From Hyphomicrobiales bacterium (GTDB lineage Bacteria; Pseudomonadota; Alphaproteobacteria; Rhizobiales; RI-29), in assembly GCA_016125495.1 (NCBI GenBank), contig WGLQ01000020.1, forward strand, positions 1-64,000: 64,000 nucleotides of DNA, read 5' to 3'. Below are positions 1 through 64,000 of the stretch, piece by piece (the stretch's first letter is position 1; every line of letters starts with the position of its first letter). Position numbers and translations under genes: made by a program. The notes beneath the pieces were generated by a model, which was not told where the DNA came from, did not search any database, and worked only from the letters and a program-made list of their open reading frames with translations.

Positions 1-174
1 CATGCCGAGATAATCGTTGGAGCACCAGACGGTGACCTCTCGCGCGCCGTCCGCCCCGTGGTGCCGCGCCGCCGGAAAGGCGCCGCGCTTGCGCTCGAGA
101 TCGGCGAAGACGCGGTAGCGACCCTCGCCGCGCAGTTCGTCGAGCCTTGAATTGAAAAAATCGTCGTACCGCAT
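1..174 (-). CDS. hemA: 5-aminolevulinate synthase, N-terminal part (cut by window edge)
   Basis: The first 58 residues of a C4-pathway 5-aminolevulinate synthase are present; the rest lies beyond base 1. The enzyme is PLP-dependent and condenses glycine with succinyl-CoA to start heme and bacteriochlorophyll synthesis in the cytosol. The N-terminal pattern [18 protein letters not shown], followed by [12 protein letters not shown], is typical of alphaproteobacterial HemA. I start at the ATG ending at 174 because a GGGAG ribosome site lies about nine bases upstream. It is the last gene of the bchF-to-puhE superoperon, the usual place of a hemA copy in photosynthesis clusters. Confidence 0.93.
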
Positions 175-255
175 CTCGATCAGCTCCCGATTGATCGCAC
201 GTCCTGGCGTCCGGCCGTCGTTGCCATTTTCTTTTCCACCCACGACGTCGCTCCC

Positions 256-1110
256 TCATGCCCTCTTGGCGACTGTCGCCGCGAGGCGGTCGCCGATATG
301 GCGCACCGGTTGGCGAACCGAAGTGGGTAGCCGGTCGCGGGTGCCCGATCGCTGTCCACGGATCGCCCAACGCCAGGGCATGGTTTCGTCGAAGGGCAGC
401 ACCATCATCCAGTGCTCGATGATGCCGAGGAGCAGCAGCGTCAGCACGAGCAGTCCACCCGCCAGTTCGAACGGGGACAAGGAGGCGTTGGTCCAAAGCA
501 CGAAGATCATCCAGCCTGCCGCCACGCAGGCGAAGCTGACGCTGAAGGGAAAGAGGAAATTCACCGGTGAGCGGCGGAAGTAGGAGGCGAGGAACCCGAC
601 ACGCGGCGGAAGGAAAGCCTCGGCCAGGTTCCTCACTCCGAGAAAGATGTTGAGCTTCGCGCTGATCCGCATCAACCAAAGGACGATGAATGCGGCAGCG
701 CCGACCTGATTGGGTGCATCCGACGTGAGCAGGATGACAAGGACCAGCGTCGCGACAAGGGCGAGTTCGTGGTAGGCGACGGCCTCGAAGGCTTCGCCGA
801 ATCGCCACCAGCCGGTGGCGCCGCTCGAGCAGGCGATGCGGCGCGGACCGGTGACGAGGCCGAGGAGCAGGGCGAGTTCGTGCCAGGCCCAGAGCGTCAG
901 CGCACATGCGAACGAGAGGAAAGCAGCAGCGACGCTGGTCGCCGCCGCGCTCGCCCAGAGGCCGTAGAGCGCGACCGCCGCAAGGACCGTGAGCAGGACC
1001 ATGGCACCGACCATGGCTATCCCCTCGAGGCGGGCCATGAGAAGGAGTGCGCCGGTCGCGAGCCACCATACGACGACGACGAAGAGTACGGGAAGCGCGA
1101 TTTCCAACAC
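256..1110 (-). CDS. puhE: PuhE, photosynthetic complex assembly membrane protein
   Basis: A hydrophobic protein of 284 residues with about seven to eight predicted membrane helices, matching the PuhE family (photosynthetic complex assembly protein 2). The family is needed for normal reaction centre/LH1 assembly; its biochemical role is not settled. The best start is a GTG ending at 1110, preceded by AAAGGGGAT at suitable spacing; longer readings add a non-hydrophobic, arginine-rich stretch that looks non-coding. It lies between acsF and hemA, as in other alphaproteobacterial clusters. Confidence 0.9.
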   Translation of the reverse strand: MLEIALPVLFVVVVWWLATGALLLMARLEGIAMVGAMVLLTVLAAVALYGLWASAAATSVAAAFLSFACALTLWAWHELALLLGLVTGPRRIACSSGATGWWRFGEAFEAVAYHELALVATLVLVILLTSDAPNQVGAAAFIVLWLMRISAKLNIFLGVRNLAEAFLPPRVGFLASYFRRSPVNFLFPFSVSFACVAAGWMIFVLWTNASLSPFELAGGLLVLTLLLLGIIEHWMMVLPFDETMPWRWAIRGQRSGTRDRLPTSVRQPVRHIGDRLAATVAKRA

Positions 1111-1168
1111 ATCGATCCCCTTTTTCTTCTCTTGTGCACGGCGCCAATCCCGGCCCCGGTGGCACCGC

Positions 1169-2236
1169 CTACCAGGCGGGCGACAGGCGCGGATTGTCGG
1201 GCAGCTTGTTCTGCTTTGTGGGCAGGAAGTAGAGCCGTGCAAAACTGGCGGTGGCCCGGGCCACGAGCCAGTAGTGCCGCAGCCTGCCTGCGATGCCACC
1301 CTGCTGCTTGGCGGCCTCCATCGCCTCGGCCACGATGCGCAGCCGTTCCAGTCCGGAGAGGAATCGCGGGTCGTCGATGTCGATCTCGAGTGGAAAAACC
1401 TGTCGCGAAATCTCGGAGGTTACGCGGAAGACCTTCATGTCGTATTCGGTCGGGTCGAGGCCGAGGGCCTCGTGGAAGGCGGGGCGGGCGTGGTCACGCA
1501 CGTACATCGTCGCGAATACCGCCAGCAGGAAGAACCGCACCCAGTAGCGATTGAGGCCGGAAATGAGATGCGGGTTGGCTCGCATGATGAGTGCGAACGC
1601 CTCGCCGTGTCGAAACTCGTCGTTACACCACTTCTCGAACCACTTGAAGATCGGGTGGATGCGTCGGTGCGGGTGCGCCTCCAAGTGGCGGAAAATAGTG
1701 ATGTAGCGGGCATAGCCGATCTTCTCGGAGAGATAGGTCGCATAGTAGATGAATTTCGGCTTGAAGAACGTGTACTTCTTGCGCCGCGTCAGGTAGCCGA
1801 GGTCGACGCCGATGCCGAACTCCTTGAGCGCATCGTTGATGAATCCTGCGTGACGGGCCTCGTCGCGGCTCATGAACTTGAACAGTTCACAGACGTCCGG
1901 GTTCGTGCCGCGCTTGCGCATTTCCGCGTAGAGGACACAGCCAGAAAACTCCGCGGTGAGCGAGCTGACCAGAAAGTCGATCAGTTCGAGCCGAAGCGCC
2001 TCCGGCATCGCCTCGAGGTCGATATCGTCCCATTCCTCGGTCCGTTTGAAGTGACCCTTGTTCGGGTCGCTTCGCATTTCGTCGATGAGGAGGTCCCATT
2101 CCGCGCGGATCGAGGAAACGTCGAGCCGGTCCATTTCCTCGAAGTCCGTCGTATAGAATCGCGGCGTGAGGACGGTGTCGCGAACCGCCGCCTCGGTTGT
2201 CGCGCCGGGTTTGAGTCCGAGCCGCTCAATGGTCAT
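1169..2236 (-). CDS. acsF: Oxygen-dependent Mg-protoporphyrin IX monomethyl ester cyclase
   Basis: AcsF, 355 residues, forms the isocyclic ring E of (bacterio)chlorophyll using O2 at a di-iron centre. The two E-x-x-H motifs are at about residues 126-129 (EARH) and 207-210 (EFRH), the hallmark of this ferritin-like di-iron family. The length is normal. The start overlaps the stop of the preceding small gene by four bases (ATGA), so translation is probably coupled. Its presence means ring E can be made under air. The anaerobic counterpart bchE is not in this window. Confidence 0.97.
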
Positions 2237-2532
2237 AATTTCTTCTCCGCTGAAAAGCTGAACTCGCAGAGTTCCATGAACTCGAGGTCGCCGGTCAGGC
2301 GCGTCCAGGTACGCTCAAGCCACCCGGCGCGAAAGATGGTGGCGTTGCGTCGAATGACCGCTGTCTTGCCGTAGGGAACGATGATCCGCTCGCCGTGCAC
2401 GAGAACCTCGTCGCCGGGCTCGAGCGGAACATCGCCATCCAGAACGACATGGGCGTGCAGGCTGTCGAATGTGTTCGACACCTCGACGGTGCATGCGACA
2501 TCGAAGGTCGTGCCACTGCCGGGCCATCTCAT
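2233..2532 (-). CDS. Small conserved protein between puhC and acsF
   Basis: A protein of 99 residues in the slot occupied by a conserved hypothetical gene between puhC and acsF in many alphaproteobacterial photosynthesis clusters. It has a beta-rich look ([20 protein letters not shown], then DEVLVHGE) and no clear membrane helix. I place the start at the ATG ending at 2532, nine bases after GGAGG; the ATG ending at 2541 abuts the GGAGG with no spacing. It follows puhC by five bases and overlaps acsF by four. Function is unknown; a role in cofactor or complex assembly is only inferred from position. Confidence 0.85.
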
Positions 2533-2537
2533 CGTAA

Positions 2538-2996
2538 TCATCCTCCCGTGTCCTCCATGAGCTCGGCGAAGGCGCGTTCGTTCGGAAGTCCGAAGGCGCG
2601 CAATTCGATGCTCTCGCCCGTCGCAGGATCGGAAATCGAGAGCCGCCCGTCCTGCCAACGGGTCAATTCGAAGGGCAAACTCGCATCGGCGCCGATCCGC
2701 TTGCGCTGGGCGGCGAGACCGCGCATCACGACACGCACGAAGCCACGCTTGCGCGCTGGGATCGTGCGAACTCCCGCGCCCGAGCCGCCTTCCGCCACCA
2801 AAATGCCGCCGTCGGCGGTGTCGGTGAAGACGAGAGAACGGGATTGCGCGGGCTGCGAGATCGGCACCGTGGTTCGCCCGTAGCCGGTGAGGCGCGCCGA
2901 CGATGCGATGACGAGTGCCGCGGCGACCAGCGCGGCACAGCCCCAGAGTGCGAGTATGGGGAACCGCTCCGGCACCGAAGGAGTGGTCGTCGACAT
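2538..2996 (-). CDS. puhC: PuhC, photosynthetic complex assembly protein
   Basis: PuhC, 152 residues, has one N-terminal membrane helix (about residues 13-35) and a periplasmic domain. It matches the alphaproteobacterial photosynthetic complex assembly protein 1 family, which helps reorganise LH1 around the reaction centre. The start ATG ending at 2996 has a strong GGAGGAG site just upstream. The gap to puhB is 119 bases and holds no further gene. Confidence 0.92.
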   Translation of the reverse strand: MSTTTPSVPERFPILALWGCAALVAAALVIASSARLTGYGRTTVPISQPAQSRSLVFTDTADGGILVAEGGSGAGVRTIPARKRGFVRVVMRGLAAQRKRIGADASLPFELTRWQDGRLSISDPATGESIELRAFGLPNERAFAELMEDTGG

Positions 2997-3115
2997 TTTC
3001 TTCTCCTCCTTGCGTCCAGCCCCGCCATCCCGTCCATTACGGGCGCAGGCCGAACCGCTCTCGTGCTGCCTTGCATGGCGCTGCTTCGGCAACCGCGCCA
3101 AGTGGTTCGTGCGTC

Positions 3116-3838
3116 TCAGGCGCTCATCCGCGATGCACCGGCCTCTGCTCCGATGCCAGCGGTTCGGCTCGACTTGCGCGCGGGCGCCGGCCTCGTACGA
3201 TCCCCTTGGGCCTCGAGGCGCGCCGGTGTCGTGTTCGCAACGGCGTTCATCGTGATCGGTCTGTGAGCCGCAAGTGCTCCGACGAGCACATCGGCTACCG
3301 ACTTCCCATCCACGAGACAGCGCAGGGTCGGCTCCGGTCTGGAGAGCTTCCACGGGCGGGCATTCGGCCAGAGGTGAGCATAGGCAATATGAGCGGAGCC
3401 ATCGAGTGTCAGCGCGATGTCGCCGCTGTCCCCCGACTTGACGGAAAGGGCGACGCCGGTCACGCGCGACAAGGGAAGATTGAAGGCCACTTGCAGCGCA
3501 ATTCCCGAGCGGATCACGACCCGGTGTGTCGTGATCGAATAGTAGGTCGTGCGAGCATAGCCACCGGCGATTGCCAGCAGAAGGCCAACCGCAAGACTGC
3601 CCAGTCCGGCGATCAACGCCACCCCGGCAGCGCTCTCGGCGAGGCCTTCACCCGCCATCGCACCGGAGGCGAGCCGCCAAACCGCAAGGGCAACGAAATA
3701 GAGAGCGACGACGCGAACGTGGAAAACCTCCGTCGCCAGACCAAACCAGTTGGGAGCGCCCTGCCAGAGCACTCTCTCTCCTTCGGGCAGGTCCGGCGCG
3801 ATACCGCGTCTCGGATTGAAATCGAATTCCGAACTCAT
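3116..3838 (-). CDS. puhB: PuhB, reaction centre assembly protein
   Basis: PuhB, 240 residues, is a membrane protein with the GERVLWQGAPNW motif of bacterial PH-like membrane proteins, followed by two to three hydrophobic segments and a PH-like domain (YYSITTHRVVIRSGI). In Rhodobacter it acts as a dimeric assembly factor for the reaction centre. The C-terminal ~35 residues are alanine/arginine-rich and probably disordered. It overlaps puhA by four bases. Confidence 0.93.
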   Translation of the reverse strand: MSSEFDFNPRRGIAPDLPEGERVLWQGAPNWFGLATEVFHVRVVALYFVALAVWRLASGAMAGEGLAESAAGVALIAGLGSLAVGLLLAIAGGYARTTYYSITTHRVVIRSGIALQVAFNLPLSRVTGVALSVKSGDSGDIALTLDGSAHIAYAHLWPNARPWKLSRPEPTLRCLVDGKSVADVLVGALAAHRPITMNAVANTTPARLEAQGDRTRPAPARKSSRTAGIGAEAGASRMSA

Positions 3839-4623
3839 AGCAGCGGCTCCCGGTTCTGAGGTGAGGAGTAGAGATAGCCGCTCGCGAAATACGCGCTCAC
3901 CCGCTCTTCCTCGAGCAATGTGATCTCGTCCGGGCTACGGTTGACGGGGGCGGCGGCGAATTGCTCCGCCTTCAGGCAGGTGACTTCGACGCGTTCATTG
4001 CGACCGTCGATCCGGGCCAGCGGCATGGGAAGAAGCACATGACGGCCGGCAGCGTCCCCGCCATTGCCGCTCGCTGCGCTGGACAGCTCCACTTCCATGT
4101 AGCGGATCAGGTATTCGCTGCGGTCGACCCAGAGATCGACGATCTTTCCGGCGATCGCGCCGTCGACGGCGACAACAGGATAGCCGCGTGGGTCGACATC
4201 ACGTTCGGCGACGTGGAACTCCTTCAAGGCGCGCAGGGGGCGGATTTTCGGCTCACCGGTGTGGGTCAAGTCGGGCACGTCCGCCCGCTCGGCGTAGGCG
4301 GCCGGGCCGACACCGCTCAGCATGAGGTTGTCTCCAGCGGGCTCGAGCGGGGCGCCGGGCCATGGCTCGATAGGATTACCGGAAATGGACCGCAAATCCG
4401 CCTTCCGGTTGGGCGCTTGCGCGGTACGCCCGCCAGCCAAGTTGAAGGTCTTGGGCTCCGGGATCCAGATCACGCCATGATTCTTGAACGTGCCACGCTG
4501 GTCCAGTTCGAGCGGGTAACCCTCCCGGCGATCCTCGCGACGTAGATAGAAAAGCAATCCCGCAAAGAACAGCCAGAACGCATAGAGCGCGACCAGTGCG
4601 AGATCGATGTGCTCGGTCAACAT
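3835..4623 (-). CDS. puhA: Photosynthetic reaction centre H subunit
   Basis: Reaction centre subunit H, 262 residues. One membrane helix near the N-terminus (LALVALYAFWLFFAGLLFYL) precedes a large cytoplasmic domain. The RYMEVELS stretch carries the glutamate corresponding to GluH173, which takes part in proton delivery to QB in Rhodobacter. An AGGAGAA site precedes the start ATG. The L and M subunits (pufLM) are outside the window. Confidence 0.98.
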   Translation of the reverse strand: MLTEHIDLALVALYAFWLFFAGLLFYLRREDRREGYPLELDQRGTFKNHGVIWIPEPKTFNLAGGRTAQAPNRKADLRSISGNPIEPWPGAPLEPAGDNLMLSGVGPAAYAERADVPDLTHTGEPKIRPLRALKEFHVAERDVDPRGYPVVAVDGAIAGKIVDLWVDRSEYLIRYMEVELSSAASGNGGDAAGRHVLLPMPLARIDGRNERVEVTCLKAEQFAAAPVNRSPDEITLLEEERVSAYFASGYLYSSPQNREPLL

Positions 4624-4659
4624 GTTCCATTCTCCTATGCAGACGCAAATTCAGGCCGA

Positions 4660-6093
4660 TCATCCAGGCAGATCCGAGAGACCCACCGCGATGGGGCGCT
4701 CACGCAGTCCGGCACGGGTCGGTCCCACCACCGGACCTATGACGACAAGGGTCGCAAACAGCAGCGCTATTTCGAAATGGTACACGACGCTGTAGCCGAT
4801 CGCGGGACCGGCGAAGGCGGGCCCGAGCTGGCCCGCTTCCGCGATGCCCGAGGTCACGTCGCGCAGCAGGGCGCCAATGGCGATTGCCAGGCCGGCGGCC
4901 GTCGCCTGCACGGCGCCCCAGGTGCCGATCACGAGGCCGCAATCGTCATGGTCGGCAAGCGACATGGCGCCGGAGAGCATTCCTACGGAAAACAATCCGC
5001 CTCCTATCCCGACGAGCGCGACGCCCGTGCCGAAGAGCACTGTCGAGTCCATCGGTCCCGCGAGGATGACGAGCGAGAACGCGGCAACTCCGATCAGTGC
5101 ACCGAACGCCGACATTCGGTAGGGATCGAGGCCCCGTCCGAGTGCGCGCGCCGCCCAGGCGAAACCCGCCAGCATTCCCCCCGCGAGCAGCGCGGTCAGC
5201 AGCGTCGTCGCACTGACGCTCAACCCAAACACCTCGGCGCCATAGGGCTCGAGCAGGATGTCCTGCATGCTGAATGCCGCCGTTCCGAGGGCAAGGGCGG
5301 TCAGCAGTCGAACGACCCTCGCCTTGCAGCGCAGCTTCGACCATGCTGCAGCGAACCGCGGGATATCCGTCCCTGGCAAGCGAGCCGCCGGACTTCGCGG
5401 TTCCTGCTTCCAGAGCGCGACGACATTGACGACCATGACGAGAGCCGCCGTGCCTTGGATCACTTGAATCAGGCGGATCTGGGAGAAGTCTGCCAACAGC
5501 GCCCCATAGGACAGGGAACCGAAAAACATGCCCAAGAGCAGCATGACATAGAGCAGTGCCACGATGCGTGGTCGGCGCCCGGACGGAGCGAGGTCCGTCG
5601 CCAGGGCGAGACCGGCGGTCTGTGTCGTATGGATGCCCGCACCGACGAGGAGAAAAGCAAGGCCGGCCGCCGCGTGGGCAACCCAAACCGGTCCGTTCAT
5701 GTCACCCGAAAGAACGATGAGCGCGAACGGCATGATCGCGAGGCCGCCGAACTGGAGGAGGGTGCCGAACCAGATGTAGGGTACGCGGCGCCACCCGAGA
5801 AATGATCGGTGGTGGTCAGAGCGGAACCCGATGAGGGCACGAAACGGCGCAAGCACGAGGGGCAGACCGATGAGCGTCGCTATGAGCCAGGCTGGCACGT
5901 TCAGTTCCACGATCATGACGCGGTTGAGCGTGCCGTTCAGCAGAACGATCGAGATGCCGACGGAAACCTGAAAAAGGGAGAGCCGCAAGATACGCAGTAG
6001 CGGAAGCTCGCGCGAGGCAACGTCCGCGAATGGCAGATAGCGGGGAGCAATCTGGAGCCAGAGGTGCCCGAATGACAGGGCAGGCTTGCTCAT
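4660..6093 (-). CDS. lhaA: LhaA, LH1 assembly protein of the PucC/BCD transporter family
   Basis: LhaA, 477 residues, about twelve membrane helices, MFS-like PucC family. It is required for LH1 assembly and may deliver bacteriochlorophyll. The length equals the classic 'orf477' of Rhodobacter capsulatus. The start at the ATG ending at 6093 overlaps the bchM stop by four bases; upstream in-frame sequence belongs to bchM in another frame. Family motifs include TLNRVMIVELNVP and RRVPYIWFGTLLQFGG. Confidence 0.95.
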   Translation of the reverse strand: MSKPALSFGHLWLQIAPRYLPFADVASRELPLLRILRLSLFQVSVGISIVLLNGTLNRVMIVELNVPAWLIATLIGLPLVLAPFRALIGFRSDHHRSFLGWRRVPYIWFGTLLQFGGLAIMPFALIVLSGDMNGPVWVAHAAAGLAFLLVGAGIHTTQTAGLALATDLAPSGRRPRIVALLYVMLLLGMFFGSLSYGALLADFSQIRLIQVIQGTAALVMVVNVVALWKQEPRSPAARLPGTDIPRFAAAWSKLRCKARVVRLLTALALGTAAFSMQDILLEPYGAEVFGLSVSATTLLTALLAGGMLAGFAWAARALGRGLDPYRMSAFGALIGVAAFSLVILAGPMDSTVLFGTGVALVGIGGGLFSVGMLSGAMSLADHDDCGLVIGTWGAVQATAAGLAIAIGALLRDVTSGIAEAGQLGPAFAGPAIGYSVVYHFEIALLFATLVVIGPVVGPTRAGLRERPIAVGLSDLPG

Positions 6094-6800
6094 GACCTTT
6101 CGAGCCTCATTGCCTGCGAGATATAGAAGCCGCTCTTGATCCGCGGGCCTGCCGTGACGTGCCAACCCCGCAGACGGGGATCGGCGCAAAGGCGTGCAAC
6201 GAGGTCGCGCTCGCGCACAGGGACGATTTTGGGAGCACGGTTTGCCGCCGGGAGCAGGCGGCCGACCAGATGCATCGCGAGGAGGGCGGAATTGAGAGGA
6301 GCGAACGTGAAGACGATCCGTCGCTTCGCGCAAAGTGAAAGCCTTGCTATGGCCTCCACCACATTCGCCGGATCGTAGTGGATGAGGCTGTCCATGGCGA
6401 TCACGGCATCGAACCGACCATCGACGTCGAGCATGTCTCCGGTGCGGAATACAAGTCTCGGAGCGCCGAGCCCCAACGCGAGCGCGCGCGCCCGCGCAAC
6501 ATCGACGAGTGTCGCCGACAGATCGACGCCGACGATCTTCGCAGCGATACCGCACCGCGTTGCCGCCTCGATGGCGAGTTCGCCCGGACCGCAGCCAGCA
6601 TCGAGGATAGAAAGTCCGGCATCATCCGCCGCGGCGAGATCGAGCACGACGTTGCGCATGCGTTCTCGTCCGGCACGTACGGTCGCGCGGATCCGCCCGA
6701 GTGGGGCGTCCGATGTCAACCGTGTCCATGCCTCGGAGGCGGTTCGGTCGAAGTAGGTCTCGATCTCGGACCGCCTGCGTTGGTAGCCGGCGTCAGCCAT
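6090..6800 (-). CDS. bchM: Mg-protoporphyrin IX methyltransferase
   Basis: BchM, 236 residues, transfers a methyl group from S-adenosylmethionine to the C13 propionate of Mg-protoporphyrin IX, the step before AcsF. The SAM-binding loop DAGCGPGELAIEA is clear. I take the ATG ending at 6800: a GAGG lies nine bases upstream, whereas the ATG three codons earlier abuts the same GAGG. It follows bchL by eleven bases and overlaps lhaA by four. Confidence 0.95.
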   Translation of the reverse strand: MADAGYQRRRSEIETYFDRTASEAWTRLTSDAPLGRIRATVRAGRERMRNVVLDLAAADDAGLSILDAGCGPGELAIEAATRCGIAAKIVGVDLSATLVDVARARALALGLGAPRLVFRTGDMLDVDGRFDAVIAMDSLIHYDPANVVEAIARLSLCAKRRIVFTFAPLNSALLAMHLVGRLLPAANRAPKIVPVRERDLVARLCADPRLRGWHVTAGPRIKSGFYISQAMRLERS

Positions 6801-6811
6801 GATTGTCATCC

Positions 6812-7717
<906 letters not shown>

Positions 7718-7842
7718 CTATTCCTCTCTTGATCGTCCGGGGATCGACCTGGTCTCGGTGGATTGCGCCACGCCGCGACCACCTTTCTCTTGGCTCCGTC
7801 TCGACGACGCCGGCGTGGTCATCGAGCTGGCCCGCCGCCGGC

Positions 7843-10800
7843 TCATGCGGCGCCGGCCAGTGCTCGGCACTCGAATTGGTCCTCGAGGTCCTCGCCAGCG
7901 GCCCGCAGCGCCGCCAAGGTGCCCGGATCGGGCGACCAATAATTGCGCTCGTGTGCCTCCAGCAGCCGACTGGCGACACGGATCGAGGCCTTGGGATTGA
8001 GGTCCGCCATGCGCTTCCTCATGTCCGGGTCGAGCACGAATGTCTCCGTCAGGCGTTGGTAGACCCATGGTTCGACCGAGCCGGTGGTCGCGGACCAGCC
8101 CATCGTATTTGTCACGTGGGCTTCGATTTCTCGAACGCCTTCATAGCCATGCTTGAGCATCCCCTCGTACCATTTGGGATTGAGAGCGCGCGTCCTGGTC
8201 TCCAGGGCGACCTGTTCGCCGAGGGTGCGGACTTTCGCCTCCGTACGGGTCTGGTCGCCGATGTAGACGGGAGTCGGCGCGCCGCTCAGCGTGCGGACCG
8301 CGCGCCCGATGCCGCCGAGTGTATCGAAATAGTGGTCGATGGTCGTGACGCCGACCTCGATGGATTCGAGGTTCTGGTACGCGAGGTCGACGCGGGACAG
8401 GATGCGCTCCAGCAGAGGTCGCTGGGAAATGGTCCGCCCGTCGCGGGCGACGGCAAAGCACTTGCGACTGGAGAACGTGTGCGTCAGTTCGTCTCCATCG
8501 ACCCAGCAACCGCTCTCGACCATGTGATTGACGTTCGCGCCATACGCACCTTCGGCGTTAGAAAAGACCCGCAGCGCGGCGGTCTCGAGGTCGCAGCCGA
8601 GTTCGGCGGCGTCGCGCAAGGCATGCATGCGGATGAAATTATCGGTCTCCGGTTCGTCGGCCAACGCGGCCAACAGGCTCGCCTCGGCCAGCATGCGGGC
8701 CTGGAGCGGCAAGAGGTCGCGGAAAATTCCGGAGAGTGTCGCGATCACATCGATCCGCGGGCGCCCAAGTTCAGCAAGAGGCAACAGCTCGGCGCCGACT
8801 GCGCGCCCATAGCTGTCGTAGCGGGGGCGGGCGCCAATCAAGGCCAAGGCTTGGGCGATGGGCCCGCCTTGGGACTTCATGTTGTCCGTGCCCCAGAGCA
8901 CGATCGCGACCATGCGTGGCAGCCGGTGGCCCTCGGCGATGTGGCGGGCCAGCAGACGACGCGCCTGTTCGGCACCATCGGCGACGGAAAACGCACTCGG
9001 CATTCTGAACGGATCGAAACCATGGATATTTCGCCCTGTCGGCAAGACATCGGGCGAGCGCAGCAGGTCTCCGCCGACGACCGGACGAATGTAGCGCGCA
9101 TCGAGTGCATCGCGGATCGCGGTGAGTTCGCTGTCCTCGCAAAGCAGACCGTCGATCCGAGCCAGTTCGGTCAATGCGGCGACGGTTTCGGCATCCTCGC
9201 TGCGCCCGGTCAGGACCGCTGCCTGTCGCGGTGGAACTCCGGCCACGATCGCTTCGATCGCCGCAGCGCCGCTGGCAACGGACTGGTTCGCCTCCGCCAT
9301 TGCCGCGAGGAGATCGGCGCGCTCGGACCGGTCGGGCCCTCGACCCACCACGTGCAGACCATGCGGCACGAGGCTGGTCTCGATCTCGTGGATCCGTTGT
9401 GCGAGAGCCTCGATGTCGCAGGCTTGCGTGTCGGCTGTTCCCTCGGCGAGCAGATCGAGCTCACGGACCTGCGTTCGGATGAGCGCTTGGAGATTTTCGC
9501 GGGTCGTGTCCTGACCGGGCGGCAGCGCGCGCCACTGGTCGAGCGACACCTTGAGCTCGAGCAGACCCTTGTAGAGTCCAGCCCTGGTAATGGGCGGAGT
9601 GAGGTAGCTGATCAACGTTGCGCTGCCACGGCGCTTGGCGAGCGTGCCTTCCGACGGATTGTTGGCTGAATAGAGATTGAAATTCGGCAGGTCGGCTATG
9701 AGCCGGTCGGGCCAGCACGTCTGGGAGAGGCCAGCCTGCTTGCCGGGCATGAACTCGAGAGCACCGTGGGTCCCGAAGTGCAAAACCGCGTGCGCCGAGA
9801 ACTCTTCCCGAATGTAGCGGTAGTAGGCGGAGAAGGCATGCGTCGGCGCGAATCCCTTTTCGAACAGCAGCCGCATCGGGTCGCCTTCGTAGCCGAAGCC
9901 CGGCTGAAGGCCCACGAGGATGTTGCCGAACCGGCGACCGAGGACGAAGAGGTTCTTGCCGTCCGTCAGTTGGCGTCCGGGCGCCGGCCCCCATTGCGCC
10001 TCGATGTCGCGCAGATGCGGCTCGCGTCGCACGTGGTCCTCGGCGGGAATGTGTGCGTGGACGTTGGCGTCGGCCCCCCAACGTGCGGCGTTGCCCTCGA
10101 GGATGGCGGTGCGCAGTGCATCAGCGCTTTCGGGGACCTCGACCGTGTAGCCCGCCCGCGCGAGCATGGCGAGGACGTTGAAAAGGGATTCGTAGACGGC
10201 AAGGAACGCAGCCGTTCCGGCCGCACCGGCATTGGGGGGAAAATTGAAGAGCGTGATGGCGAGCCGGCGCTCGGCGCGCGGTGTGCGGCGCAGCTCTACG
10301 AGCCTTGCCACCCGGGCCGCGAGCATCGCGACGCGCTCCGGGTTCGGGCGCATACGGCGCCCGGCGGTCGGATCGCCGTCCTCCGAGCGCCCGCCGAAGA
10401 CGATCGGGGCAATGGCCCCGTCGAGTTCGGGTATCGCGAGCATCATGGTCGATTCGATCGGCATCAGCCCGCTGTCCGAGCGTTGCCAACTCTCGAGCGA
10501 CTGCAGTTCGAGGCCCTGGGCCGCGAGGTATGGGACGTCGAGGCGGGAGAGGATATCCTCGGCGGCACGCTGGTCGTTGTAGGCCGGTCCACCGACCAGG
10601 GAAAACCCGGTGAGCGAAACCAGGGCATCGATGCGCGGCTGCCCGTTGCAGATGAAAAATTTCTCGATCGCCTCCCGGGAATCGAGACCGGATGCAAACA
10701 CTGGGACAACCTCGAGGCCGCTGTCCTCGAGTGCCCTGATCACGCCATCATAATGGTCCGTATCGCGCGAGAGGACATAGGATCGCATCAACAGGAGGCC

Positions 10801-11574
10801 GACGCTACCCCGGCAATCGCGGCGCACCGGCAGGTCCTCCCGGCGGGTGGCTATGCGGTCGGGCAAGTCGGGATGGTAGATGCCGCAGTCGGCGTACTCG
10901 ATCGGGGGGCGGTGCCTGACGAGCGGACGCAGTTGGCGGCGCGGACCGTCCGCATAGCGGCCGACCAGGTAGGCGACGAGTTGAACGATGTTGTCGTCGG
11001 AGCCTGCGAGCCAGTACTGCATGGTGAGAAAATAGGAGCGCACGTCCTGCGCGGTGCCCGGGATGAATTTGAGCAGCCGCGGCAGTCGCTTGAGCATCGC
11101 CATCTGGCCGGCGCCGGAAGACTTGCGCTCGCTGCTCGAGCCACGCAGGCGCTTGAGAAGCCTGAGGAGCGGCGAACTCGGTGCACTCATGTCGAAGCGC
11201 CCGAGGCGCGTGAGGCGGATGATCTCACCGGCGGACATGCAGCCGACGATCGCGTCGCACTGCATGCGACGGCGTTCGAGATCGGGAAGCACTGCCGTGA
11301 TATGCTCTTCGAGAAAGAGCATCGTTGCGACAATGATATCCGCGCGAGCGATTTCGCGGCGGCAGACTGCGAGTGTCTCGGGCCGGCTCGCCCAGTCGGA
11401 GGCGACATGGAGAGAAATGCGGATGCCGGGAATGAAGTCCCTCAACTCGCGCTCGGCCGCCTGCACCGCACCGGCCAAGTGGTGGTCCATGGTGACGATG
11501 ACGACCCGCACGGGAATGTCGTTGTCGGCCGGTTGCTCGCGAACCGGATCAGCGTGTGTAATGCGCTTTTGCAT
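7843..11574 (-). CDS. bchH: Magnesium chelatase subunit H
   Basis: BchH, 1243 residues, is the large porphyrin-binding subunit of magnesium chelatase, the first step committed to bacteriochlorophyll. It acts with BchI and BchD, which are not in this window. Length is slightly above the usual ~1190 because of an N-terminal extension before [12 protein letters not shown]. The chosen ATG starts 26 bases inside the end of bchB and has only a weak ribosome site, so a slightly later start remains possible. Confidence 0.96.
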
Positions 11575-13129
11575 CGTACAGCGTCTCGACTGAGATTGTG
11601 GTCAAGCCCTCCGCGAGGGCATACGCTTCCGTGTTCCGTCGCGCCTTTCCGCGTACGAAGAAGGGGATTTTCCGCAGTTCCTTCTCGGCTTCGCCCGTCC
11701 ACGTGATGGGGCCGGCCGAATGGGAATGGGCTGGCCCGTCGTCGGGCGCGGCTGCCGCGGCGGTCGCTTGCGCCTCGACGTTCGCGGTCCGCTCTCCCGA
11801 AAGATGCGAGGGACCGGCGGCATCGTTGAATTCGAAATCGTCCCGGAACATGCCGAGGAGGTGCTCCTCGAGGCCCATCGCCAGCGGGTGAACCCAGCTG
11901 TCGAAGAGGACATTCGCTCCTGCGTAGCCCATCTGAGGTGCGGCATGGGCAGGAAAATCCTGGACGTGCACGGGAGCCGATATGACCGCGCAGGCGATGC
12001 CGAGACGCTTGGCGACATGACGCTCCATCTGCGTGCCGAGCACCAGCTCGGGCTGCAATTCGGCGATGCGGCGCTCGACCTCGAGATAATCATCCGTGAT
12101 CAGGGGCTCGACGCCATGGCGGGCGGCGGCCTCCCGGACCTCGCGTGCGAATTCGCGATTGTAGGCGCCGAGACCGACAACCGAAAAACCCATTTCCTCG
12201 GCGGCCACTCGTGCGGCGGCGATGGCGTGCGTGGCGTCGCCGAAGACGAACACACGCTTTCCCGTCAGATAGTTGGAGTCGACCGAGCGCGACCACCAAG
12301 GCAGGCGGAGCGCCCCATCCTCAAGCGCCGGCGTCGGATCGACACCAGCTGCGCCCGCGACCTCGACGATGAACTCACGGGTCGCTCCAACCCCAATCGG
12401 CACCGTACGGATCGGGGGTTGGCCGAACTTGCGCTCCAGCCAGCGCGCCGTGGTGTCTGCGGTTTCGGGGTAGAGGACGATGTTGAAGTCGGCCTGCGGC
12501 AGCCGACGCGCGTCCGAAGGCCGCATTCCGAGCGGAGCTATGACATTGACGCCGACACCGAGCAGGGTAAGGAGCCTTCGGACCTCGGCCACGTCGTCGC
12601 GATGGCGAAAGCCGAGCGCGGTCGGCCCCAGGATGTTGCAGGTCGCCGGTTCGCCGTCGGAACGCACGCGCGGCTGCGGACGGTCCTGTCCGCCGAGCAT
12701 CGTCGAGACGACGCGATAAAACGTCTCCGACGCGCCCCAGCATTCCTTGCGGGTATAGGAAGGCAATTCGAGGGGGATGACCGGAACGGGGAGCGCGAGC
12801 GCGGTCGCGAGCCCGCCAGGATCGTCCTGGATCAGTTCGGCGGTGCACGAGGCTCCGACGATCAGAGCCTCGGGGCGATGCCGCTCGTAGGCCTGCGCGA
12901 CCGCGCGCTTGAATATTTCGGCCGTATCGCTGCCGAGGTCGCGGGCCTGGAAGGTCGTGTAGGTGACGGGCGGGCGCGATGGGCGACGCTCGATCATGGT
13001 GAAGAGCAGGTCGGCATAGGTGTCGCCCTGGGGCGCGTGGAGGACGAAGTGTATATCCTCCATTGCCGCCGCGACACGCATCGCACCGACGTGCGGCGGG
13101 CCTTCGTATGTCCAGACCGTCAAGCGCAT
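11549..13129 (-). CDS. bchB: Dark-operative protochlorophyllide reductase subunit B
   Basis: BchB, 526 residues, forms the NifDK-like catalytic heterotetramer with BchN. Asp36 (in [10 protein letters not shown]), known as an unusual aspartate ligand of the bridging 4Fe-4S cluster, is present at exactly residue 36 if translation starts at [10 protein letters not shown]. This supports the start at 13129 over a longer reading. It follows bchN by four bases. Confidence 0.96.
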
Positions 13130-13133
13130 GACC

Positions 13134-14941
<1,808 letters not shown>

Positions 14942-14974
14942 GTTCGCTCTGAGCTCGTTCGAGTGACTGGGACG

Positions 14975-15040
14975 AGCCTAGGTCGAACGAACGACGAGTG
15001 TCAATCGCATTTGACACTCTTTGAAATTGACACTTGCAAT
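14975..15040. promoter_or_regulatory. Divergent bchF/ppaA promoters built on a PpsR-type palindrome
   Basis: The palindrome at 14996-15019 has nine-base arms (GAGTGTCAA / TTGACACTC) around six bases and contains TGT-N12-ACA (14999-15016), the PpsR/CrtJ target. Each arm holds a TTGACA. On the minus strand TTGACA (14999-15004), 18 bases and TAGGCT (14975-14980) form the bchF promoter. On the plus strand TTGACA (15011-15016), 18 bases and TGCAAT (15035-15040) form the ppaA promoter. A further half site (TTGACACT) starts at 15027. PpsR binding here would block both -35 boxes. Confidence 0.75.
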
Positions 15041-15156
15041 GAGATGCGGTGAGCCGTACCGTGACTTCATCGGCGCGCGTCTGAAGGAACGCTTGGCGCC
15101 CGGAATCCGGTCCGTCGCGAACTTTCTGCGGGCACCCGCGTGCCCAGGAGGCTGGC

Positions 15157-16146
15157 ATGCCCGATCCGTCGGAGCAGAGCGGTGTGTACCTCGAAGATCG
15201 AAGCGATGGGCGCGAGGCCGCGACTTCGAGAATAATGGTGCAAGAGGGTGTTGCCTCTATGAGCGGCCGGGCCGGCGCGGCGCCCGAGTGCCGCAAATGC
15301 GCCGTCGATATTGGTCCGAGTGCGAAAATCGGCGCGCTGATCACCAACGATATCGTCCCGCGGCTCCGGGACGCGCATGCGCGCAACGCGGGCTCCCTCC
15401 ACAATGGCGCTTCATCGAAGGTGTTGCGTGCGGGCCCGTCGGCAGCCGGCGGCCGGGTGATGAGCCGGATCGGGCGTGATCGTCTCGAGCGGTTCACGGG
15501 GTGTGTTGCGGCCGGCGACGGAAGCGGGGCGCGGGCGGAGATCGCATTCTGGCTGAAGCAGGGGTGTGCGGCGGACGATATCGCCATCGAGGCGCTGGGC
15601 TTTGCGGCGACGGTCTTCGGGGATGCCTGGCTTTCGGACCGGATGAACTTTTTCGAAGTCACGGTCCGCATGACGAGTCTGCATCTCCTGCTGCGGGAGC
15701 TGCCGTGCATGCCCACGGTTCATACGAACCGGACCCCGCGCTCCATCCTGCTGGCCTCCGTTCCGGGCGAGGGGCATGTTCTCGGCGTCGACATCGTCGC
15801 CTCGCTCTTTTCGCGGGCGGGATGGCAGGTTGCGCATCTTGCCGGCACCGCGACCGACGCGGAGCTGATCGCAGAGGTGGCGGCTGTCGGCTACACCGCA
15901 ATCGGACTATCCGCCAGTACGCCGGAACTCCTCGCCGGGTTGACACGACTCTTGGTCGATCTAAAACGATACGCGGCAAATCCGGAGATGAGCATCATGA
16001 TCGGCGGGCTGGCGGTGCGCGAGCGATCCGATGTGGCCTTCGCTGTGGGGGCTGACGCGGCCATCGCCGACGGCCGGCTCGCGGTTGCCAGCGCCAATGC
16101 CCTTGCGGACGAGCGCGCCGATCCGCGTGCCGGATGTCCAACATGA
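15157..16146 (+). CDS. ppaA: PpaA/AerR cobalamin-binding antirepressor
   Basis: A 329-residue member of the PpaA/AerR family, which modulates PpsR/CrtJ in response to light through bound cobalamin. The C-terminal B12-binding (SCHIC-type) fold carries E-x-H-x-x-G at about 205-210 (EGHVLG; His207), the AerR variant of the usual DxHxxG. The preceding helical segment GDAWLSDRMNFFEVTVRM is characteristic. The start at 15157 has CAGGAGG five bases upstream. The first ~100 residues look poorly ordered. It overlaps ppsR by a few bases. Confidence 0.9.
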   Translation: MPDPSEQSGVYLEDRSDGREAATSRIMVQEGVASMSGRAGAAPECRKCAVDIGPSAKIGALITNDIVPRLRDAHARNAGSLHNGASSKVLRAGPSAAGGRVMSRIGRDRLERFTGCVAAGDGSGARAEIAFWLKQGCAADDIAIEALGFAATVFGDAWLSDRMNFFEVTVRMTSLHLLLRELPCMPTVHTNRTPRSILLASVPGEGHVLGVDIVASLFSRAGWQVAHLAGTATDAELIAEVAAVGYTAIGLSASTPELLAGLTRLLVDLKRYAANPEMSIMIGGLAVRERSDVAFAVGADAAIADGRLAVASANALADERADPRAGCPT

Positions 16147-17564
16147 CGCAACCAACGACCACGAAGAATTTCAGATCGGCCAAGCGGTTGCTCGGAGTCG
16201 TCGACGTCGATGGCGCCGCAACGGCGATCGCGGCGGCCTCGGACCTCGCCCTTATTCTGGACGCCAAGGGAACCATTCGTGACGTCGCCTTCCAGGGCGA
16301 AGGCTTTGCGCGCGATGGGTGCGCGGGCTGGGTCGGGCGCCCTTGGGGCGAGACCGTGACCGATGAGAGCCTACCCAAAATACGGGCCCTCATGGACGAG
16401 GCGAATGTCCGGCACGCGACCCAGTGGCGGCAGGTGACACATCCATGCCCGGACGGCTCGCAGTTCCCCATCCAGTACTCGACCTTGCGCATCGGCAGCA
16501 ACGGCAACATCGTCGCGCTCGGGCGTGATCTGCGCACCATGGCGATGATGCAGCAGCAGCTCGTGGAGGCGCAGCAGTCGTTGGCCCGAGACTATGCTCG
16601 ATTGAGGCAGATGGAATCGCGCTACCGGCTGCTGTTTCAGATCGCCAGCGAGGCTGTCGTCGTCATCGACCCTCAGAGCTTGCGCGTTCTGGAGGCCAAT
16701 CCGGCGGCGACGGCACTGCTCGAGCGCCCGATCGACCGGTTGGTCGGCAAGCGGGTCGTCGACTGGTTCGACAAGGAGGACGCGCGCAAGCTTGCCGACG
16801 TCCTCAGTGGCGTCAGGCACAGTGGCAACCCGCAGACCGTTACCGTTACGCTCGCCAGCAAACCCATCGATCTCAACGTTTCCGCCTCACTCTTTCGTGG
16901 CGACAATACCTTGCATCTGCTGGTTCGCCTGACGACCGCCAGCGAGTTCACGGCAGGTCAGCCGGATGATAAATCGGCCCTCCTGGACATCGTCGCCAGG
17001 CTCCCGGACGGGTTCGTGATCACGGATGCCAAGGGCGAAATTCAGAGTGCGAACTCGTCGTTCCTCGATATGGCGCAGATCGCCAACGAGGACAGGGCGC
17101 GCGGGCAGAACCTCGAACAATTCATCGGGCGCTCTGGTGTCGAGTTCGGTGTGCTGATGGCCAACCTGCGCGACAGTGGCAGCGTTCGGCACATGCCGAC
17201 GGTGCTGCGCGGCGCGCTGGGCATGACGGAGGAAGTCGCGATTTCGGCGGTCCGCGTGGGCGACGGGGCAAAATCCGTCTACGGCTTCACGGTGCGAGCA
17301 ACAGGCCCGAGGCCGAGCACCGGACCCGCCTCGGCGAGTGCGTTGCCGCGCAGCACGGACAGCATGTTGGAACTGGTCGGCCGGGTGCCGATGAAGGACC
17401 TCGTGCGCGAGGCGACCGACATGGTGGAGCGACTCTGTATCGAAGCGGCGCTCGACCTGACGGATGACAATCGCGCTTCGGCCGCCGAAGTCCTCGGGCT
17501 CAGCCGCCAGAGCCTCTATGCCAAGCTGCGCCGCTACGGCCTCGGCGATCTCGACGAAGAGTAG
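16143..17564 (+). CDS. ppsR: PpsR/CrtJ, PAS-domain repressor of photosynthesis genes
   Basis: PpsR, about 473 residues, is the aerobic repressor of bch, crt and puc genes, binding TGT-N12-ACA. PAS domains occupy about 40-145, 160-270 and 285-390, with a Q-rich helical linker (MMQQQLVEAQQSLARDY) after the first. The C-terminus is a Fis-type helix-turn-helix (EVLGLSRQSLYAKLRRYGL). The DNA-binding-domain cysteine (ERLCIEAALDL) is conserved; I see no cysteine in the central PAS region. The start overlaps the ppaA stop as ATGA at 16143; an ATG nine bases earlier is also possible. Confidence 0.95.
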   Translation: MTQPTTTKNFRSAKRLLGVVDVDGAATAIAAASDLALILDAKGTIRDVAFQGEGFARDGCAGWVGRPWGETVTDESLPKIRALMDEANVRHATQWRQVTHPCPDGSQFPIQYSTLRIGSNGNIVALGRDLRTMAMMQQQLVEAQQSLARDYARLRQMESRYRLLFQIASEAVVVIDPQSLRVLEANPAATALLERPIDRLVGKRVVDWFDKEDARKLADVLSGVRHSGNPQTVTVTLASKPIDLNVSASLFRGDNTLHLLVRLTTASEFTAGQPDDKSALLDIVARLPDGFVITDAKGEIQSANSSFLDMAQIANEDRARGQNLEQFIGRSGVEFGVLMANLRDSGSVRHMPTVLRGALGMTEEVAISAVRVGDGAKSVYGFTVRATGPRPSTGPASASALPRSTDSMLELVGRVPMKDLVREATDMVERLCIEAALDLTDDNRASAAEVLGLSRQSLYAKLRRYGLGDLDEE

Positions 17565-17587
17565 GACACGGCCGGCCGGTTCCGGCG

Positions 17588-17597
17588 CCCCCCCCCC
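17588..17597. repeat. Ten-base poly-C tract after ppsR
   Basis: A run of ten C lies 24 bases after the ppsR stop, within the 248-base ppsR-bchG interval, just after a GGCCGGCCGG self-complementary stretch. Such tracts slip easily in replication and sequencing. It is outside any gene I call. The rest of the interval up to the bchG palindrome shows no gene. Confidence 0.6.
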
Positions 17598-17760
17598 ATC
17601 GCGAACTGGAAGCAAAGCACGGGCATCGCCTGCTTGCCGATCCGGACCGAGCGCGCACGCAACAGCGGATTGGCGCGACCCTCGATGGGCCGACGGTTCC
17701 ACAGGCCCCATCCGGCGGCACCTTCAAGCCGTGCGCACGCCACCACCTCTGGCGTCGCGA

Positions 17761-17806
17761 CAATATGTCAATTTTGATTGACATATTGGGGTGTCAATTT
17801 CATTCT
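17761..17806 (+). promoter_or_regulatory. bchG promoter overlapped by a PpsR-type palindrome
   Basis: A perfect inverted repeat spans 17761-17788: arms CAATATGTCAAT and ATTGACATATTG around TTTG. It contains TGT-N12-ACA at 17766-17783, and a further half site TGTCAATTT starts at 17792. A TTGACA at 17778-17783 overlaps the right arm. With a 17-base spacer this gives a -10 of CATTCT (17801-17806), a weak match. The predicted transcript would begin at or next to the bchG ATG. Confidence 0.75.
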
Positions 17807-17812
17807 GCGGCC

Positions 17813-18769
17813 ATGAGCGAATTCGTTGTTACTCGAGCATCGCCGCGTGTCGCCGCACCGCCTGAAGGTCGGGTGTCGTCGCACCGTCAGACCCCCGCGC
17901 TCACAACCGTGATCGAACTCTTCAAACCGATAACCTGGTTTGCCCCCATGTGGGCATTCATGTGCGGTGTCGTCTCCTCGGGCGCTTCCTTTGCCGAGGC
18001 ATGGCCACTGGCTCTCCTCGGCATTCTGCTCGCTGGCCCGCTCCTGTGTGCCACGAGCCAGGCTGCGAACGACTGGTACGATCGCCATGTCGATGCCATC
18101 AACGAGCCGCATCGACCGATCCCCTCGGGTCGGATGCCGGGCCGTTGGGGGCTCTGGATCGCGCTCATCTGGAGTGGCCTGTCGCTCGCGCTCGGCGCTG
18201 CTCTCGGCATCTGGGTATTCGTTGCCACCGCGATCGGCCTCGCGCTCGCTTGGGCCTACAGCGCGCCCCCCTTCCGGCTGAAGCGCAACGGCTGGTGGGG
18301 CAACGCGGCGGTCGGTGCCTGCTACGAAGGGCTGCCGTGGTTCACCGGCGCTGCAGCCGTCTCCGCCAGCATCCCCGACGAGCGCATCGTGGCCGTTGCC
18401 ATCCTCTACAGCATCGGCGCGCACGGCATCATGACGCTGAACGATTTCAAATCGATCGATGGTGACACCGCTTGCGGCGTGAAGTCGCTGCCGGTGCAGC
18501 TCGGGGTCGACAACGCGGCGCGGTTGGCATGCTGGGTCATGGCCCTGCCGCAGGTCGTCGTGATCGCTCTGCTGATCGACTGGGGCCTCGGTTGGCACGG
18601 CTTGGCGGTCGCGGCACTCTTGGGCGCACAGGTTGTCTGCATGTATCGGATGGTCGGTCGGCCTGTCGATCTCGCTCCCTGGTACAATGCGACGGGCACC
18701 AGCTTCTACGTTGTCGGAATGCTCGCGACCGCGCTTGCCCTCCGTTCGATCGTCGGAGCGGGCGGATGA
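17813..18769 (+). CDS. bchG: Bacteriochlorophyll synthase
   Basis: BchG, 318 residues, is a UbiA-family prenyltransferase that attaches geranylgeranyl or phytyl diphosphate to bacteriochlorophyllide a. The prenyl-diphosphate motif NDWYDRHVDAINEP and the second Asp-rich stretch LNDFKSIDGDTACG are intact among about eight membrane helices. The ATG at 17813 gives a normal length but has no visible ribosome site; an upstream in-frame ATG would lie inside the PpsR palindrome. It overlaps the next gene by four bases. Confidence 0.95.
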   Translation: MSEFVVTRASPRVAAPPEGRVSSHRQTPALTTVIELFKPITWFAPMWAFMCGVVSSGASFAEAWPLALLGILLAGPLLCATSQAANDWYDRHVDAINEPHRPIPSGRMPGRWGLWIALIWSGLSLALGAALGIWVFVATAIGLALAWAYSAPPFRLKRNGWWGNAAVGACYEGLPWFTGAAAVSASIPDERIVAVAILYSIGAHGIMTLNDFKSIDGDTACGVKSLPVQLGVDNAARLACWVMALPQVVVIALLIDWGLGWHGLAVAALLGAQVVCMYRMVGRPVDLAPWYNATGTSFYVVGMLATALALRSIVGAGG

Positions 18770-20160
18770 CCGGCGAAATACTCCCCCACCTCGGATCGGG
18801 CCATCGTGGCCTTACCTGGCTCGGAATCATGAGGGTCGGGCTTGTTCAGGCGTCCCTCGGATCGATCGTCGTGCTCACCACATCGACGCTGAACAGGGTC
18901 ATGGTGGTCGAACTCGGTCTTGCCGCGACCATACCCGGCGCCCTCGTCGGCCTGCACTATGGAGTGCAGCTCTCGCGGCCACGCTGGGGGTTCGGCTCGG
19001 ACATCGGTGGATGGCGAACGCCCTGGATCATCTGCGGAATGGCGCTATTGGCATTCGGAGCATTGCTGGCGGCGCTCTCGACGATGTTGATCGGCTCGAG
19101 CCTTCCTGCGGGGCTCGCGCTCGCGACAGTCAGCTTCGTCATCATAGGCGTTGGCGTTGGAGCGGCGGGGACCTCGCTGCTGGCGATGCTCGCGGTCGAG
19201 GCTGCGCCGGAGCGCCGGGCCCCCGCCGCCACCATCGTCTGGCTGATGATGATTGCCGGATTCATCGTGACAGCGGTGACGGCCGGCAGTCTGCTCGATC
19301 CTTTCAGTCTTCCACGCCTCGTGGCGGTCACGGCTGGCGTCGGGGCAACCGCCTTCCTGGTGTCGGTTGCCGCGCTGCATGGTCTCGAGCGACGCTCGGT
19401 GCAGCGGTCCGCCACCGCAGCCTTCGTGCCCCAGAGCACACCTGCCGCCCAGCGCGAACCGTTCCTACCGGCGCTCCTCGAAATCTGGGCGGAACCCAAA
19501 GCACGACGCTTTGCAATTTTCGTCTTCGTCTCGATGCTTGCTTACAGCGCGCAGGATCTCATCCTCGAGCCTTTCGCCGGGCTCGCCTTTGCGATGACGC
19601 CCGGCGAAACGACGAAGCTGGCCGGCACCCAGCATGCCGGTGTCTTCGTTGGCATGGCGATCGTCGGATTGATCGGCGGCGCCTTCGGTGTTCGGGACGC
19701 GCGAACGCTGCGAGGCTGGACGATCGGCGGCTGCCTTGGCTCGGCGCTGGCGCTGTTCGGCCTCGCACTTGCCGGTCATGCCCAAGGGGATTGGCCGCTC
19801 TCGGCCAACGTCTTCTGCCTCGGTGTCGCCAATGGCGTCTTTGCCGTTTCGGCGATCGGCTCGATGATGGGGCTCGCCGGCGAGGGGCGACGCGCGCGCG
19901 AGGGAACGCGCATGGGCATTTGGGGCGCGGCGCAGGCGATCGCATTCGGAATTGGTGGTCTCCTCGGAACGGTGCTCGTCGATGTGGTCGGATCGTTTGG
20001 CGTCGCACCGAACGCGGCCTACGCGGTCGTCTTTGCATTGGAGGCCGGGACGTTCGTTGTCGCGGCGGTCCTGGCGGCGCACATCGAGGCGGTCGGGGTG
20101 CCTGAGCAAGGGCTCGTACTCGCCCGCAATTCGCCTGGCATGCGATCGATGAGGGAGTAG
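18766..20160 (+). CDS. PucC/BCD-family transporter between bchG and bchP
   Basis: A membrane protein of 464 residues with about twelve helices, in the same family as LhaA and PucC. It holds the bchG-bchP slot occupied by 'orf428' in Rhodobacter (sometimes called bch2 or bchP2). Family motifs such as TSTLNRVMVVELGL and RRAPAATIVWLMMI are visible. It probably handles bacteriochlorophyll or its precursors at the membrane, but the transported species is not established. ATGA overlap with bchG and a three-base gap to bchP indicate one operon. Confidence 0.9.
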   Translation: MTGEILPHLGSGHRGLTWLGIMRVGLVQASLGSIVVLTTSTLNRVMVVELGLAATIPGALVGLHYGVQLSRPRWGFGSDIGGWRTPWIICGMALLAFGALLAALSTMLIGSSLPAGLALATVSFVIIGVGVGAAGTSLLAMLAVEAAPERRAPAATIVWLMMIAGFIVTAVTAGSLLDPFSLPRLVAVTAGVGATAFLVSVAALHGLERRSVQRSATAAFVPQSTPAAQREPFLPALLEIWAEPKARRFAIFVFVSMLAYSAQDLILEPFAGLAFAMTPGETTKLAGTQHAGVFVGMAIVGLIGGAFGVRDARTLRGWTIGGCLGSALALFGLALAGHAQGDWPLSANVFCLGVANGVFAVSAIGSMMGLAGEGRRAREGTRMGIWGAAQAIAFGIGGLLGTVLVDVVGSFGVAPNAAYAVVFALEAGTFVVAAVLAAHIEAVGVPEQGLVLARNSPGMRSMRE

Positions 20161-20163
20161 GTC

Positions 20164-21369
20164 ATGGTGAGCCGCGAAACGCTCTATGATGCCATTGTCG
20201 TCGGCGGCGGCCCCGCCGGAGCGACCGCGGCCGAAACTCTCGCGCGCAATGGACGCCGCGTCGCGCTCCTGGATCGGCAGGGGCGCATCAAGCCGTGCGG
20301 GGGAGCCGTTCCTCCTCGCCTCCTCGAGCAATTCACCATCCCCGAGGAACTGGTGGTCGCGCGGATCGGAACGGCGCGGGTCATCGCCCCCTCGTCGGCG
20401 TCGGTGGACATGGTCATCGACGGAGGTTCAGTCGGAATGGTCGATCGCGAACATTTCGATGCCTATCTACGCGATCGGGCGGCGCGAAGTGGAGCGGTTC
20501 GGCTCACGGGCCGGTTCCGCGAACTCGCGCAGTTGGAGGATGGCACCGCCGAAGTCGTCTACGAGGGGCTCGGCAACGAGACATCGGGAGCCCTCCACCG
20601 GGTGCGAGCGCGCTGCATCATCGGAGCGGACGGGGCGCGATCCGCGGTGGCCGCGCAGGCCATGCCGGCTCAAGGCAATCCACCTTGCGTCTTTGCCTAT
20701 CATGAAGTGATCGAGGCTCCGTCCGCCGGGAGTGGGGCGTTCTATGGCGCCGAACGGTGCGACGTCTACTACCAAGGGCATCTCTCACCGGACTTTTATG
20801 CCTGGGTTTTCCCGCACGGCGCGACGGCGAGCGTCGGGGTCGGCAGCGCACAAAAGGGCTTTTCCTTGCGCGGCGCGGTTCGCGAATTGCGCGCGACATC
20901 GGGTCTCGACGCGTCGATCACGGTGCGGCGTGAAGGGGCGCCGATACCGCTCAGACCGCTCAGGCGCTGGGACAACAGGCGTAATGTGGTTCTCGCGGGT
21001 GATGCGGCGGGCGTCGTTGCGCCTGCCTCCGGCGAGGGCATCTACTACGCGATGCTAACGGGCCAGTTCGCCGCAGAGGCCGCCGAGGCTTTCCTCGAAA
21101 CAGGCAGGCCTCAGGCACTCGCCATGGCCCGCAAGCGCTTCATGCGCGAGCACGGACGCGTGTTCTGGATCCTCGGGATCCTGCAGCACTTCTGGTATCG
21201 CAATGACCGACGTCGCGAACGCTTCGTGGCGATATGCCGTGATCCGGACGTGCAGCGCCTGACGTGGCAGTCGTACATGCACAAGAAGCTCTCGAGGGCG
21301 AACCCGCTTGCTCATGTCCGCATCTTCCTGAACGATCTCGCACACCTCCTGGGAATGCGGCCGATATGA
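20164..21369 (+). CDS. bchP: Geranylgeranyl diphosphate/bacteriochlorophyll reductase
   Basis: BchP, 401 residues, is an FAD-dependent reductase that saturates three double bonds of the geranylgeranyl chain to phytyl. The FAD-binding GGGPAGATAA is at the N-terminus, and the second FAD motif NVVLAGDAAGVVAPASGEGI is near 280-300. Length and ending (LNDLAHLLGMRPI) are normal for the family. Confidence 0.96.
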   Translation: MVSRETLYDAIVVGGGPAGATAAETLARNGRRVALLDRQGRIKPCGGAVPPRLLEQFTIPEELVVARIGTARVIAPSSASVDMVIDGGSVGMVDREHFDAYLRDRAARSGAVRLTGRFRELAQLEDGTAEVVYEGLGNETSGALHRVRARCIIGADGARSAVAAQAMPAQGNPPCVFAYHEVIEAPSAGSGAFYGAERCDVYYQGHLSPDFYAWVFPHGATASVGVGSAQKGFSLRGAVRELRATSGLDASITVRREGAPIPLRPLRRWDNRRNVVLAGDAAGVVAPASGEGIYYAMLTGQFAAEAAEAFLETGRPQALAMARKRFMREHGRVFWILGILQHFWYRNDRRRERFVAICRDPDVQRLTWQSYMHKKLSRANPLAHVRIFLNDLAHLLGMRPI

Positions 21370-21410
21370 CCCCGCGCAATGCGTCGCCCCTTGAAAGCCG
21401 AGAGGGATGA

Positions 21411-21692
21411 ATGCCAGAGGCCTTGCCATCGACCTGGATCGTCGATTTGATCCTCATGTTGATGCTCGCAGAGCTGGTGGCCCTGACGGTCGCGAGACAG
21501 CTCTGGGGACGCGGGCCAAAATTCGCCGACGTCGCGCCCAACCTCGCGGCAGGGGCAGCCCTGGCGGCAGCGCTGCGAGCCGAACTCGCGGGGGAGCATT
21601 GGTCGTGGATGGTGGCTTGCCTTACGGCGAGCCTCGGGTTCCACCTCATCGACATCACCCTGCGGATGCGGACGACGGCGAGAGAGCCCTGA
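21411..21692 (+). CDS. Small membrane protein downstream of bchP, unknown
   Basis: A 93-residue protein with two to three hydrophobic segments (IVDLILMLMLAELVALTV; LAAGAALAAAL; WMVACLTASLGFHLIDITL). An AGAGGGA site precedes the ATG. It starts 41 bases after bchP on the same strand, so it is probably the last gene of the bchG operon. I do not recognise the family. Confidence 0.6.
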   Translation: MPEALPSTWIVDLILMLMLAELVALTVARQLWGRGPKFADVAPNLAAGAALAAALRAELAGEHWSWMVACLTASLGFHLIDITLRMRTTAREP

Positions 21693-21726
21693 CCGGCGTT
21701 CTCGATCAATTCTTGGAATTCAGGCG

Positions 21727-21745
21727 CGTGCCAGGGCGCGGCACG
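21727..21745. terminator. Small hairpin between convergent genes
   Basis: A six-base perfect stem (CGTGCC / GGCACG) with a seven-base loop lies in the 88-base gap between the small membrane protein and the convergent ribbon-helix-helix gene. There is no T tract, so this is only a weak terminator candidate. Confidence 0.25.
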
Positions 21746-21780
21746 GGAAGCGTCTGAGACAACCGGCTTTCGGCGCCAGG

Positions 21781-22038
21781 TCACGCTTCGTGCGATTTCC
21801 TGCGCGAGCCTCCATGTTCTCCGTTCGAAGGAGCGATCGAACCGATATCGCGGTCCGTTATCATCCGGTACGTGCGTCCGATGTCGTCGAGCAGACCCCG
21901 CCGCACCAGCTGGCGCGCCGCCTCGTGGGTACTTTCGATGGCATTGGCCACCCGCCAACCTTCCAGCGCCGCCATTTCCTTGTCGGTGAAATTCACGATG
22001 ACGCAGTTCTTGTTGACCGGCGAGCCCTCGTCTTGCAT
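21781..22038 (-). CDS. Small ribbon-helix-helix-like protein
   Basis: An 85-residue protein. Residues ~11-45 fit a ribbon-helix-helix fold: a short beta strand (NCVIVNF), an amphipathic helix (TDKEMAALEGWRVANAI), then THEAARQLVRRGLL as the second helix. The tail is basic. The ATG ending at 22038 has a GGGAGGG site; an ATG six codons upstream is less well placed. It could be a DNA-binding regulator, but no partner gene shows this. It lies downstream of the bphP-regulator pair on the same strand. Confidence 0.65.
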   Translation of the reverse strand: MQDEGSPVNKNCVIVNFTDKEMAALEGWRVANAIESTHEAARQLVRRGLLDDIGRTYRMITDRDIGSIAPSNGEHGGSRRKSHEA

Positions 22039-22268
22039 CGCACCCTCCCTTGCCACGCAATGGAGCTTATCGTCGCTCCTGACGCGCGGACTTCGGTGGT
22101 GGATCGGGAGAGGTCCATGCCAACTACCCGAGGAACACTGCCAAATGACGACGAGGCCACCCTTTCCACCGAACCAACGACATTAAAGCGTGCGTCGCCT
22201 CCAGCGTCTATAAGTGGAAAATACGTATCCTGGAGCCTCCGGAGCTAATCCACGATCAGAACTCGGAC

Positions 22269-22886
22269 TCACTTGCCGATCTTGAGCATCATCCGCACAA
22301 TGTCAGAGAGGCGCGACGCGCCCATCTTTTCGCGAATGTGCGCCCTGTGAATCTCGACTGTCCTCTGGCTCAAACCGAGTTCTCCCGCGATCTCCCGATT
22401 GCTGCGACCGAGGATGAGGTGGTCGACCACTTCGCGCTCGCGATCGGTGAGGCTTTCATAGCGACGAAGGATGTTTTCGACCGGCTCCGGTGCAATGCTG
22501 CGCTTGCAGGCCACCTGGAGGGCCGAATCGAGAGCGCGCAGGAGTTGATCCTCGGATCCGGGCTTCTCGATGAAGTCGATCGCTCCGGCGCGCATTGCTT
22601 CTACCGCCGAGCTGATATCGCCATGCCCCGTCAGGATGATCAGCGGGATGTCCGGCGCGTTGCGTCGCAAGTGACGCTGCAAATCCAGCCCCGACATCCC
22701 CGGCATGCGCAGATCGAGAAGCACGCACTGGTGGCCCGCCCCCGAATGCTGGGCCAGGAAGTGCTCGGCCGACTCGAAGGATGATACGGAATAGCCATGC
22801 GCGAGGAGCAGAGCGCACATGGATTTGCGGACAGCCGCGTTGTCGTCGACGACGTTGACGTGGAGGTCCCTAGCGGCTTGTGCCAT
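22269..22886 (-). CDS. FixJ/NarL-type response regulator partnered with the phytochrome
   Basis: A two-domain response regulator of 205 residues. The receiver has the acidic pair Asp14-Asp15, phospho-acceptor Asp58 (LLDLRMPG), Thr86 and Lys108. The C-terminal LuxR/FixJ helix-turn-helix (LTDREREVVDHLILGRSNREIA) binds DNA. It overlaps the phytochrome kinase gene by 17 bases, so it is almost certainly its output partner and a light-dependent transcription factor. Its targets cannot be read from the sequence; nearby photosynthesis genes are plausible. Confidence 0.93.
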   Translation of the reverse strand: MAQAARDLHVNVVDDNAAVRKSMCALLLAHGYSVSSFESAEHFLAQHSGAGHQCVLLDLRMPGMSGLDLQRHLRRNAPDIPLIILTGHGDISSAVEAMRAGAIDFIEKPGSEDQLLRALDSALQVACKRSIAPEPVENILRRYESLTDREREVVDHLILGRSNREIAGELGLSQRTVEIHRAHIREKMGASRLSDIVRMMLKIGK

Positions 22887-25158
22887 CACCCGCCTCCATG
22901 ATGGGTAATGAGAACACGAACTTGGCACCGGACTGCGTCGGCTCCAGCCAGATGCGACCGGAGTGGGCCTCTATGATGGTCCGGCACAGCGACAGCCCGA
23001 TCCCCATTCCGAACTTCGATCTGCTCTGGAACGGTTCGAAAAGCACGTCGCGGATCTCGGGGTCGACGCCACAGCCGGTGTCACTCACCGAAACACACAC
23101 CTGGTCGCGCGCAGCCCAGGCCGCAATCACGAGCTTTCGCTGGGGCGAGTCCTCCATCGCAGTGATGCTGTTGTGTACGAGGTTGAGCACCACTTGTCCG
23201 ATCTGAACCGGGTCGGCCAGAACGCGCGGCAGGTTTGCGTCGAACGCCAACTCGAGCGTCGGGGGCGGCCCCTTGCCCGAGTTGAGACCGGCACCGAGCC
23301 CCTGGCGAATGGCGACGTCGAGATCAATATAGTCACAAACCAGTTCACCGCTCGCGATGAAGTCACGCAGCCGGCGGACCAGCTCGGCAGCCCGCGCCGC
23401 CTCGGAGACGGTCTCGGAGATCAGATCATCGAGCAGGTCCGGAACCGCGTGCCCGGACGCCCGCAGCATCTGGCGACAGGCATTGACGTAGTTGGTGACG
23501 GCGGCCAGCGGCTGAGTGAGTTCGTGGGCAAGTGCAGAGGCCAACTCGCCGAGGGCGCCTTCGCGCGCGGCATCGAGCAGTTCGAGACGCAAGCGCGCCT
23601 CGTGGGCCTGGGCTTCCTTCTGCGCTCGAACGGCCTCGCGCTCTCGTTCCAGACTGTTGAGCGCGAAAAGGGCGCGCCGGAGAATGCGGAGGGCCTCCTT
23701 GTCCTGCGGCGTGAACGGGCGACTGCGCCCAACGCGCTCCTCGCGCCAGAGAGCGAACGAACCGCGCGGAGAAAGCCGGATGGTGCCGTCGGCTAGGCGC
23801 TGCTCGAGCTTCTCCGGCTTGCCGGCCCACCGGATCGTCTCCTCGAAGTGGTCGCGGGTCAGCAGCATGAAGTCGGCCCGGTCCTCAGACAGCTCGAGCA
23901 ATGCCGCCCCGGCTGCGGCCTTCCACTGTTCCGGGTCGAGAGCGATGTCATCCGAAAGATGGTCCGTCACGAAAACCCCGTTCGTGCAGCGCTGGATCAG
24001 TTCATCACAGTTGAACAGGGGGACGGGCACGTTGCCACGCACCATCGTCCTCTCACCGACCCGCAGGACGAGGCCGGACGCGCCGATCAGGTTGCGAACC
24101 ATGAGCGAACACCTCTCGACGGCACCGCCGAGGCCGTTGTAGCGGCGCGCGGCCTGCTCGAGCGAGAAGGCGACGCGTTCTGCCAGCACACTCTGACGCA
24201 GCTTGGTGCGGTTCTCGATGCTCTGGAGCAGGGTCGAGATCATCACTCCGAGAAGCTCGCAAAGCCTGAGGCGGCTCGATGGCACCTGGTGCGGGCTGTA
24301 ATGGTGGCAGGCGATCAGCCCCCAGAGGCCGGCGTTGCTCACGAGCGAGATCGAAAGGCTGGCCGCCACGCCCATGTTCCGCAGGTACTGAACGTGCACC
24401 GGGGCGACGGCACGCAACTTGGCATGGGTGAGGTCGAGGGGCATCCCGCTCTCGGCATCGACCGCGACGCCTTGCTCCGAGACGATGGCGATCGGTCGCG
24501 CATCGATGTCGGGAATCGTACGGATGACATTCAGGAGAAAATGGCGTCGCGCCGGATCGGGGATGTCGGAGGCCGGATAGTGCATGCCGAAGAAACTGTC
24601 CGGTCGACCCGTTGCCTCGGCGATGACCTGGCCGTGCTGGTCCTCGGCGAAGCGGTAAACCATGACGCGATCGAAGCCCGTGACCTCACGGATGAGGCTG
24701 GCACTGATGCGTGCCAGTTCCTCGATACGGTCGGCCCTTGACAACTTGCTGATGATCCGGCGTCGCAGTTCCTCCTCATAGTACAGTCCGATCGGAGCAG
24801 GGTCGGGGCGCATGAATTCGAGGATCACGAAACCGCGGTGGCGGTGCGCGAGGCATTCGAGTGGAGTTTCTTGTAAGGCGTTGGTGACCTTGATGAAGAC
24901 CGGGTTGTAGGCATGTGGTGTACCCGGCTCCAATGGAAACGCCGAGATCATCGCCCAAGTGGACTCACCGAGGACTTGCGCCAACGGGCGCGAAAAAACT
25001 TCCTCGAGGCTCACCGGAAGATAATCTCCGATGTTCCGGCTGGCATAGACCACCTCGAGGTCGCCTTCGCGTGCTGCGAGAAGGGCTCCTTGCGGTTGGA
25101 CGTGGCCGATGAGATGGATCGGCTCGGTGTCGCAGGCGTATAAGTCGACGGGCTGCAT
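22870..25158 (-). CDS. bphP: Bacteriophytochrome histidine kinase
   Basis: A 762-residue red/far-red photosensor. The N-terminal PAS domain carries Cys9 (LYACDTEPIHLIG), the biliverdin attachment site of bacterial phytochromes. The GAF domain has the PASDIP motif and the HHYSPH stretch. The PHY tongue shows PRGSFALWREE. A helical linker leads to a FixL-like kinase with H-box AHELTQPLAAVTNY, N-box NLVHNSITAM, and G boxes DTGCGV and GMGIGLSL. The usual PHG after the Cys region reads PQG here. The start follows the heme oxygenase stop by four bases. Confidence 0.96.
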   Translation of the reverse strand: MQPVDLYACDTEPIHLIGHVQPQGALLAAREGDLEVVYASRNIGDYLPVSLEEVFSRPLAQVLGESTWAMISAFPLEPGTPHAYNPVFIKVTNALQETPLECLAHRHRGFVILEFMRPDPAPIGLYYEEELRRRIISKLSRADRIEELARISASLIREVTGFDRVMVYRFAEDQHGQVIAEATGRPDSFFGMHYPASDIPDPARRHFLLNVIRTIPDIDARPIAIVSEQGVAVDAESGMPLDLTHAKLRAVAPVHVQYLRNMGVAASLSISLVSNAGLWGLIACHHYSPHQVPSSRLRLCELLGVMISTLLQSIENRTKLRQSVLAERVAFSLEQAARRYNGLGGAVERCSLMVRNLIGASGLVLRVGERTMVRGNVPVPLFNCDELIQRCTNGVFVTDHLSDDIALDPEQWKAAAGAALLELSEDRADFMLLTRDHFEETIRWAGKPEKLEQRLADGTIRLSPRGSFALWREERVGRSRPFTPQDKEALRILRRALFALNSLEREREAVRAQKEAQAHEARLRLELLDAAREGALGELASALAHELTQPLAAVTNYVNACRQMLRASGHAVPDLLDDLISETVSEAARAAELVRRLRDFIASGELVCDYIDLDVAIRQGLGAGLNSGKGPPPTLELAFDANLPRVLADPVQIGQVVLNLVHNSITAMEDSPQRKLVIAAWAARDQVCVSVSDTGCGVDPEIRDVLFEPFQSRSKFGMGIGLSLCRTIIEAHSGRIWLEPTQSGAKFVFSLPIMEAGDGTSR

Positions 25159-25162
25159 TTCA

Positions 25163-25867
25163 TCACCACCCGGGCAGTCGTGTCGAACCGCATCCGGTCG
25201 CGGTGGCCGCAAGAGAGCCGAGACCATGGCTTTCACCCGCTGGTGCGAGCAAGTGCTCCGCCAGCGTCGAAAACGTCCGGCAGGCGGCGGTGACCGCCGA
25301 AAGCCGGCCGTCGTCGTCGAGGGCAACGCGGTCCAAAAGTGCGACCGTTGCCTTCCAACGCTGCGGACCATGGCTTCGGCACCATGCCCAATAAGATTCC
25401 GGCGCGAACTCGGCAGAAAAGAACTTCCGGCAGTTGGGCTCGAGCACAGCGCCTCCGAGGACCGACCCCTCGACGACATAGAGAACTCCGATGAGCGCGC
25501 CGAGATCGTCGATGGCGGGCAATTCCGGCTCCCGTCGGGTCGCCGATCCGAAGATGTAAGTGGCATCGTCTCGGGCGGTGAGTGACGCGAGGTCGCCAGC
25601 CAGCAGCTCGGCTCGGGGGGCATAGTCGAACGGGGCGATCAACGCGTCCGAGGATGCGCAGGCCTCCACGACAAGGCGATCGAGTGCTCGGTAGTAGGTC
25701 AGGAAGCGTGCCGTGAGGTCGATGAACGTGGAGCGATCGATGCTCGCCTCTCCGAGCTTGGCGAGCGCAGGAAGACTATCGAGCCGCTCGTGCAGGGCGC
25801 GCGTCTCCTCACGCAGGACGTGGCGCAATCTGGGGGCCGGCTCCAAAGTCAGAGGCACATCATCCAT
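25163..25867 (-). CDS. bphO: Heme oxygenase, biliverdin-producing
   Basis: A bacterial heme oxygenase of 234 residues that opens heme to biliverdin, the chromophore of the adjacent phytochrome. The proximal heme-ligand region REETRALHERLD (His26) and the distal-helix region LIGVLYVVEGSVLGG are both present. A GAGG lies upstream of the ATG. The four-base gap to bphP and the shared strand show co-expression. Confidence 0.93.
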   Translation of the reverse strand: MDDVPLTLEPAPRLRHVLREETRALHERLDSLPALAKLGEASIDRSTFIDLTARFLTYYRALDRLVVEACASSDALIAPFDYAPRAELLAGDLASLTARDDATYIFGSATRREPELPAIDDLGALIGVLYVVEGSVLGGAVLEPNCRKFFSAEFAPESYWAWCRSHGPQRWKATVALLDRVALDDDGRLSAVTAACRTFSTLAEHLLAPAGESHGLGSLAATATGCGSTRLPGW

Positions 25868-25922
25868 GGCTGCCTACCTCGCGCGAACATGTCCTCGAGC
25901 GTCTGCCGTCTCAGCGGTTCCG

Positions 25923-27473
25923 TCAATGGCTGCATGACCGGTCGACGAGGTCCTTGGCGCACGGGATGAGGCGGTCGAGGACCTTGGCCGAACAGAGCAC
26001 GCCGGGCATTCCGGCGCCCGGGTGCGTGCCCGCGCCGACGAGATATAATCCTCGAGGCCCCTCGGCGCGATTGTGGAAGCGAAACCAGGCGGACTGGGTG
26101 AAGTGGGGAGCCAGTGAGAAGCCAGTGCCCTGGAAGCTCAGGTAGCGCTCAGCGAAATCCTCGGGTGTCATGTAGAAATCTCCCGTGATCGACTCGCGAA
26201 GTCCCGGCAGGATCGTACCGTCGAGAGCCGACACGATGCGCTCGCGCAGGCGCGGCCCCTCGCGCGACCAGTCGATGCCGGCCCCGAGGTGCGGAACCGG
26301 ACAGAGCACATAGAAACTGTCGCACCCTGGCGGAGCGAAACTGGGATCGGTCGCCGTCGGGCGATGGAGGTAGAGCGAAAAATCGTCGGCCAGCACCTGG
26401 CGTCGGTAGATGTCGTCGAGCAGACCGCGAAAGCGCTCCCCCATCCAGATCGTATGGTGTGCAACGTCCGGGTAGGTTCGCCGGGTTCCGAAATAGAGCA
26501 CGAAAAGCCCCATCGAGAGGCGCGCGAAGCGCTGCTTGAGGCGGGCGCTCGTTCGCGTCTCGCCGCTCGCCAGCATGGTTCCAAAGAGGTGCATCGGGTC
26601 GGCATTCGAGACGATGATGTCGGCCTCGAGCGTGCTGGCATTGTCGAGGGTGACGCCCGTCACCCGGCCATCGGAGACGAGGATGCGTGTGACGGTCCGC
26701 CCGAGGCGAAGTCGCGCGCCCCGTTCCGCAAGGAGGTCGACGAGGGCCCGCACGATCGCCCCGGTGCCGCCCATGGCGAATTTGATCCCGTCGCGGCGCT
26801 CGAGGAAGTGGATCAGCCCGTAGATGCTCGTCGTCTGGAACGGACTTCCGCCGACGAGCAGGGGTTGGATGGAAAATGCCTCGCGCAGCCGCGGGTTGCG
26901 AAGGTAGCGGCAGACCATGCGCCAGACGGTGTCGTGGGCGCGCAGGCGCAAGAGCCGACCCGTCTGCCCGAGCATGGCACGGACGTCGTGGAACGGGACG
27001 TCGGAGAGGTCCTCGAAACCGGCTTCGTAGAGCTTGCGGGAATGCTCGAGGAGGCGCAGATAACCGTCCGCGTCGGCAGGCTCGAAACGCCTGATCTCGG
27101 CGAGTGTGTCCTCGACGGTGCCGCCGTAGTTGAAAACCGAGCCATCGGGGAACCGGAACCGGTACCAGGGGTCGAGCGGTACGAGCCTGACCCGGTCAGC
27201 CATGCGCACGCCCATCAGCTCGAACAGTTCCTCGAAGAGTGCCGGCGCGGTGATGACCGTCGGTCCGGCGTCGTGCCGAAAGCCGTCCCGCTCGAAGACC
27301 TGGGCCCGGCCACCCGGCTCTTGCTGGCGCTCGACCAAGGTGACGCGGTAGCCCTTCGCGAGCAGGCGGATGGCGGCGGCCAGACCTCCGAAGCCGGCGC
27401 CGATGACGACCGCGCGCGGCCCCGTGGCCGAGCCTTGGCGTGCATGCTCCTCTGCGACGACATCAAGTGACAC
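25923..27473 (-). CDS. crtI: Phytoene desaturase
   Basis: CrtI, 516 residues, is an FAD-dependent desaturase of carotenoid synthesis acting on phytoene (to neurosporene or lycopene). The FAD motif VIGAGFGGLAAAIRLL is near the N-terminus, and the C-terminal signature GAGTHPGAGMPGVLCSAKV is intact. That signature favours CrtI over CrtD, although the final product cannot be told. The start lies eleven bases inside the end of fni. No crtB or crtE is adjacent. Confidence 0.92.
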   Translation of the reverse strand: MSLDVVAEEHARQGSATGPRAVVIGAGFGGLAAAIRLLAKGYRVTLVERQQEPGGRAQVFERDGFRHDAGPTVITAPALFEELFELMGVRMADRVRLVPLDPWYRFRFPDGSVFNYGGTVEDTLAEIRRFEPADADGYLRLLEHSRKLYEAGFEDLSDVPFHDVRAMLGQTGRLLRLRAHDTVWRMVCRYLRNPRLREAFSIQPLLVGGSPFQTTSIYGLIHFLERRDGIKFAMGGTGAIVRALVDLLAERGARLRLGRTVTRILVSDGRVTGVTLDNASTLEADIIVSNADPMHLFGTMLASGETRTSARLKQRFARLSMGLFVLYFGTRRTYPDVAHHTIWMGERFRGLLDDIYRRQVLADDFSLYLHRPTATDPSFAPPGCDSFYVLCPVPHLGAGIDWSREGPRLRERIVSALDGTILPGLRESITGDFYMTPEDFAERYLSFQGTGFSLAPHFTQSAWFRFHNRAEGPRGLYLVGAGTHPGAGMPGVLCSAKVLDRLIPCAKDLVDRSCSH

Positions 27474-28506
27474 GGTGGGGCTCCAGCAGTTGCGCCGTGC
27501 CGAGCGCCCTCAGATCACGGCTCGCCGTGCAGAAGCACACGATGCGCAGTTGTTCGATGACCACCTCGAGCTGTTCGACGAGGCGTTGCGGTCCCTCGAC
27601 GGCTCCCGCGAGCAGGGCGGCGGCCTGGCCAGCGAGATCGGCCCCGAGCCGGAGCGCCTTGGCCGCGTCGATGCCCGTACGTATGCCGCCCGATGCGATG
27701 ATCGTGGCCTCGGGGCATGCCGCGCGCACGGCGAGCACCGAGTCCGCGGTCGGGATGCCCCAGTCGCGGAAGGCGATGGCGATGGCACGCGCACGGCTGT
27801 CGCGTGCCCGTTCGGCTTCGACCGCGGCCCAGCTCGTGCCGCCCGCGCCAGCCACGTCGAGGATCGAGACGCCCGCATCCACGAGCTGGCGGGCGACCGG
27901 GCCTGACAGGCCGTTCCCAACCTCTTTGACCACGAGTGGCACGTCCAGGCCGCGCGCCAGTCGCTCGATCTGCCCGAGGACGCCGCCCCAGTTGCGATCT
28001 CCACCGCGCTGAACCGCCTCTTGCAGCGGATTGAGGTGGACGATCAACGCATCGGCCTCGATGGACCCGACCGCGCGTTTGGCGCGTTCGAGCGGGTCGG
28101 GCCACTGGATGAGCTGGGCGGCGCCGATGTTGGCGAGAATTGGCACGTCCGGAGCGAGCCGGCGCAACGATGCATCGAGGCCGGGCATCGCTCGGGTCCC
28201 ATCGAGTGCAACACGCTGCGAGCCGACGCCGAAGGCCACCCCGACCGCGTTTGCGGCCTCGGCGATGGCTTGGTTGATGTGCTCCGAGAGATGCGGCCCA
28301 CCGGTCATCGAGCTGACGAGGAGCGGGGCGGCGAGGCGGCGCCCGAGGAACGTCGTCGAAAGATCGATCTGGTCGAGATGGAGTTCCGGCAAGGCCACGT
28401 GCGCGAACGAGACGCTTTCCAAGCCGGTCGTGACCCGACGCGCCTGCACGTCGCCCTTCAATACGGCTTCGATATGCTCGGCCTTGCGTTCCAGTATTTC
28501 GTCCAT
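27463..28506 (-). CDS. fni: Type 2 isopentenyl-diphosphate delta-isomerase
   Basis: A type 2 (FMN- and NADPH-dependent) IPP isomerase, 347 residues, interconverting isopentenyl and dimethylallyl diphosphate to feed carotenoid and phytyl synthesis. Motifs: the N-terminal RKAEHIE, SSMTGGP, the FMN-binding KEVGNGLS, and the phosphate-binding ASGGIRTGIDAAKALRLGAD. It heads the minus-strand unit fni-crtI-bphO-bphP-regulator; spacing is minimal until a 55-base gap before bphO. Confidence 0.94.
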   Translation of the reverse strand: MDEILERKAEHIEAVLKGDVQARRVTTGLESVSFAHVALPELHLDQIDLSTTFLGRRLAAPLLVSSMTGGPHLSEHINQAIAEAANAVGVAFGVGSQRVALDGTRAMPGLDASLRRLAPDVPILANIGAAQLIQWPDPLERAKRAVGSIEADALIVHLNPLQEAVQRGGDRNWGGVLGQIERLARGLDVPLVVKEVGNGLSGPVARQLVDAGVSILDVAGAGGTSWAAVEAERARDSRARAIAIAFRDWGIPTADSVLAVRAACPEATIIASGGIRTGIDAAKALRLGADLAGQAAALLAGAVEGPQRLVEQLEVVIEQLRIVCFCTASRDLRALGTAQLLEPHRVT

Positions 28507-28983
28507 ATGGGTTCTCGCACGGGCACGGCCGAGCGGTCGATTCCGCTGGTCGTCCGGCCCCTCAACACACTACGTGATCGTCTCGGCCGCAGATCAAGTT
28601 TTTCACGGACCTGCGAGGACCACGCGGCAGACGACGGAAACCGAGGCGCTCGAGCCCGCGCCGCGACCGAGGCGCGTGGTGCCGCCTGCCTGACGTGGTC
28701 TTGCTTCAGCAGTGCCCTCAGGTGCATGGGATTGGCCCTCGATTTCACGCACGCCCCCGCCTCCGCCTCCTAATCCACGTCCTCGGGTCGCGAACTTCGA
28801 TTTCCGACGACCGGCTGCCGCCGCACGATGCCACAACGTCGAGCCATCTCCCCACCGACTAGGCTTCCTGTGGCGCCCCGGCCGACCCTGAAATACCATT
28901 CCACCGGGACCACGCGATGGGGACCAGGCGACCCCAGGTTCGCGCCTCGCATGGTCGCGAACGAGAAATAGGTTGTTTCTCCG
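28507..28983. other. Gene-poor interval upstream of fni
   Basis: No reading frame here has plausible codon use, start signal and protein character on either strand. It should contain the fni promoter. The only structured element I see is the AGATCAAGTTTTT motif at 28585-28603, annotated separately. Confidence 0.5.
28585..28603 (-). promoter_or_regulatory. Motif copy 1 upstream of fni
   Basis: On the minus strand this reads AAAAACTTGATCTGCGGCC, about 80-100 bases before the fni start. A near-identical copy (AAAAACTTGATCTGCCGGCC) lies about 95-115 bases before the enolase-superfamily gene at 30974-30993. TTGATC could act as a -35 box, or the element could be a shared regulator site. Function is inferred from repetition and position only. 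Confidence 0.4.
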
Positions 28984-29217
28984 ATGGTCTATCCCGGATC
29001 CGAGAAAGAGCACGTACTTCGCCGCACCGGCACCTCGCCGGCCGGTCGGCGCTCGCCGACAGATGAGCCGGCCGGAGGGGCGTCGCCCCGCCGGTTCGCT
29101 GGTTGGCGGCTCCGAACTGGCGCGGCGGGTGTAATCGTGCTCGCACTGCTCGGCGTCTCGTTCGCCGCTCCCATCCTTACCCAGTCCGCCAGCGCGCGCA
29201 AAGTGGAAGGACGCTGA
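28984..29217 (+). CDS. Possible small membrane protein or 5' part of a frameshifted gene
   Basis: A frame of 77 codons with a Pro/Arg-rich N-terminus and one hydrophobic segment (GAAGVIVLALLGVSFAAPIL) near the end. It stops at 29217, but protein-like sequence continues in the next frame (KWKDAEGRHRF, then the gene at 29270). This may be the anchor part of one gene broken by a frameshift, or chance. No clear ribosome site. Confidence 0.3.
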   Translation: MVYPGSEKEHVLRRTGTSPAGRRSPTDEPAGGASPRRFAGWRLRTGAAGVIVLALLGVSFAAPILTQSASARKVEGR

Positions 29218-29269
29218 AGGGCGGCATCGATTTTCTCTCGCCGATGGTGAGCCCGCCGGGCCGATCCCG

Positions 29270-29548
29270 GTGACCATCACCATCGATGGCGAGGAGCACC
29301 TCATCGACGCCGTTACAAACTACCTCGGCCTCTACGAGACACGCGAGTTCCCGCTCGCGCCCAACCAACCGCCCGTTGGCCGACTGATGGCGGGAAAAGG
29401 CGGCCGTGTCGCATATCCGGGTCGCGCGGTGAATTTTCATCTCGAAGGCTCGCGGCGCATCATCGAGACGATGCTGGCAGGATGCGACCTGTCGTTGGCC
29501 GCCCGGGCGCCCTGGATCGAGGGCAGCACGAGCCCTCCCGCACAGTGA
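29270..29548 (+). CDS. Hypothetical protein, possibly C-terminal part of a frameshifted gene
   Basis: A frame of 92 codons from a GTG with codon use like its neighbours (mostly G or C in third position) and a convincing protein pattern (VTITIDGEEHLIDAVTNYLG, then LAPNQPPVGRLM). The frame stays open and protein-like for ~20 codons before the GTG but has no better start, and no good ribosome site is seen. I do not recognise the family. Confidence 0.4.
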   Translation: MTITIDGEEHLIDAVTNYLGLYETREFPLAPNQPPVGRLMAGKGGRVAYPGRAVNFHLEGSRRIIETMLAGCDLSLAARAPWIEGSTSPPAQ

Positions 29549-29690
29549 TAGCGGCCACGACGCCGTGGCCGTTCCGCAGACCCCTCTCGCCGACAGCCCG
29601 CGCGGCCGGGCCTTGCGGCCTCGGCTGGTGCAGCCGCGGCGCGAGAGCGCCCATGACGCCAAGCAATTCAGGGGACCATACGTGGCCAGC

Positions 29691-30878
29691 TCAATCGAGT
29701 GGCAGACGGCGCAACCGTCCGGGTGCCATTGGATCGTGGTATTTGTTGTATGGCCCCTGGTCGAGATAGAGCTCGTGCGCATGCGCAAGCTTGGCAGGCG
29801 AGAGCGTGATCCCGAGCCCCGGTCCGGTCGGGACCGGCAAGATATTGTTTTTCGGGCGAAACGGGCCTTCCTCGATCACATCGATCGGTTGCCAGCGAAA
29901 GAGCGACTGACTCGGGTAGCGAATCCAGGGGGTCGCGGCGGAGAGATGCAAATAGGCGGTGGAGCCAATGCCGCTGTCGCCGGAATAGCACCAGAAATCG
30001 ACCGCCATCGCTTGGCAAGCGGCAACGAAGGCCTGTGTCGCACGAAACCCGCCATGGCCCGCAATGCCGGTCACCAGCGTATCCGGCACACCGAGCCCGA
30101 CAACTTTCGGCAGGTCGATGTTGTGAGACGAAAAACGCAGGCGCGTGTGCGGGCGCAGCCTGGCGAGTTCCTCGTAAGTGCCAACCGGGTCCTCCCAGTT
30201 CGCGACGCCGAGCTCTTCGAATGCTGGCGCAATCTCGCGGGCCGTGGCGAGCGAATGGCCGTGATTGGAATCGATCCGGATCGTCACGCCGTCGCCAAGC
30301 CGCTTGCGGATCGCCTCGATCATCGCAATCGAGGCCTTCGGGTCCGGGCAATGCGCCGTCTTGCCCTCGAACACCGTCGCCCCGTGCTCATCCTGCATCC
30401 GCTGGCAATAGTCCGCGACGTCCGCGGGCGTCGATTCCCCGCCAACCGCACCGATCTTCGGGCGGTAGGCGAAGTACTCGCTGAATGCGACCTCGGAACG
30501 GGCCATACCGCCGAGCAGCTTCCAAACCGGCTGGTCCCACGCCTTGCCACGCAAATCCCAGAGCGCCATCTCGAGGCCGCCGAAGGCGTCGATCACCCCG
30601 CGATCGACAATCGACTGAACACCTTGTTGCGATGGCAGGCACTTGAATTCGGCTCCGACGATGTCGAGCGCGTCGTGACCGACCAGAGCATCGGCAAAGG
30701 CGCCGTTGATGAGCCTGGCCGCCCCTGCCCCGGGCGCCTCGCCGATGCCGGTCAACCCGTCCTCGGTCGTCACCTGGACGATGCTCTGCGTGAACCCCGG
30801 CAAGGTGCCGTAGGACCACCAATAGGGCGCCTCGAGCGGAATGTTGACGGGCGTTGCCGCGATTTTGGTGATTTTCAC
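29691..30878 (-). CDS. Enolase-superfamily enzyme, glucarate dehydratase/mandelate racemase type
   Basis: A 395-residue member of the mandelate racemase/muconate lactonizing group, nearest in pattern to glucarate-dehydratase-like proteins. An N-terminal capping domain precedes a barrel with candidate base region FEGKTAHCPDP, metal ligands in IRIDSN and WEDPVG, and an SSHNID stretch. Such enzymes abstract a proton alpha to a carboxylate, typically dehydrating or epimerising acid sugars. The substrate is unknown. It stands alone on the minus strand, with a motif shared with fni upstream. Confidence 0.85.
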   Translation of the reverse strand: MKITKIAATPVNIPLEAPYWWSYGTLPGFTQSIVQVTTEDGLTGIGEAPGAGAARLINGAFADALVGHDALDIVGAEFKCLPSQQGVQSIVDRGVIDAFGGLEMALWDLRGKAWDQPVWKLLGGMARSEVAFSEYFAYRPKIGAVGGESTPADVADYCQRMQDEHGATVFEGKTAHCPDPKASIAMIEAIRKRLGDGVTIRIDSNHGHSLATAREIAPAFEELGVANWEDPVGTYEELARLRPHTRLRFSSHNIDLPKVVGLGVPDTLVTGIAGHGGFRATQAFVAACQAMAVDFWCYSGDSGIGSTAYLHLSAATPWIRYPSQSLFRWQPIDVIEEGPFRPKNNILPVPTGPGLGITLSPAKLAHAHELYLDQGPYNKYHDPMAPGRLRRLPLD

Positions 30879-30973
30879 GGCGTTGCCTTTGCGCGCTCAG
30901 AGCCGACGTTCCAGGCTTGCGAGCCGACCTCCACACTGGTGGACCGCCGCTCGATGGCAGGATCGCGCGCTCA

Positions 30974-30993
30974 GGCCGGCAGATCAAGTTTTT
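30974..30993 (-). promoter_or_regulatory. Motif copy 2 upstream of the enolase-superfamily gene
   Basis: Minus-strand AAAAACTTGATCTGCCGGCC, matching the copy before fni (28585-28603) except for one inserted C; the A run is longer here. It lies 96-115 bases before the start codon. Probably a shared promoter or regulator element. Confidence 0.4.
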
Positions 30994-31046
30994 TTCTCTC
31001 CAAGCGCGCTCCGCGATCGATGAGGTGGGCGGCGGGGCCGCTTGGA

Positions 31047-31062
31047 CTTGATCTATATCAAG
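31047..31062 (+). promoter_or_regulatory. FNR/FixK box upstream of the Cys-rich/chagasin pair
   Basis: CTTGATCTATATCAAG contains a perfect TTGAT-N4-ATCAA FNR/FixK consensus with six-base arms. It is centred 84 bases before the start codon at 31139. TACGAA at 31085-31090 would be a -10 box with the transcript starting near 31097, placing the box at about -42, the class II activator position. This predicts induction under low oxygen. Confidence 0.75.
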
Positions 31063-31138
31063 GCGCTGGCCCGGTGCGAGGCACTACGAACGTCCCCAAG
31101 CGTGGACAAAACCGATCCCAGGCAAGGAGAACGACACG

Positions 31139-31366
31139 ATGAAAGTGCCAAGTTCCGTCATGATTGCCGCATGTCTGCTGCTGGCCTTCCAGGCACCCAC
31201 CGCGAGCGCATTGACCTTGAAGGGCGGTGCCAAGGCCTGTGTCGCGGCGTGCGATGCCGAGCTTGCGGTCTGCATGGCCAGCGCCACCAATCAATCCGCC
31301 AAGAAGGCCTGCGAGGATGCAGCCAACGCCTGCAAGGCGCGCTGCCAGACTCGGCTCGTCGAATAG
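31139..31366 (+). CDS. Secreted small protein with mirror-symmetric cysteines
   Basis: A 75-residue precursor: Sec signal peptide (about 1-24, ending TASA) and a ~50-residue mature domain predicted to be two helices. Its six cysteines follow C-x3-C-x6-C ... C-x6-C-x3-C, a mirror arrangement fitting a disulfide-clamped helical hairpin. An AAGGAG site precedes the ATG. It is followed 13 bases later by a chagasin-like inhibitor and preceded by the FNR/FixK box. I do not recognise the family; a periplasmic location is inferred from the signal peptide. Confidence 0.75.
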   Translation: MKVPSSVMIAACLLLAFQAPTASALTLKGGAKACVAACDAELAVCMASATNQSAKKACEDAANACKARCQTRLVE

Positions 31367-31379
31367 GGGGGAGAGGCAG

Positions 31380-31760
31380 ATGATCTTACTTCGAATGACT
31401 GCGGCGCTGGTTCTCGCGCTGGTGATCGCGGCGCTCCCCCTGACCCCAGCCGAGGCAGGCGGTCGCACCATCAAGCGCGGCAACTCGTTCGAGTTCCAGC
31501 TCGAGGGCAATCCCTCGACGGGCTACGTTTGGCGGCTCAACGTCGTCAAGTCGTCCGGAATGGAGGCGATAGAGCTGGTTTCGATCGGCTACCGCACGAG
31601 TTCCAGGAGCGGTTCAGGCAAGGTCGTGGTCGGCGCGCCGGCACCCTTCTACTTCCAGGTCACCTGCGTGAAGGAGGGATTTGCCAATCTGATCTTCGAC
31701 TATGTCGGTCCGAGCGGATCGGTCGCCAGGTCGCACGAGACCTGGATCCGCTGCGACTAG
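31380..31760 (+). CDS. Chagasin-like (I42) protease inhibitor, secreted
   Basis: A 126-residue precursor with an N-terminal signal peptide (MILLRMTAALVLALVIAALP) and an immunoglobulin-like domain. It carries the family loop NPSTGYVW and the second loop GAPAPFYF. Chagasin-family proteins inhibit papain-like cysteine proteases; bacterial members are usually periplasmic. A GGGGGGAG site lies just before the ATG. It probably shares the FNR/FixK-controlled transcript with the Cys-rich protein. Confidence 0.85.
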   Translation: MILLRMTAALVLALVIAALPLTPAEAGGRTIKRGNSFEFQLEGNPSTGYVWRLNVVKSSGMEAIELVSIGYRTSSRSGSGKVVVGAPAPFYFQVTCVKEGFANLIFDYVGPSGSVARSHETWIRCD

Positions 31761-32073
31761 AATTCCGGTTCCGACACCTGCCTGCCCATCGCCGCGAATT
31801 CGAGAGCAGGTGTCGGAGCCGAGGGTGAACTCGTAATTTCCCGGCTTTGATTTCCATTTTGCGCCTGACGTTTGGCTCCCTCGCAAGCCGCAACCGGGTC
31901 CAGAACGTTGGGCAGGCCAGACGATTTTGCCGCGCAACACCGCGCCTCGATAACTCTTCCCCGATGGGTTCGCAATTGCGGCAATCGATGGGACGAGCCT
32001 CTCGATCTCAGCCTCCACATCGGGTCGAAAGACGCGCGCAGCCGGTCGGCCGCAGACTTGCGCCCGTGCCCCA
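31761..32073. other. Intergenic region between convergent genes
   Basis: I see no convincing gene here. The only element is the inverted repeat near its left end. The two flanking genes converge on this region. Confidence 0.5.
31770..31817. terminator. Inverted repeat, possible two-way terminator
   Basis: Twelve-base perfect arms, TCCGACACCTGC (31770-31781) and GCAGGTGTCGGA (31806-31817), are separated by 24 bases. The repeat begins ten bases after the inhibitor stop codon. No T tract follows on either strand, so termination is suggested by position and stem strength only. Confidence 0.4.
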
Positions 32074-32808
32074 TCAGGACGTGCCGGCGGTCGCCATGGC
32101 TCTCGATAGGCGGGCGATGGCCGCATCCATGTGAGCTGCGATGGCCTTGCGGTATGCACGCCTGTCGCGGGCCTCGAGAGCGGCGCAGATCGCACGATGC
32201 TCCTCGATGGTCTGGAGTGAATCTTCTCGCTGGAATTTCCCGCGAACCCGCGACACCAGCAGCAGCGTGTTGACGCGGCCGTAGGTGTCGATGAGCAACC
32301 GGTGACGGCTCGCAGCGAGGATGGTCGCGTGCATCCGGTCGTCGAGGGTGATGAATTCGCGCACGATCTCTTGATAGTCGCCCTCGGTCAGGAGCGCTTC
32401 CATGCGCCCGGTGAGGGCAGCGACCTCGGCGACTTCGTCATCCTCGATCCGATCGATGATGAAATCGGCGGCGCCGACCTCGAGCATGCGGCGTACCTCG
32501 AAGGCCTCTCGTACTTCGCGCTCGTCGACGGAGCTGACGAAGGTTCCGCTGCGCGGGCGCACGGTGAGAAGGCCTTCGCTCTCCAGTCGCTGGACCGCCT
32601 CGTTGAGCGGGGTTTTGCTGACGCCCAGCTCGCGCGCGAGCTGGTTGAGGTCGAAGCGTTCGTCCGCCTGGAAATACCCTTCGACAATCAACGCCTTGAT
32701 CTGCTCGTAGACGCGGTCCCGAATGCTGCGGACCTCGATCTTTCGGGGCGGTGATTTGCTTGTTTCGAACATGGTCGGCCCTATGGTGCTCGACGGCTGG
32801 AAGGTCAT
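32074..32808 (-). CDS. GntR-family regulator with FCD domain
   Basis: A 244-residue (or 232-residue) FadR-subfamily regulator: N-terminal winged helix (RVYEQIKALIVEGYF ... LARELGVSKTPLNEAVQRLESEGL) and a C-terminal all-helical FCD ligand-binding domain ending in EEHRAICAALEARD. The ATG ending at 32808 overlaps the ABC ATPase stop; the next ATG (MFETSK, ending 32772) is an alternative. It closes the transporter operon and probably responds to the transported compound or its CoA-free acid. Confidence 0.92.
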   Translation of the reverse strand: MTFQPSSTIGPTMFETSKSPPRKIEVRSIRDRVYEQIKALIVEGYFQADERFDLNQLARELGVSKTPLNEAVQRLESEGLLTVRPRSGTFVSSVDEREVREAFEVRRMLEVGAADFIIDRIEDDEVAEVAALTGRMEALLTEGDYQEIVREFITLDDRMHATILAASRHRLLIDTYGRVNTLLLVSRVRGKFQREDSLQTIEEHRAICAALEARDRRAYRKAIAAHMDAAIARLSRAMATAGTS

Positions 32809-33845
32809 TGCGAGGTCATCGTCCAGATGGCGCCCGCCGGCAATCTTACGCGCACGCGGGCGCCGACGACCAGATTACCCGAGGCATTGCGCGGAAAAAG
32901 CCCCTCGAGCGTCGTGCCGTAGAGGTCGAAGCGGGCGCGAACGTGCTCGCCGAGATAGATGCGCGCCGTGACGGTGGCATCGAAGGCGTTCGGCCCGTCG
33001 CCGAGCGCCACCTCGCCGGGGCGGATGGTCAGGATGGCCGAACCCTCCCTCACTTCGCCCTGCTCGACGGCAAGCCGCCCGAAGTCGGTGCTCGCCATTC
33101 CGCCCGTAATCCGCGCCGGCCACAGGTTGCGAGCCCCGAAAAACCGCGCGATCCGGGACGAGGCTGGCCGCTCGTAGAAGATGTGCGGGGCATCCATCTG
33201 GTGAATGTCGCCGTCGAACATGACGGCAATGGTGTCGGCCAGAACGACAGCCTCGTCCTGATCGTGCGTGACGACCAGTGTGGTGATGCCCATGCGACGC
33301 TGAATGCTGCATATGAGTTCGCGCATCTCCTCGCGCAAGTGCGCATCGAGCGCGCTCAAGGGCTCGTCGAGCAGCAGCACGCGCGGCTCGATGACGAGGG
33401 CGCGGGCCAGCGCGACACGCTGCTGCTGGCCACCGGACAGCGCGCCCGGACGTCGGTCCTCGAAGCCTTCGAGCTGCACGAGCGCCAGCATCTCGCGGAC
33501 CTTGCGGGTCCGCGTCGCGCGATCGATCCCGCGCTGCCTGAGGCCGAAGGCGACGTTTTCGCCGACGGACATATAGGGAAAGAGCAGCGGCTTCTGGAAC
33601 ACCATCGCGCAGTCGCGGCGCTCGGCGGCAAGCGGTAGAACGCTCTCGCCGTCGAAGCGGATGTCGCCACCGTCGGGGCGCAACAGACCGGCGATCAACT
33701 TCATGGTCGTCGTCTTGCCGCAGCCGGACGGGCCGAGAAGTGCGGTCAGCCGTCCGGGCGCCAGCTCCATGTCGATGCCGTTGACGGCCGCTGCCCGCTG
33801 GCCCTCGTAACGCATCGCCAGCTTCTCGATCACGACATGCGTCAT
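32805..33845 (-). CDS. ABC transporter ATPase (YnjD/PotA-like)
   Basis: A 346-residue ATPase with Walker A GPSGCGKTT, signature LSGGQQQRVALARAL, Walker B VLLLDEP and the switch histidine in VVTHDQDEA. The C-terminal ~100 residues form a TOBE-type regulatory domain (AILTIRPGEVAL). It powers the importer formed with the adjacent permeases and binding protein. It overlaps the permease gene by four bases. Confidence 0.95.
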   Translation of the reverse strand: MTHVVIEKLAMRYEGQRAAAVNGIDMELAPGRLTALLGPSGCGKTTTMKLIAGLLRPDGGDIRFDGESVLPLAAERRDCAMVFQKPLLFPYMSVGENVAFGLRQRGIDRATRTRKVREMLALVQLEGFEDRRPGALSGGQQQRVALARALVIEPRVLLLDEPLSALDAHLREEMRELICSIQRRMGITTLVVTHDQDEAVVLADTIAVMFDGDIHQMDAPHIFYERPASSRIARFFGARNLWPARITGGMASTDFGRLAVEQGEVREGSAILTIRPGEVALGDGPNAFDATVTARIYLGEHVRARFDLYGTTLEGLFPRNASGNLVVGARVRVRLPAGAIWTMTSQ

Positions 33846-34684
33846 GCCCCGCCAAGCCCCCCGATCGACTGGTTGCGCCCGGTCAGATAACGCGCGGTCA
33901 GGATCAGCATGAGCACTCCGGGACCGATGAAGACGATGGCGATGGCGCCGGAAATGGCGAAGTCGCCGCTGCGCACGAAAGCATAGAGCAGCAGCGGCAA
34001 GGTCTGCACCTGGCCGCCGCCGATCAGAAGAGTGACGACATACTGGCTCCAGGAGATCAGAAAGGCAAAGAGGCCCGCGACCACGACGCCGGGAAAGATC
34101 GAGGGCAGCATGACGCGCCAGATGGTCGTCAGCGGCCCGGCGCCGAGGGTGCGGGCCTGCTCCTCGTACTCGGGATCGTAATTCGCGAAGACACCGGCAA
34201 GGATCATCGTAACATAGGGCGTCACCGGGATGAGGTGCACCAGAATGACGCCGGCCATGGTGTCAGCGAGGCCGAGCCGGATGAAAACCACGTGGATGCC
34301 AAGGACGACGGCGAGCGGTGGCACGATGGTCGGTGCGAGCACCAGGAACTCGACCAAGCGCTTGCCGCGGAAGTCGTAGAGTCCGATGGCGCGGCCAGCG
34401 GGGATGCCGATCAGGAGTGATATGGCGACGGTTCCACCGGCGATCACGGCGGAGTTCCAGAGCGCCGGCAGGATCGCGGCCGTGGGCGAAAAGACATAGG
34501 CCCAGGCCCGCGTCGACCAGACCGATGGCAGAAGTGATGGAAAGAACCAGTTGAAGGCGCCGGACCAGATGGCGAGCGGCAACAGCGGCAGGACCAGGAA
34601 GATCATCAGGGCGGAAAGGAACACCCAGCGGCGGAATTGCGGTCCGCCGAGGAATGCAAAGATCGTGTTCGGCCGCTCCCGCAT
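33842..34684 (-). CDS. ABC transporter permease
   Basis: A 280-residue binding-protein-dependent permease with about six helices. The EAA-type cytoplasmic loop (EEQARTLGAGPLTTIWRVMLPSI) contacts the ATPase. It lies three bases after the other permease gene. Confidence 0.93.
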   Translation of the reverse strand: MRERPNTIFAFLGGPQFRRWVFLSALMIFLVLPLLPLAIWSGAFNWFFPSLLPSVWSTRAWAYVFSPTAAILPALWNSAVIAGGTVAISLLIGIPAGRAIGLYDFRGKRLVEFLVLAPTIVPPLAVVLGIHVVFIRLGLADTMAGVILVHLIPVTPYVTMILAGVFANYDPEYEEQARTLGAGPLTTIWRVMLPSIFPGVVVAGLFAFLISWSQYVVTLLIGGGQVQTLPLLLYAFVRSGDFAISGAIAIVFIGPGVLMLILTARYLTGRNQSIGGLGGA

Positions 34685-34687
34685 CGC

Positions 34688-35548
34688 TCAGGTCCTGCCC
34701 AGGCGACGCGAGAGCGCCATGTAGCCGAGGATGAGAACCGTACTGACGGCCGCGATCACGATGCCCATCGCCATCGCTTCCGGTCGCAGGCCGAGATCGA
34801 CGTCCGTATAGCGCTGATAGGCGAGGACGGGCAGCACGGTCGGAAACGTCTTGCCGAGCAGGTAGGGCACCTCGAAGGCGCCGAAAGTGAAGGCGAATGC
34901 GACGATCTGGGCGCGCATCACACCGGGCGCGATGAGCGGCAGAACGACCTGCGTCAGCCGCCGCCACCGGTTGGCGCCGAGCGATTGCGCAACCGCCTCG
35001 TAGTCGGCCCCGACCGATTGCAGGATCGCGAGCGTGATGAGGCCGATGAATGGAGTTTCCTTCCAGACGTACTGGACGATGACCCCGAGATACCAGTCGT
35101 CGTAGACCATCGCGGGAAAGTCGCTCGGACGCTCGATCAGCCCGCCGAAGTAGCCGAGGCGGGCGAGAAATCCGCTTTGCGACAGCAGGAGGAGGATGGC
35201 GACGGCGCCGACGACGTGGGGGATCGTCAGGTTCAGCTGAAAGAGGAATGTGACGATGCGCTTGCCCTTGAACGTCTCGCGCAGGACCAGCGCGCTCGCC
35301 ACCGCGAGCACCGTCGCGATCGCGGTCGAGACGACCGAGATGTAGAGGGAAAGCGCCAGCGCGGTCCAGAACTCGTCGTTTGCAAAGACCCGGGCGTAGG
35401 CATCGAGGCTCGGGTCGTCGAGGCCGATGACCGGCATGTAGTTGAAACTGCGAAGGAGTCCGAGCAGGAGCCCGCCAACGAAGAGGGTCCCGATCACCAG
35501 CATGACGGGCAGGAGGAGGATGAACGCCTTCTTTTCCTGACCTGTCAT
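34688..35548 (-). CDS. ABC transporter permease
   Basis: A 286-residue permease with about six helices. The EAA-type loop is EAVAQSLGANRWRRLTQVVLPLI. I choose the ATG ending at 35548 (MTGQEKKAF) with GGGAAA upstream over a GTG 39 bases earlier. It pairs with the following permease as an unequal heterodimer. Confidence 0.92.
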   Translation of the reverse strand: MTGQEKKAFILLLPVMLVIGTLFVGGLLLGLLRSFNYMPVIGLDDPSLDAYARVFANDEFWTALALSLYISVVSTAIATVLAVASALVLRETFKGKRIVTFLFQLNLTIPHVVGAVAILLLLSQSGFLARLGYFGGLIERPSDFPAMVYDDWYLGVIVQYVWKETPFIGLITLAILQSVGADYEAVAQSLGANRWRRLTQVVLPLIAPGVMRAQIVAFAFTFGAFEVPYLLGKTFPTVLPVLAYQRYTDVDLGLRPEAMAMGIVIAAVSTVLILGYMALSRRLGRT

Positions 35549-35622
35549 GCGTTTCCCATGGGCTGCGAAAGGGCGGAGCGGCGGCACGCCGGGTCATCAT
35601 GGACGCGCCGCCGCAAATCTCG

Positions 35623-36882
35623 TCACTTCTTGAGAACTTCCTCGCGCCAGCCGTCCTCGAGGGGCTTGATCCATTCCGAATTCGGCTGCGGCAGGGCGCC
35701 ACGGGCCAGAGCGGCATCATCGACCACGGCAGGATGACGCGGCAAGTTCGCGAATTTCGTTGCCCATTCCGCCGGCACACGCGTCAGGTCGAGAGCGGTC
35801 CGCACACCCCAGACCTCCGGGCGCGATTTCTCGTATTGCGCCTCGGGCGAGATGAGGAAATTGGCGAGAACGATCGCAGCAGCCTTGTTGGCAGAGTTGA
35901 AGGGGATGGCGACGTAGTGCACATCACCCACCGTGCCGCCGTCGAGCACGTAGCTGCCCGTGGTCGGCGGGAACGTGCCGCTCTCGATGTCGGAGCCGAC
36001 CGAATCGGGATGCGTTGCGAGCGTGAAGTCGACCTCGCCGTTGGCGAAGAGCTGGTGCATGGCGGCGCGGTCGGTCGGGTAGGTCTCGCCCTTGCGCCAA
36101 AGGGAGGGCTCGAGTTCGCGCAGCGTCGTCCAGACCTTGGGCGCGACACCGTCGAACACGGTCTGGTCGAAACCACCGATGAATGGTTTATACTCCCCAG
36201 CCTCGTGATAGAGCACGTGCTTGACGAAGAACATGCCGGTGAAATCGGGCAGCGCGGGATATGTGAACCGCCCCGGATTGGCCTTGGCCCAGGCGAGCAG
36301 ACCCTCGAGGCTGGTCGGGGGGTTCGGCGTGCGGGCCTTGTCGTAGACGACCACCATCTGCGCCCGGCCCCACGGCGTCTCGCAGCCATCGACCGGAATG
36401 CCGAAGTCGAAGGCGATGGTGGGGTCCTGCCAGTTGATATTCGCGTTGTTCGGCATTTTCTCCATGTAGCCGCAGGTCAGCATGCCGGCCTGCTTCATGG
36501 TCTGGAAGTTGCGGCCGTTGATCCAGATCATGTCGACCGAGCCACCACTCGTGACGCCCGCCTCCTTTTCGCCGAGCACCTTGTTGACGGCGTCGACAGT
36601 GCTGTCGATGGCGACGCGATTGACGGTGATGCCATAGCGCTGCTGCATCTGCGGGTTCACCCAGTCCGACACGTAGGCATTGATCTTGGCGGACCCGCCC
36701 CACATGTACCAGTTCACGGTCTTGCCCTTGCCGGCGGCGACCAACTGGTCCCAGTTCATGGCGGCGACGTCGTCGGCTTGCGCCAATGGCGCGGTCGCGA
36801 TCCCTGCGATGATCGCGCCAGCCGTCGCGATGGAGGTCAAGGCGGCTCGCGCCCCCCTGCCAGACAGGCTCGTGCTCGGCAT
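35623..36882 (-). CDS. YnjB-like periplasmic substrate-binding protein
   Basis: A 419-residue binding protein with a signal peptide (ending APLAQA, about residue 36). The pattern WYMWGGSAKINAYVSDWV and VDMIWINGRNF matches the YnjB family of uncharacterised ABC binding proteins. The start is the ATG ending at 36882, eight bases after GGAGG; a TTG two codons earlier is less likely. The ligand is unknown. The gene follows the KARI-like gene by 70 bases. Confidence 0.88.
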   Translation of the reverse strand: MPSTSLSGRGARAALTSIATAGAIIAGIATAPLAQADDVAAMNWDQLVAAGKGKTVNWYMWGGSAKINAYVSDWVNPQMQQRYGITVNRVAIDSTVDAVNKVLGEKEAGVTSGGSVDMIWINGRNFQTMKQAGMLTCGYMEKMPNNANINWQDPTIAFDFGIPVDGCETPWGRAQMVVVYDKARTPNPPTSLEGLLAWAKANPGRFTYPALPDFTGMFFVKHVLYHEAGEYKPFIGGFDQTVFDGVAPKVWTTLRELEPSLWRKGETYPTDRAAMHQLFANGEVDFTLATHPDSVGSDIESGTFPPTTGSYVLDGGTVGDVHYVAIPFNSANKAAAIVLANFLISPEAQYEKSRPEVWGVRTALDLTRVPAEWATKFANLPRHPAVVDDAALARGALPQPNSEWIKPLEDGWREEVLKK

Positions 36883-36952
36883 GCTCAATTCCTCCCATTA
36901 TCGCGGCCGGAACCTCTGTCCGGCTTTCGGATAGGCGACAAGCCCGGGCGCC

Positions 36953-37936
36953 TCAGACGCGTCCGAGCAACTTGTAGAGTTTCTGTTCCTCCACAACCAT
37001 CGGGTGGGCGAGCGCCGCGCGGTGCGCCGCCTCCAGCGTCTTTGCTCCGCCCGCCTGCTCGGCCGCCCAGGCCCTGGCAAATGTTCCGTCCGCGATCTCG
37101 CGGACGATCTTGCGGAGCTTGTCCTTTTCCGCCTCGTCCTCATCCGGCGCGAGGCGTGCGGTCACCTCCTGGCCGTATTGGCTCGTGCGCGAGTGCAGCG
37201 TGATCTGATGGAAGAGGCCGATGTCTCGGTAGGCGCGCGCCGTCTCTATGCCCTCACCGGAGGCATAGAGTTCGAGAAGGACCGCCTCCGAACCGCAACC
37301 CGCCTCGGTCAACACCTCGTAGGCGCGCCGAACCGCATAGAGGAAGCCCCACTGCTCGGCGAAGAGGTCTATGATCGTCTCCTCCCGGAAACTGGACATG
37401 ACAACGCCCATTCGCGTCGAGCCGATCGCCTTCGAGAGGGCGATGGTGCGGGCGAGCGCCTTTCCGGAGGCATCCTGCTCGACGCCGATGAGGCTTGGGA
37501 ACCCGACGCCGGAGACGAACGTGTCGCGCACACCCTTGCCGATCATGCGTGGGGCGACCAGCACCACGTCGGCGTCGGCGGGTGGCGTGATGTGCTTGAA
37601 GAAGATATTGTAACCGCTGGCGAAAACGAGAACCACCCCGGGCTTCAGGTGCGGTGCGATCTCAGCCCGATAAATCTCCGGCATCACCTCGTCGGGCAAG
37701 AGGAGAAAGAGGACGTCGGCGCGCGCGGCGGCCTCGGCCAGGGGATGCACCGCAAAACCGTCCTCCCGGCATTGCTCGGCCGAGGCATCCGAGCGCGAGC
37801 CGACGATGACCTCGATCCCGCTGTCGCGCATGTTGAGCGCCTGGGCCCGGCCCTGATTGCCGTAGCCGAAGATGCAGACCGTTCTCCCCTCGAGGAGCGA
37901 AAGATCGCCGTCCTCGTCGAAGTACCACTGTGCCAT
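36953..37936 (-). CDS. Ketol-acid reductoisomerase-like protein, divergent
   Basis: A 327-residue protein of the IlvC fold. It has an N-terminal NADP-binding Rossmann domain (IFGYGNQGRAQALNMRDSG) and a helical C-terminal domain. Compared with IlvC, the Asp and Glu of the DLFGEQ motif are kept (DLFAEQ), but the CGG motif is replaced, and of the two glutamates in the FECLHE region only the first seems kept (LLELYAS). It is therefore probably not the housekeeping isoleucine/valine enzyme. It leads a transporter operon, pointing to catabolism of a related hydroxy/keto acid. The start at 37936 has AGGAG six bases upstream. Confidence 0.85.
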   Translation of the reverse strand: MAQWYFDEDGDLSLLEGRTVCIFGYGNQGRAQALNMRDSGIEVIVGSRSDASAEQCREDGFAVHPLAEAAARADVLFLLLPDEVMPEIYRAEIAPHLKPGVVLVFASGYNIFFKHITPPADADVVLVAPRMIGKGVRDTFVSGVGFPSLIGVEQDASGKALARTIALSKAIGSTRMGVVMSSFREETIIDLFAEQWGFLYAVRRAYEVLTEAGCGSEAVLLELYASGEGIETARAYRDIGLFHQITLHSRTSQYGQEVTARLAPDEDEAEKDKLRKIVREIADGTFARAWAAEQAGGAKTLEAAHRAALAHPMVVEEQKLYKLLGRV

Positions 37937-37973
37937 CGCCATCTCCTGACCACTATCACGCTCTCTTTTGAAA

Positions 37974-38002
37974 AATCTAAAATGTTAGTCGAGTTGCGTC
38001 AA
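37974..38002 (-). promoter_or_regulatory. Promoter of the KARI-like/transporter operon
   Basis: On the minus strand TTGACG (37997-38002), a 17-base spacer and TAGATT (37974-37979) form a good sigma-70-type promoter. Transcription would start near 37967, about 30 bases before the start codon at 37936. A GntR operator may lie here, but I could not define one. Confidence 0.6.
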
Positions 38003-38239
38003 CACCCCGCAGAACGCCTCTCGTTCGCTCCAGGCGACCGCATGGGCAGGGGCGCGCATGCGGGGCGCATCGGACGACGATTGCGTCGATCCGGCGCGAT
38101 ATGTCGGGTGTGGGTGGGATGACGCGACGACTGCCGAGATCGACACGGAGACGTGACGAGGAGTGTAGCGGGCTTGTGGGCGGCGGCTTTTTTTTTTCTC
38201 GCGACCCGACGCCCCGCGAGATGGTATCGGCGGGGGTGT

Positions 38240-38271
38240 GCCGGCCGGGCGATGGGCGATGCCCGACCGGC
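38240..38271 (-). terminator. GC-rich hairpin after the DUF1185 gene
   Basis: In the minus-strand RNA an 11-base stem (with one G-U pair) forms around a ten-base loop, 23 bases after the DUF1185 stop. No U tract follows. It is a candidate end for the RidA-to-DUF1185 operon. Confidence 0.35.
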
Positions 38272-38294
38272 GTTCGCGCAAGATTCCCAACGGC

Positions 38295-38897
38295 TCAGAC
38301 GCCGGCGGGGTTCTCCACATCGGCACCGATCTCGGCGAGGTCCTGGTAACGGTCGCCGATGCGGTGGTGGGGACGCCCTCCGGTTGCTCCGCCGAGTGCC
38401 ACGATCAGTTCGTCGTGCCCGGGGGCATCGTGGATCGACATCTGGATGGTGAGGTAATGCGAACGACGGCCGGTATCGTTCTTGTCCATGAGAGGGATTT
38501 GCAGCTGGGTGTTGGCCGGCCCTCGTGAATTCGTGAAGCCGAGATAGCTCTTGGCGCCGACGGCGCGGCGGTAGAAATTGCCGAACTGGAGCGTATGGAT
38601 GAGGGCGGAGGCGTGCTCGAGTTCGCAGTGCGTGCCGGCCATGCAGGCCTTGCCATAGGCCTCGATCCGGTCACTGCCGCCGGCGAGAGAGACGATCCGA
38701 TCCGTCAGCAGCTTGCCCATCCCGGGTGCGATCGCCCGGATCTCGGGGCGCAGATCCTCGACATAACCTCTCCCCGCCCAGGGATTGCGCAACACGGCCG
38801 CGACCGCGATGAGGCGGAGCGGAGGGCTCGCGGCCCGCTCACCCTCCATATGGATTTCCTCGTCGTACACGACGAGCTTTCGCAGGTTCGGCGTCAT
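38295..38897 (-). CDS. DUF1185 (amino acid synthesis family) protein
   Basis: A 200-residue protein of the DUF1185 'amino acid synthesis' family: N-terminal KLVVYDEEIHMEGE, a central GKACMAGTHCELEHASALIHTLQFGNFYR region and DELIVALGGATGGRPHHRIGD near the end. The biochemical role is not established. The gene overlaps the fusion gene by four bases and ends the operon. It co-occurs here with RidA, a hydrolase and a flavin reductase, suggesting a role in degrading a nitrogen-containing compound. Confidence 0.82.
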   Translation of the reverse strand: MTPNLRKLVVYDEEIHMEGERAASPPLRLIAVAAVLRNPWAGRGYVEDLRPEIRAIAPGMGKLLTDRIVSLAGGSDRIEAYGKACMAGTHCELEHASALIHTLQFGNFYRRAVGAKSYLGFTNSRGPANTQLQIPLMDKNDTGRRSHYLTIQMSIHDAPGHDELIVALGGATGGRPHHRIGDRYQDLAEIGADVENPAGV

Positions 38898-41056
38898 ATC
38901 ACTCTCCGCTTGTGGTCGGGCCCCGTCGGCTTGACGATGCCCTCGGTCTCATCACCCATGTAGACCGCGAACTCGCCCTGGCGGGCCTCGTCGCAGTAGC
39001 GCTGCAGCATCGAGCGCATGGCCGGGTCGTGGATGCGATCGAATGGGATGTCGTCGAGCGCGAAGAACCGCGTGCCGGCGGGCGGCTCCCCTGAGGCGCG
39101 ACCACGGTAGTAGATGGCGAACGAACCGGTGGGCTTGTCCTCGTAGACCGCATAGACGAAGTCGATCGCCGTCTCGAAGCCCGGCTGCCCATAGCACCGC
39201 GCAAGGTCATCCAGCCGGGATTGCCCACCGTCGCGGCCGACACTCGGGACGGTGACCGCACCGTGCTCACCGGACGTCTCGAGCAGGATCGCGCCTTCCC
39301 TTTCGTAGATCGCACCGACCACGGTGCCGCTGCGCCGCGCGACGGCGTCGACGAGCGGCTCCTCCACGCCGAGCGTGAAATATCGTCCCCGATAATAGCC
39401 GAGCGGTCGGCCATCGCTTCTCCCGATGGCGGTCACCCGGCCGATCAGAATGACGTGGTCGCCCGCTTCCATGCGGGAATGCCGGCTGCACTCGAGAAAG
39501 GCGAGTGCTCCCTCGAGAAGGGGAACACCGCTGCTTCCGGCGCGCCAGGGGGCGATCTCGAACTTGTCGGGGCGCTTGGTGGCAAAAAGGCCGGAGATGT
39601 CCTTCTGGTCGTCGGCAAGGATGTTTATCGCGAAGTTCCGCGCCGAGCAGAAGACGTGGCGGCTGGCAGCATTGCCGGCCACGCAAACGAGGACGAGGGG
39701 CGGATCGAGCGAAACCGAGGTGAAGGAGTTCGCCGTGAACCCACGCGGGGTTCCATCCGCCTCGAGGGCGGTGATCACGGTCACCCCTGTCATGAACTGT
39801 CCGAGCACATCGCGCAAGGCGCGCTGATCGAGGGCGCCGTGCGGTGCCTCTGCGGGCTCGGTTGACGCGGAAAGATAATAATCGTTGTCGGCCCCCAGGC
39901 GCGGCGGGCCGGCGGGAGGCGGTGCCGGCGTCTTCTGGAAGTGCACGGGGTTGGCGGCGACACGCCAGGGCCGCGCGCCCGGTTCCGGATGCGCAAGTTC
40001 CGCGATCATGGCGCGGGCGGCAACGTGCGGATCGGCAAGGATGTCGGCGGCGTCGTTGACAGGGCCGTAGGGCAGCAGCCCGCCGAGGATCGCAGTCAGT
40101 TCCGCCTTGGTGTGCCGCCCGGTCCATTCGGCAACCGCCGCGTTGACGCGTTCGGCGTTCTCGCGCCGCCCGGTCTTGTCGGCGAGGCCCTCGTCGGCCG
40201 CCAGATCCGGACGCGACATGGCCTTCGTCAGGCGGCGCCAGAATTCGTCGTCCACCACACCGATCGAAACCCAGCCGTCGCTCGCGGGAAAAAGCCCGAA
40301 TGGCGCCAGCAGCGGATGCCCATTGCCGACGGGCACCGGCGTCAGCCCCTCGATGTCCTGCTGGTAGACGATGCGCTCGCAGAGGCTGAGAACGGCATCG
40401 TACATGGCGAGGTCGATGAACTGGCCCTCACCGGTCAATTCGGCATGACGGATCGCCGCGACGATGGCGAACGACATCATCATGCCCGAAAAGACGTCGC
40501 CGACGCCGGGGCCGGACTTCAGCGGCGAGGCGGCATCCGGTCCGGTGATCGACATGAGGCCGCCCATCGCCTGGGCGACGACATCGTAGGACGGCCAATC
40601 GTTGTATGGGCTCTTGCCGCTGCGCGGATCGCCAAAGCCACGGATCGCGGCATAGACGAGGCGGGGGTTGACGCGCGCGAGGGCTTCGTAGGAGAGCCCC
40701 AGCCGCTCCATCACGCCCGGACGAAAATTTTCCACCAGGACGTCGGCGTCGCGTACGAGGGCAACCAGCGCGTCACGTCCCTCGGGCGACTTGAGGTCGA
40801 GCCGCACGCTCTTCTTTCCGCGATTGAGGGAGATGAAGTATCCGGCCCACTCACGTGCAGGATCATCGTCCCTATAGGGACCGTTGGTGCGGCTCGTGTC
40901 GCCCTCGGCGCCCTCGATCTTGACGACCTCGGCGCCATGGTCGCAGAGCATCATCGTGCAGTAGGGACCGGACAGCATCCGCGTCAGATCGAGCACGCGC
41001 ACGCCCGCGAGAATGCCTCCCGTCCGCTGCGGCGCAGCGCCATCCCTTCCGGTCAT
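38894..41056 (-). CDS. Fusion: family III CoA-transferase + flavin reductase + extra domain
   Basis: An uninterrupted 720-codon gene. Residues 1-395 are a CaiB/BaiF-type CoA-transferase (VLDLTRMLSGPYCTMMLCDHG; catalytic Asp187 in GVGD). Residues ~408-565 are a RutF/HpaC-type flavin reductase (LGQFMTGVTVITA, GFTANSFTSVSLDPPLVLVC, SRHSRMEAGDHVILIGRV). Residues ~566-720 form a third domain (FALDDIPFDRIHDPAMRSML) of a kind I associate with some flavin reductases. The reductase would supply reduced FMN to a monooxygenase, but none is encoded nearby. The gene overlaps both neighbours by four bases. Confidence 0.88.
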   Translation of the reverse strand: MTGRDGAAPQRTGGILAGVRVLDLTRMLSGPYCTMMLCDHGAEVVKIEGAEGDTSRTNGPYRDDDPAREWAGYFISLNRGKKSVRLDLKSPEGRDALVALVRDADVLVENFRPGVMERLGLSYEALARVNPRLVYAAIRGFGDPRSGKSPYNDWPSYDVVAQAMGGLMSITGPDAASPLKSGPGVGDVFSGMMMSFAIVAAIRHAELTGEGQFIDLAMYDAVLSLCERIVYQQDIEGLTPVPVGNGHPLLAPFGLFPASDGWVSIGVVDDEFWRRLTKAMSRPDLAADEGLADKTGRRENAERVNAAVAEWTGRHTKAELTAILGGLLPYGPVNDAADILADPHVAARAMIAELAHPEPGARPWRVAANPVHFQKTPAPPPAGPPRLGADNDYYLSASTEPAEAPHGALDQRALRDVLGQFMTGVTVITALEADGTPRGFTANSFTSVSLDPPLVLVCVAGNAASRHVFCSARNFAINILADDQKDISGLFATKRPDKFEIAPWRAGSSGVPLLEGALAFLECSRHSRMEAGDHVILIGRVTAIGRSDGRPLGYYRGRYFTLGVEEPLVDAVARRSGTVVGAIYEREGAILLETSGEHGAVTVPSVGRDGGQSRLDDLARCYGQPGFETAIDFVYAVYEDKPTGSFAIYYRGRASGEPPAGTRFFALDDIPFDRIHDPAMRSMLQRYCDEARQGEFAVYMGDETEGIVKPTGPDHKRRVI

Positions 41057-41874
41057 CCCTCTGCCCCCGGCCGAACGTCATCGAGGAAGGCCAGCAACTC
41101 CGCGTTGAAGCGCGCCGGCGCCTCCATCATCGCCATGTGCCGCAGGCCGTCGAGGATCACTGTCCGCGCTCCCGCGATCTCACCCGCGATCGCCACCGAC
41201 ATGGCCGGCGAATTGCCATGATCCTCGCTTCCCGTCATCACCAGTGTCGGGCAAGAGATGGGGGGCTGGGGGGCGACGAGTTCGTCGACTCCCTCGACCA
41301 GGACCTGGTAGTTGAGAGGATAAATTTCCGGGTCGTTCTCGAGTATCCAGCGGCGCACCAGGTCCATCGTATCGCCGTGGTCGCGCCGGAAATCGTCCCC
41401 GAACCACCTCGTGAGCGCTGCCTCGACCGTCGCGGACGGTCCCCGGGCGCGGGCCTGCTCGACGCGCGCCGCGATCGCCGCGTGGGCCGCCGGGTCGCGG
41501 CGGTGCGCGGAATGGAGGATGGCCAGGGCCCAGAGACGTTCGGAATGGTCCATGGCGAAGCGGCGTGCGATCATGCCGCCGAGGGAGAAGCCCGCGACCG
41601 CGGCACGGGCAATGCCGATATCATCGAGGAGACCGGACAACTGCGAGGAAAAAACCGCGAGCGACGGGCGGGCGCCTGACGGCGGACTCTCGCCATGCCC
41701 GGCGAGATCGTAGGTCAGAACGCGGAACCTGGCGGCCAGGCATGGCACCTGCTCGCGCCACATGCCACGGTTGAGGCCGAGGCCGTGCACCAATGCAACC
41801 ACGGGGCCGCTGCCCCCTGTCAATTGGTAGGCGGTGCCGTCCCGTGCCCTGCCAGACCTCGCGTTCATCGCCAT
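41053..41874 (-). CDS. Alpha/beta hydrolase
   Basis: A 273-residue alpha/beta hydrolase of the 3-oxoadipate enol-lactonase/RutD type. Oxyanion region VHGLGLNRGMW, nucleophile Ser97 in GFSLGG and the C-terminal catalytic His in LRHMAMMEAP. It would cleave an ester, lactone or C-C bond in the pathway. It sits 17 bases after ridA. A start two codons later is possible. Confidence 0.9.
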   Translation of the reverse strand: MAMNARSGRARDGTAYQLTGGSGPVVALVHGLGLNRGMWREQVPCLAARFRVLTYDLAGHGESPPSGARPSLAVFSSQLSGLLDDIGIARAAVAGFSLGGMIARRFAMDHSERLWALAILHSAHRRDPAAHAAIAARVEQARARGPSATVEAALTRWFGDDFRRDHGDTMDLVRRWILENDPEIYPLNYQVLVEGVDELVAPQPPISCPTLVMTGSEDHGNSPAMSVAIAGEIAGARTVILDGLRHMAMMEAPARFNAELLAFLDDVRPGAEG

Positions 41875-41891
41875 GTGCTGCCCGCCGATGC

Positions 41892-42341
41892 TCAGCCGCC
41901 GAGAGGTTTATAGGCGACGACCTCGACCTCCACGCGGACGTCGACGAGGAGTTCGCCGACAACGGCCGAGCGGGCCGGGGGCTCGCTCGGGAAATACTCC
42001 CCATAGATCCTGTCGAAGCCGGGAAAGTCGCCGCGCTCGCGAAGCCATACCATGGCCTTGACGACGTCGCGGTAAGTGCAGCCGGCGAGCGCCAAAGTTC
42101 GGCCGATCTCGTCCAGCACGACGCGCGTCTGCTCCTCGATGCTGCCGGTCGTCATGACGGCGCCGTCCTTCATGGGGATCTGACCGGTCAGGAAGACGAA
42201 ATCGCCAGCGCGAACGGCGCGCGACAGCGAGAGGGTGCGCCCGCCGATGACGATCGGATCACCGATCACGCGCTTTGCGTTCGCGGTGCGCGCGCCCGAT
42301 CGGGCATCGTCGTGTTGGTGGCCGGTGGCTGGATCACTCAT
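41892..42341 (-). CDS. RidA/YjgF family deaminase
   Basis: A 149-residue RidA-family protein that hydrolyses reactive enamines/imines or, in pathways such as pyrimidine and 2-aminomuconate breakdown, acts as a dedicated deaminase. The arginine of the active site (PPARSAVVGE) is kept, as is FLTGQIP. The N-terminal ~25 residues extend beyond the usual fold. It is the first gene of its operon, divergent from the aldehyde dehydrogenase. Confidence 0.9.
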   Translation of the reverse strand: MSDPATGHQHDDARSGARTANAKRVIGDPIVIGGRTLSLSRAVRAGDFVFLTGQIPMKDGAVMTTGSIEEQTRVVLDEIGRTLALAGCTYRDVVKAMVWLRERGDFPGFDRIYGEYFPSEPPARSAVVGELLVDVRVEVEVVAYKPLGG

Positions 42342-42510
42342 TCTTACAACCCGCTATAATCGGTCGCAGCCTAGCCGACGGACAGGCGCTCCGATTGTTC
42401 CAAAATAGTCACACGTTGGCGAAAAGTTTCGACTGCGTCCCCAGGGCTCATGGGTAAGCTGTCCATCATCCGATCACCCCGGCGAGCACGCCAAGCCAAG
42501 GACCAGGCCG

Positions 42511-43995
42511 ATGAGCGACCTCCAGCGATATCAGATGCTGATCGACGGCGAATGGGTGGGCGCGAGCGACGGGCGCACATTCGAGAGCGTCAATCCCACC
42601 ACGGGCGAGCCCTGGGCGCTCATTCCGGAGGCGACGGCCGAGGACGTCGATCGCGCGGTCAAGGCCGCCTGGCGCGCCTTCTCGCAAGGCCCGTGGTCCC
42701 GCACGCTGGCGAGCGAGCGGGGCCGCATGCTGCGCCGGCTGGCGGATCTGCTCGCCGAGAAATCGGAAGCACTCGGGCGCATCGAGACCATCGATACCGG
42801 CAAAATGCTGAAGGAGACGCGCTGGCAGGCCAAGTACATCGCCGAGTTCTTCAACTTCTATGCCGGCTGCGCCGACAAGGTGCATGGCGAGACGCTGCCG
42901 ATCGACAAACCGGACATGGTGACGATGACGATGCGCGAGCCGCTCGGCGTCGTGGCGGCCATCGTGCCATGGAACTCCCAGATGTTCCTGGTCGCGGTCA
43001 AGATCGGACCGGCGCTCGCGGCCGGCAACACCGTCGTGCTCAAGACATCCGAGCATGCTGCCGCGCCGCTGCTCGAATTCGGCCGGTTGATCGAGCAGGC
43101 CGGCTTTCCGCCAGGGGTCGTCAACATCGTCACCGGCCACGGCGATCCGTGCGGGCGCACACTCACTTCGCATCCGCTGGTCGCGCGCATCAGCTTCACG
43201 GGCGGACCGGGGGCGGCGCGGCACGTGCTGCACAACTCGGCGGAGAATTTCGCCGAGGTCTCGCTCGAACTCGGCGGCAAGTCGCCGTTCATCGTGTTCG
43301 ACGATGCCAATATCGAGAGCGCGGTCAACGGCTCGGTCGCCGGCATTTTCGGGGCGAGCGGGCAGAGCTGTGTCGCAGGCTCGCGCCTCTATCTGCACGA
43401 GCGGATCGCGGATGAATTCCTCGAGAGGATGATCGCCATCACGCGCAACATCCGGATCGGCGATCCGCTGGCCGAGGAGACCCAGATGGGTCCGCTCGCC
43501 ACGACCGCGCAAATCGAGCGGATCGAAATGGAGGTCGCCCTCGCGCAGGAGCAGGGCGGCAGCCTGCTGCACGGCGGCAAGCGCCCGCAGTCGATGCCCC
43601 GTGGCTGGTTCTACGAGCCGACCATCATCTCCTGCCCCGATCAGAAGATGAAAATCGTCGACACGGAACTGTTCGGACCCGTGCTGAGCGTGCTGACGTT
43701 CCGAGACGAGGACGAAGTGGTGGATCTGGCCAACGACACCAGGCATGGCCTGGCGGCGGGAATATTCACGGGCAATGGCGCGCGCAGCCTGCGCGTCAGC
43801 AAGCGACTGCGCGCCGGGATCGTCTGGGTGAACACGTACCGCGTCGTCTCGCCGATCGCCGAATTCGGTGGCTGCAAGGATTCGGGCTACGGGCGCGAAA
43901 GCGGCATGCAGGCGATCTACGACTACACGCGCCCAAAGACGGTGTGGATCAATATTTCCGACCAGCCGCTCGGCAACCCGTTCGTGATGCGCTGA
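42511..43995 (+). CDS. Aldehyde dehydrogenase
   Basis: A 494-residue NAD(P)-dependent aldehyde dehydrogenase. Catalytic Cys287 (GQSCVAG), general base Glu253 (SLELGGKSP) and the cofactor-anchoring PWNSQ/VLKTSEH are present. Substrate unknown; overall pattern is of the betaine/2-aminomuconic semialdehyde type. It is divergent from ridA by 169 bases. Its stop codon directly abuts the stop of the convergent serine hydrolase gene. Confidence 0.93.
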   Translation: MSDLQRYQMLIDGEWVGASDGRTFESVNPTTGEPWALIPEATAEDVDRAVKAAWRAFSQGPWSRTLASERGRMLRRLADLLAEKSEALGRIETIDTGKMLKETRWQAKYIAEFFNFYAGCADKVHGETLPIDKPDMVTMTMREPLGVVAAIVPWNSQMFLVAVKIGPALAAGNTVVLKTSEHAAAPLLEFGRLIEQAGFPPGVVNIVTGHGDPCGRTLTSHPLVARISFTGGPGAARHVLHNSAENFAEVSLELGGKSPFIVFDDANIESAVNGSVAGIFGASGQSCVAGSRLYLHERIADEFLERMIAITRNIRIGDPLAEETQMGPLATTAQIERIEMEVALAQEQGGSLLHGGKRPQSMPRGWFYEPTIISCPDQKMKIVDTELFGPVLSVLTFRDEDEVVDLANDTRHGLAAGIFTGNGARSLRVSKRLRAGIVWVNTYRVVSPIAEFGGCKDSGYGRESGMQAIYDYTRPKTVWINISDQPLGNPFVMR

Positions 43996-45132
43996 TCAGA
44001 GGCGGGCGATGGCGGCGAGGGCATCGATCAATGATGCCGAGTAGGCCATGTCATAGCCCGCCTCGTTCTCGAGCACGCCGAGAAAGAGCGCGACCGTGCC
44101 GGTCTCCATGTCGACGAGGAGAAATTGCCCACCATACCCTCCATGACCGATCCAGCGGCCGTCGGTGAAGAGGTGACTGGAATAGCGCAGCCCCTGGCGC
44201 GGCGGAGCAAAGGCGGGCGCCGCCCGCGTACGCGCACGGGAAATGAAACCGGCATCTCCAACCGAGGGAACGCCTAGGCCGTCGCCGGAGCGCGCAAAGA
44301 GAAGACCGAAGCGGGCGACATCGCGCGCCGTCAGGCAGCCGCCACCCGAGAGCGCCGGAAATCCCTCGCGGTCGGTGCTCAAATGAAAGCATCCCTCATA
44401 GCCGGCCGCTTCCACGATGCGGCGCAGGCGCTCGCGCAGACCGCCACCGGTGACCTCGTCGACGAGCCAGGCGAGAACATCCGTATTGGCCGACTTGTAG
44501 GCGACCTCGAGGCGCGGCACGACGCTCTCGGCGCCCGTGATCGACGCGAGGTATGTACGAAGGGACGGCTCATCCCGACCCGCTGGCGGAAGCCGCCAGC
44601 CGAGTGACACCTCGTAGGCGTAGGCGTCGCAGAAGGGGTCCTCATAATCCTCCGTGAAGTCGTTCGCGACGGCCATGTCGAGCAGCATCTGGACGCTCGC
44701 GCGCCGGTAGCCGCTAGCGACGTCGGGTAAATAGGCACCCACGGGCCGTTGGGGATCGATCACACCCTCGGCGATGAGTTCCCCGAGAAGCAGGTTGGCG
44801 TGCATCTTGGTGATCGACTGGATCGAGTGGGGCTGGTCAGGAGCAAAATCGGGGGCATAGCACTCGTGGAGGATCGCGTCGTGCCGCGCCACGACGAGGG
44901 CCGAAAGGGTTGGCAGTTCCTCGAGGCGGCGCACCTCGGGATGGCTGGCGATCGCCCCGTCCGTTGTCTTGCGCAACTGGAGCACGCTGGCCGCCCGCAT
45001 CTGGATCGACTGGCGGAACAGGCGGTGCGCGTTGTGAAAGCCGTGGCGGCGATGTGCCGGCTGGTTCCAGCGCTGCTTGTTGCCGTCGCCGACGGCGAGG
45101 TCCGGGTTGGCTGTTCGCTCCGGACAAGCCAC
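43996..45132 (-). CDS. Serine hydrolase of the beta-lactamase/penicillin-binding family
   Basis: A 378-residue class C beta-lactamase-like hydrolase. It has the S-x-x-K nucleophile at Ser106-Lys109 (SITK), the Y-x-N-like element in YKSANTD and the third motif HGGYGG. No signal peptide is evident, so it is probably cytosolic and may act as an esterase or amidase. It starts with GTG two bases after the acyl-CoA synthetase stop, so it looks like the last gene of the BKACE operon. Confidence 0.88.
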   Translation of the reverse strand: MACPERTANPDLAVGDGNKQRWNQPAHRRHGFHNAHRLFRQSIQMRAASVLQLRKTTDGAIASHPEVRRLEELPTLSALVVARHDAILHECYAPDFAPDQPHSIQSITKMHANLLLGELIAEGVIDPQRPVGAYLPDVASGYRRASVQMLLDMAVANDFTEDYEDPFCDAYAYEVSLGWRLPPAGRDEPSLRTYLASITGAESVVPRLEVAYKSANTDVLAWLVDEVTGGGLRERLRRIVEAAGYEGCFHLSTDREGFPALSGGGCLTARDVARFGLLFARSGDGLGVPSVGDAGFISRARTRAAPAFAPPRQGLRYSSHLFTDGRWIGHGGYGGQFLLVDMETGTVALFLGVLENEAGYDMAYSASLIDALAAIARL

Positions 45133-45134
45133 GG

Positions 45135-47327
45135 TCAGGCACGCAAATGGATGAGCGCGTCCACCGCACAGACGCGATCGGCGTGGACGAACAGCGGATT
45201 GATTTCGATCTCGGCGAGGCGTTCGGCATTCTGGCGAGCGAATTGCGCGATGCCGGCGATCTCTCGGGCGATCGCCATCAGGTCAGCGGTCGGGCGGCCA
45301 CGAAAGCCGCCGAGCAGCCGCGACGCTCGGAGTCCGGCAATCGCATCCGCTATGTCGGTCGGCGAGGACGGCAGCAGCAGCGTCACGCTGTCGCCGATCA
45401 ACTCGACCAGAACGCCGCCGCTTCCGATCGTCATCGCCTGGCCGAACGCGGCGTCCGAGCGAACGCTGACGATCAGTTCGGCGAGCGGCTCGGGCTCCAT
45501 GCGCTCCACCAGGAACCGGTCCGTCAGGCTGGCCGGACGGCGCTCGCGGACGCTCGCCTTCATCGCATCGACCGCCGCCGAAACGGCTTCGCCGGTCCGC
45601 AGCCCCAGAGCCACGGCTCCGAGTTCTGTCTTGTGGAGGATATCGGCGCCGAGCATCTTCAAGGCAACCGGAAAGCCGAGGGTGCCGGCGGCGGCGCTGG
45701 CCTGTTCACCGCTCGAAACCACGCCCCGTGGAACGCAGACGTCCGCCTCTGCCAGCATCGCCTTGGCGTCAGCCTCGTCGATCGCAACGAGCCCCGAGCA
45801 GGGCGAGGAGGCAAGGAGCGGCGCCGGCCGTTGCTCGCAGAGGCGCGCGCGCGCCGCGCGCCAGCGAACGGCCGCCGCGATCGCCCGCAAGGCCGCTCCG
45901 ATCCCCTGCATCGGCGCGATGCCGCGCGCACGGAAATGGCGGCGCGTCGCCGGATCGATGTTTTCCGGCAGTGTGCTGCAGATGATTCCCGGAACGCCAG
46001 CCGCCCGAACAGCATCGGCGAACGCGTCGCCATCGGCAAGGTAGAAGGAGCGCGATTCGTCCAATCCCGCGGCGGGATAATCCTGGACCAGGAGCGCGAC
46101 ATCGCAGCCCCCCTCCAGCGCCGCCCTGAAGACGGGGCCGGTGCGCTCCGGCTGCCCCCAGATCGGTGTCGTATAATCGAGCGGATTGGAGACCGTCGCG
46201 ATCGGAGGGAGAAGTGCGGCGAGCCTCTCGCGTATTGCCGGGGCGTGCTCCGGATAGGCGAGACCATGATCGTCACCGAGATCGGCGAGCATGGTCGCCC
46301 CGCCACCCGAACAGGTGAAGCCGGCGATCCGCGGCCCGCGCGGCGCCCCCGCGACGCAGAGCAACTTCAGGGTCTCGAGCAGATCATCGGGCTCGCGGAC
46401 ACGGATCACGCCACAGCGCTGGAACAACGCATCGTAGAGATCGTCCTCTCCCGAAAGCGAGCCAGTGTGGCTGGACGTCAGCGCCCCGCCGATCGCGGAG
46501 GAACCGGTTTTCAGTGCGACGATGGGCTTGCCGAGCGCGGCGGCCCTGACGGCGATTTCGGCGAACCGACGCACGTCGCGCAGGCCCTCGATGTGCAGGC
46601 CGACCGCACACACCTCCTCCTTCTCACACAGAACCTCGAGCAAATCCTCGATGGTGACGACCGCCTGGTTGCCGATGGAAATCATGTGGGTGAGCGGCGC
46701 CGAGCGCTGGCTCATCGTCAGGTCCGAGGAGAGCATGCCGCTCTGGGTGATGATCGCGGCGCCGTGGCCGGGTGTCTCGCCGCCGTGTGCGAACGGCCAG
46801 AGCGCGGTTCGCGTCAGGTAGTTTATGACCCCATAGCAGTTCGGACCAATGAGGGCCATGTCGCCCGCCGCTTCGACCAGCGCACGCTCGGCGGCGATGC
46901 CCTCGCTACCCGCCTCTCCGAAACCGGCCGTGTAGCAAACGATCCCTCCCGTGCCTCGACGCGAGAGAGCCGCCACGGTATCGATCGCCTGCGGCACCGG
47001 GACGGCGAGAAACACGGCATCCGGAGCCTCAGGCAGGGCATCGATGGAGGGGAAACATTCGATCCCCGCGAGCTGCTCGCGCTTGGGATTGACCGGCCAG
47101 AGGGCCCCCCCGAAGCCGATGCGGCGGGCCTCGCCGATGGCGACAGCCGCATCGCGTCCGCCGATGAAGGCGATGTGCCGGGGCGCGAGAAGCCGCTCGA
47201 GGTTCGTCCGGCGACGGATGGTCATGGAGGTGTTCGCGAACGCATGGTCAGACGGGCCGGCGGCGGTCACCGCAGGCAAGCATCCGGGCTCGCAAACGGC
47301 ATGCTCGACGGTCATCGACCGGCTCAT
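45135..47327 (-). CDS. NDP-forming acyl-CoA synthetase (acetate-CoA ligase type)
   Basis: A 730-residue single-chain ADP-forming acyl-CoA synthetase: N-terminal CoA-binding domain (IAFIGGRD), succinyl-CoA-synthetase-like flavodoxin domains with the phospho-histidine region SSHTGSLSGED, and a C-terminal ATP-grasp domain (GFPVALKMLGADILHKTELGA). It links an acid with CoA using ATP. I choose the ATG at 47327 because it overlaps the preceding stop (ATGA); an internal ATG at 47225 would give the more usual N-terminus. Confidence 0.9.
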   Translation of the reverse strand: MSRSMTVEHAVCEPGCLPAVTAAGPSDHAFANTSMTIRRRTNLERLLAPRHIAFIGGRDAAVAIGEARRIGFGGALWPVNPKREQLAGIECFPSIDALPEAPDAVFLAVPVPQAIDTVAALSRRGTGGIVCYTAGFGEAGSEGIAAERALVEAAGDMALIGPNCYGVINYLTRTALWPFAHGGETPGHGAAIITQSGMLSSDLTMSQRSAPLTHMISIGNQAVVTIEDLLEVLCEKEEVCAVGLHIEGLRDVRRFAEIAVRAAALGKPIVALKTGSSAIGGALTSSHTGSLSGEDDLYDALFQRCGVIRVREPDDLLETLKLLCVAGAPRGPRIAGFTCSGGGATMLADLGDDHGLAYPEHAPAIRERLAALLPPIATVSNPLDYTTPIWGQPERTGPVFRAALEGGCDVALLVQDYPAAGLDESRSFYLADGDAFADAVRAAGVPGIICSTLPENIDPATRRHFRARGIAPMQGIGAALRAIAAAVRWRAARARLCEQRPAPLLASSPCSGLVAIDEADAKAMLAEADVCVPRGVVSSGEQASAAAGTLGFPVALKMLGADILHKTELGAVALGLRTGEAVSAAVDAMKASVRERRPASLTDRFLVERMEPEPLAELIVSVRSDAAFGQAMTIGSGGVLVELIGDSVTLLLPSSPTDIADAIAGLRASRLLGGFRGRPTADLMAIAREIAGIAQFARQNAERLAEIEINPLFVHADRVCAVDALIHLRA

Positions 47328-48472
47328 GCGCCGAGGGGGCGCAATGCCGCGCGCGAGATGATGTGTCGCTGAATCTCGGACGTCCCGTCCCAAATCCGCT
47401 CGAGGCGGGAATCGCGCCAGAGACGCTGCACCGGAATTTCCTCCATGAGACCCATTCCGCCGAAGATCTGCACCGTGTCGTCGGCCACCCGGTTCAACAT
47501 CTCCGAGCAATAGACCTTGACCATCGCGGCATCGGCATCCGTCATGATACCCGCTTCGGCGCGACGCACGGCGTCCGCGACGAGGAGATCGCCGGTGCGC
47601 AACCCGATGGCCATGTCCGCGAGCTTGAAACCGACACCCTGGAAGCGCCCGATCGGCTGACCGAACTGACGCCGGCTGGCTGCCCACTCCGTGGCCATCT
47701 GCGTCAGGCGCTCGGCCTTGCCGCAACAGCTCGCACCGACCCAGATCCGCCCCATGCCGAGCCACTTGCCGGCAAGTTCGAGACCTTGTCCCTCCTCTCC
47801 GAGGATCTGTCCGGGCCCGAGCCGAACATTGTCGAATGCGAGCTGGAAGGTCTTGTAGCCTCGATAGCTGACGCAGCGCGTACCTTCACGGATCGAAAAC
47901 CCGGGCTCCCCGACGTCGACCAGGAAGGCCGTGATCCGCCTGCGGCTGCCGCGCGGGGTCTCGTCGGTCCCGGTCGCGGCAAAAACGATGGCAAAGTCCG
48001 GCATGCAGGGGCCGGAAATGAAATGCTTCGAGCCCTCGAGGATCCAGTCGCTCCCGTCGCGCCTGGCATTCGAGCGCATACCCATCACGTCGGAGCCGGC
48101 TTCCGGCTCGGTCAGCGCGAACAACTCGCGTTTTTCCCCGCTGACGCACGGCAGCAGATAGCGCGCCACCTGATCGTCGCGGCAGGCGAGGAGAATTTCC
48201 GTCGGCCGCGCGATCCAGGAGTGCAGCGCGTGGCTCGTCTTGCCGTACTCGCGCTCCATCATCGCAAGAGCGGTCTTGCCGAGGCCGCCACCTCCGACCT
48301 CCTCGGGCAGGTTCGCGGCAAAGAGGCCGAGCGCCTTGGAGCGCTGCTCGATCTGGCGGCCGAGTTCCTCGGGCACGTAGCCGAGGCGGTCGACCTCGTC
48401 CTCGTGTGGAATGAGCTCGGCGTTCATGAAGGCTTGGATGGTGCCGAGCAGGAGTTCGTTCTCGTGGGACAT
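47324..48472 (-). CDS. Acyl-CoA dehydrogenase
   Basis: A 382-residue acyl-CoA dehydrogenase, an FAD enzyme oxidising an acyl-CoA to the enoyl-CoA. FAD/substrate motifs FALTEPEAGSD and GTSEIQRHIISRA are present. At the place of the usual catalytic Glu (IYEGT) the sequence reads IWDGT, an Asp. A GTG two codons upstream overlapping the permease stop is an alternative start. It lies in the transporter operon, immediately before the CoA synthetase. Confidence 0.92.
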   Translation of the reverse strand: MSHENELLLGTIQAFMNAELIPHEDEVDRLGYVPEELGRQIEQRSKALGLFAANLPEEVGGGGLGKTALAMMEREYGKTSHALHSWIARPTEILLACRDDQVARYLLPCVSGEKRELFALTEPEAGSDVMGMRSNARRDGSDWILEGSKHFISGPCMPDFAIVFAATGTDETPRGSRRRITAFLVDVGEPGFSIREGTRCVSYRGYKTFQLAFDNVRLGPGQILGEEGQGLELAGKWLGMGRIWVGASCCGKAERLTQMATEWAASRRQFGQPIGRFQGVGFKLADMAIGLRTGDLLVADAVRRAEAGIMTDADAAMVKVYCSEMLNRVADDTVQIFGGMGLMEEIPVQRLWRDSRLERIWDGTSEIQRHIISRAALRPLGA

Positions 48473-48474
48473 CG

Positions 48475-49290
48475 TCACTGGTCGTTGCTCCGTTCGTCAA
48501 TGCGGCCCGCCGCGCGCCTTCGCTGCGCGATGTCGTAGATGAAATAGGCCACCAGTGTTGCCGCGATCAGCACCACGGCAGCGGCGGCGACGGTCGGGTC
48601 GGTGTTCTCCCGGATGCCGTTCCACATGCGCCGCGGGAGCGTGTAGACGGAGAATTTCGAGATGAACAGCGCGACCACGACCTCGTCCCAAGAGAGGATG
48701 AAGGCAAAGATCGCGCCGCCGTAAATGCCGGGCCGGATCGAGGGAAGAATGACGCGCCAGAGCGTCGTGGGCATGGAGGCGCCGAGGTTGCGCGAAGCCT
48801 GCTCGAGCCTCGGATCGAAATTGGCGAGCGAGGCGGAGACGGTAATCAACACCATCGGCGCGGCGAGGATCGTATGGGCCAGGATCAACCCGGCATAGCT
48901 GTCCAGCAACTTCAACGGTATCCACAGCCGGTAAAACGCCATCGCCGAGATGATCGGCGGAATGATGAGCGGCAGGAGGAGGAAGGCCCGGACCACTTCG
49001 CTCGCGCGGCTCGATATGCGCCAGAGCCCGATGGCCGCGAGCGTGCCGACGAGCGTTGCGAGGATAGTGGCACAAGTGGCGATCACCGCACTCTGCCAGA
49101 AGCTCGACAGCCAGGCCGGGCTGGTGAAGAGGTGAATGAAATGGCGCAGGGAATACTCGCCCTGCGGCATCGAGAGGAACGCCTTCGGCGTCAGTGAAAC
49201 AGGAATGGCAACGAGTGCGGGCGCGACGAGGAACAGCAGGATGAGCCACGCCGCGAGCCGATTGACCCTTTCCGCAAGGCCGCGCCTCAT
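48475..49290 (-). CDS. ABC transporter permease (PotC-like)
   Basis: A 271-residue permease with six helices and the EAA loop EQASRNLGASMPTTLWRVILPSI. It belongs to the spermidine/putrescine-type importer class together with the other genes of this operon, and overlaps the PotB-like gene by four bases. Confidence 0.93.
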   Translation of the reverse strand: MRRGLAERVNRLAAWLILLFLVAPALVAIPVSLTPKAFLSMPQGEYSLRHFIHLFTSPAWLSSFWQSAVIATCATILATLVGTLAAIGLWRISSRASEVVRAFLLLPLIIPPIISAMAFYRLWIPLKLLDSYAGLILAHTILAAPMVLITVSASLANFDPRLEQASRNLGASMPTTLWRVILPSIRPGIYGGAIFAFILSWDEVVVALFISKFSVYTLPRRMWNGIRENTDPTVAAAAVVLIAATLVAYFIYDIAQRRRAAGRIDERSNDQ

Positions 49291-50135
49291 CGCCCGCCCC
49301 CGCCGAACAACGCGCCGAGCTTCATGAAACGGTTCATGAGGGCGAGCAGGACGAGCACTCCCGCCAGCATCAATGTCGCGAGCATCGCCGCCGTGCCCCA
49401 GCGCAAGGTCACCAGGATCTGGACGGAAATGTACTCGGCGACCATGAGGACCTTGCCACCGCCCAGAATGGCCGGCGTCACATAGAACCCGAGACTGATG
49501 ATGAAGACGAGTAACGAGGCCGCGAAGATTCCCGGCATGGACAGAGGCAGGAAAATGCGCAGGAACGTCTGACGGTTGCTCGCGCCGAGACTGCGGGAGG
49601 CATCGAGAACCCGGCGGTCGAGGCCCTGCATGTTGGTCAGCAATGGCAGCACCGCATAGGGGATCATGTATTGCACCATGCCGATCAGAACGCCGAGTTC
49701 ATTCCGCATGAAGGCGATCGGGGCATCGGTCAGGCCTGTCGCCTGAAGCGCATTGTTGACGACACCGTTGTGACCGAGCAGCATGAGCCACGAAAAGGTG
49801 CGCACGAGAACCGAAATCCAGAAGGAAATCAGCACCAGTGTCAGCATCCAGCGTTGCTCGCGCGCGAGGGCGTGAACGATGGCGTAGGCGAGTGCATAGC
49901 CGAGGAAAACGCTGATGACGGTCGTCAGGAGGCAAATGCGCAGCGTGGTCCAGACGATGCGGGCGAGCGAGTCGCTGGTCGCGAGCTTTGCATAGTTCCC
50001 GAGGCCGGGCTGTGGGTCCGTGAAACTCAGCCAGAGGATGTTGGCGATCGGCGCGAGATACAGAAACGCGACCGCGGCCAGGAATGGCAGCACCAATAGC
50101 CAGTAGGTGTTCGCACTGCGCAGGACCACGGGCAT
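49287..50135 (-). CDS. ABC transporter permease (PotB-like)
   Basis: A 282-residue permease with six helices and the EAA loop DASRSLGASNRQTFLRIFLPLS. It is separated from the binding-protein gene by 93 bases that hold a strong hairpin. Confidence 0.93.
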   Translation of the reverse strand: MPVVLRSANTYWLLVLPFLAAVAFLYLAPIANILWLSFTDPQPGLGNYAKLATSDSLARIVWTTLRICLLTTVISVFLGYALAYAIVHALAREQRWMLTLVLISFWISVLVRTFSWLMLLGHNGVVNNALQATGLTDAPIAFMRNELGVLIGMVQYMIPYAVLPLLTNMQGLDRRVLDASRSLGASNRQTFLRIFLPLSMPGIFAASLLVFIISLGFYVTPAILGGGKVLMVAEYISVQILVTLRWGTAAMLATLMLAGVLVLLALMNRFMKLGALFGGGGR

Positions 50136-50185
50136 CGGCTCGGTGGGTGACGGGGCTTCGTTGGCAGGCCGGCGAGGCCAGGTTC

Positions 50186-50218
50186 ACCCGCGCGGCGACA
50201 TGGGCTCGCCGCGCGGGT
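50186..50218 (-). promoter_or_regulatory. Intercistronic hairpin between binding protein and permease
   Basis: A perfect 13-base GC-rich stem (ACCCGCGCGGCGA and its complement) with a seven-base loop starts ten bases after the binding-protein stop on the minus-strand transcript. With no T tract, it more likely protects the binding-protein mRNA or lowers downstream expression, as known for malE-malF, than fully terminates. Confidence 0.6.
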
Positions 50219-50228
50219 CGCACTGTTC

Positions 50229-51338
50229 TCAGCTGATCGCTTCCAGATAGGCGTTGACGGCATCACCGCCGTGGTCGGCCCACCAGACGGGATCGTTGAA
50301 GACCACATTGGCGATGTTCTTGGCGGAGGTGATCGCGTAGTCCTGCTGTTCGGCGGGAATCTGCGCGAAGGCCTCGGGGTTGGTCGGCGTCATGCCGAGG
50401 CAGTCGAGCAGCGTCAGCTGCGGCCCGATGTCCTGCGCCGTGCGGATGAATTTCATCACGTTTTCCCGTCCGGCCGGGTTGCCACGCGGCACGAGATAGG
50501 CTCCCGGCATCGCGAGGGCCTCGTTCATGACGAGCTTGTAGCGCCCGTTGGTGTCGGCCTCGAGATTCTTTCCGCGGTTCTGCCAGATCATGCCCATCGA
50601 CACCTCGCCATTGACGATCATCGAGTGGGCCTCGGAGCCGGAGCCCCAATAGATGCTGTCGTCCTTGATCGACTTGATCTTGGCGATCGCCCGCGGCACG
50701 TCGCATGGATAGAGGTTCGCCTTGGCGACACCGTCGGCAAGGAGCGCGCCCTCGATCGCGCCGTTCGCCCACTTGTAGAGAGAGCGCTTGCCGGGGAACT
50801 TGGCGGTGTCGAAGAAGTCCGCCCAGGAGTTCGGCGGGTTGGAGCCATAGGCCTGCGTGTCGTACATGAAGGCGTAGCCGTAGAAGATGATGGAAACGCC
50901 GTGGTCCCAGGCGAACCCGTCGATCACCTTCGACTTGTCGACGACGGAATAGTCGATCGCCTCGAGATGGCCGGAGCGGCCTAGAGCGATGGCATCGAAG
51001 GCATCGGCGTCGCAGACGTCGGCGGTCACGTTGCCGGAATCGACCATCTCCTTGATCTTGCCCTGCAGCGGGCCCGAGGTGTCGAAGCGCAGGGGCATAC
51101 CGGTCGCGGCCGTGAACGGCTCACCGATCGCCTTGCCGTGGCAGACCTCCGAGGTGCCGCCCCAATTCCACAGGACGATCTCGTTGGCGGCCGCATGAGC
51201 GTCACCGGACGCGACCGACATTCCGGCGACGCCGGCCATGCCGCAGAGCACGAGGAAGCTTCGCCGGTCGAGCCGGCCGGACTTGAAGTCGTGGGCCGCC
51301 TGGTAGACGGCCTCCCGCAGGAACTGTTGATCTCTCAT
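50229..51338 (-). CDS. PotD-like substrate-binding protein with Tat-type signal
   Basis: A 369-residue spermidine/putrescine-type binding protein. The N-terminus has a twin-arginine motif (DRRSFLV) before a hydrophobic stretch ending GDAHA, suggesting Tat export. Mature start AANEIVLWNWGG is typical. A GGAGG site precedes the ATG. The ligand is not known; the operon suggests a quaternary amine, amino acid or other betaine-like compound. Confidence 0.9.
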   Translation of the reverse strand: MRDQQFLREAVYQAAHDFKSGRLDRRSFLVLCGMAGVAGMSVASGDAHAAANEIVLWNWGGTSEVCHGKAIGEPFTAATGMPLRFDTSGPLQGKIKEMVDSGNVTADVCDADAFDAIALGRSGHLEAIDYSVVDKSKVIDGFAWDHGVSIIFYGYAFMYDTQAYGSNPPNSWADFFDTAKFPGKRSLYKWANGAIEGALLADGVAKANLYPCDVPRAIAKIKSIKDDSIYWGSGSEAHSMIVNGEVSMGMIWQNRGKNLEADTNGRYKLVMNEALAMPGAYLVPRGNPAGRENVMKFIRTAQDIGPQLTLLDCLGMTPTNPEAFAQIPAEQQDYAITSAKNIANVVFNDPVWWADHGGDAVNAYLEAIS

Positions 51339-51450
51339 TTATTTCCTCCACTGCACCTTGCTGACCGATCATCACTGCGCTTGGCGGGTCGGTGCGATCC
51401 GACCTCTCTTTCGTGGCGGAACGGGCGTCCGCCTGAAGCCGGGTGGCCGC

Positions 51451-52461
51451 TCACGTATCGGCGACACGGACCGCAGCCGTTTCCTTCCACGACAAATTGA
51501 CACTCTGACCGGCGGCGAACCTGTGCGGGGTGCGCCAGGCATCGCTGACGACCTCGAGATTTCCGGCGCCTTCGGTGTCGACGACGAACATGAGGCTCGA
51601 GCCGAGATAGGTGATCGAGCGGATCGTGCCACGCTGGCGCAAAGCACCTTCGCCCATGCCGGCCGGCGCGATGTCGATCTTTTCCGGTCGTAGCGCGAAC
51701 ACCTGCCCGCCCGAACGCAGAAAATTGCTCCGCCCGAGGAAGTTGGCCGCGAAGACCGACGCCGGCCGCTCGTAGAGCTCCTCCGGCGTGCCGGTCTGCA
51801 CGATCTCGCCGTGGTTCATGATCACCACACGGTCGGACATGGAGAGCGCCTCCTCCTGGTCGTGCGTGACGTAGATGAAGGTCGTGCCGACACTCGTGTG
51901 GATGTCCTTGAGCTGGGCCTGCACCTCGACGCGCAATTTCTTGTCGAGGGCGCCGAGCGGTTCGTCGAGAAGGAGGACTTTGGGCGAAAAGCACAGCGCC
52001 CGGGCGAGGGCGACGCGCTGCTGCTGGCCACCCGAAAGCTGGCGCGGCAGCCGCGCGCCGAAGTCCCGCAGCTGAACGAGTTCGAGCATCTCGTCGACGC
52101 GGCGCTCGACGTCGGGGCGCGGGGTGCCGCGCACGGAGAGGGCATAGCCCACGTTCTGGCGCACATTCATGTGAGGGAACAGCGCATAGCCCTGGAAGAC
52201 CATGCCGAAGTGCCGCTTTTCAGCCGGCACCGTGGCAATGGAGGTCCCGTCCACGAGGATGTCGCCGGCCGTGACGTCCTCGAAGCCGGCGATCATCATG
52301 AGCAGTGTCGTCTTGCCGGAGCCGGACGGGCCGAGCAGCGTCAGGAATTCGCCGGCCTCGATGCCGAGATCGACGTTGGCGACCGCCAGCGTTCTGGCGA
52401 AGCGCTTTGATACGCCGACGAGCCGAAGCCCTGCTCCACGCTGTGCGGCAACCGCCACCAT
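51451..52461 (-). CDS. ABC transporter ATPase (PotA-like)
   Basis: A 336-residue ATPase: Walker A GPSGSGKTT, signature LSGGQQQRVALARAL, Walker B VLLLDEP, and switch His in VTHDQEEA, with a C-terminal TOBE domain. The ATG overlaps the BKACE stop by one base (TAATG), so translation is coupled. A small six-base hairpin (51387-51404) lies in the 112-base gap to the binding-protein gene. Confidence 0.95.
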   Translation of the reverse strand: MVAVAAQRGAGLRLVGVSKRFARTLAVANVDLGIEAGEFLTLLGPSGSGKTTLLMMIAGFEDVTAGDILVDGTSIATVPAEKRHFGMVFQGYALFPHMNVRQNVGYALSVRGTPRPDVERRVDEMLELVQLRDFGARLPRQLSGGQQQRVALARALCFSPKVLLLDEPLGALDKKLRVEVQAQLKDIHTSVGTTFIYVTHDQEEALSMSDRVVIMNHGEIVQTGTPEELYERPASVFAANFLGRSNFLRSGGQVFALRPEKIDIAPAGMGEGALRQRGTIRSITYLGSSLMFVVDTEGAGNLEVVSDAWRTPHRFAAGQSVNLSWKETAAVRVADT

Positions 52462-53351
52462 TATGCTCCCGGTGTACGCAGATGGAGCTTGGCACGCGCC
52501 TCGGCCGGGGTCAGCACGCGCGCGCCCATGCGCTCGATGATGCCGACAACGCGCTCGACCAGCTGGCCGTTGCTCGCCAGGACGCCGCGGTCGAGATAGA
52601 TATTGTCCTCCAGCCCGACCCGCACGTTGCCCCCCATCGCAACGGCAGCGGCGGCCATCGGCATCTGCATGCGCGAAATGCCGAAGCTCGCCCAACTCGC
52701 GCCGGCAGGAAGCTGGTCCTTCATAGCCTTCATGTTGTCGACCGACTGGTCGGCGCCCCAGGGGATGCCGAGGCAGATCTGGAACATGGGTGGGTCGGCC
52801 ACGAGACCTTCATTTATCAGGTGCTTTGCGAGCCGGATGTGGCCAAGGTCGAACACTTCGAGTTCCGGCTTGACGCCCCATTCCTTCACCAGCGCTGCCA
52901 TTCGGCGGAGATAGGGCGGTGTCGACATGTAGACGTAGTTGCCGTCGCCGAAGTTCATCGAGCCGCAGTCGAGACTGCAGATTTCGGGGCGCAGCATCTC
53001 GACGTGCGCGAGGCGCTCCTCCGGCCCGATCATGTCGGTGCCGGGGCCGTATTTCGTCGGATCCGTCTCGTCGATCATCCAGTCGCCGCCCATCCCAGCG
53101 GTCAGATTGACGACGACGTCCGTGCCGCTCGAGCGCACCATGTCGACGACCTGGCGGAAGAGCTCCGGATCGCGCGAGCCCTTGCCGGTGGCGGGGTCGC
53201 GCACGTGAATGTGGGCAATGGCGGCCCCGGCGCTGGCGGCCTCGATGGCCGAATCCGCGATCTGACGGGGGGTCACCGGGACTCCCGGATGCCGCCCGAC
53301 CGTGTCGCCCGCGCCGGTAACGGCACACGTCACAACCACCTCGAAGTTCAC
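52461..53351 (-). CDS. Beta-keto acid cleavage enzyme (BKACE, DUF849)
   Basis: A 296-residue BKACE-family protein. The founding member cleaves 3-keto-5-aminohexanoate with acetyl-CoA; relatives cleave dehydrocarnitine and other beta-keto acids, giving acetoacetate and a new CoA ester. Zn-ligand His motifs (AHIHVRD) and the N-terminus [18 protein letters not shown] are typical. I take the GTG ending at 53351 (matching the usual MN-x-EV start) with a G-rich site upstream over an ATG 33 bases earlier. It is first in an apparent eight-gene operon. Confidence 0.9.
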
Positions 53352-53408
53352 CGCAACCCCCGTAGCAAACACGCGATGACACAATCATTTGCCAACGGCG
53401 GGGACGCG

Positions 53409-53414
53409 ATTATA
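53409..53414 (-). promoter_or_regulatory. Perfect -10 box of the BKACE operon
   Basis: Minus-strand TATAAT lies 58-63 bases before the GTG start. No recognisable -35 hexamer is found at 16-18 bases, the usual picture for a promoter that needs an activator. The divergent AraC-type regulator is the obvious candidate. Confidence 0.5.
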
Positions 53415-53472
53415 GACTTTACGTCATCCAGGATTGATTTTTCGACGCACCTGGTCAGAGTTGGAGCGGTTC

Positions 53473-54501
53473 ATGGGCAGGCGGGTCACACGGGTCTGCA
53501 TCGTCGTCGTGCCGCGATTCAACATGCTGACGCTGACGTCGTTCCTCGAGCCGATGCGGATCGCCAACTACCTGTCCCCCGAACCGCTCTATGCCTGGGA
53601 GTTTCGCTCCGTCGAGGCCGGCCGGGTGCCATCGAGCAACGGCATGTCACTGGATTGCCTCGCGATCGGCGAGCGCGGCGCAGAGCCCGCCAACCTCGTC
53701 GCGGTGTTCGGCAGCTGGGGCGCGGAGCACTTCGAGAGCGCGCCCCTTTCGCGATGGCTGCGCGAGCAGAAGCGGGCCGGGGCGACATTCGTTGCGGTCG
53801 AACTCGGCGTCTATCTGCTGGCTCGAGCCGGTCTTCTCGAGGGCCAGACGGTCACGACGCACTGGTCGTGCCTGCCGGGATTCGCCGAGATGTTCCCGGA
53901 CGTGGCGGTGCGCGAGCAGCTTTTCGTGGCCGACAGCAAGGTGCTGTCGTGCGCGGGCGGCTCGGCCGGCCTCGATCTCTCGCTCGAGCTGATGGCCCGC
54001 GAGCACGACGAGCAACTCGCGCTCGAGGTGGCGGCGCAGATCCTGCACCATCCGCGCAGACCCGCCAACAGCGCCCAGCGCCACGCCCTCAGCATGTCCG
54101 TGCACGCCGACGTGCGCGCGGCGATCGCGCTGCTGGAAGCCAATATCGAGGAGCCGAGACCGGTGCCGCGGCTCTGCCGGGAACTGGGGGTCTCGCAAAG
54201 GAAGCTCGAGCGGCTCTTCAAGAGCCACACCGGCTGCACCGTCGTGCAGTTCGCCAACCTGCTGCGTCTGCAGAAGGCACGCGTGCTGCTGATCAGCACC
54301 TCGATGTCGATCCGCGACGTTTCGGCCGCCTGCGGCTTCAACTCGCTGTCCTATTTCTCCATGTGTTTCCGGCGCACGTTCGGGCGCAAGCCGAGCGAAT
54401 ACCGCCTCGCCTGGCCCGAGCAGGACCCGGCGCCGTCCTGGCCGGGGACGGTCTACGCGTTCAAACAGGGCCATCAGGGGCAGAAGGGGAAGGCGGGGTG
54501 A
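53473..54501 (+). CDS. GlxA/CdhR-type AraC-family regulator
   Basis: A 342-residue regulator: N-terminal DJ-1/PfpI (GATase1-like) domain (VCIVVVPRFNMLTL ... ELGVYLLARAGLL) and C-terminal AraC double helix-turn-helix (LGVSQRKLERLFKSHTG; VSAACGFNSLSYFSMCFRRTFG). The same architecture is found in CdhR (carnitine) and GbdR (glycine betaine). The ATG at 53473 has GGAG six bases upstream; a TTG further upstream is less likely. Divergence from BKACE suggests it activates that operon. Confidence 0.92.
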   Translation: MGRRVTRVCIVVVPRFNMLTLTSFLEPMRIANYLSPEPLYAWEFRSVEAGRVPSSNGMSLDCLAIGERGAEPANLVAVFGSWGAEHFESAPLSRWLREQKRAGATFVAVELGVYLLARAGLLEGQTVTTHWSCLPGFAEMFPDVAVREQLFVADSKVLSCAGGSAGLDLSLELMAREHDEQLALEVAAQILHHPRRPANSAQRHALSMSVHADVRAAIALLEANIEEPRPVPRLCRELGVSQRKLERLFKSHTGCTVVQFANLLRLQKARVLLISTSMSIRDVSAACGFNSLSYFSMCFRRTFGRKPSEYRLAWPEQDPAPSWPGTVYAFKQGHQGQKGKAG

Positions 54502-54707
54502 GGGGCGGGGCAGGTTGATCGGCGGTGAGGGTGACCTGCCCGTATCGTTCGTCCTGCCTCGGGTAGCATCCGAACCCAGATGAGCCGCTTTCCGTCCTTG
54601 GATCACCGGGAGCTGAAAACTCCTCCGGTTGATGCCCGTTCGGAGCGCGCTCCGACCGGATGGATACCTTGGGCCTTCGGACATCCTTCCAATGGCGGCT
54701 GATACGG

Positions 54708-55862
54708 TCACTGTGAATTCGAGCCCGCGACCATTTCGTCCAGCCGTTCCCTGCCAATTCCGACATGATCTGCCGTCTTCATCAGGTCGAGCCAGACGCC
54801 CTCGGCAACCGGAATACCCGATATCGAGCGCTCCCTTTTCAGGCGTCGCTCTTTTTCTCCCGGCACGAGAACCTCGCCATCCGGTTCGAGCGGAGAGGAA
54901 CTCTTGAAGAACTCGATATAGGAATTGATTTCCCTATCGAGCCAATCGTCGGAATGGAAGCGGTCGACCGACAGATAGATCGACAGCATGCCATTGCAAA
55001 GAGGCCGTCGACCGGGCTCGTTGAGGGCACCGGCGGTGCCTGATCCGGTCAATGCCCCGGCGAACATCTCGACGAAGAAGTTGAGACCCGATCCCTTGTG
55101 CAATCCGAAGGCCGTCAAGGCCCCGCCGCCGGCACCGGGGCGCGGATAGAGACCAGCCTGGCCGTCGCCGTAAATGGTCTTCGGGTCGCCCGAAAGCACT
55201 CCGTCGGGTCCGATGAAGGCATCGTCGCCGACGGGAGCCCCACCCCGCAGCGCGACCAGCGCCTTGCCCTCGGCCACCTTCGAGGTGGCGAAGTCGAGGA
55301 CGATCGGATCTTCATCGTGCAAGGGAACGCCGCAGCAGATCGGCGAGGTGCCGCCGCGCGCCTGCCTGCCGCCGAACGGTGCAACGAGAAGGCTGCCGCG
55401 CACGTTCACGAAATGGATGCTCGCGAGACCCGCATGGGCTGCCCGCTCGGCCCAGTCCGAAATGCATCCCAGATGCCCGGAGTTGCGAAGCGCTGTGACC
55501 GCTATGCCATGTCGAGCGGCCAATGCGATCCCATAGTCGACCGTCTGCTCGCCGATCGTCTGCCCGAACCCGTAGTTTCCATCGACGACCGCGAGCACCT
55601 CGTTTTCGCTGACGATCGTGATCGACTGATTGGCCTTGAGGACACCATCGTCGAGCCATTGCACGTAGCGTGCGGCTCGCGCGATGCCGTGGCTCGGGTG
55701 TCCTCGCAAATCGGCATCGACGAGATGCTGCGCAATCCGGCCAGCCTCCGCGTCGCAGCAGCCTGCGTGTACGAAAATGTCGCAAACGAGCCGACGTGCG
55801 ACATTGGCGTCCACGGTTCTCATTCGCGCGAGGTTGCCTGCATCCGACAAGGCCTTCTCCAT
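54708..55862 (-). CDS. Ldh-family (type 2 malate/L-lactate dehydrogenase) oxidoreductase
   Basis: A 384-residue NAD(P)-dependent Ldh2-family enzyme, which oxidises 2-hydroxy acids or reduces imino/keto acids. Family motifs LRGHPSHGIAR and the catalytic His in NSGHLG are present. A later ATG (ending 55823, MRTVDANV) is possible. It is the last gene of the DUF35/thiolase operon, 97 bases after the SDR gene. Between it and the GlxA gene (54502-54707) I see nothing. Confidence 0.88.
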   Translation of the reverse strand: MEKALSDAGNLARMRTVDANVARRLVCDIFVHAGCCDAEAGRIAQHLVDADLRGHPSHGIARAARYVQWLDDGVLKANQSITIVSENEVLAVVDGNYGFGQTIGEQTVDYGIALAARHGIAVTALRNSGHLGCISDWAERAAHAGLASIHFVNVRGSLLVAPFGGRQARGGTSPICCGVPLHDEDPIVLDFATSKVAEGKALVALRGGAPVGDDAFIGPDGVLSGDPKTIYGDGQAGLYPRPGAGGGALTAFGLHKGSGLNFFVEMFAGALTGSGTAGALNEPGRRPLCNGMLSIYLSVDRFHSDDWLDREINSYIEFFKSSSPLEPDGEVLVPGEKERRLKRERSISGIPVAEGVWLDLMKTADHVGIGRERLDEMVAGSNSQ

Positions 55863-55959
55863 CCTGACTTGTATCGCCGCACCCGCCGGAATCCGGCAAA
55901 CGTCCGTGATCAGCCGCCTCTATCGGAACCGGTTCGCCGAGATCGGACACGATCCCCGG

Positions 55960-56730
55960 TCACGACTTGACGAAAATCTCCCTGGCACCACTGACATTCA
56001 GGATCGCCCCGGTCACGTAGCTGGCTTTCTGCGAGCACAGCCAGAGCGCAGCGTCGGCCACGTCGTCAACTTCGCCGATGCGACCCAACGGCACGGCCGT
56101 GCGGCCCAGTTCCTCGATCTGCTCGGGGCTGACCTCCCCCTCCCATATTTCCGTCCTGATAATGCCTGGACGCAATCCGCACACGCGAATTCCTTCGCGA
56201 GCGACCTCTTTGGCGACGGCAAGCGTCAGGGTATCGATTCCACCTTTCGTCCCGGCATAGATCGCATCCCCCGGCATGCCCCCGTACGCGCCGGCGATAG
56301 AGGAAATATTGAGGATGACGCCGCCCTGCCCGCCGCGCGCCGTCGACATCATGCCAATGGCCTCGCGCATGCACCAGATCGTGCCGAGAAGGTTGGTCTC
56401 GACGATCTTGCGGACGGTTTCGATTTCCATGTCTGCAATCGGGGAGAGAGTGGATATGCCAGCATTGTTGACGAGCACGCGCGGAGGCCCCAATTCCGCA
56501 GCGACCGAACGGAACAGGCGTTCGGCATCGCCAGGCTGGCGGACATCGGCCTGGATCGCGACCGCAGCGCCGCCCGCCGCCTTGATCTCTTCCACCAGCG
56601 CCGTGGCGCGATCGGCGGAAGCTGCATAATTCACGCAGACCCCGTATCCCTCGGCCGCCGCGCGTCTGGCGATGCCGGCACCGATCCCCCGGCTCGCTCC
56701 GGTCACGATCATCGTCGGCCTGCTGGTCAT
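55960..56730 (-). CDS. Short-chain dehydrogenase/reductase
   Basis: A 256-residue classical SDR: cofactor motif TGASRGIG, NNAG, catalytic Ser in NISSIAG and Y-x-x-x-K in YAGTKGG. The ATG ending at 56730 has GGAG upstream and gives the normal N-terminus. It follows another SDR gene by 31 bases. Substrate unknown. Confidence 0.93.
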   Translation of the reverse strand: MTSRPTMIVTGASRGIGAGIARRAAAEGYGVCVNYAASADRATALVEEIKAAGGAAVAIQADVRQPGDAERLFRSVAAELGPPRVLVNNAGISTLSPIADMEIETVRKIVETNLLGTIWCMREAIGMMSTARGGQGGVILNISSIAGAYGGMPGDAIYAGTKGGIDTLTLAVAKEVAREGIRVCGLRPGIIRTEIWEGEVSPEQIEELGRTAVPLGRIGEVDDVADAALWLCSQKASYVTGAILNVSGAREIFVKS

Positions 56731-56761
56731 GGCAAACTCCAATGGATGGCGCTGGATGGGT

Positions 56762-57589
56762 TCATTCGACGGCTCCACCGGTAACCTGGAGGACTTGCCC
56801 GGAGATATAATCGGACTCCGGCGTGCAGAGCAGGTAGACCGCTCCAGCGGCATCGTCCGGGGTCCCGACCCGACCGAGAGGAATGCTGGGCACGTAGGCT
56901 TCGACCAGCTCCTTCGGGATGCCGGTCCTGATCTCGCGCCCCTCGATCTCGAGCGTATGCGGCTCCGTCTCGTAGGTCGCCGTCAGGCGCGTGTCGATGT
57001 GCCCGAACGCGACACAATTGACGTTGACTTTGTAGCGCCCCCACTCCTTGGCCATGGTCTTGGTAAGGCCAATGATTCCTGCTTTCGCGGAGGAGTAGTT
57101 GGCCTGTCCAGGCAATCCCACGATGCCTGTGATTGAGGAAACGTTCACCACCTTGCGATGGACGCATAATCCTTGCTCGGCTTCCTCCCGGGTCGCACTT
57201 CGGATGTAGGGCGCCGCGGCACGCAGGATGCGGAACGGAGCAACGAGATGGACGTCGAGCATCGCCTGGAACTGCTCGTCCGTCATTTTCTGAATGACGC
57301 TGTCCCACGTGTAGCCAGCATTGTTCACGATGACGTCGATGCGTCCGAACCTCTCGATTGCCTGATCGACGAACCGTTGCGCAAAGCCCGATTCGGTCAC
57401 GTTTCCGACACAGGCGGCCGCCTGTCCTCCGTTCGCCTCCAACCTGGCAACAGCGTCTTGCGCAGGCTCCGGGTCCAGGTCGTTGACGACGACCCGTGCG
57501 CCTTCCCGCGCCAGCTTCTGCGAGATGGCAAGGCCGATGCCGCGCCCCGCGCCGGTTACCAGCGCCACCTTGCCGTCGAGATTGCCCAT
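56762..57589 (-). CDS. Short-chain dehydrogenase/reductase
   Basis: A 275-residue classical SDR: TGAGRGIG, NNAG, Ser in NVSSITG, Y-x-x-x-K in YSSAKAG. The sequence is typical of 3-hydroxyacyl-CoA dehydrogenase/17-beta-HSD4-like members encoded with MaoC hydratases, so it probably oxidises the hydroxyacyl-CoA made by the MaoC proteins encoded just upstream. Confidence 0.93.
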   Translation of the reverse strand: MGNLDGKVALVTGAGRGIGLAISQKLAREGARVVVNDLDPEPAQDAVARLEANGGQAAACVGNVTESGFAQRFVDQAIERFGRIDVIVNNAGYTWDSVIQKMTDEQFQAMLDVHLVAPFRILRAAAPYIRSATREEAEQGLCVHRKVVNVSSITGIVGLPGQANYSSAKAGIIGLTKTMAKEWGRYKVNVNCVAFGHIDTRLTATYETEPHTLEIEGREIRTGIPKELVEAYVPSIPLGRVGTPDDAAGAVYLLCTPESDYISGQVLQVTGGAVE

Positions 57590-57602
57590 GCTTTTTTATT
57601 CC

Positions 57603-58037
57603 CTATTTTTTTGAGCTGTCGCCCAGCTCGATCAGGGCTTCTGCGCGCACCTTCTCGCCGCCCCCGCGTGTCGACAACGACAGGGCAAGCAGGACCAGCT
57701 TTTCGTCGCCACTCGCATGCTTCTCGCGGACAGTGCCGGTCAGCTCCGGCTCTTCGCCGAGCTTCATCATGCCGACGAAGCGGCACTTGAACGAACGGAC
57801 CCGCTCCTGCGGCACCCAAGACGTGATCAGGCGGCCGACATAGGCCATGGACAGCATTCCGTGTGCAATGACATCTTCGAGGCCCGCCCGCCTGGCGGCA
57901 TCCGGGTCCACATGGATCGGATTGTGATCGTTGGAAGCGCCGCAATAGAGGGCGAGTGTCAGCCGGTCGACAGGCGGTAGCCGCATTGGACCGATCGTGT
58001 CGCCGACCGAGATCCGATCGAATGTGGGCACGTCCAT
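57603..58037 (-). CDS. MaoC-like hydratase
   Basis: A 144-residue hot-dog fold protein with the hydratase-2 motif (YCGASNDHNPIHVDPDAAR ... HGMLSMAYVGRL), carrying the catalytic Asp and His. It probably pairs with the FAS1-like half encoded three bases upstream to form an enoyl-CoA hydratase, as known for split MaoC pairs. Confidence 0.9.
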   Translation of the reverse strand: MDVPTFDRISVGDTIGPMRLPPVDRLTLALYCGASNDHNPIHVDPDAARRAGLEDVIAHGMLSMAYVGRLITSWVPQERVRSFKCRFVGMMKLGEEPELTGTVREKHASGDEKLVLLALSLSTRGGGEKVRAEALIELGDSSKK

Positions 58038-58040
58038 GCC

Positions 58041-58490
58041 TCAATCTCCCCTGATCACGAGGGTTTCGCTGGCGCGCGCGACGAGTTGTCCGGCGCGGTC
58101 GTAGACCTCCGTCTCCGTCACGACGAAATTGAGCGCGCCGCCCTTCTTCTCGAAGATGTCCACGATTTTTCCCCGCAGCGTCAGGCAATCGCCGGCGCAG
58201 ATCGGTGCGAAATATTCAAATGCCTGTTCCGCGTGCAGGGCTTGCCCTTCGTCGAATCCGAGAAGTCGAGCGGCAGGGAAATATGTGGGCGACAGGCCCA
58301 GAAGAGCCGAGACATAGGTCGGCGGCGCGACCACGGAGCGAAAGCCCGCGGCCTTTGCCGCGGCTTCATCGCAATAGATCGGATCGCTTTCGCCGATCGC
58401 CTTGGCAAAGAGCCTCAACGCACCACGTTCGACCTCCACGTCGAAGGGCTCGAACGAATGACCGACATGCCTCGGGTCGAACAATGCCAT
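58041..58490 (-). CDS. MaoC-like dehydratase, FAS1-type N-terminal half
   Basis: A 149-residue hot-dog protein of the 'MaoC N-terminal' kind (FEPFDVEVERGALRLFAKAIGESDPIY ... PPTYVSALLG). Such proteins lack the full catalytic pair and serve as the substrate-binding half beside an active MaoC. The ATG ending at 58490 gives the normal start; longer readings run into non-coding sequence. Confidence 0.9.
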   Translation of the reverse strand: MALFDPRHVGHSFEPFDVEVERGALRLFAKAIGESDPIYCDEAAAKAAGFRSVVAPPTYVSALLGLSPTYFPAARLLGFDEGQALHAEQAFEYFAPICAGDCLTLRGKIVDIFEKKGGALNFVVTETEVYDRAGQLVARASETLVIRGD

Positions 58491-58515
58491 AGTCGGGGCA
58501 ACCCTTCGTTCCGGA

Positions 58516-59655
58516 CTATTTCTCGTTGGTGAGGACAAGTGTCGCACCCGCCTCGAATATGTTTCCGACCCCGTGACAGACGGATATTCGCGCACCCTGC
58601 ACCTGTGCTGGCGCCGTGCCTCGAAGCTGGCGGATGCTCTCCTGCAGGGCAAACATGCCGTACATGCCGGTATGCGTGTAGCTGAGGCCGCCGCCATTCG
58701 TGTTGGTCGGTAGCCGGCCCCCCGGCGCGGTATGCCGCTCGGCGATGAAGTCGCAGGCTTCGCCAGGCCCCACGAACCCGAGCGCTTCCAGGCCCCAGAT
58801 CGGAAGGTGAGCGAACGCGTCATAGAGCATCAGGTGATCGACATCGTCATGCCTGATCCCCGCCTGTTCGAAGGCCGTCTCGCCAGCGACGCGGAAGGCG
58901 CGGCAACTCTTGAGATCGGCCAGGGGACCGATCAGGAGCGTCTCCACGGCTTCACCGGAGCCGAGCAGGTAGACCGGACGCCGAGGCATGTCGGCGGCAC
59001 GCTCGGCGGACGTCACGACGACCGCGCCCCCTCCGTCCGTGACCAAGCAGCACATCAGCTTGCGGAAGGGCCATGCCACCATCGGCGACGACAGTACGTC
59101 GTCGACCGTGATGGGCTCGCGCACATAGGCGCGCGGGTTGCGGGCGGCCCATTCGCGCTGGATCACGGGCACGAGCGCAAGCTGCTCCTCCGTGACGCCA
59201 TGGTCCTTCATGTAGCGAAGAAATGGCACGGTGAACATCGTCGTGGGGTCCATCATGCCGTAGGACAGCTCGAACTGGCCGAACAGCCCGTCCCGCTCGG
59301 GATGCCAGTTCCGCGCGCCGATCCGCGACCTGCCACTTTCACCATGGGTGATCAGCACCGTGTGGCAGAGACCGGCCTCGATCGCCGCGGCCGCGTGGCG
59401 CACCATGAAGAGGAAAGAGCACCCGCCGACGTCGGTTGCATCAGCCCAGACCGGTTGGATCCCCAGATGCGCCGCGATCAGCCCGACATACTCGCCGACC
59501 GCCGCCAGCCCGTCGACGTCACCTGGCCTCAGGCCTGCATCCTCGAGTGCGTTGAGCGCAGCATCGCAATGGAGTTCGAGTTCCGATACGTCCGGGATCT
59601 TGCCCAGTCGCGTCGTCTCGGCGGCGCCGACGATGGCCGTGGAGCAACGCCTCAT
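58516..59655 (-). CDS. Thiolase-like protein (SCP-x/Ltp2 type)
   Basis: A 379-residue thiolase-superfamily protein of the non-canonical lipid-transfer/Ltp2 group (YDAFAHLPIWGLEALGFVGPGEACDF; GGRLPTNTNGGGLSYTHTGMYG; CHGVGNIFEAGATLVL). Members act either as thiolases or, with a DUF35 partner, as retro-aldolases removing a side chain. Which applies here is not clear. Its ATG overlaps the stop of the DUF35 gene by four bases, supporting a complex. Confidence 0.88.
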   Translation of the reverse strand: MRRCSTAIVGAAETTRLGKIPDVSELELHCDAALNALEDAGLRPGDVDGLAAVGEYVGLIAAHLGIQPVWADATDVGGCSFLFMVRHAAAAIEAGLCHTVLITHGESGRSRIGARNWHPERDGLFGQFELSYGMMDPTTMFTVPFLRYMKDHGVTEEQLALVPVIQREWAARNPRAYVREPITVDDVLSSPMVAWPFRKLMCCLVTDGGGAVVVTSAERAADMPRRPVYLLGSGEAVETLLIGPLADLKSCRAFRVAGETAFEQAGIRHDDVDHLMLYDAFAHLPIWGLEALGFVGPGEACDFIAERHTAPGGRLPTNTNGGGLSYTHTGMYGMFALQESIRQLRGTAPAQVQGARISVCHGVGNIFEAGATLVLTNEK

Positions 59656-60068
59656 CGGTGGTCCACCCGAGGCTGGAACTGCGGAAGCACGATTTCGTCC
59701 GAAATTCTCGTGAACACGACCTCGAGCGGCATGTCGATCCGAAGCGCCTCGGGCGTCTGTTCGCAACCGACGATGTTGGAGATCATGCGAGGACCTTCCT
59801 CGAGCACGACGATGGCCACCGAGTAAGGGGGATCGAATCCCGGTACGGCCCTATGGCTGATCACATAGCTCGCGAGCAACCCTTTTCCCGACGCCGTGAA
59901 GGTCCGCACATCGCGCGACCAGCAGGAGCTGCAGAACGGGCGTGGTGGGAAATAGACGTGGTCACAGGTCCCGCAACGCTGCAGAACCAGTTCGCCGCGG
60001 CGGGCACCGTCCCAGAAGTGCCTGGTTTCCGGTGTCGGCACCGGGATCCATCGTGCCTCGTCGCTCAT
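59652..60068 (-). CDS. DUF35 OB-fold/zinc-ribbon partner of the thiolase-like protein
   Basis: A 138-residue DUF35 protein: an N-terminal helix (TRHFWDGARRGELVLQRC), a four-cysteine rubredoxin-like zinc ribbon (CGTC ... CSSC), then an acyl-CoA-binding OB fold (GLLASYVISHRAVPGF). In steroid side-chain degradation such proteins hold Ltp2-type aldolases and MaoC hydratases together. It is first in its operon, about 32 bases after the predicted transcription start. Confidence 0.9.
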   Translation of the reverse strand: MSDEARWIPVPTPETRHFWDGARRGELVLQRCGTCDHVYFPPRPFCSSCWSRDVRTFTASGKGLLASYVISHRAVPGFDPPYSVAIVVLEEGPRMISNIVGCEQTPEALRIDMPLEVVFTRISDEIVLPQFQPRVDHR

Positions 60069-60101
60069 CGTCCTGCCGTTCCGTGCATCCCTGTTGACTT
60101 T

Positions 60102-60136
60102 TCGAAATATTATTTCGATCTTCGTGGCCACGTCAA
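60102..60136 (-). promoter_or_regulatory. Promoter of the DUF35 operon with an overlapping operator
   Basis: On the minus strand TTGACG (60131-60136), 18 bases and TAATAT (60107-60112) form a strong promoter. A perfect palindrome, TCGAAAT-ATT-ATTTCGA (60102-60118), covers the -10 box, as for a TetR- or MarR-type repressor. The interval 60069-60313 also carries the promoter of the divergent flavoprotein gene, which could be controlled by the same site. No matching repressor gene is adjacent. Confidence 0.65.
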
Positions 60137-60313
60137 CTGCCCGATCGCGGGCACGGGGCACGGGCTGCACACCGGCAGTTGCGCAGCGCTGCCTGCAGGA
60201 AACCGATCTCTGACAATGAGCGCCAAGTACAATAGCATGGACGCGGCAATCGCCCACGTGGCCTCATCGCGGGCAGGGCAACCGCGAAGGGCGCAATCTG
60301 AAGGTCTAGCGTG

Positions 60314-62386
60314 ATGGGCCGGGACCCACGATACGACATCCTCTTCGAACCGGTCGCGATCGGCCCACTGAAGGCCAGAAATCGGTTCTTCCAGGTCCCC
60401 CACTGCACGGGGGCAGGGCACCAGTACATCAACACTCAGAACCGGATTCGAGAAATCCGCGCGGAGGGAGGCTGGGCGGTCGTCTGCACGGACATCTGCT
60501 CGATACATCCCAGTTCCGATGTATCGCCCTATGCGTTCCTCAAGCTCTGGGACGACGCCGACGTCAAGGCCCTGGCCGCCATGGCCGATGCCGTCCACGA
60601 GCACGGCGCACTGGTCGGCTGCCAGCTCATGCACGAAGGCGTCTCCGCCATGAACCGCATGAGCCGCGAGGTCGCGATCGGCCCCTCGCCCCGACCTCAT
60701 CGGGTTGATCCGAGGCAGACACGTGCGATGTCACTGAGCGATATCCGCGATGTCCGAAAGTGGCAGCACGAGGCGGCAATCCGCGCCCGGCAAGCCGGTT
60801 TCGATCTCGTTTATGTCTATGCGGCGCACGGGCTTTCGCTGGCCATGGATTTTCTCTCCCGTCGGATCAACCAGCGGAGCGACGAATATGGCGGCACGCT
60901 GGAGAACCGCTCGCGTCTGCTGCGCGAGATGATCGAAGTGACGAAGGACGCCGTCGGCGATCGGTGCGCCGTCGCCGTGCGGATTGCCGTCGACGAACTG
61001 ATCGGCAGCGATGGCATCACGTGTGAAGAGGAAGGCAGGGACGTCATCGAGATGCTGGCCGAGTTGCCCGATCTCTGGGATGTCAATATCAGCGATCACA
61101 CGAAGGACAGCCCCACCTCGCGGTTCTGCAGCGAAGGACATCAGGAGCCCTACATTCGGTTCGTGAAGCAGGTGACGAGCAAGCCGGTCGTCGGCGTCGG
61201 CTGGTTCACGTCACCGGATACGATGGTCTCGCAGATCAGACGCGGCGTGCTCGATTTCATCGGCGCAGCGCGCCCCGGCATCGCAGACCCGTTCATTCCC
61301 CAGAAAATCTCCGAAGGGAGGATAGACGACATCCGCGAATGCATAGGCTGCAACATCTGCCTTGCAGGCGAGTACACGATCGCGCCCATGCGCTGCACCC
61401 AGAACCCGACCATGGGCGAGGAATGGCGCAGAGGCTGGCATCCGGAACGGATCGCGCCGAAAGCCTCCGAAAGCTCCGTGCTCGTCGTCGGCGCAGGACC
61501 GGCGGGACTGGAGGCCGCCCGGGCCCTCGGACAGAGGGGCTACGCTGTGACACTGGCGGAGGCCTCCCGCCAACTCGGCGGGCGCATCAATCACGAGTCC
61601 CGCCTCCCGGGCATGGCACCCTACGCCCGGGTCCGCGACTGGCGCATCTCGCAGATCAACGCCATGCCCAACGTCGCCTGCTATCTCGAGAGCCGGTTGA
61701 CGCCAGACGACATCCTGGAGCTGGGTGCAGACCAGGTGATCCTTGCAACCGGCTCGCGCTGGCTGAAGACCGGTGTGGGACGCATGAATTTCTCACCCGT
61801 TCCGGCCGATGCCAGTGTCGAGATCATCTCGCCCGACGACATCTTCGCTGGATGGGAGGGCGAGGGCCCTGTCGTCATCTTCGACGACGACGGCTACTAC
61901 ATGGCATCCACGATCGCTCTCCTCCTCGCATCGCGCGGCGTTCGTGTCGTACTCGCAACGCCCCAGGGCAGGGCGGCTTCCTGGATGGCATTCACAGGCG
62001 AGCTGTTCGCCATGAACGAGGCACTGCTGGCGGCCGGCGTTGCGATCATCGTCAACCGGAACTTGACCGCGATCAAGGATGGCAGGGCGGAGCTGTCCTG
62101 CGTGTTCTCCGGCGCAATCGAAGCCGTACCTGCGGCGTCCGTCCTCATGGTGACGATGCGTGAAGGGTGCACGGAGCTTTACGATGCACTGTTGAAAATA
62201 CCCGACCGCATGGCGGCGGCCGGCATCGCCGCGATTCGCCAGATCGGCGATTGTGCCGCTCCCTCGATTGTCGCGGATGCCGTTCATTCCGGCCACCGGT
62301 GCGCGCGCGAACTCGACATGCCGGACAGGGGAACACTGCCATTCGCCGTCGAGCACACGGCACTCGCAGAAGGAATTAGAGGATGA
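60314..62386 (+). CDS. Trimethylamine-dehydrogenase-like FMN/4Fe-4S/FAD oxidoreductase
   Basis: A 690-residue protein of the trimethylamine dehydrogenase/2,4-dienoyl-CoA reductase family. The N-terminal barrel binds FMN, with Cys31 in QVPHCTGAG matching the 6-S-cysteinyl-FMN Cys30 of trimethylamine dehydrogenase. The cluster motif CIGCNIC-x9-C follows, then nucleotide-binding domains (VLVVGAGPAGLEAARAL). The catalytic Tyr/His pair (VYVYAAH) is kept. The substrate-cage aromatics corresponding to Tyr60, Trp264 and Trp355 are not: TDIC, SDHTKDSP and CLAGEYT stand there. A GTG one codon earlier is an alternative start. Confidence 0.9.
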   Translation: MGRDPRYDILFEPVAIGPLKARNRFFQVPHCTGAGHQYINTQNRIREIRAEGGWAVVCTDICSIHPSSDVSPYAFLKLWDDADVKALAAMADAVHEHGALVGCQLMHEGVSAMNRMSREVAIGPSPRPHRVDPRQTRAMSLSDIRDVRKWQHEAAIRARQAGFDLVYVYAAHGLSLAMDFLSRRINQRSDEYGGTLENRSRLLREMIEVTKDAVGDRCAVAVRIAVDELIGSDGITCEEEGRDVIEMLAELPDLWDVNISDHTKDSPTSRFCSEGHQEPYIRFVKQVTSKPVVGVGWFTSPDTMVSQIRRGVLDFIGAARPGIADPFIPQKISEGRIDDIRECIGCNICLAGEYTIAPMRCTQNPTMGEEWRRGWHPERIAPKASESSVLVVGAGPAGLEAARALGQRGYAVTLAEASRQLGGRINHESRLPGMAPYARVRDWRISQINAMPNVACYLESRLTPDDILELGADQVILATGSRWLKTGVGRMNFSPVPADASVEIISPDDIFAGWEGEGPVVIFDDDGYYMASTIALLLASRGVRVVLATPQGRAASWMAFTGELFAMNEALLAAGVAIIVNRNLTAIKDGRAELSCVFSGAIEAVPAASVLMVTMREGCTELYDALLKIPDRMAAAGIAAIRQIGDCAAPSIVADAVHSGHRCARELDMPDRGTLPFAVEHTALAEGIRG

Positions 62387-62793
62387 AAAATCAAACGATG
62401 GAGCGGACCCGCGAGCGACTGGAGGACGCAACCAACGCGTTCATGGCAGCCTTCAATGCGGGAGACCTGGATGCGGTGCTCGGGTTTTTCACCGACGATG
62501 CCGTCTTCGAGGATCCGCGCGGTGCACGGCATGAAGGCAAGCCCGCCATCAGGTCTGCTTTCGAGCCGCTGTTCAGCGGCGCTCTCGGTCGCCCCCGGTT
62601 CACCGACGACGATTTCTTCTGCGATCCCGACGCCGGAAAGGTGATGACCTCGTGGCACTTGCTGCTGGAGATCAACGGCGTCCCGACGAGCCTTCGGGGT
62701 CTTGATCTGCTGCACTTCGAAGGTGACCGGATCAGCCGAAAGCTGTCCTATGTCAAGGCGCAGACACCTCTGTACCAGAAGCAGGAATCCTGA
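62383..62793 (+). CDS. SnoaL-like (NTF2-fold) protein
   Basis: A 136-residue NTF2-like protein (FMAAFNAGDLDAVLGFFTDDAVFEDPRG ... GLDLLHFEGDRI). Members include ketosteroid isomerase and polyketide cyclase relatives; the substrate cannot be told. The ATG overlaps the flavoprotein stop by four bases, so the two are co-translated. Confidence 0.85.
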   Translation: MKNQTMERTRERLEDATNAFMAAFNAGDLDAVLGFFTDDAVFEDPRGARHEGKPAIRSAFEPLFSGALGRPRFTDDDFFCDPDAGKVMTSWHLLLEINGVPTSLRGLDLLHFEGDRISRKLSYVKAQTPLYQKQES

Positions 62794-63176
62794 TCGCCCC
62801 TGTTCGCCCGAAGGCGCCCGGCGTCAGCGGTTCTGGCAGCTCCCTTCAGCACCGGATCGTCGGGCCGACCGCGTCGCAAGTACAGAATGGTCGTCCAAGA
62901 AGTGTCTGTCGATGGACCTGCTGACGGATCACCGACCCGCCGACGGCCGAAGCGTGGCGTACCCTGATGCACCCGGGCTGACGATGCTGATCACGGACGA
63001 GCCGGCGCCCGATGCATCGCGCAGCGTACGCGGCTTCGTCATCGCCACCCACAACGAGCCGAATGGTTGGCGGACGCGGACCCAACGCAATTGAACGGCC
63101 CTTGCCGCAGCACGACGGTTCGGCCCGGGTCATAGGCCCAAGGCCGACGCGCCTGCCGCTCCTCCATTTCGAGAGG
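62794..63176. other. Intergenic region with one weak reading frame
   Basis: Convergent flanking genes. Apart from a doubtful 60-codon frame listed separately (62912-63094), I see no gene, RNA or strong terminator. Confidence 0.5.
62912..63094 (+). CDS. Doubtful short frame or gene remnant
   Basis: A frame of 60 codons with acceptable codon use (MDLLTDHRPADGRSVAYPD ... GFVIATHNEPNGW) but no ribosome site and no recognised family. It may be a remnant or chance. Confidence 0.2.
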   Translation: MDLLTDHRPADGRSVAYPDAPGLTMLITDEPAPDASRSVRGFVIATHNEPNGWRTRTQRN

Positions 63177-63995
63177 TCAGGCCAGGACGCCACCGTCGAT
63201 GTAGATGGACTCCCCCGTCACGTAGTCTGAGAGGTCCGATGCCAAGTAGATGACGGGCGTTGCGATCTCCTCGGGTTTCGCGAACCGACCCATCGGCACG
63301 TTGTTCTTCGCGGCGATTTTCGAGCGCTCCGGATCGTCGTAGACCCATGGGAACAGCGGGGTTTCAGTGTAGCCCGGGCCGACGCAATTGACGTTGATGT
63401 TATAGCGCACCCACTCGCGCGCGAGCCCCTTGGTGAAGGCCTTGACCGCTCCCTTGGTCGCGCAGTAGGCGGCCGCGTATTTCAATCCGTGCTCGGCGTC
63501 GATCGAGCTGATGTTGATGATCTTGCCCTTGCGCTGCGCCATCATGTGCGGCCCGACCGCCTGCGTGAACAGGAAGACACCCTTGACGTTGATGTCCATG
63601 AGGGCGTCCCAGTCCTCCTCGGTGAAGGGGGTATCGAAGTTGGGCACGAATTTCGAATAACCCGAGGTCCAGGTCGGGTCCTGAACCAGTGGCTTCATCG
63701 TGTAGATGCCGGCGTTATTGACGAGGATGTCGAGGCCGCCGAGTTCCGACAGGGTCCGGTCGACCACGTTCTGCACTTCGGCGCGCTTGGTCACGTCAGC
63801 GGGAACGACGATCGCCCTGCGGCCCATCTTCTCGATTTCGGCCTTCACTTCCTCGAGCTGGCTCGTGGTCCGCGCGGTCAGTGAGACATTCGCGCCGTTG
63901 GCGGCCAAGGCCAATGCACAGGCCCGGCCGATGCCCCGCCCCGCCCCGGTGACCAGGGCGGTCTTGCCGGAAAGATCGAATCTTGTTGGCTCCAT
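63177..63995 (-). CDS. Short-chain dehydrogenase/reductase
   Basis: A 272-residue classical SDR: TGAGRGIG, NNAG, catalytic Ser in NISSIDA, Y-x-x-x-K in YCATKGA, C-terminal YIDGGVLA. It is separate from the DUF35 operon and begins five bases from the window edge, so its upstream partners are outside. Probably an alcohol/hydroxyacyl dehydrogenase; substrate unknown. Confidence 0.93.
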   Translation of the reverse strand: MEPTRFDLSGKTALVTGAGRGIGRACALALAANGANVSLTARTTSQLEEVKAEIEKMGRRAIVVPADVTKRAEVQNVVDRTLSELGGLDILVNNAGIYTMKPLVQDPTWTSGYSKFVPNFDTPFTEEDWDALMDINVKGVFLFTQAVGPHMMAQRKGKIINISSIDAEHGLKYAAAYCATKGAVKAFTKGLAREWVRYNINVNCVGPGYTETPLFPWVYDDPERSKIAAKNNVPMGRFAKPEEIATPVIYLASDLSDYVTGESIYIDGGVLA

Positions 63996-64000
63996 CTGCT

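Follow-up and report, generated by a model that had tools for sequence, protein, structure and literature searches.

The family III CoA-transferases, among them CaiB/BaiF, FRC and succinyl-CoA:mesaconate CoA-transferase, have a whole transferase domain and a catalytic aspartate in common. A C-terminal domain behind a flavin reductase is known from the reductase C1 of the A. baumannii HPAH system (PDB 5ZC2), which serves a separate oxygenase and whose additional domain is of the MarR type and autoinhibitory (PMC10816480). Another such protein is PDB 3RH7 (SMa0793 of Sinorhizobium meliloti), a 321-residue putative oxidoreductase and structural-genomics target that combines the reductase domain with a Nudix-like tail. 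The cai system of E. coli and aerobic carnitine degradation, finally, draw on a ligase, a CoA-transferase, an acyl-CoA dehydrogenase, a hydratase and carnitine dehydrogenase (PMC2131755). The gene described here, from a Hyphomicrobiales bacterium, places a CoA-transferase and a reductase of the 3RH7 type in one reading frame. The architecture is apparently undescribed, made of known parts and in no need of an exotic mechanism; the literature yielded no paper on a CoA-transferase–flavin reductase fusion or on Nudix-tailed reductases.

In the window (the whole 64,000-nucleotide stretch analysed, part of contig C20 of the source genome) the fusion gene occupies positions 38894..41056 on the minus strand, starts with ATG, encodes 720 amino acids and lacks internal stops; the first-pass annotation had reported one open 720-codon gene here, correctly as it turns out, without giving a strand. 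The CoA_transf_3 domain (residues 16-391, 39884..41011, minus strand) matches the Pfam profile over its full length (1-366 of 366, E 2e-125, 419 bits against a gathering score of 23.3), and the catalytic aspartate, residue 187 within GPGVGD187VFSG, is aligned in the homologues from related clusters. Judged by sequence, the first half is a family III CoA-transferase with a full-length domain and Asp187 kept, as had been proposed. Its best NCBIfam model is succinyl-CoA:mesaconate CoA-transferase (416 bits, below the cut-off of 700), while the CaiB (L-carnitine CoA-transferase) model scores 133 bits and does not reach its cut-off of 413; neither half of the fusion attains an NCBIfam equivalog cut-off. 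A linker of about residues 392-407 (39836..39883, minus strand) leads to the Flavin_Reduct domain (residues 419-562, 39371..39802, minus strand) and the tail (residues 563-720, 38897..39370, minus strand). The linker is a low-confidence region of the AlphaFold2 model, in which residues 379-407 have a pLDDT below 50, and the full-length model (pLDDT 65.7, pTM 0.43) is too weak for any statement on domain arrangement; the P. marina plasmid homologue introduced below was left out of the structure predictions. Because GC at third codon positions stays at 0.72-0.90 across the join (60-codon blocks) and the stretch examined around it offers no in-frame start codon other than a TTG within the reductase domain, the fusion reads as a single gene. 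It is two gene products joined, a CoA-transferase and a two-domain reductase.

The reductase domain, too, matches its Pfam profile at full length (2-152 of 153, E 3e-40, 138 bits against 27). Among the NCBIfam models for reductases, HsaB and the HPAH reductase match best; RutF (83 bits, cut-off 255) and HpaC (67 bits, cut-off 206) score much lower and stay below their cut-offs, so that the flavin reductase of the first-pass annotation stands while its assignment to the RutF/HpaC type does not. The tail, from about residue 563 to 720, has no Pfam match. Residues 408-711 of the fusion align with PDB 3RH7 across both reductase and tail (E 1.7e-65), the tail alone still finds 3RH7 (E 8e-13) and by sequence nothing else, and the match to 5ZC2 is essentially limited to the reductase part (13-191 of 315). 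A two-domain paralogue with 43% identity is encoded on contig C14 of the source genome (L051:9853-13822), where it overlaps a gene for an ABC ATPase-like protein and lies near a glycine-betaine-type (OpuAC) binding protein. The AlphaFold2 model of the tail reaches a pLDDT of 81, from an alignment of only 8 sequences, and a Foldseek search with it returns Nudix proteins and 3RH7 at the top (3cng, E 1.3e-09, along with many Nudix entries). The Nudix box GX5EX7REX2EEXG is present in none of nine tails; the tail is therefore not filed as a Nudix hydrolase, and its reading as an active enzyme of that kind is rejected. Nor is there support for a MarR-type domain with a regulatory role like that of HPAH C1, since the tail alone matches only 3RH7. 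Sequence and model together indicate that the tail is the ordinary second domain of the 3RH7-type reductase family, a pseudo-Nudix domain with no separate third activity. The roughly 155-residue tail noted at first is thus real, and its predicted fold is that of the second half of 3RH7, but it is not an extra third partner, given that reductase and tail form a two-domain family of which the paralogue is a further member. The tail probably binds a ligand or has a regulatory part; the sole analogy behind such a sensor role is the HPAH reductase, whose C-terminal domain is autoinhibitory (PMC10816480).

The fused form is rare yet not unique. A search of 397 genomes of the order gave one further full-length fusion, in genome G184 (56% identity over residues 3-710), and a plasmid collection gave one more, on the finished plasmid pW43B of Parasedimentitalea marina (58%, residues 11-708, 97% covered). 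No others were found among 385 genomes sampled from the class, 69 of the family of G334 and 6 of the family of G184; these samples are part of all sequenced bacteria, and three fused cases were seen in the sets searched. Loci from Comamonadaceae and Ottowia that a genome scan returned are no fusions but neighbouring CoA-transferase genes. The statement that no characterised enzyme is known to have this layout is in line with the literature search, and copies do exist in databases, annotated, as on pW43B, as just 'CoA transferase'.

Among genomes that carry the surrounding cluster, linkage of the CoA-transferase to a reductase is frequent but not universal. In G334 the CoA-transferase and the two-domain reductase are consecutive separate genes with a 4-base overlap (ATGA) behind the same hydrolase gene. 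A separate adjacent two-domain reductase is also encoded in G803 (partial, at a contig edge) and in G805, where internal in-frame losses have reduced the CoA-transferase ORF to 174 amino acids (L108:2421-2945) and the reductase and PF06684 genes beside it are intact. A different, single-domain reductase directly follows the PF06684 gene in G067, G134, G371, G799 and G794 (cut by the contig end), and no linked reductase was detected near the G307 cluster or in the short flanking stretches of G786 and G800. The CoA-transferase tree places the window protein in a group with G334 and G803, both unfused (98/88), and the G184 and P. marina proteins in another (100/99). The companions of the window protein in the reductase tree are G334 and G805, neither of them fused (92/95). 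A single clade of the three fused proteins is weakly rejected in both trees (AU p 0.030 and 0.034), a result that is suggestive only, the constraint having been chosen after the tree was seen. The fused forms are probably not one clade, and joining may therefore have occurred twice. The linkers of P. marina and G184 retain a methionine at about the position of the G334 reductase start, which the window linker lacks. Either two separate fusions or a single one that was later split could account for this.

The fusion gene overlaps by 4 bases at its start with an alpha/beta hydrolase gene (41053..41874, minus strand), which is preceded by a gene for a RidA-family protein (41892..42341, minus strand), and by 4 bases at its stop with a gene for an 'Amino acid synthesis' family protein, PF06684 (38295..38897, minus strand). 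Given these overlaps the order RidA, hydrolase, fusion, PF06684 appears to be an operon, and the four genes are presumably co-transcribed. Divergently oriented is an aldehyde dehydrogenase (42511..43995, plus strand) whose best NCBIfam score is for betaine-aldehyde dehydrogenase, below the cut-off. Beyond it lie an ADP-forming acyl-CoA synthetase-like CoA ligase (45135..47165, minus strand, start approximate), an acyl-CoA dehydrogenase (47324..48478, minus strand), an ABC transporter of two permeases, a solute-binding protein and an ATPase (48475..52395, minus strand), a further cluster feature (52461..53384, minus strand) and a GlxA/GbdR-like AraC-family regulator (53473..54501, plus strand) with its best score for GbdR, below the equivalog cut-off. 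A reading of the acyl-CoA dehydrogenase as a DszC/HsaA-type monooxygenase was discarded, acyl-CoA dehydrogenases scoring best and DszC only 22 bits. On the other side of the operon, a ketol-acid reductoisomerase-like gene (36953-37942) lies inside the catabolic neighbourhood and adjoins another ABC transporter, for which a separate binding protein is encoded.

Eight loci (the window, P. marina, G184, G334, G067, G134, G307 and G371) hold a conserved set of acyl-CoA dehydrogenase, ADP-forming CoA ligase, ABC transporter, BKACE, GlxA-type regulator, aldehyde dehydrogenase, RidA, hydrolase and CoA-transferase, and most of them PF06684 as well, though the stretches read do not always contain every member. 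Relatives have in addition an LLM (luciferase-like) monooxygenase and two further enzymes, an enoyl-CoA hydratase and a 3-hydroxyacyl-CoA dehydrogenase; the hydratase scores best against crotonobetainyl-CoA hydratase and the dehydrogenase against L-carnitine dehydrogenase, both below cut-off. In its gene types the set is similar to the cai and carnitine-dehydrogenase pathways (PMC2131755), and we infer a carnitine- or gamma-butyrobetaine-like cluster with a quaternary amine as the likely class of substrate. In the source genome, orthologues of the dehydrogenase and hydratase (76%) stand at the very start of contig C3, which shares 118 bp at 99% with the end of C20; this is consistent with, but not proof of, C3 adjoining C20. 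The end of the GlxA-type regulator gene recurs as a 403-bp direct repeat (98.5%; window 54101-54503 and G000:C20:77555-77957) that brackets about 23 kb of other genes, and the dehydrogenase and hydratase genes, which adjoin the regulator in relatives, apparently lie beyond it on C3. The cluster seems to have been split here by an insertion or a rearrangement.

The first-pass annotation was right to take the reductase to imply a flavin monooxygenase, and incomplete in reporting that partner as absent nearby. The source genome encodes a candidate oxygenase for a two-component flavin monooxygenase system, an LLM protein at G000:C29:49051-50085, on another contig than the fusion, with 74% identity to that of P. 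marina and next to a 48% paralogue of the cluster hydrolase. Orthologues of the P. marina LLM protein were found in all seven cluster-bearing genomes searched (71-78%), which makes eight of eight examined with P. marina itself. Most relatives have the gene within the cluster or close to it. It adjoins the aldehyde dehydrogenase in P. marina and G184, is no more than about 16 kb away from the CoA-transferase in G334, G067, G134 and G307, and stands just upstream of the CoA-transferase in G786; in G371 it is on another contig. Standalone reductase-plus-tail genes are directly followed by LLM genes at loci L012 and L017, and G004 has two adjacent pairs of this kind. There is good circumstantial evidence from such sequences that the 3RH7-type reductase family serves LLM monooxygenases; a literature search for LLM proteins in carnitine catabolism returned nothing relevant. 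The G334 cluster has in addition a Rieske oxygenase gene (L043:5421-6554) directly beside its aldehyde dehydrogenase, with GbcA as best score below the cut-off and no close orthologue in the other cluster genomes.

We regard the following explanation as reasonably probable, though well short of secure. Two adjacent, co-transcribed catabolic genes would have fused to yield a bifunctional polypeptide, of which residues ~1-391 would act as a succinyl-CoA-type family III CoA-transferase moving CoA onto or between acids in a carnitine/gamma-butyrobetaine-like beta-oxidation (ligase, acyl-CoA dehydrogenase, enoyl-CoA hydratase, 3-hydroxy dehydrogenase, BKACE). Residues ~405-720 would be an NAD(P)H:flavin reductase with a degenerate, non-catalytic Nudix-like tail, and reduced flavin would diffuse from it to the LLM monooxygenase of the same pathway, the one on C29. 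Tethering may set a fixed ratio of the two activities, and direct channelling would be unnecessary. Both activities, the flavin preference, the partnership with LLM and the role of the tail are what we infer from domains and gene order. A bolder version, in which an undescribed quaternary-amine route has its first, oxygen-dependent part and its later, CoA-dependent part co-regulated through permanent coupling, the pseudo-Nudix tail senses a pathway ligand and gates the use of NADH, and the fusion is the convergent outcome of two or more events, appears doubtful to us.

That assembly or sequencing simply joined two genes is the least credible of the alternatives. The source genome is a draft of 36 contigs, but the frame is open, codon composition is steady through the join, and independent homologues in G184 and on a finished plasmid show the same join, which makes a frameshift or assembly artefact very unlikely. 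A neutral accident deserves far more weight, and we would rate it at somewhat under an even chance: the stop codon between overlapping operon genes may have been lost, with domains that fold independently and nothing gained from tethering. Only three fused cases were seen, they are probably not one clade, a split form with the ATGA overlap exists in G334, and the short linker is modelled with low confidence; against this, two distant lineages have preserved the fused form at 56-58% identity, neither domain being damaged, which suggests that it has at least done no harm over long times. An accident of this kind would explain the origin of the fusion and does not conflict with the activities proposed.

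The remaining alternatives concern the chemistry. The reductase could feed a Rieske oxygenase, as in G334, or another acceptor such as iron or cobalamin in place of the LLM monooxygenase, and ferric and corrin reductases are indeed among the short-chain flavin reductases (PMC13327496); this is unlikely, however, as the Rieske oxygenase of the G334 cluster has no close orthologue in the other cluster genomes, whereas LLM is universal among them and reductase-plus-tail genes adjoin LLM genes. A Rut-like pathway, in which LLM, RidA, the alpha/beta hydrolase and the flavin reductase would act as RutA, RutC, RutD and RutF on a nitrogen-containing ring or enamine, is comparably improbable. All four protein types occur in the cluster or genome, but the RutC, RutD and RutF scores are far below cut-off, higher scores go to other families, and genes for CoA-ester chemistry and BKACE do not fit the Rut pathway; the strict Rut pathway is rejected on these model scores.

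Under the preferred reading, with a bifunctional enzyme and an LLM partner, the fusion and its gene order place a CoA-transferase and a flavin-dependent oxidation step in the same pathway, and they point to a seemingly undescribed oxygen-dependent branch feeding a carnitine-like route. They also draw attention to a widespread family of 3RH7-type reductases whose pseudo-Nudix tail and tendency to adjoin LLM monooxygenases may aid the annotation of many 'flavin reductase' genes. Compared with the cai and aerobic carnitine routes, the cluster shares the ligase, CoA-transferase, acyl-CoA dehydrogenase, hydratase and carnitine-dehydrogenase-like types and adds the LLM protein, flavin reductase, aldehyde dehydrogenase, RidA, alpha/beta hydrolase and PF06684, and the CoA-transferase of the fusion is not close to CaiB of the cai pathway. 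With Rut pyrimidine degradation it has LLM, RidA, alpha/beta hydrolase and flavin reductase types in common, here with CoA chemistry instead. At the level of the protein, HPAH C1 likewise extends a flavin reductase by a C-terminal domain, which in the fusion is Nudix-like instead of MarR-type; 3RH7 has both reductase and Nudix-like tail, and unlike the fusion it is without a CoA-transferase domain; and in comparison with the family III CoA-transferases the fusion adds a reductase.
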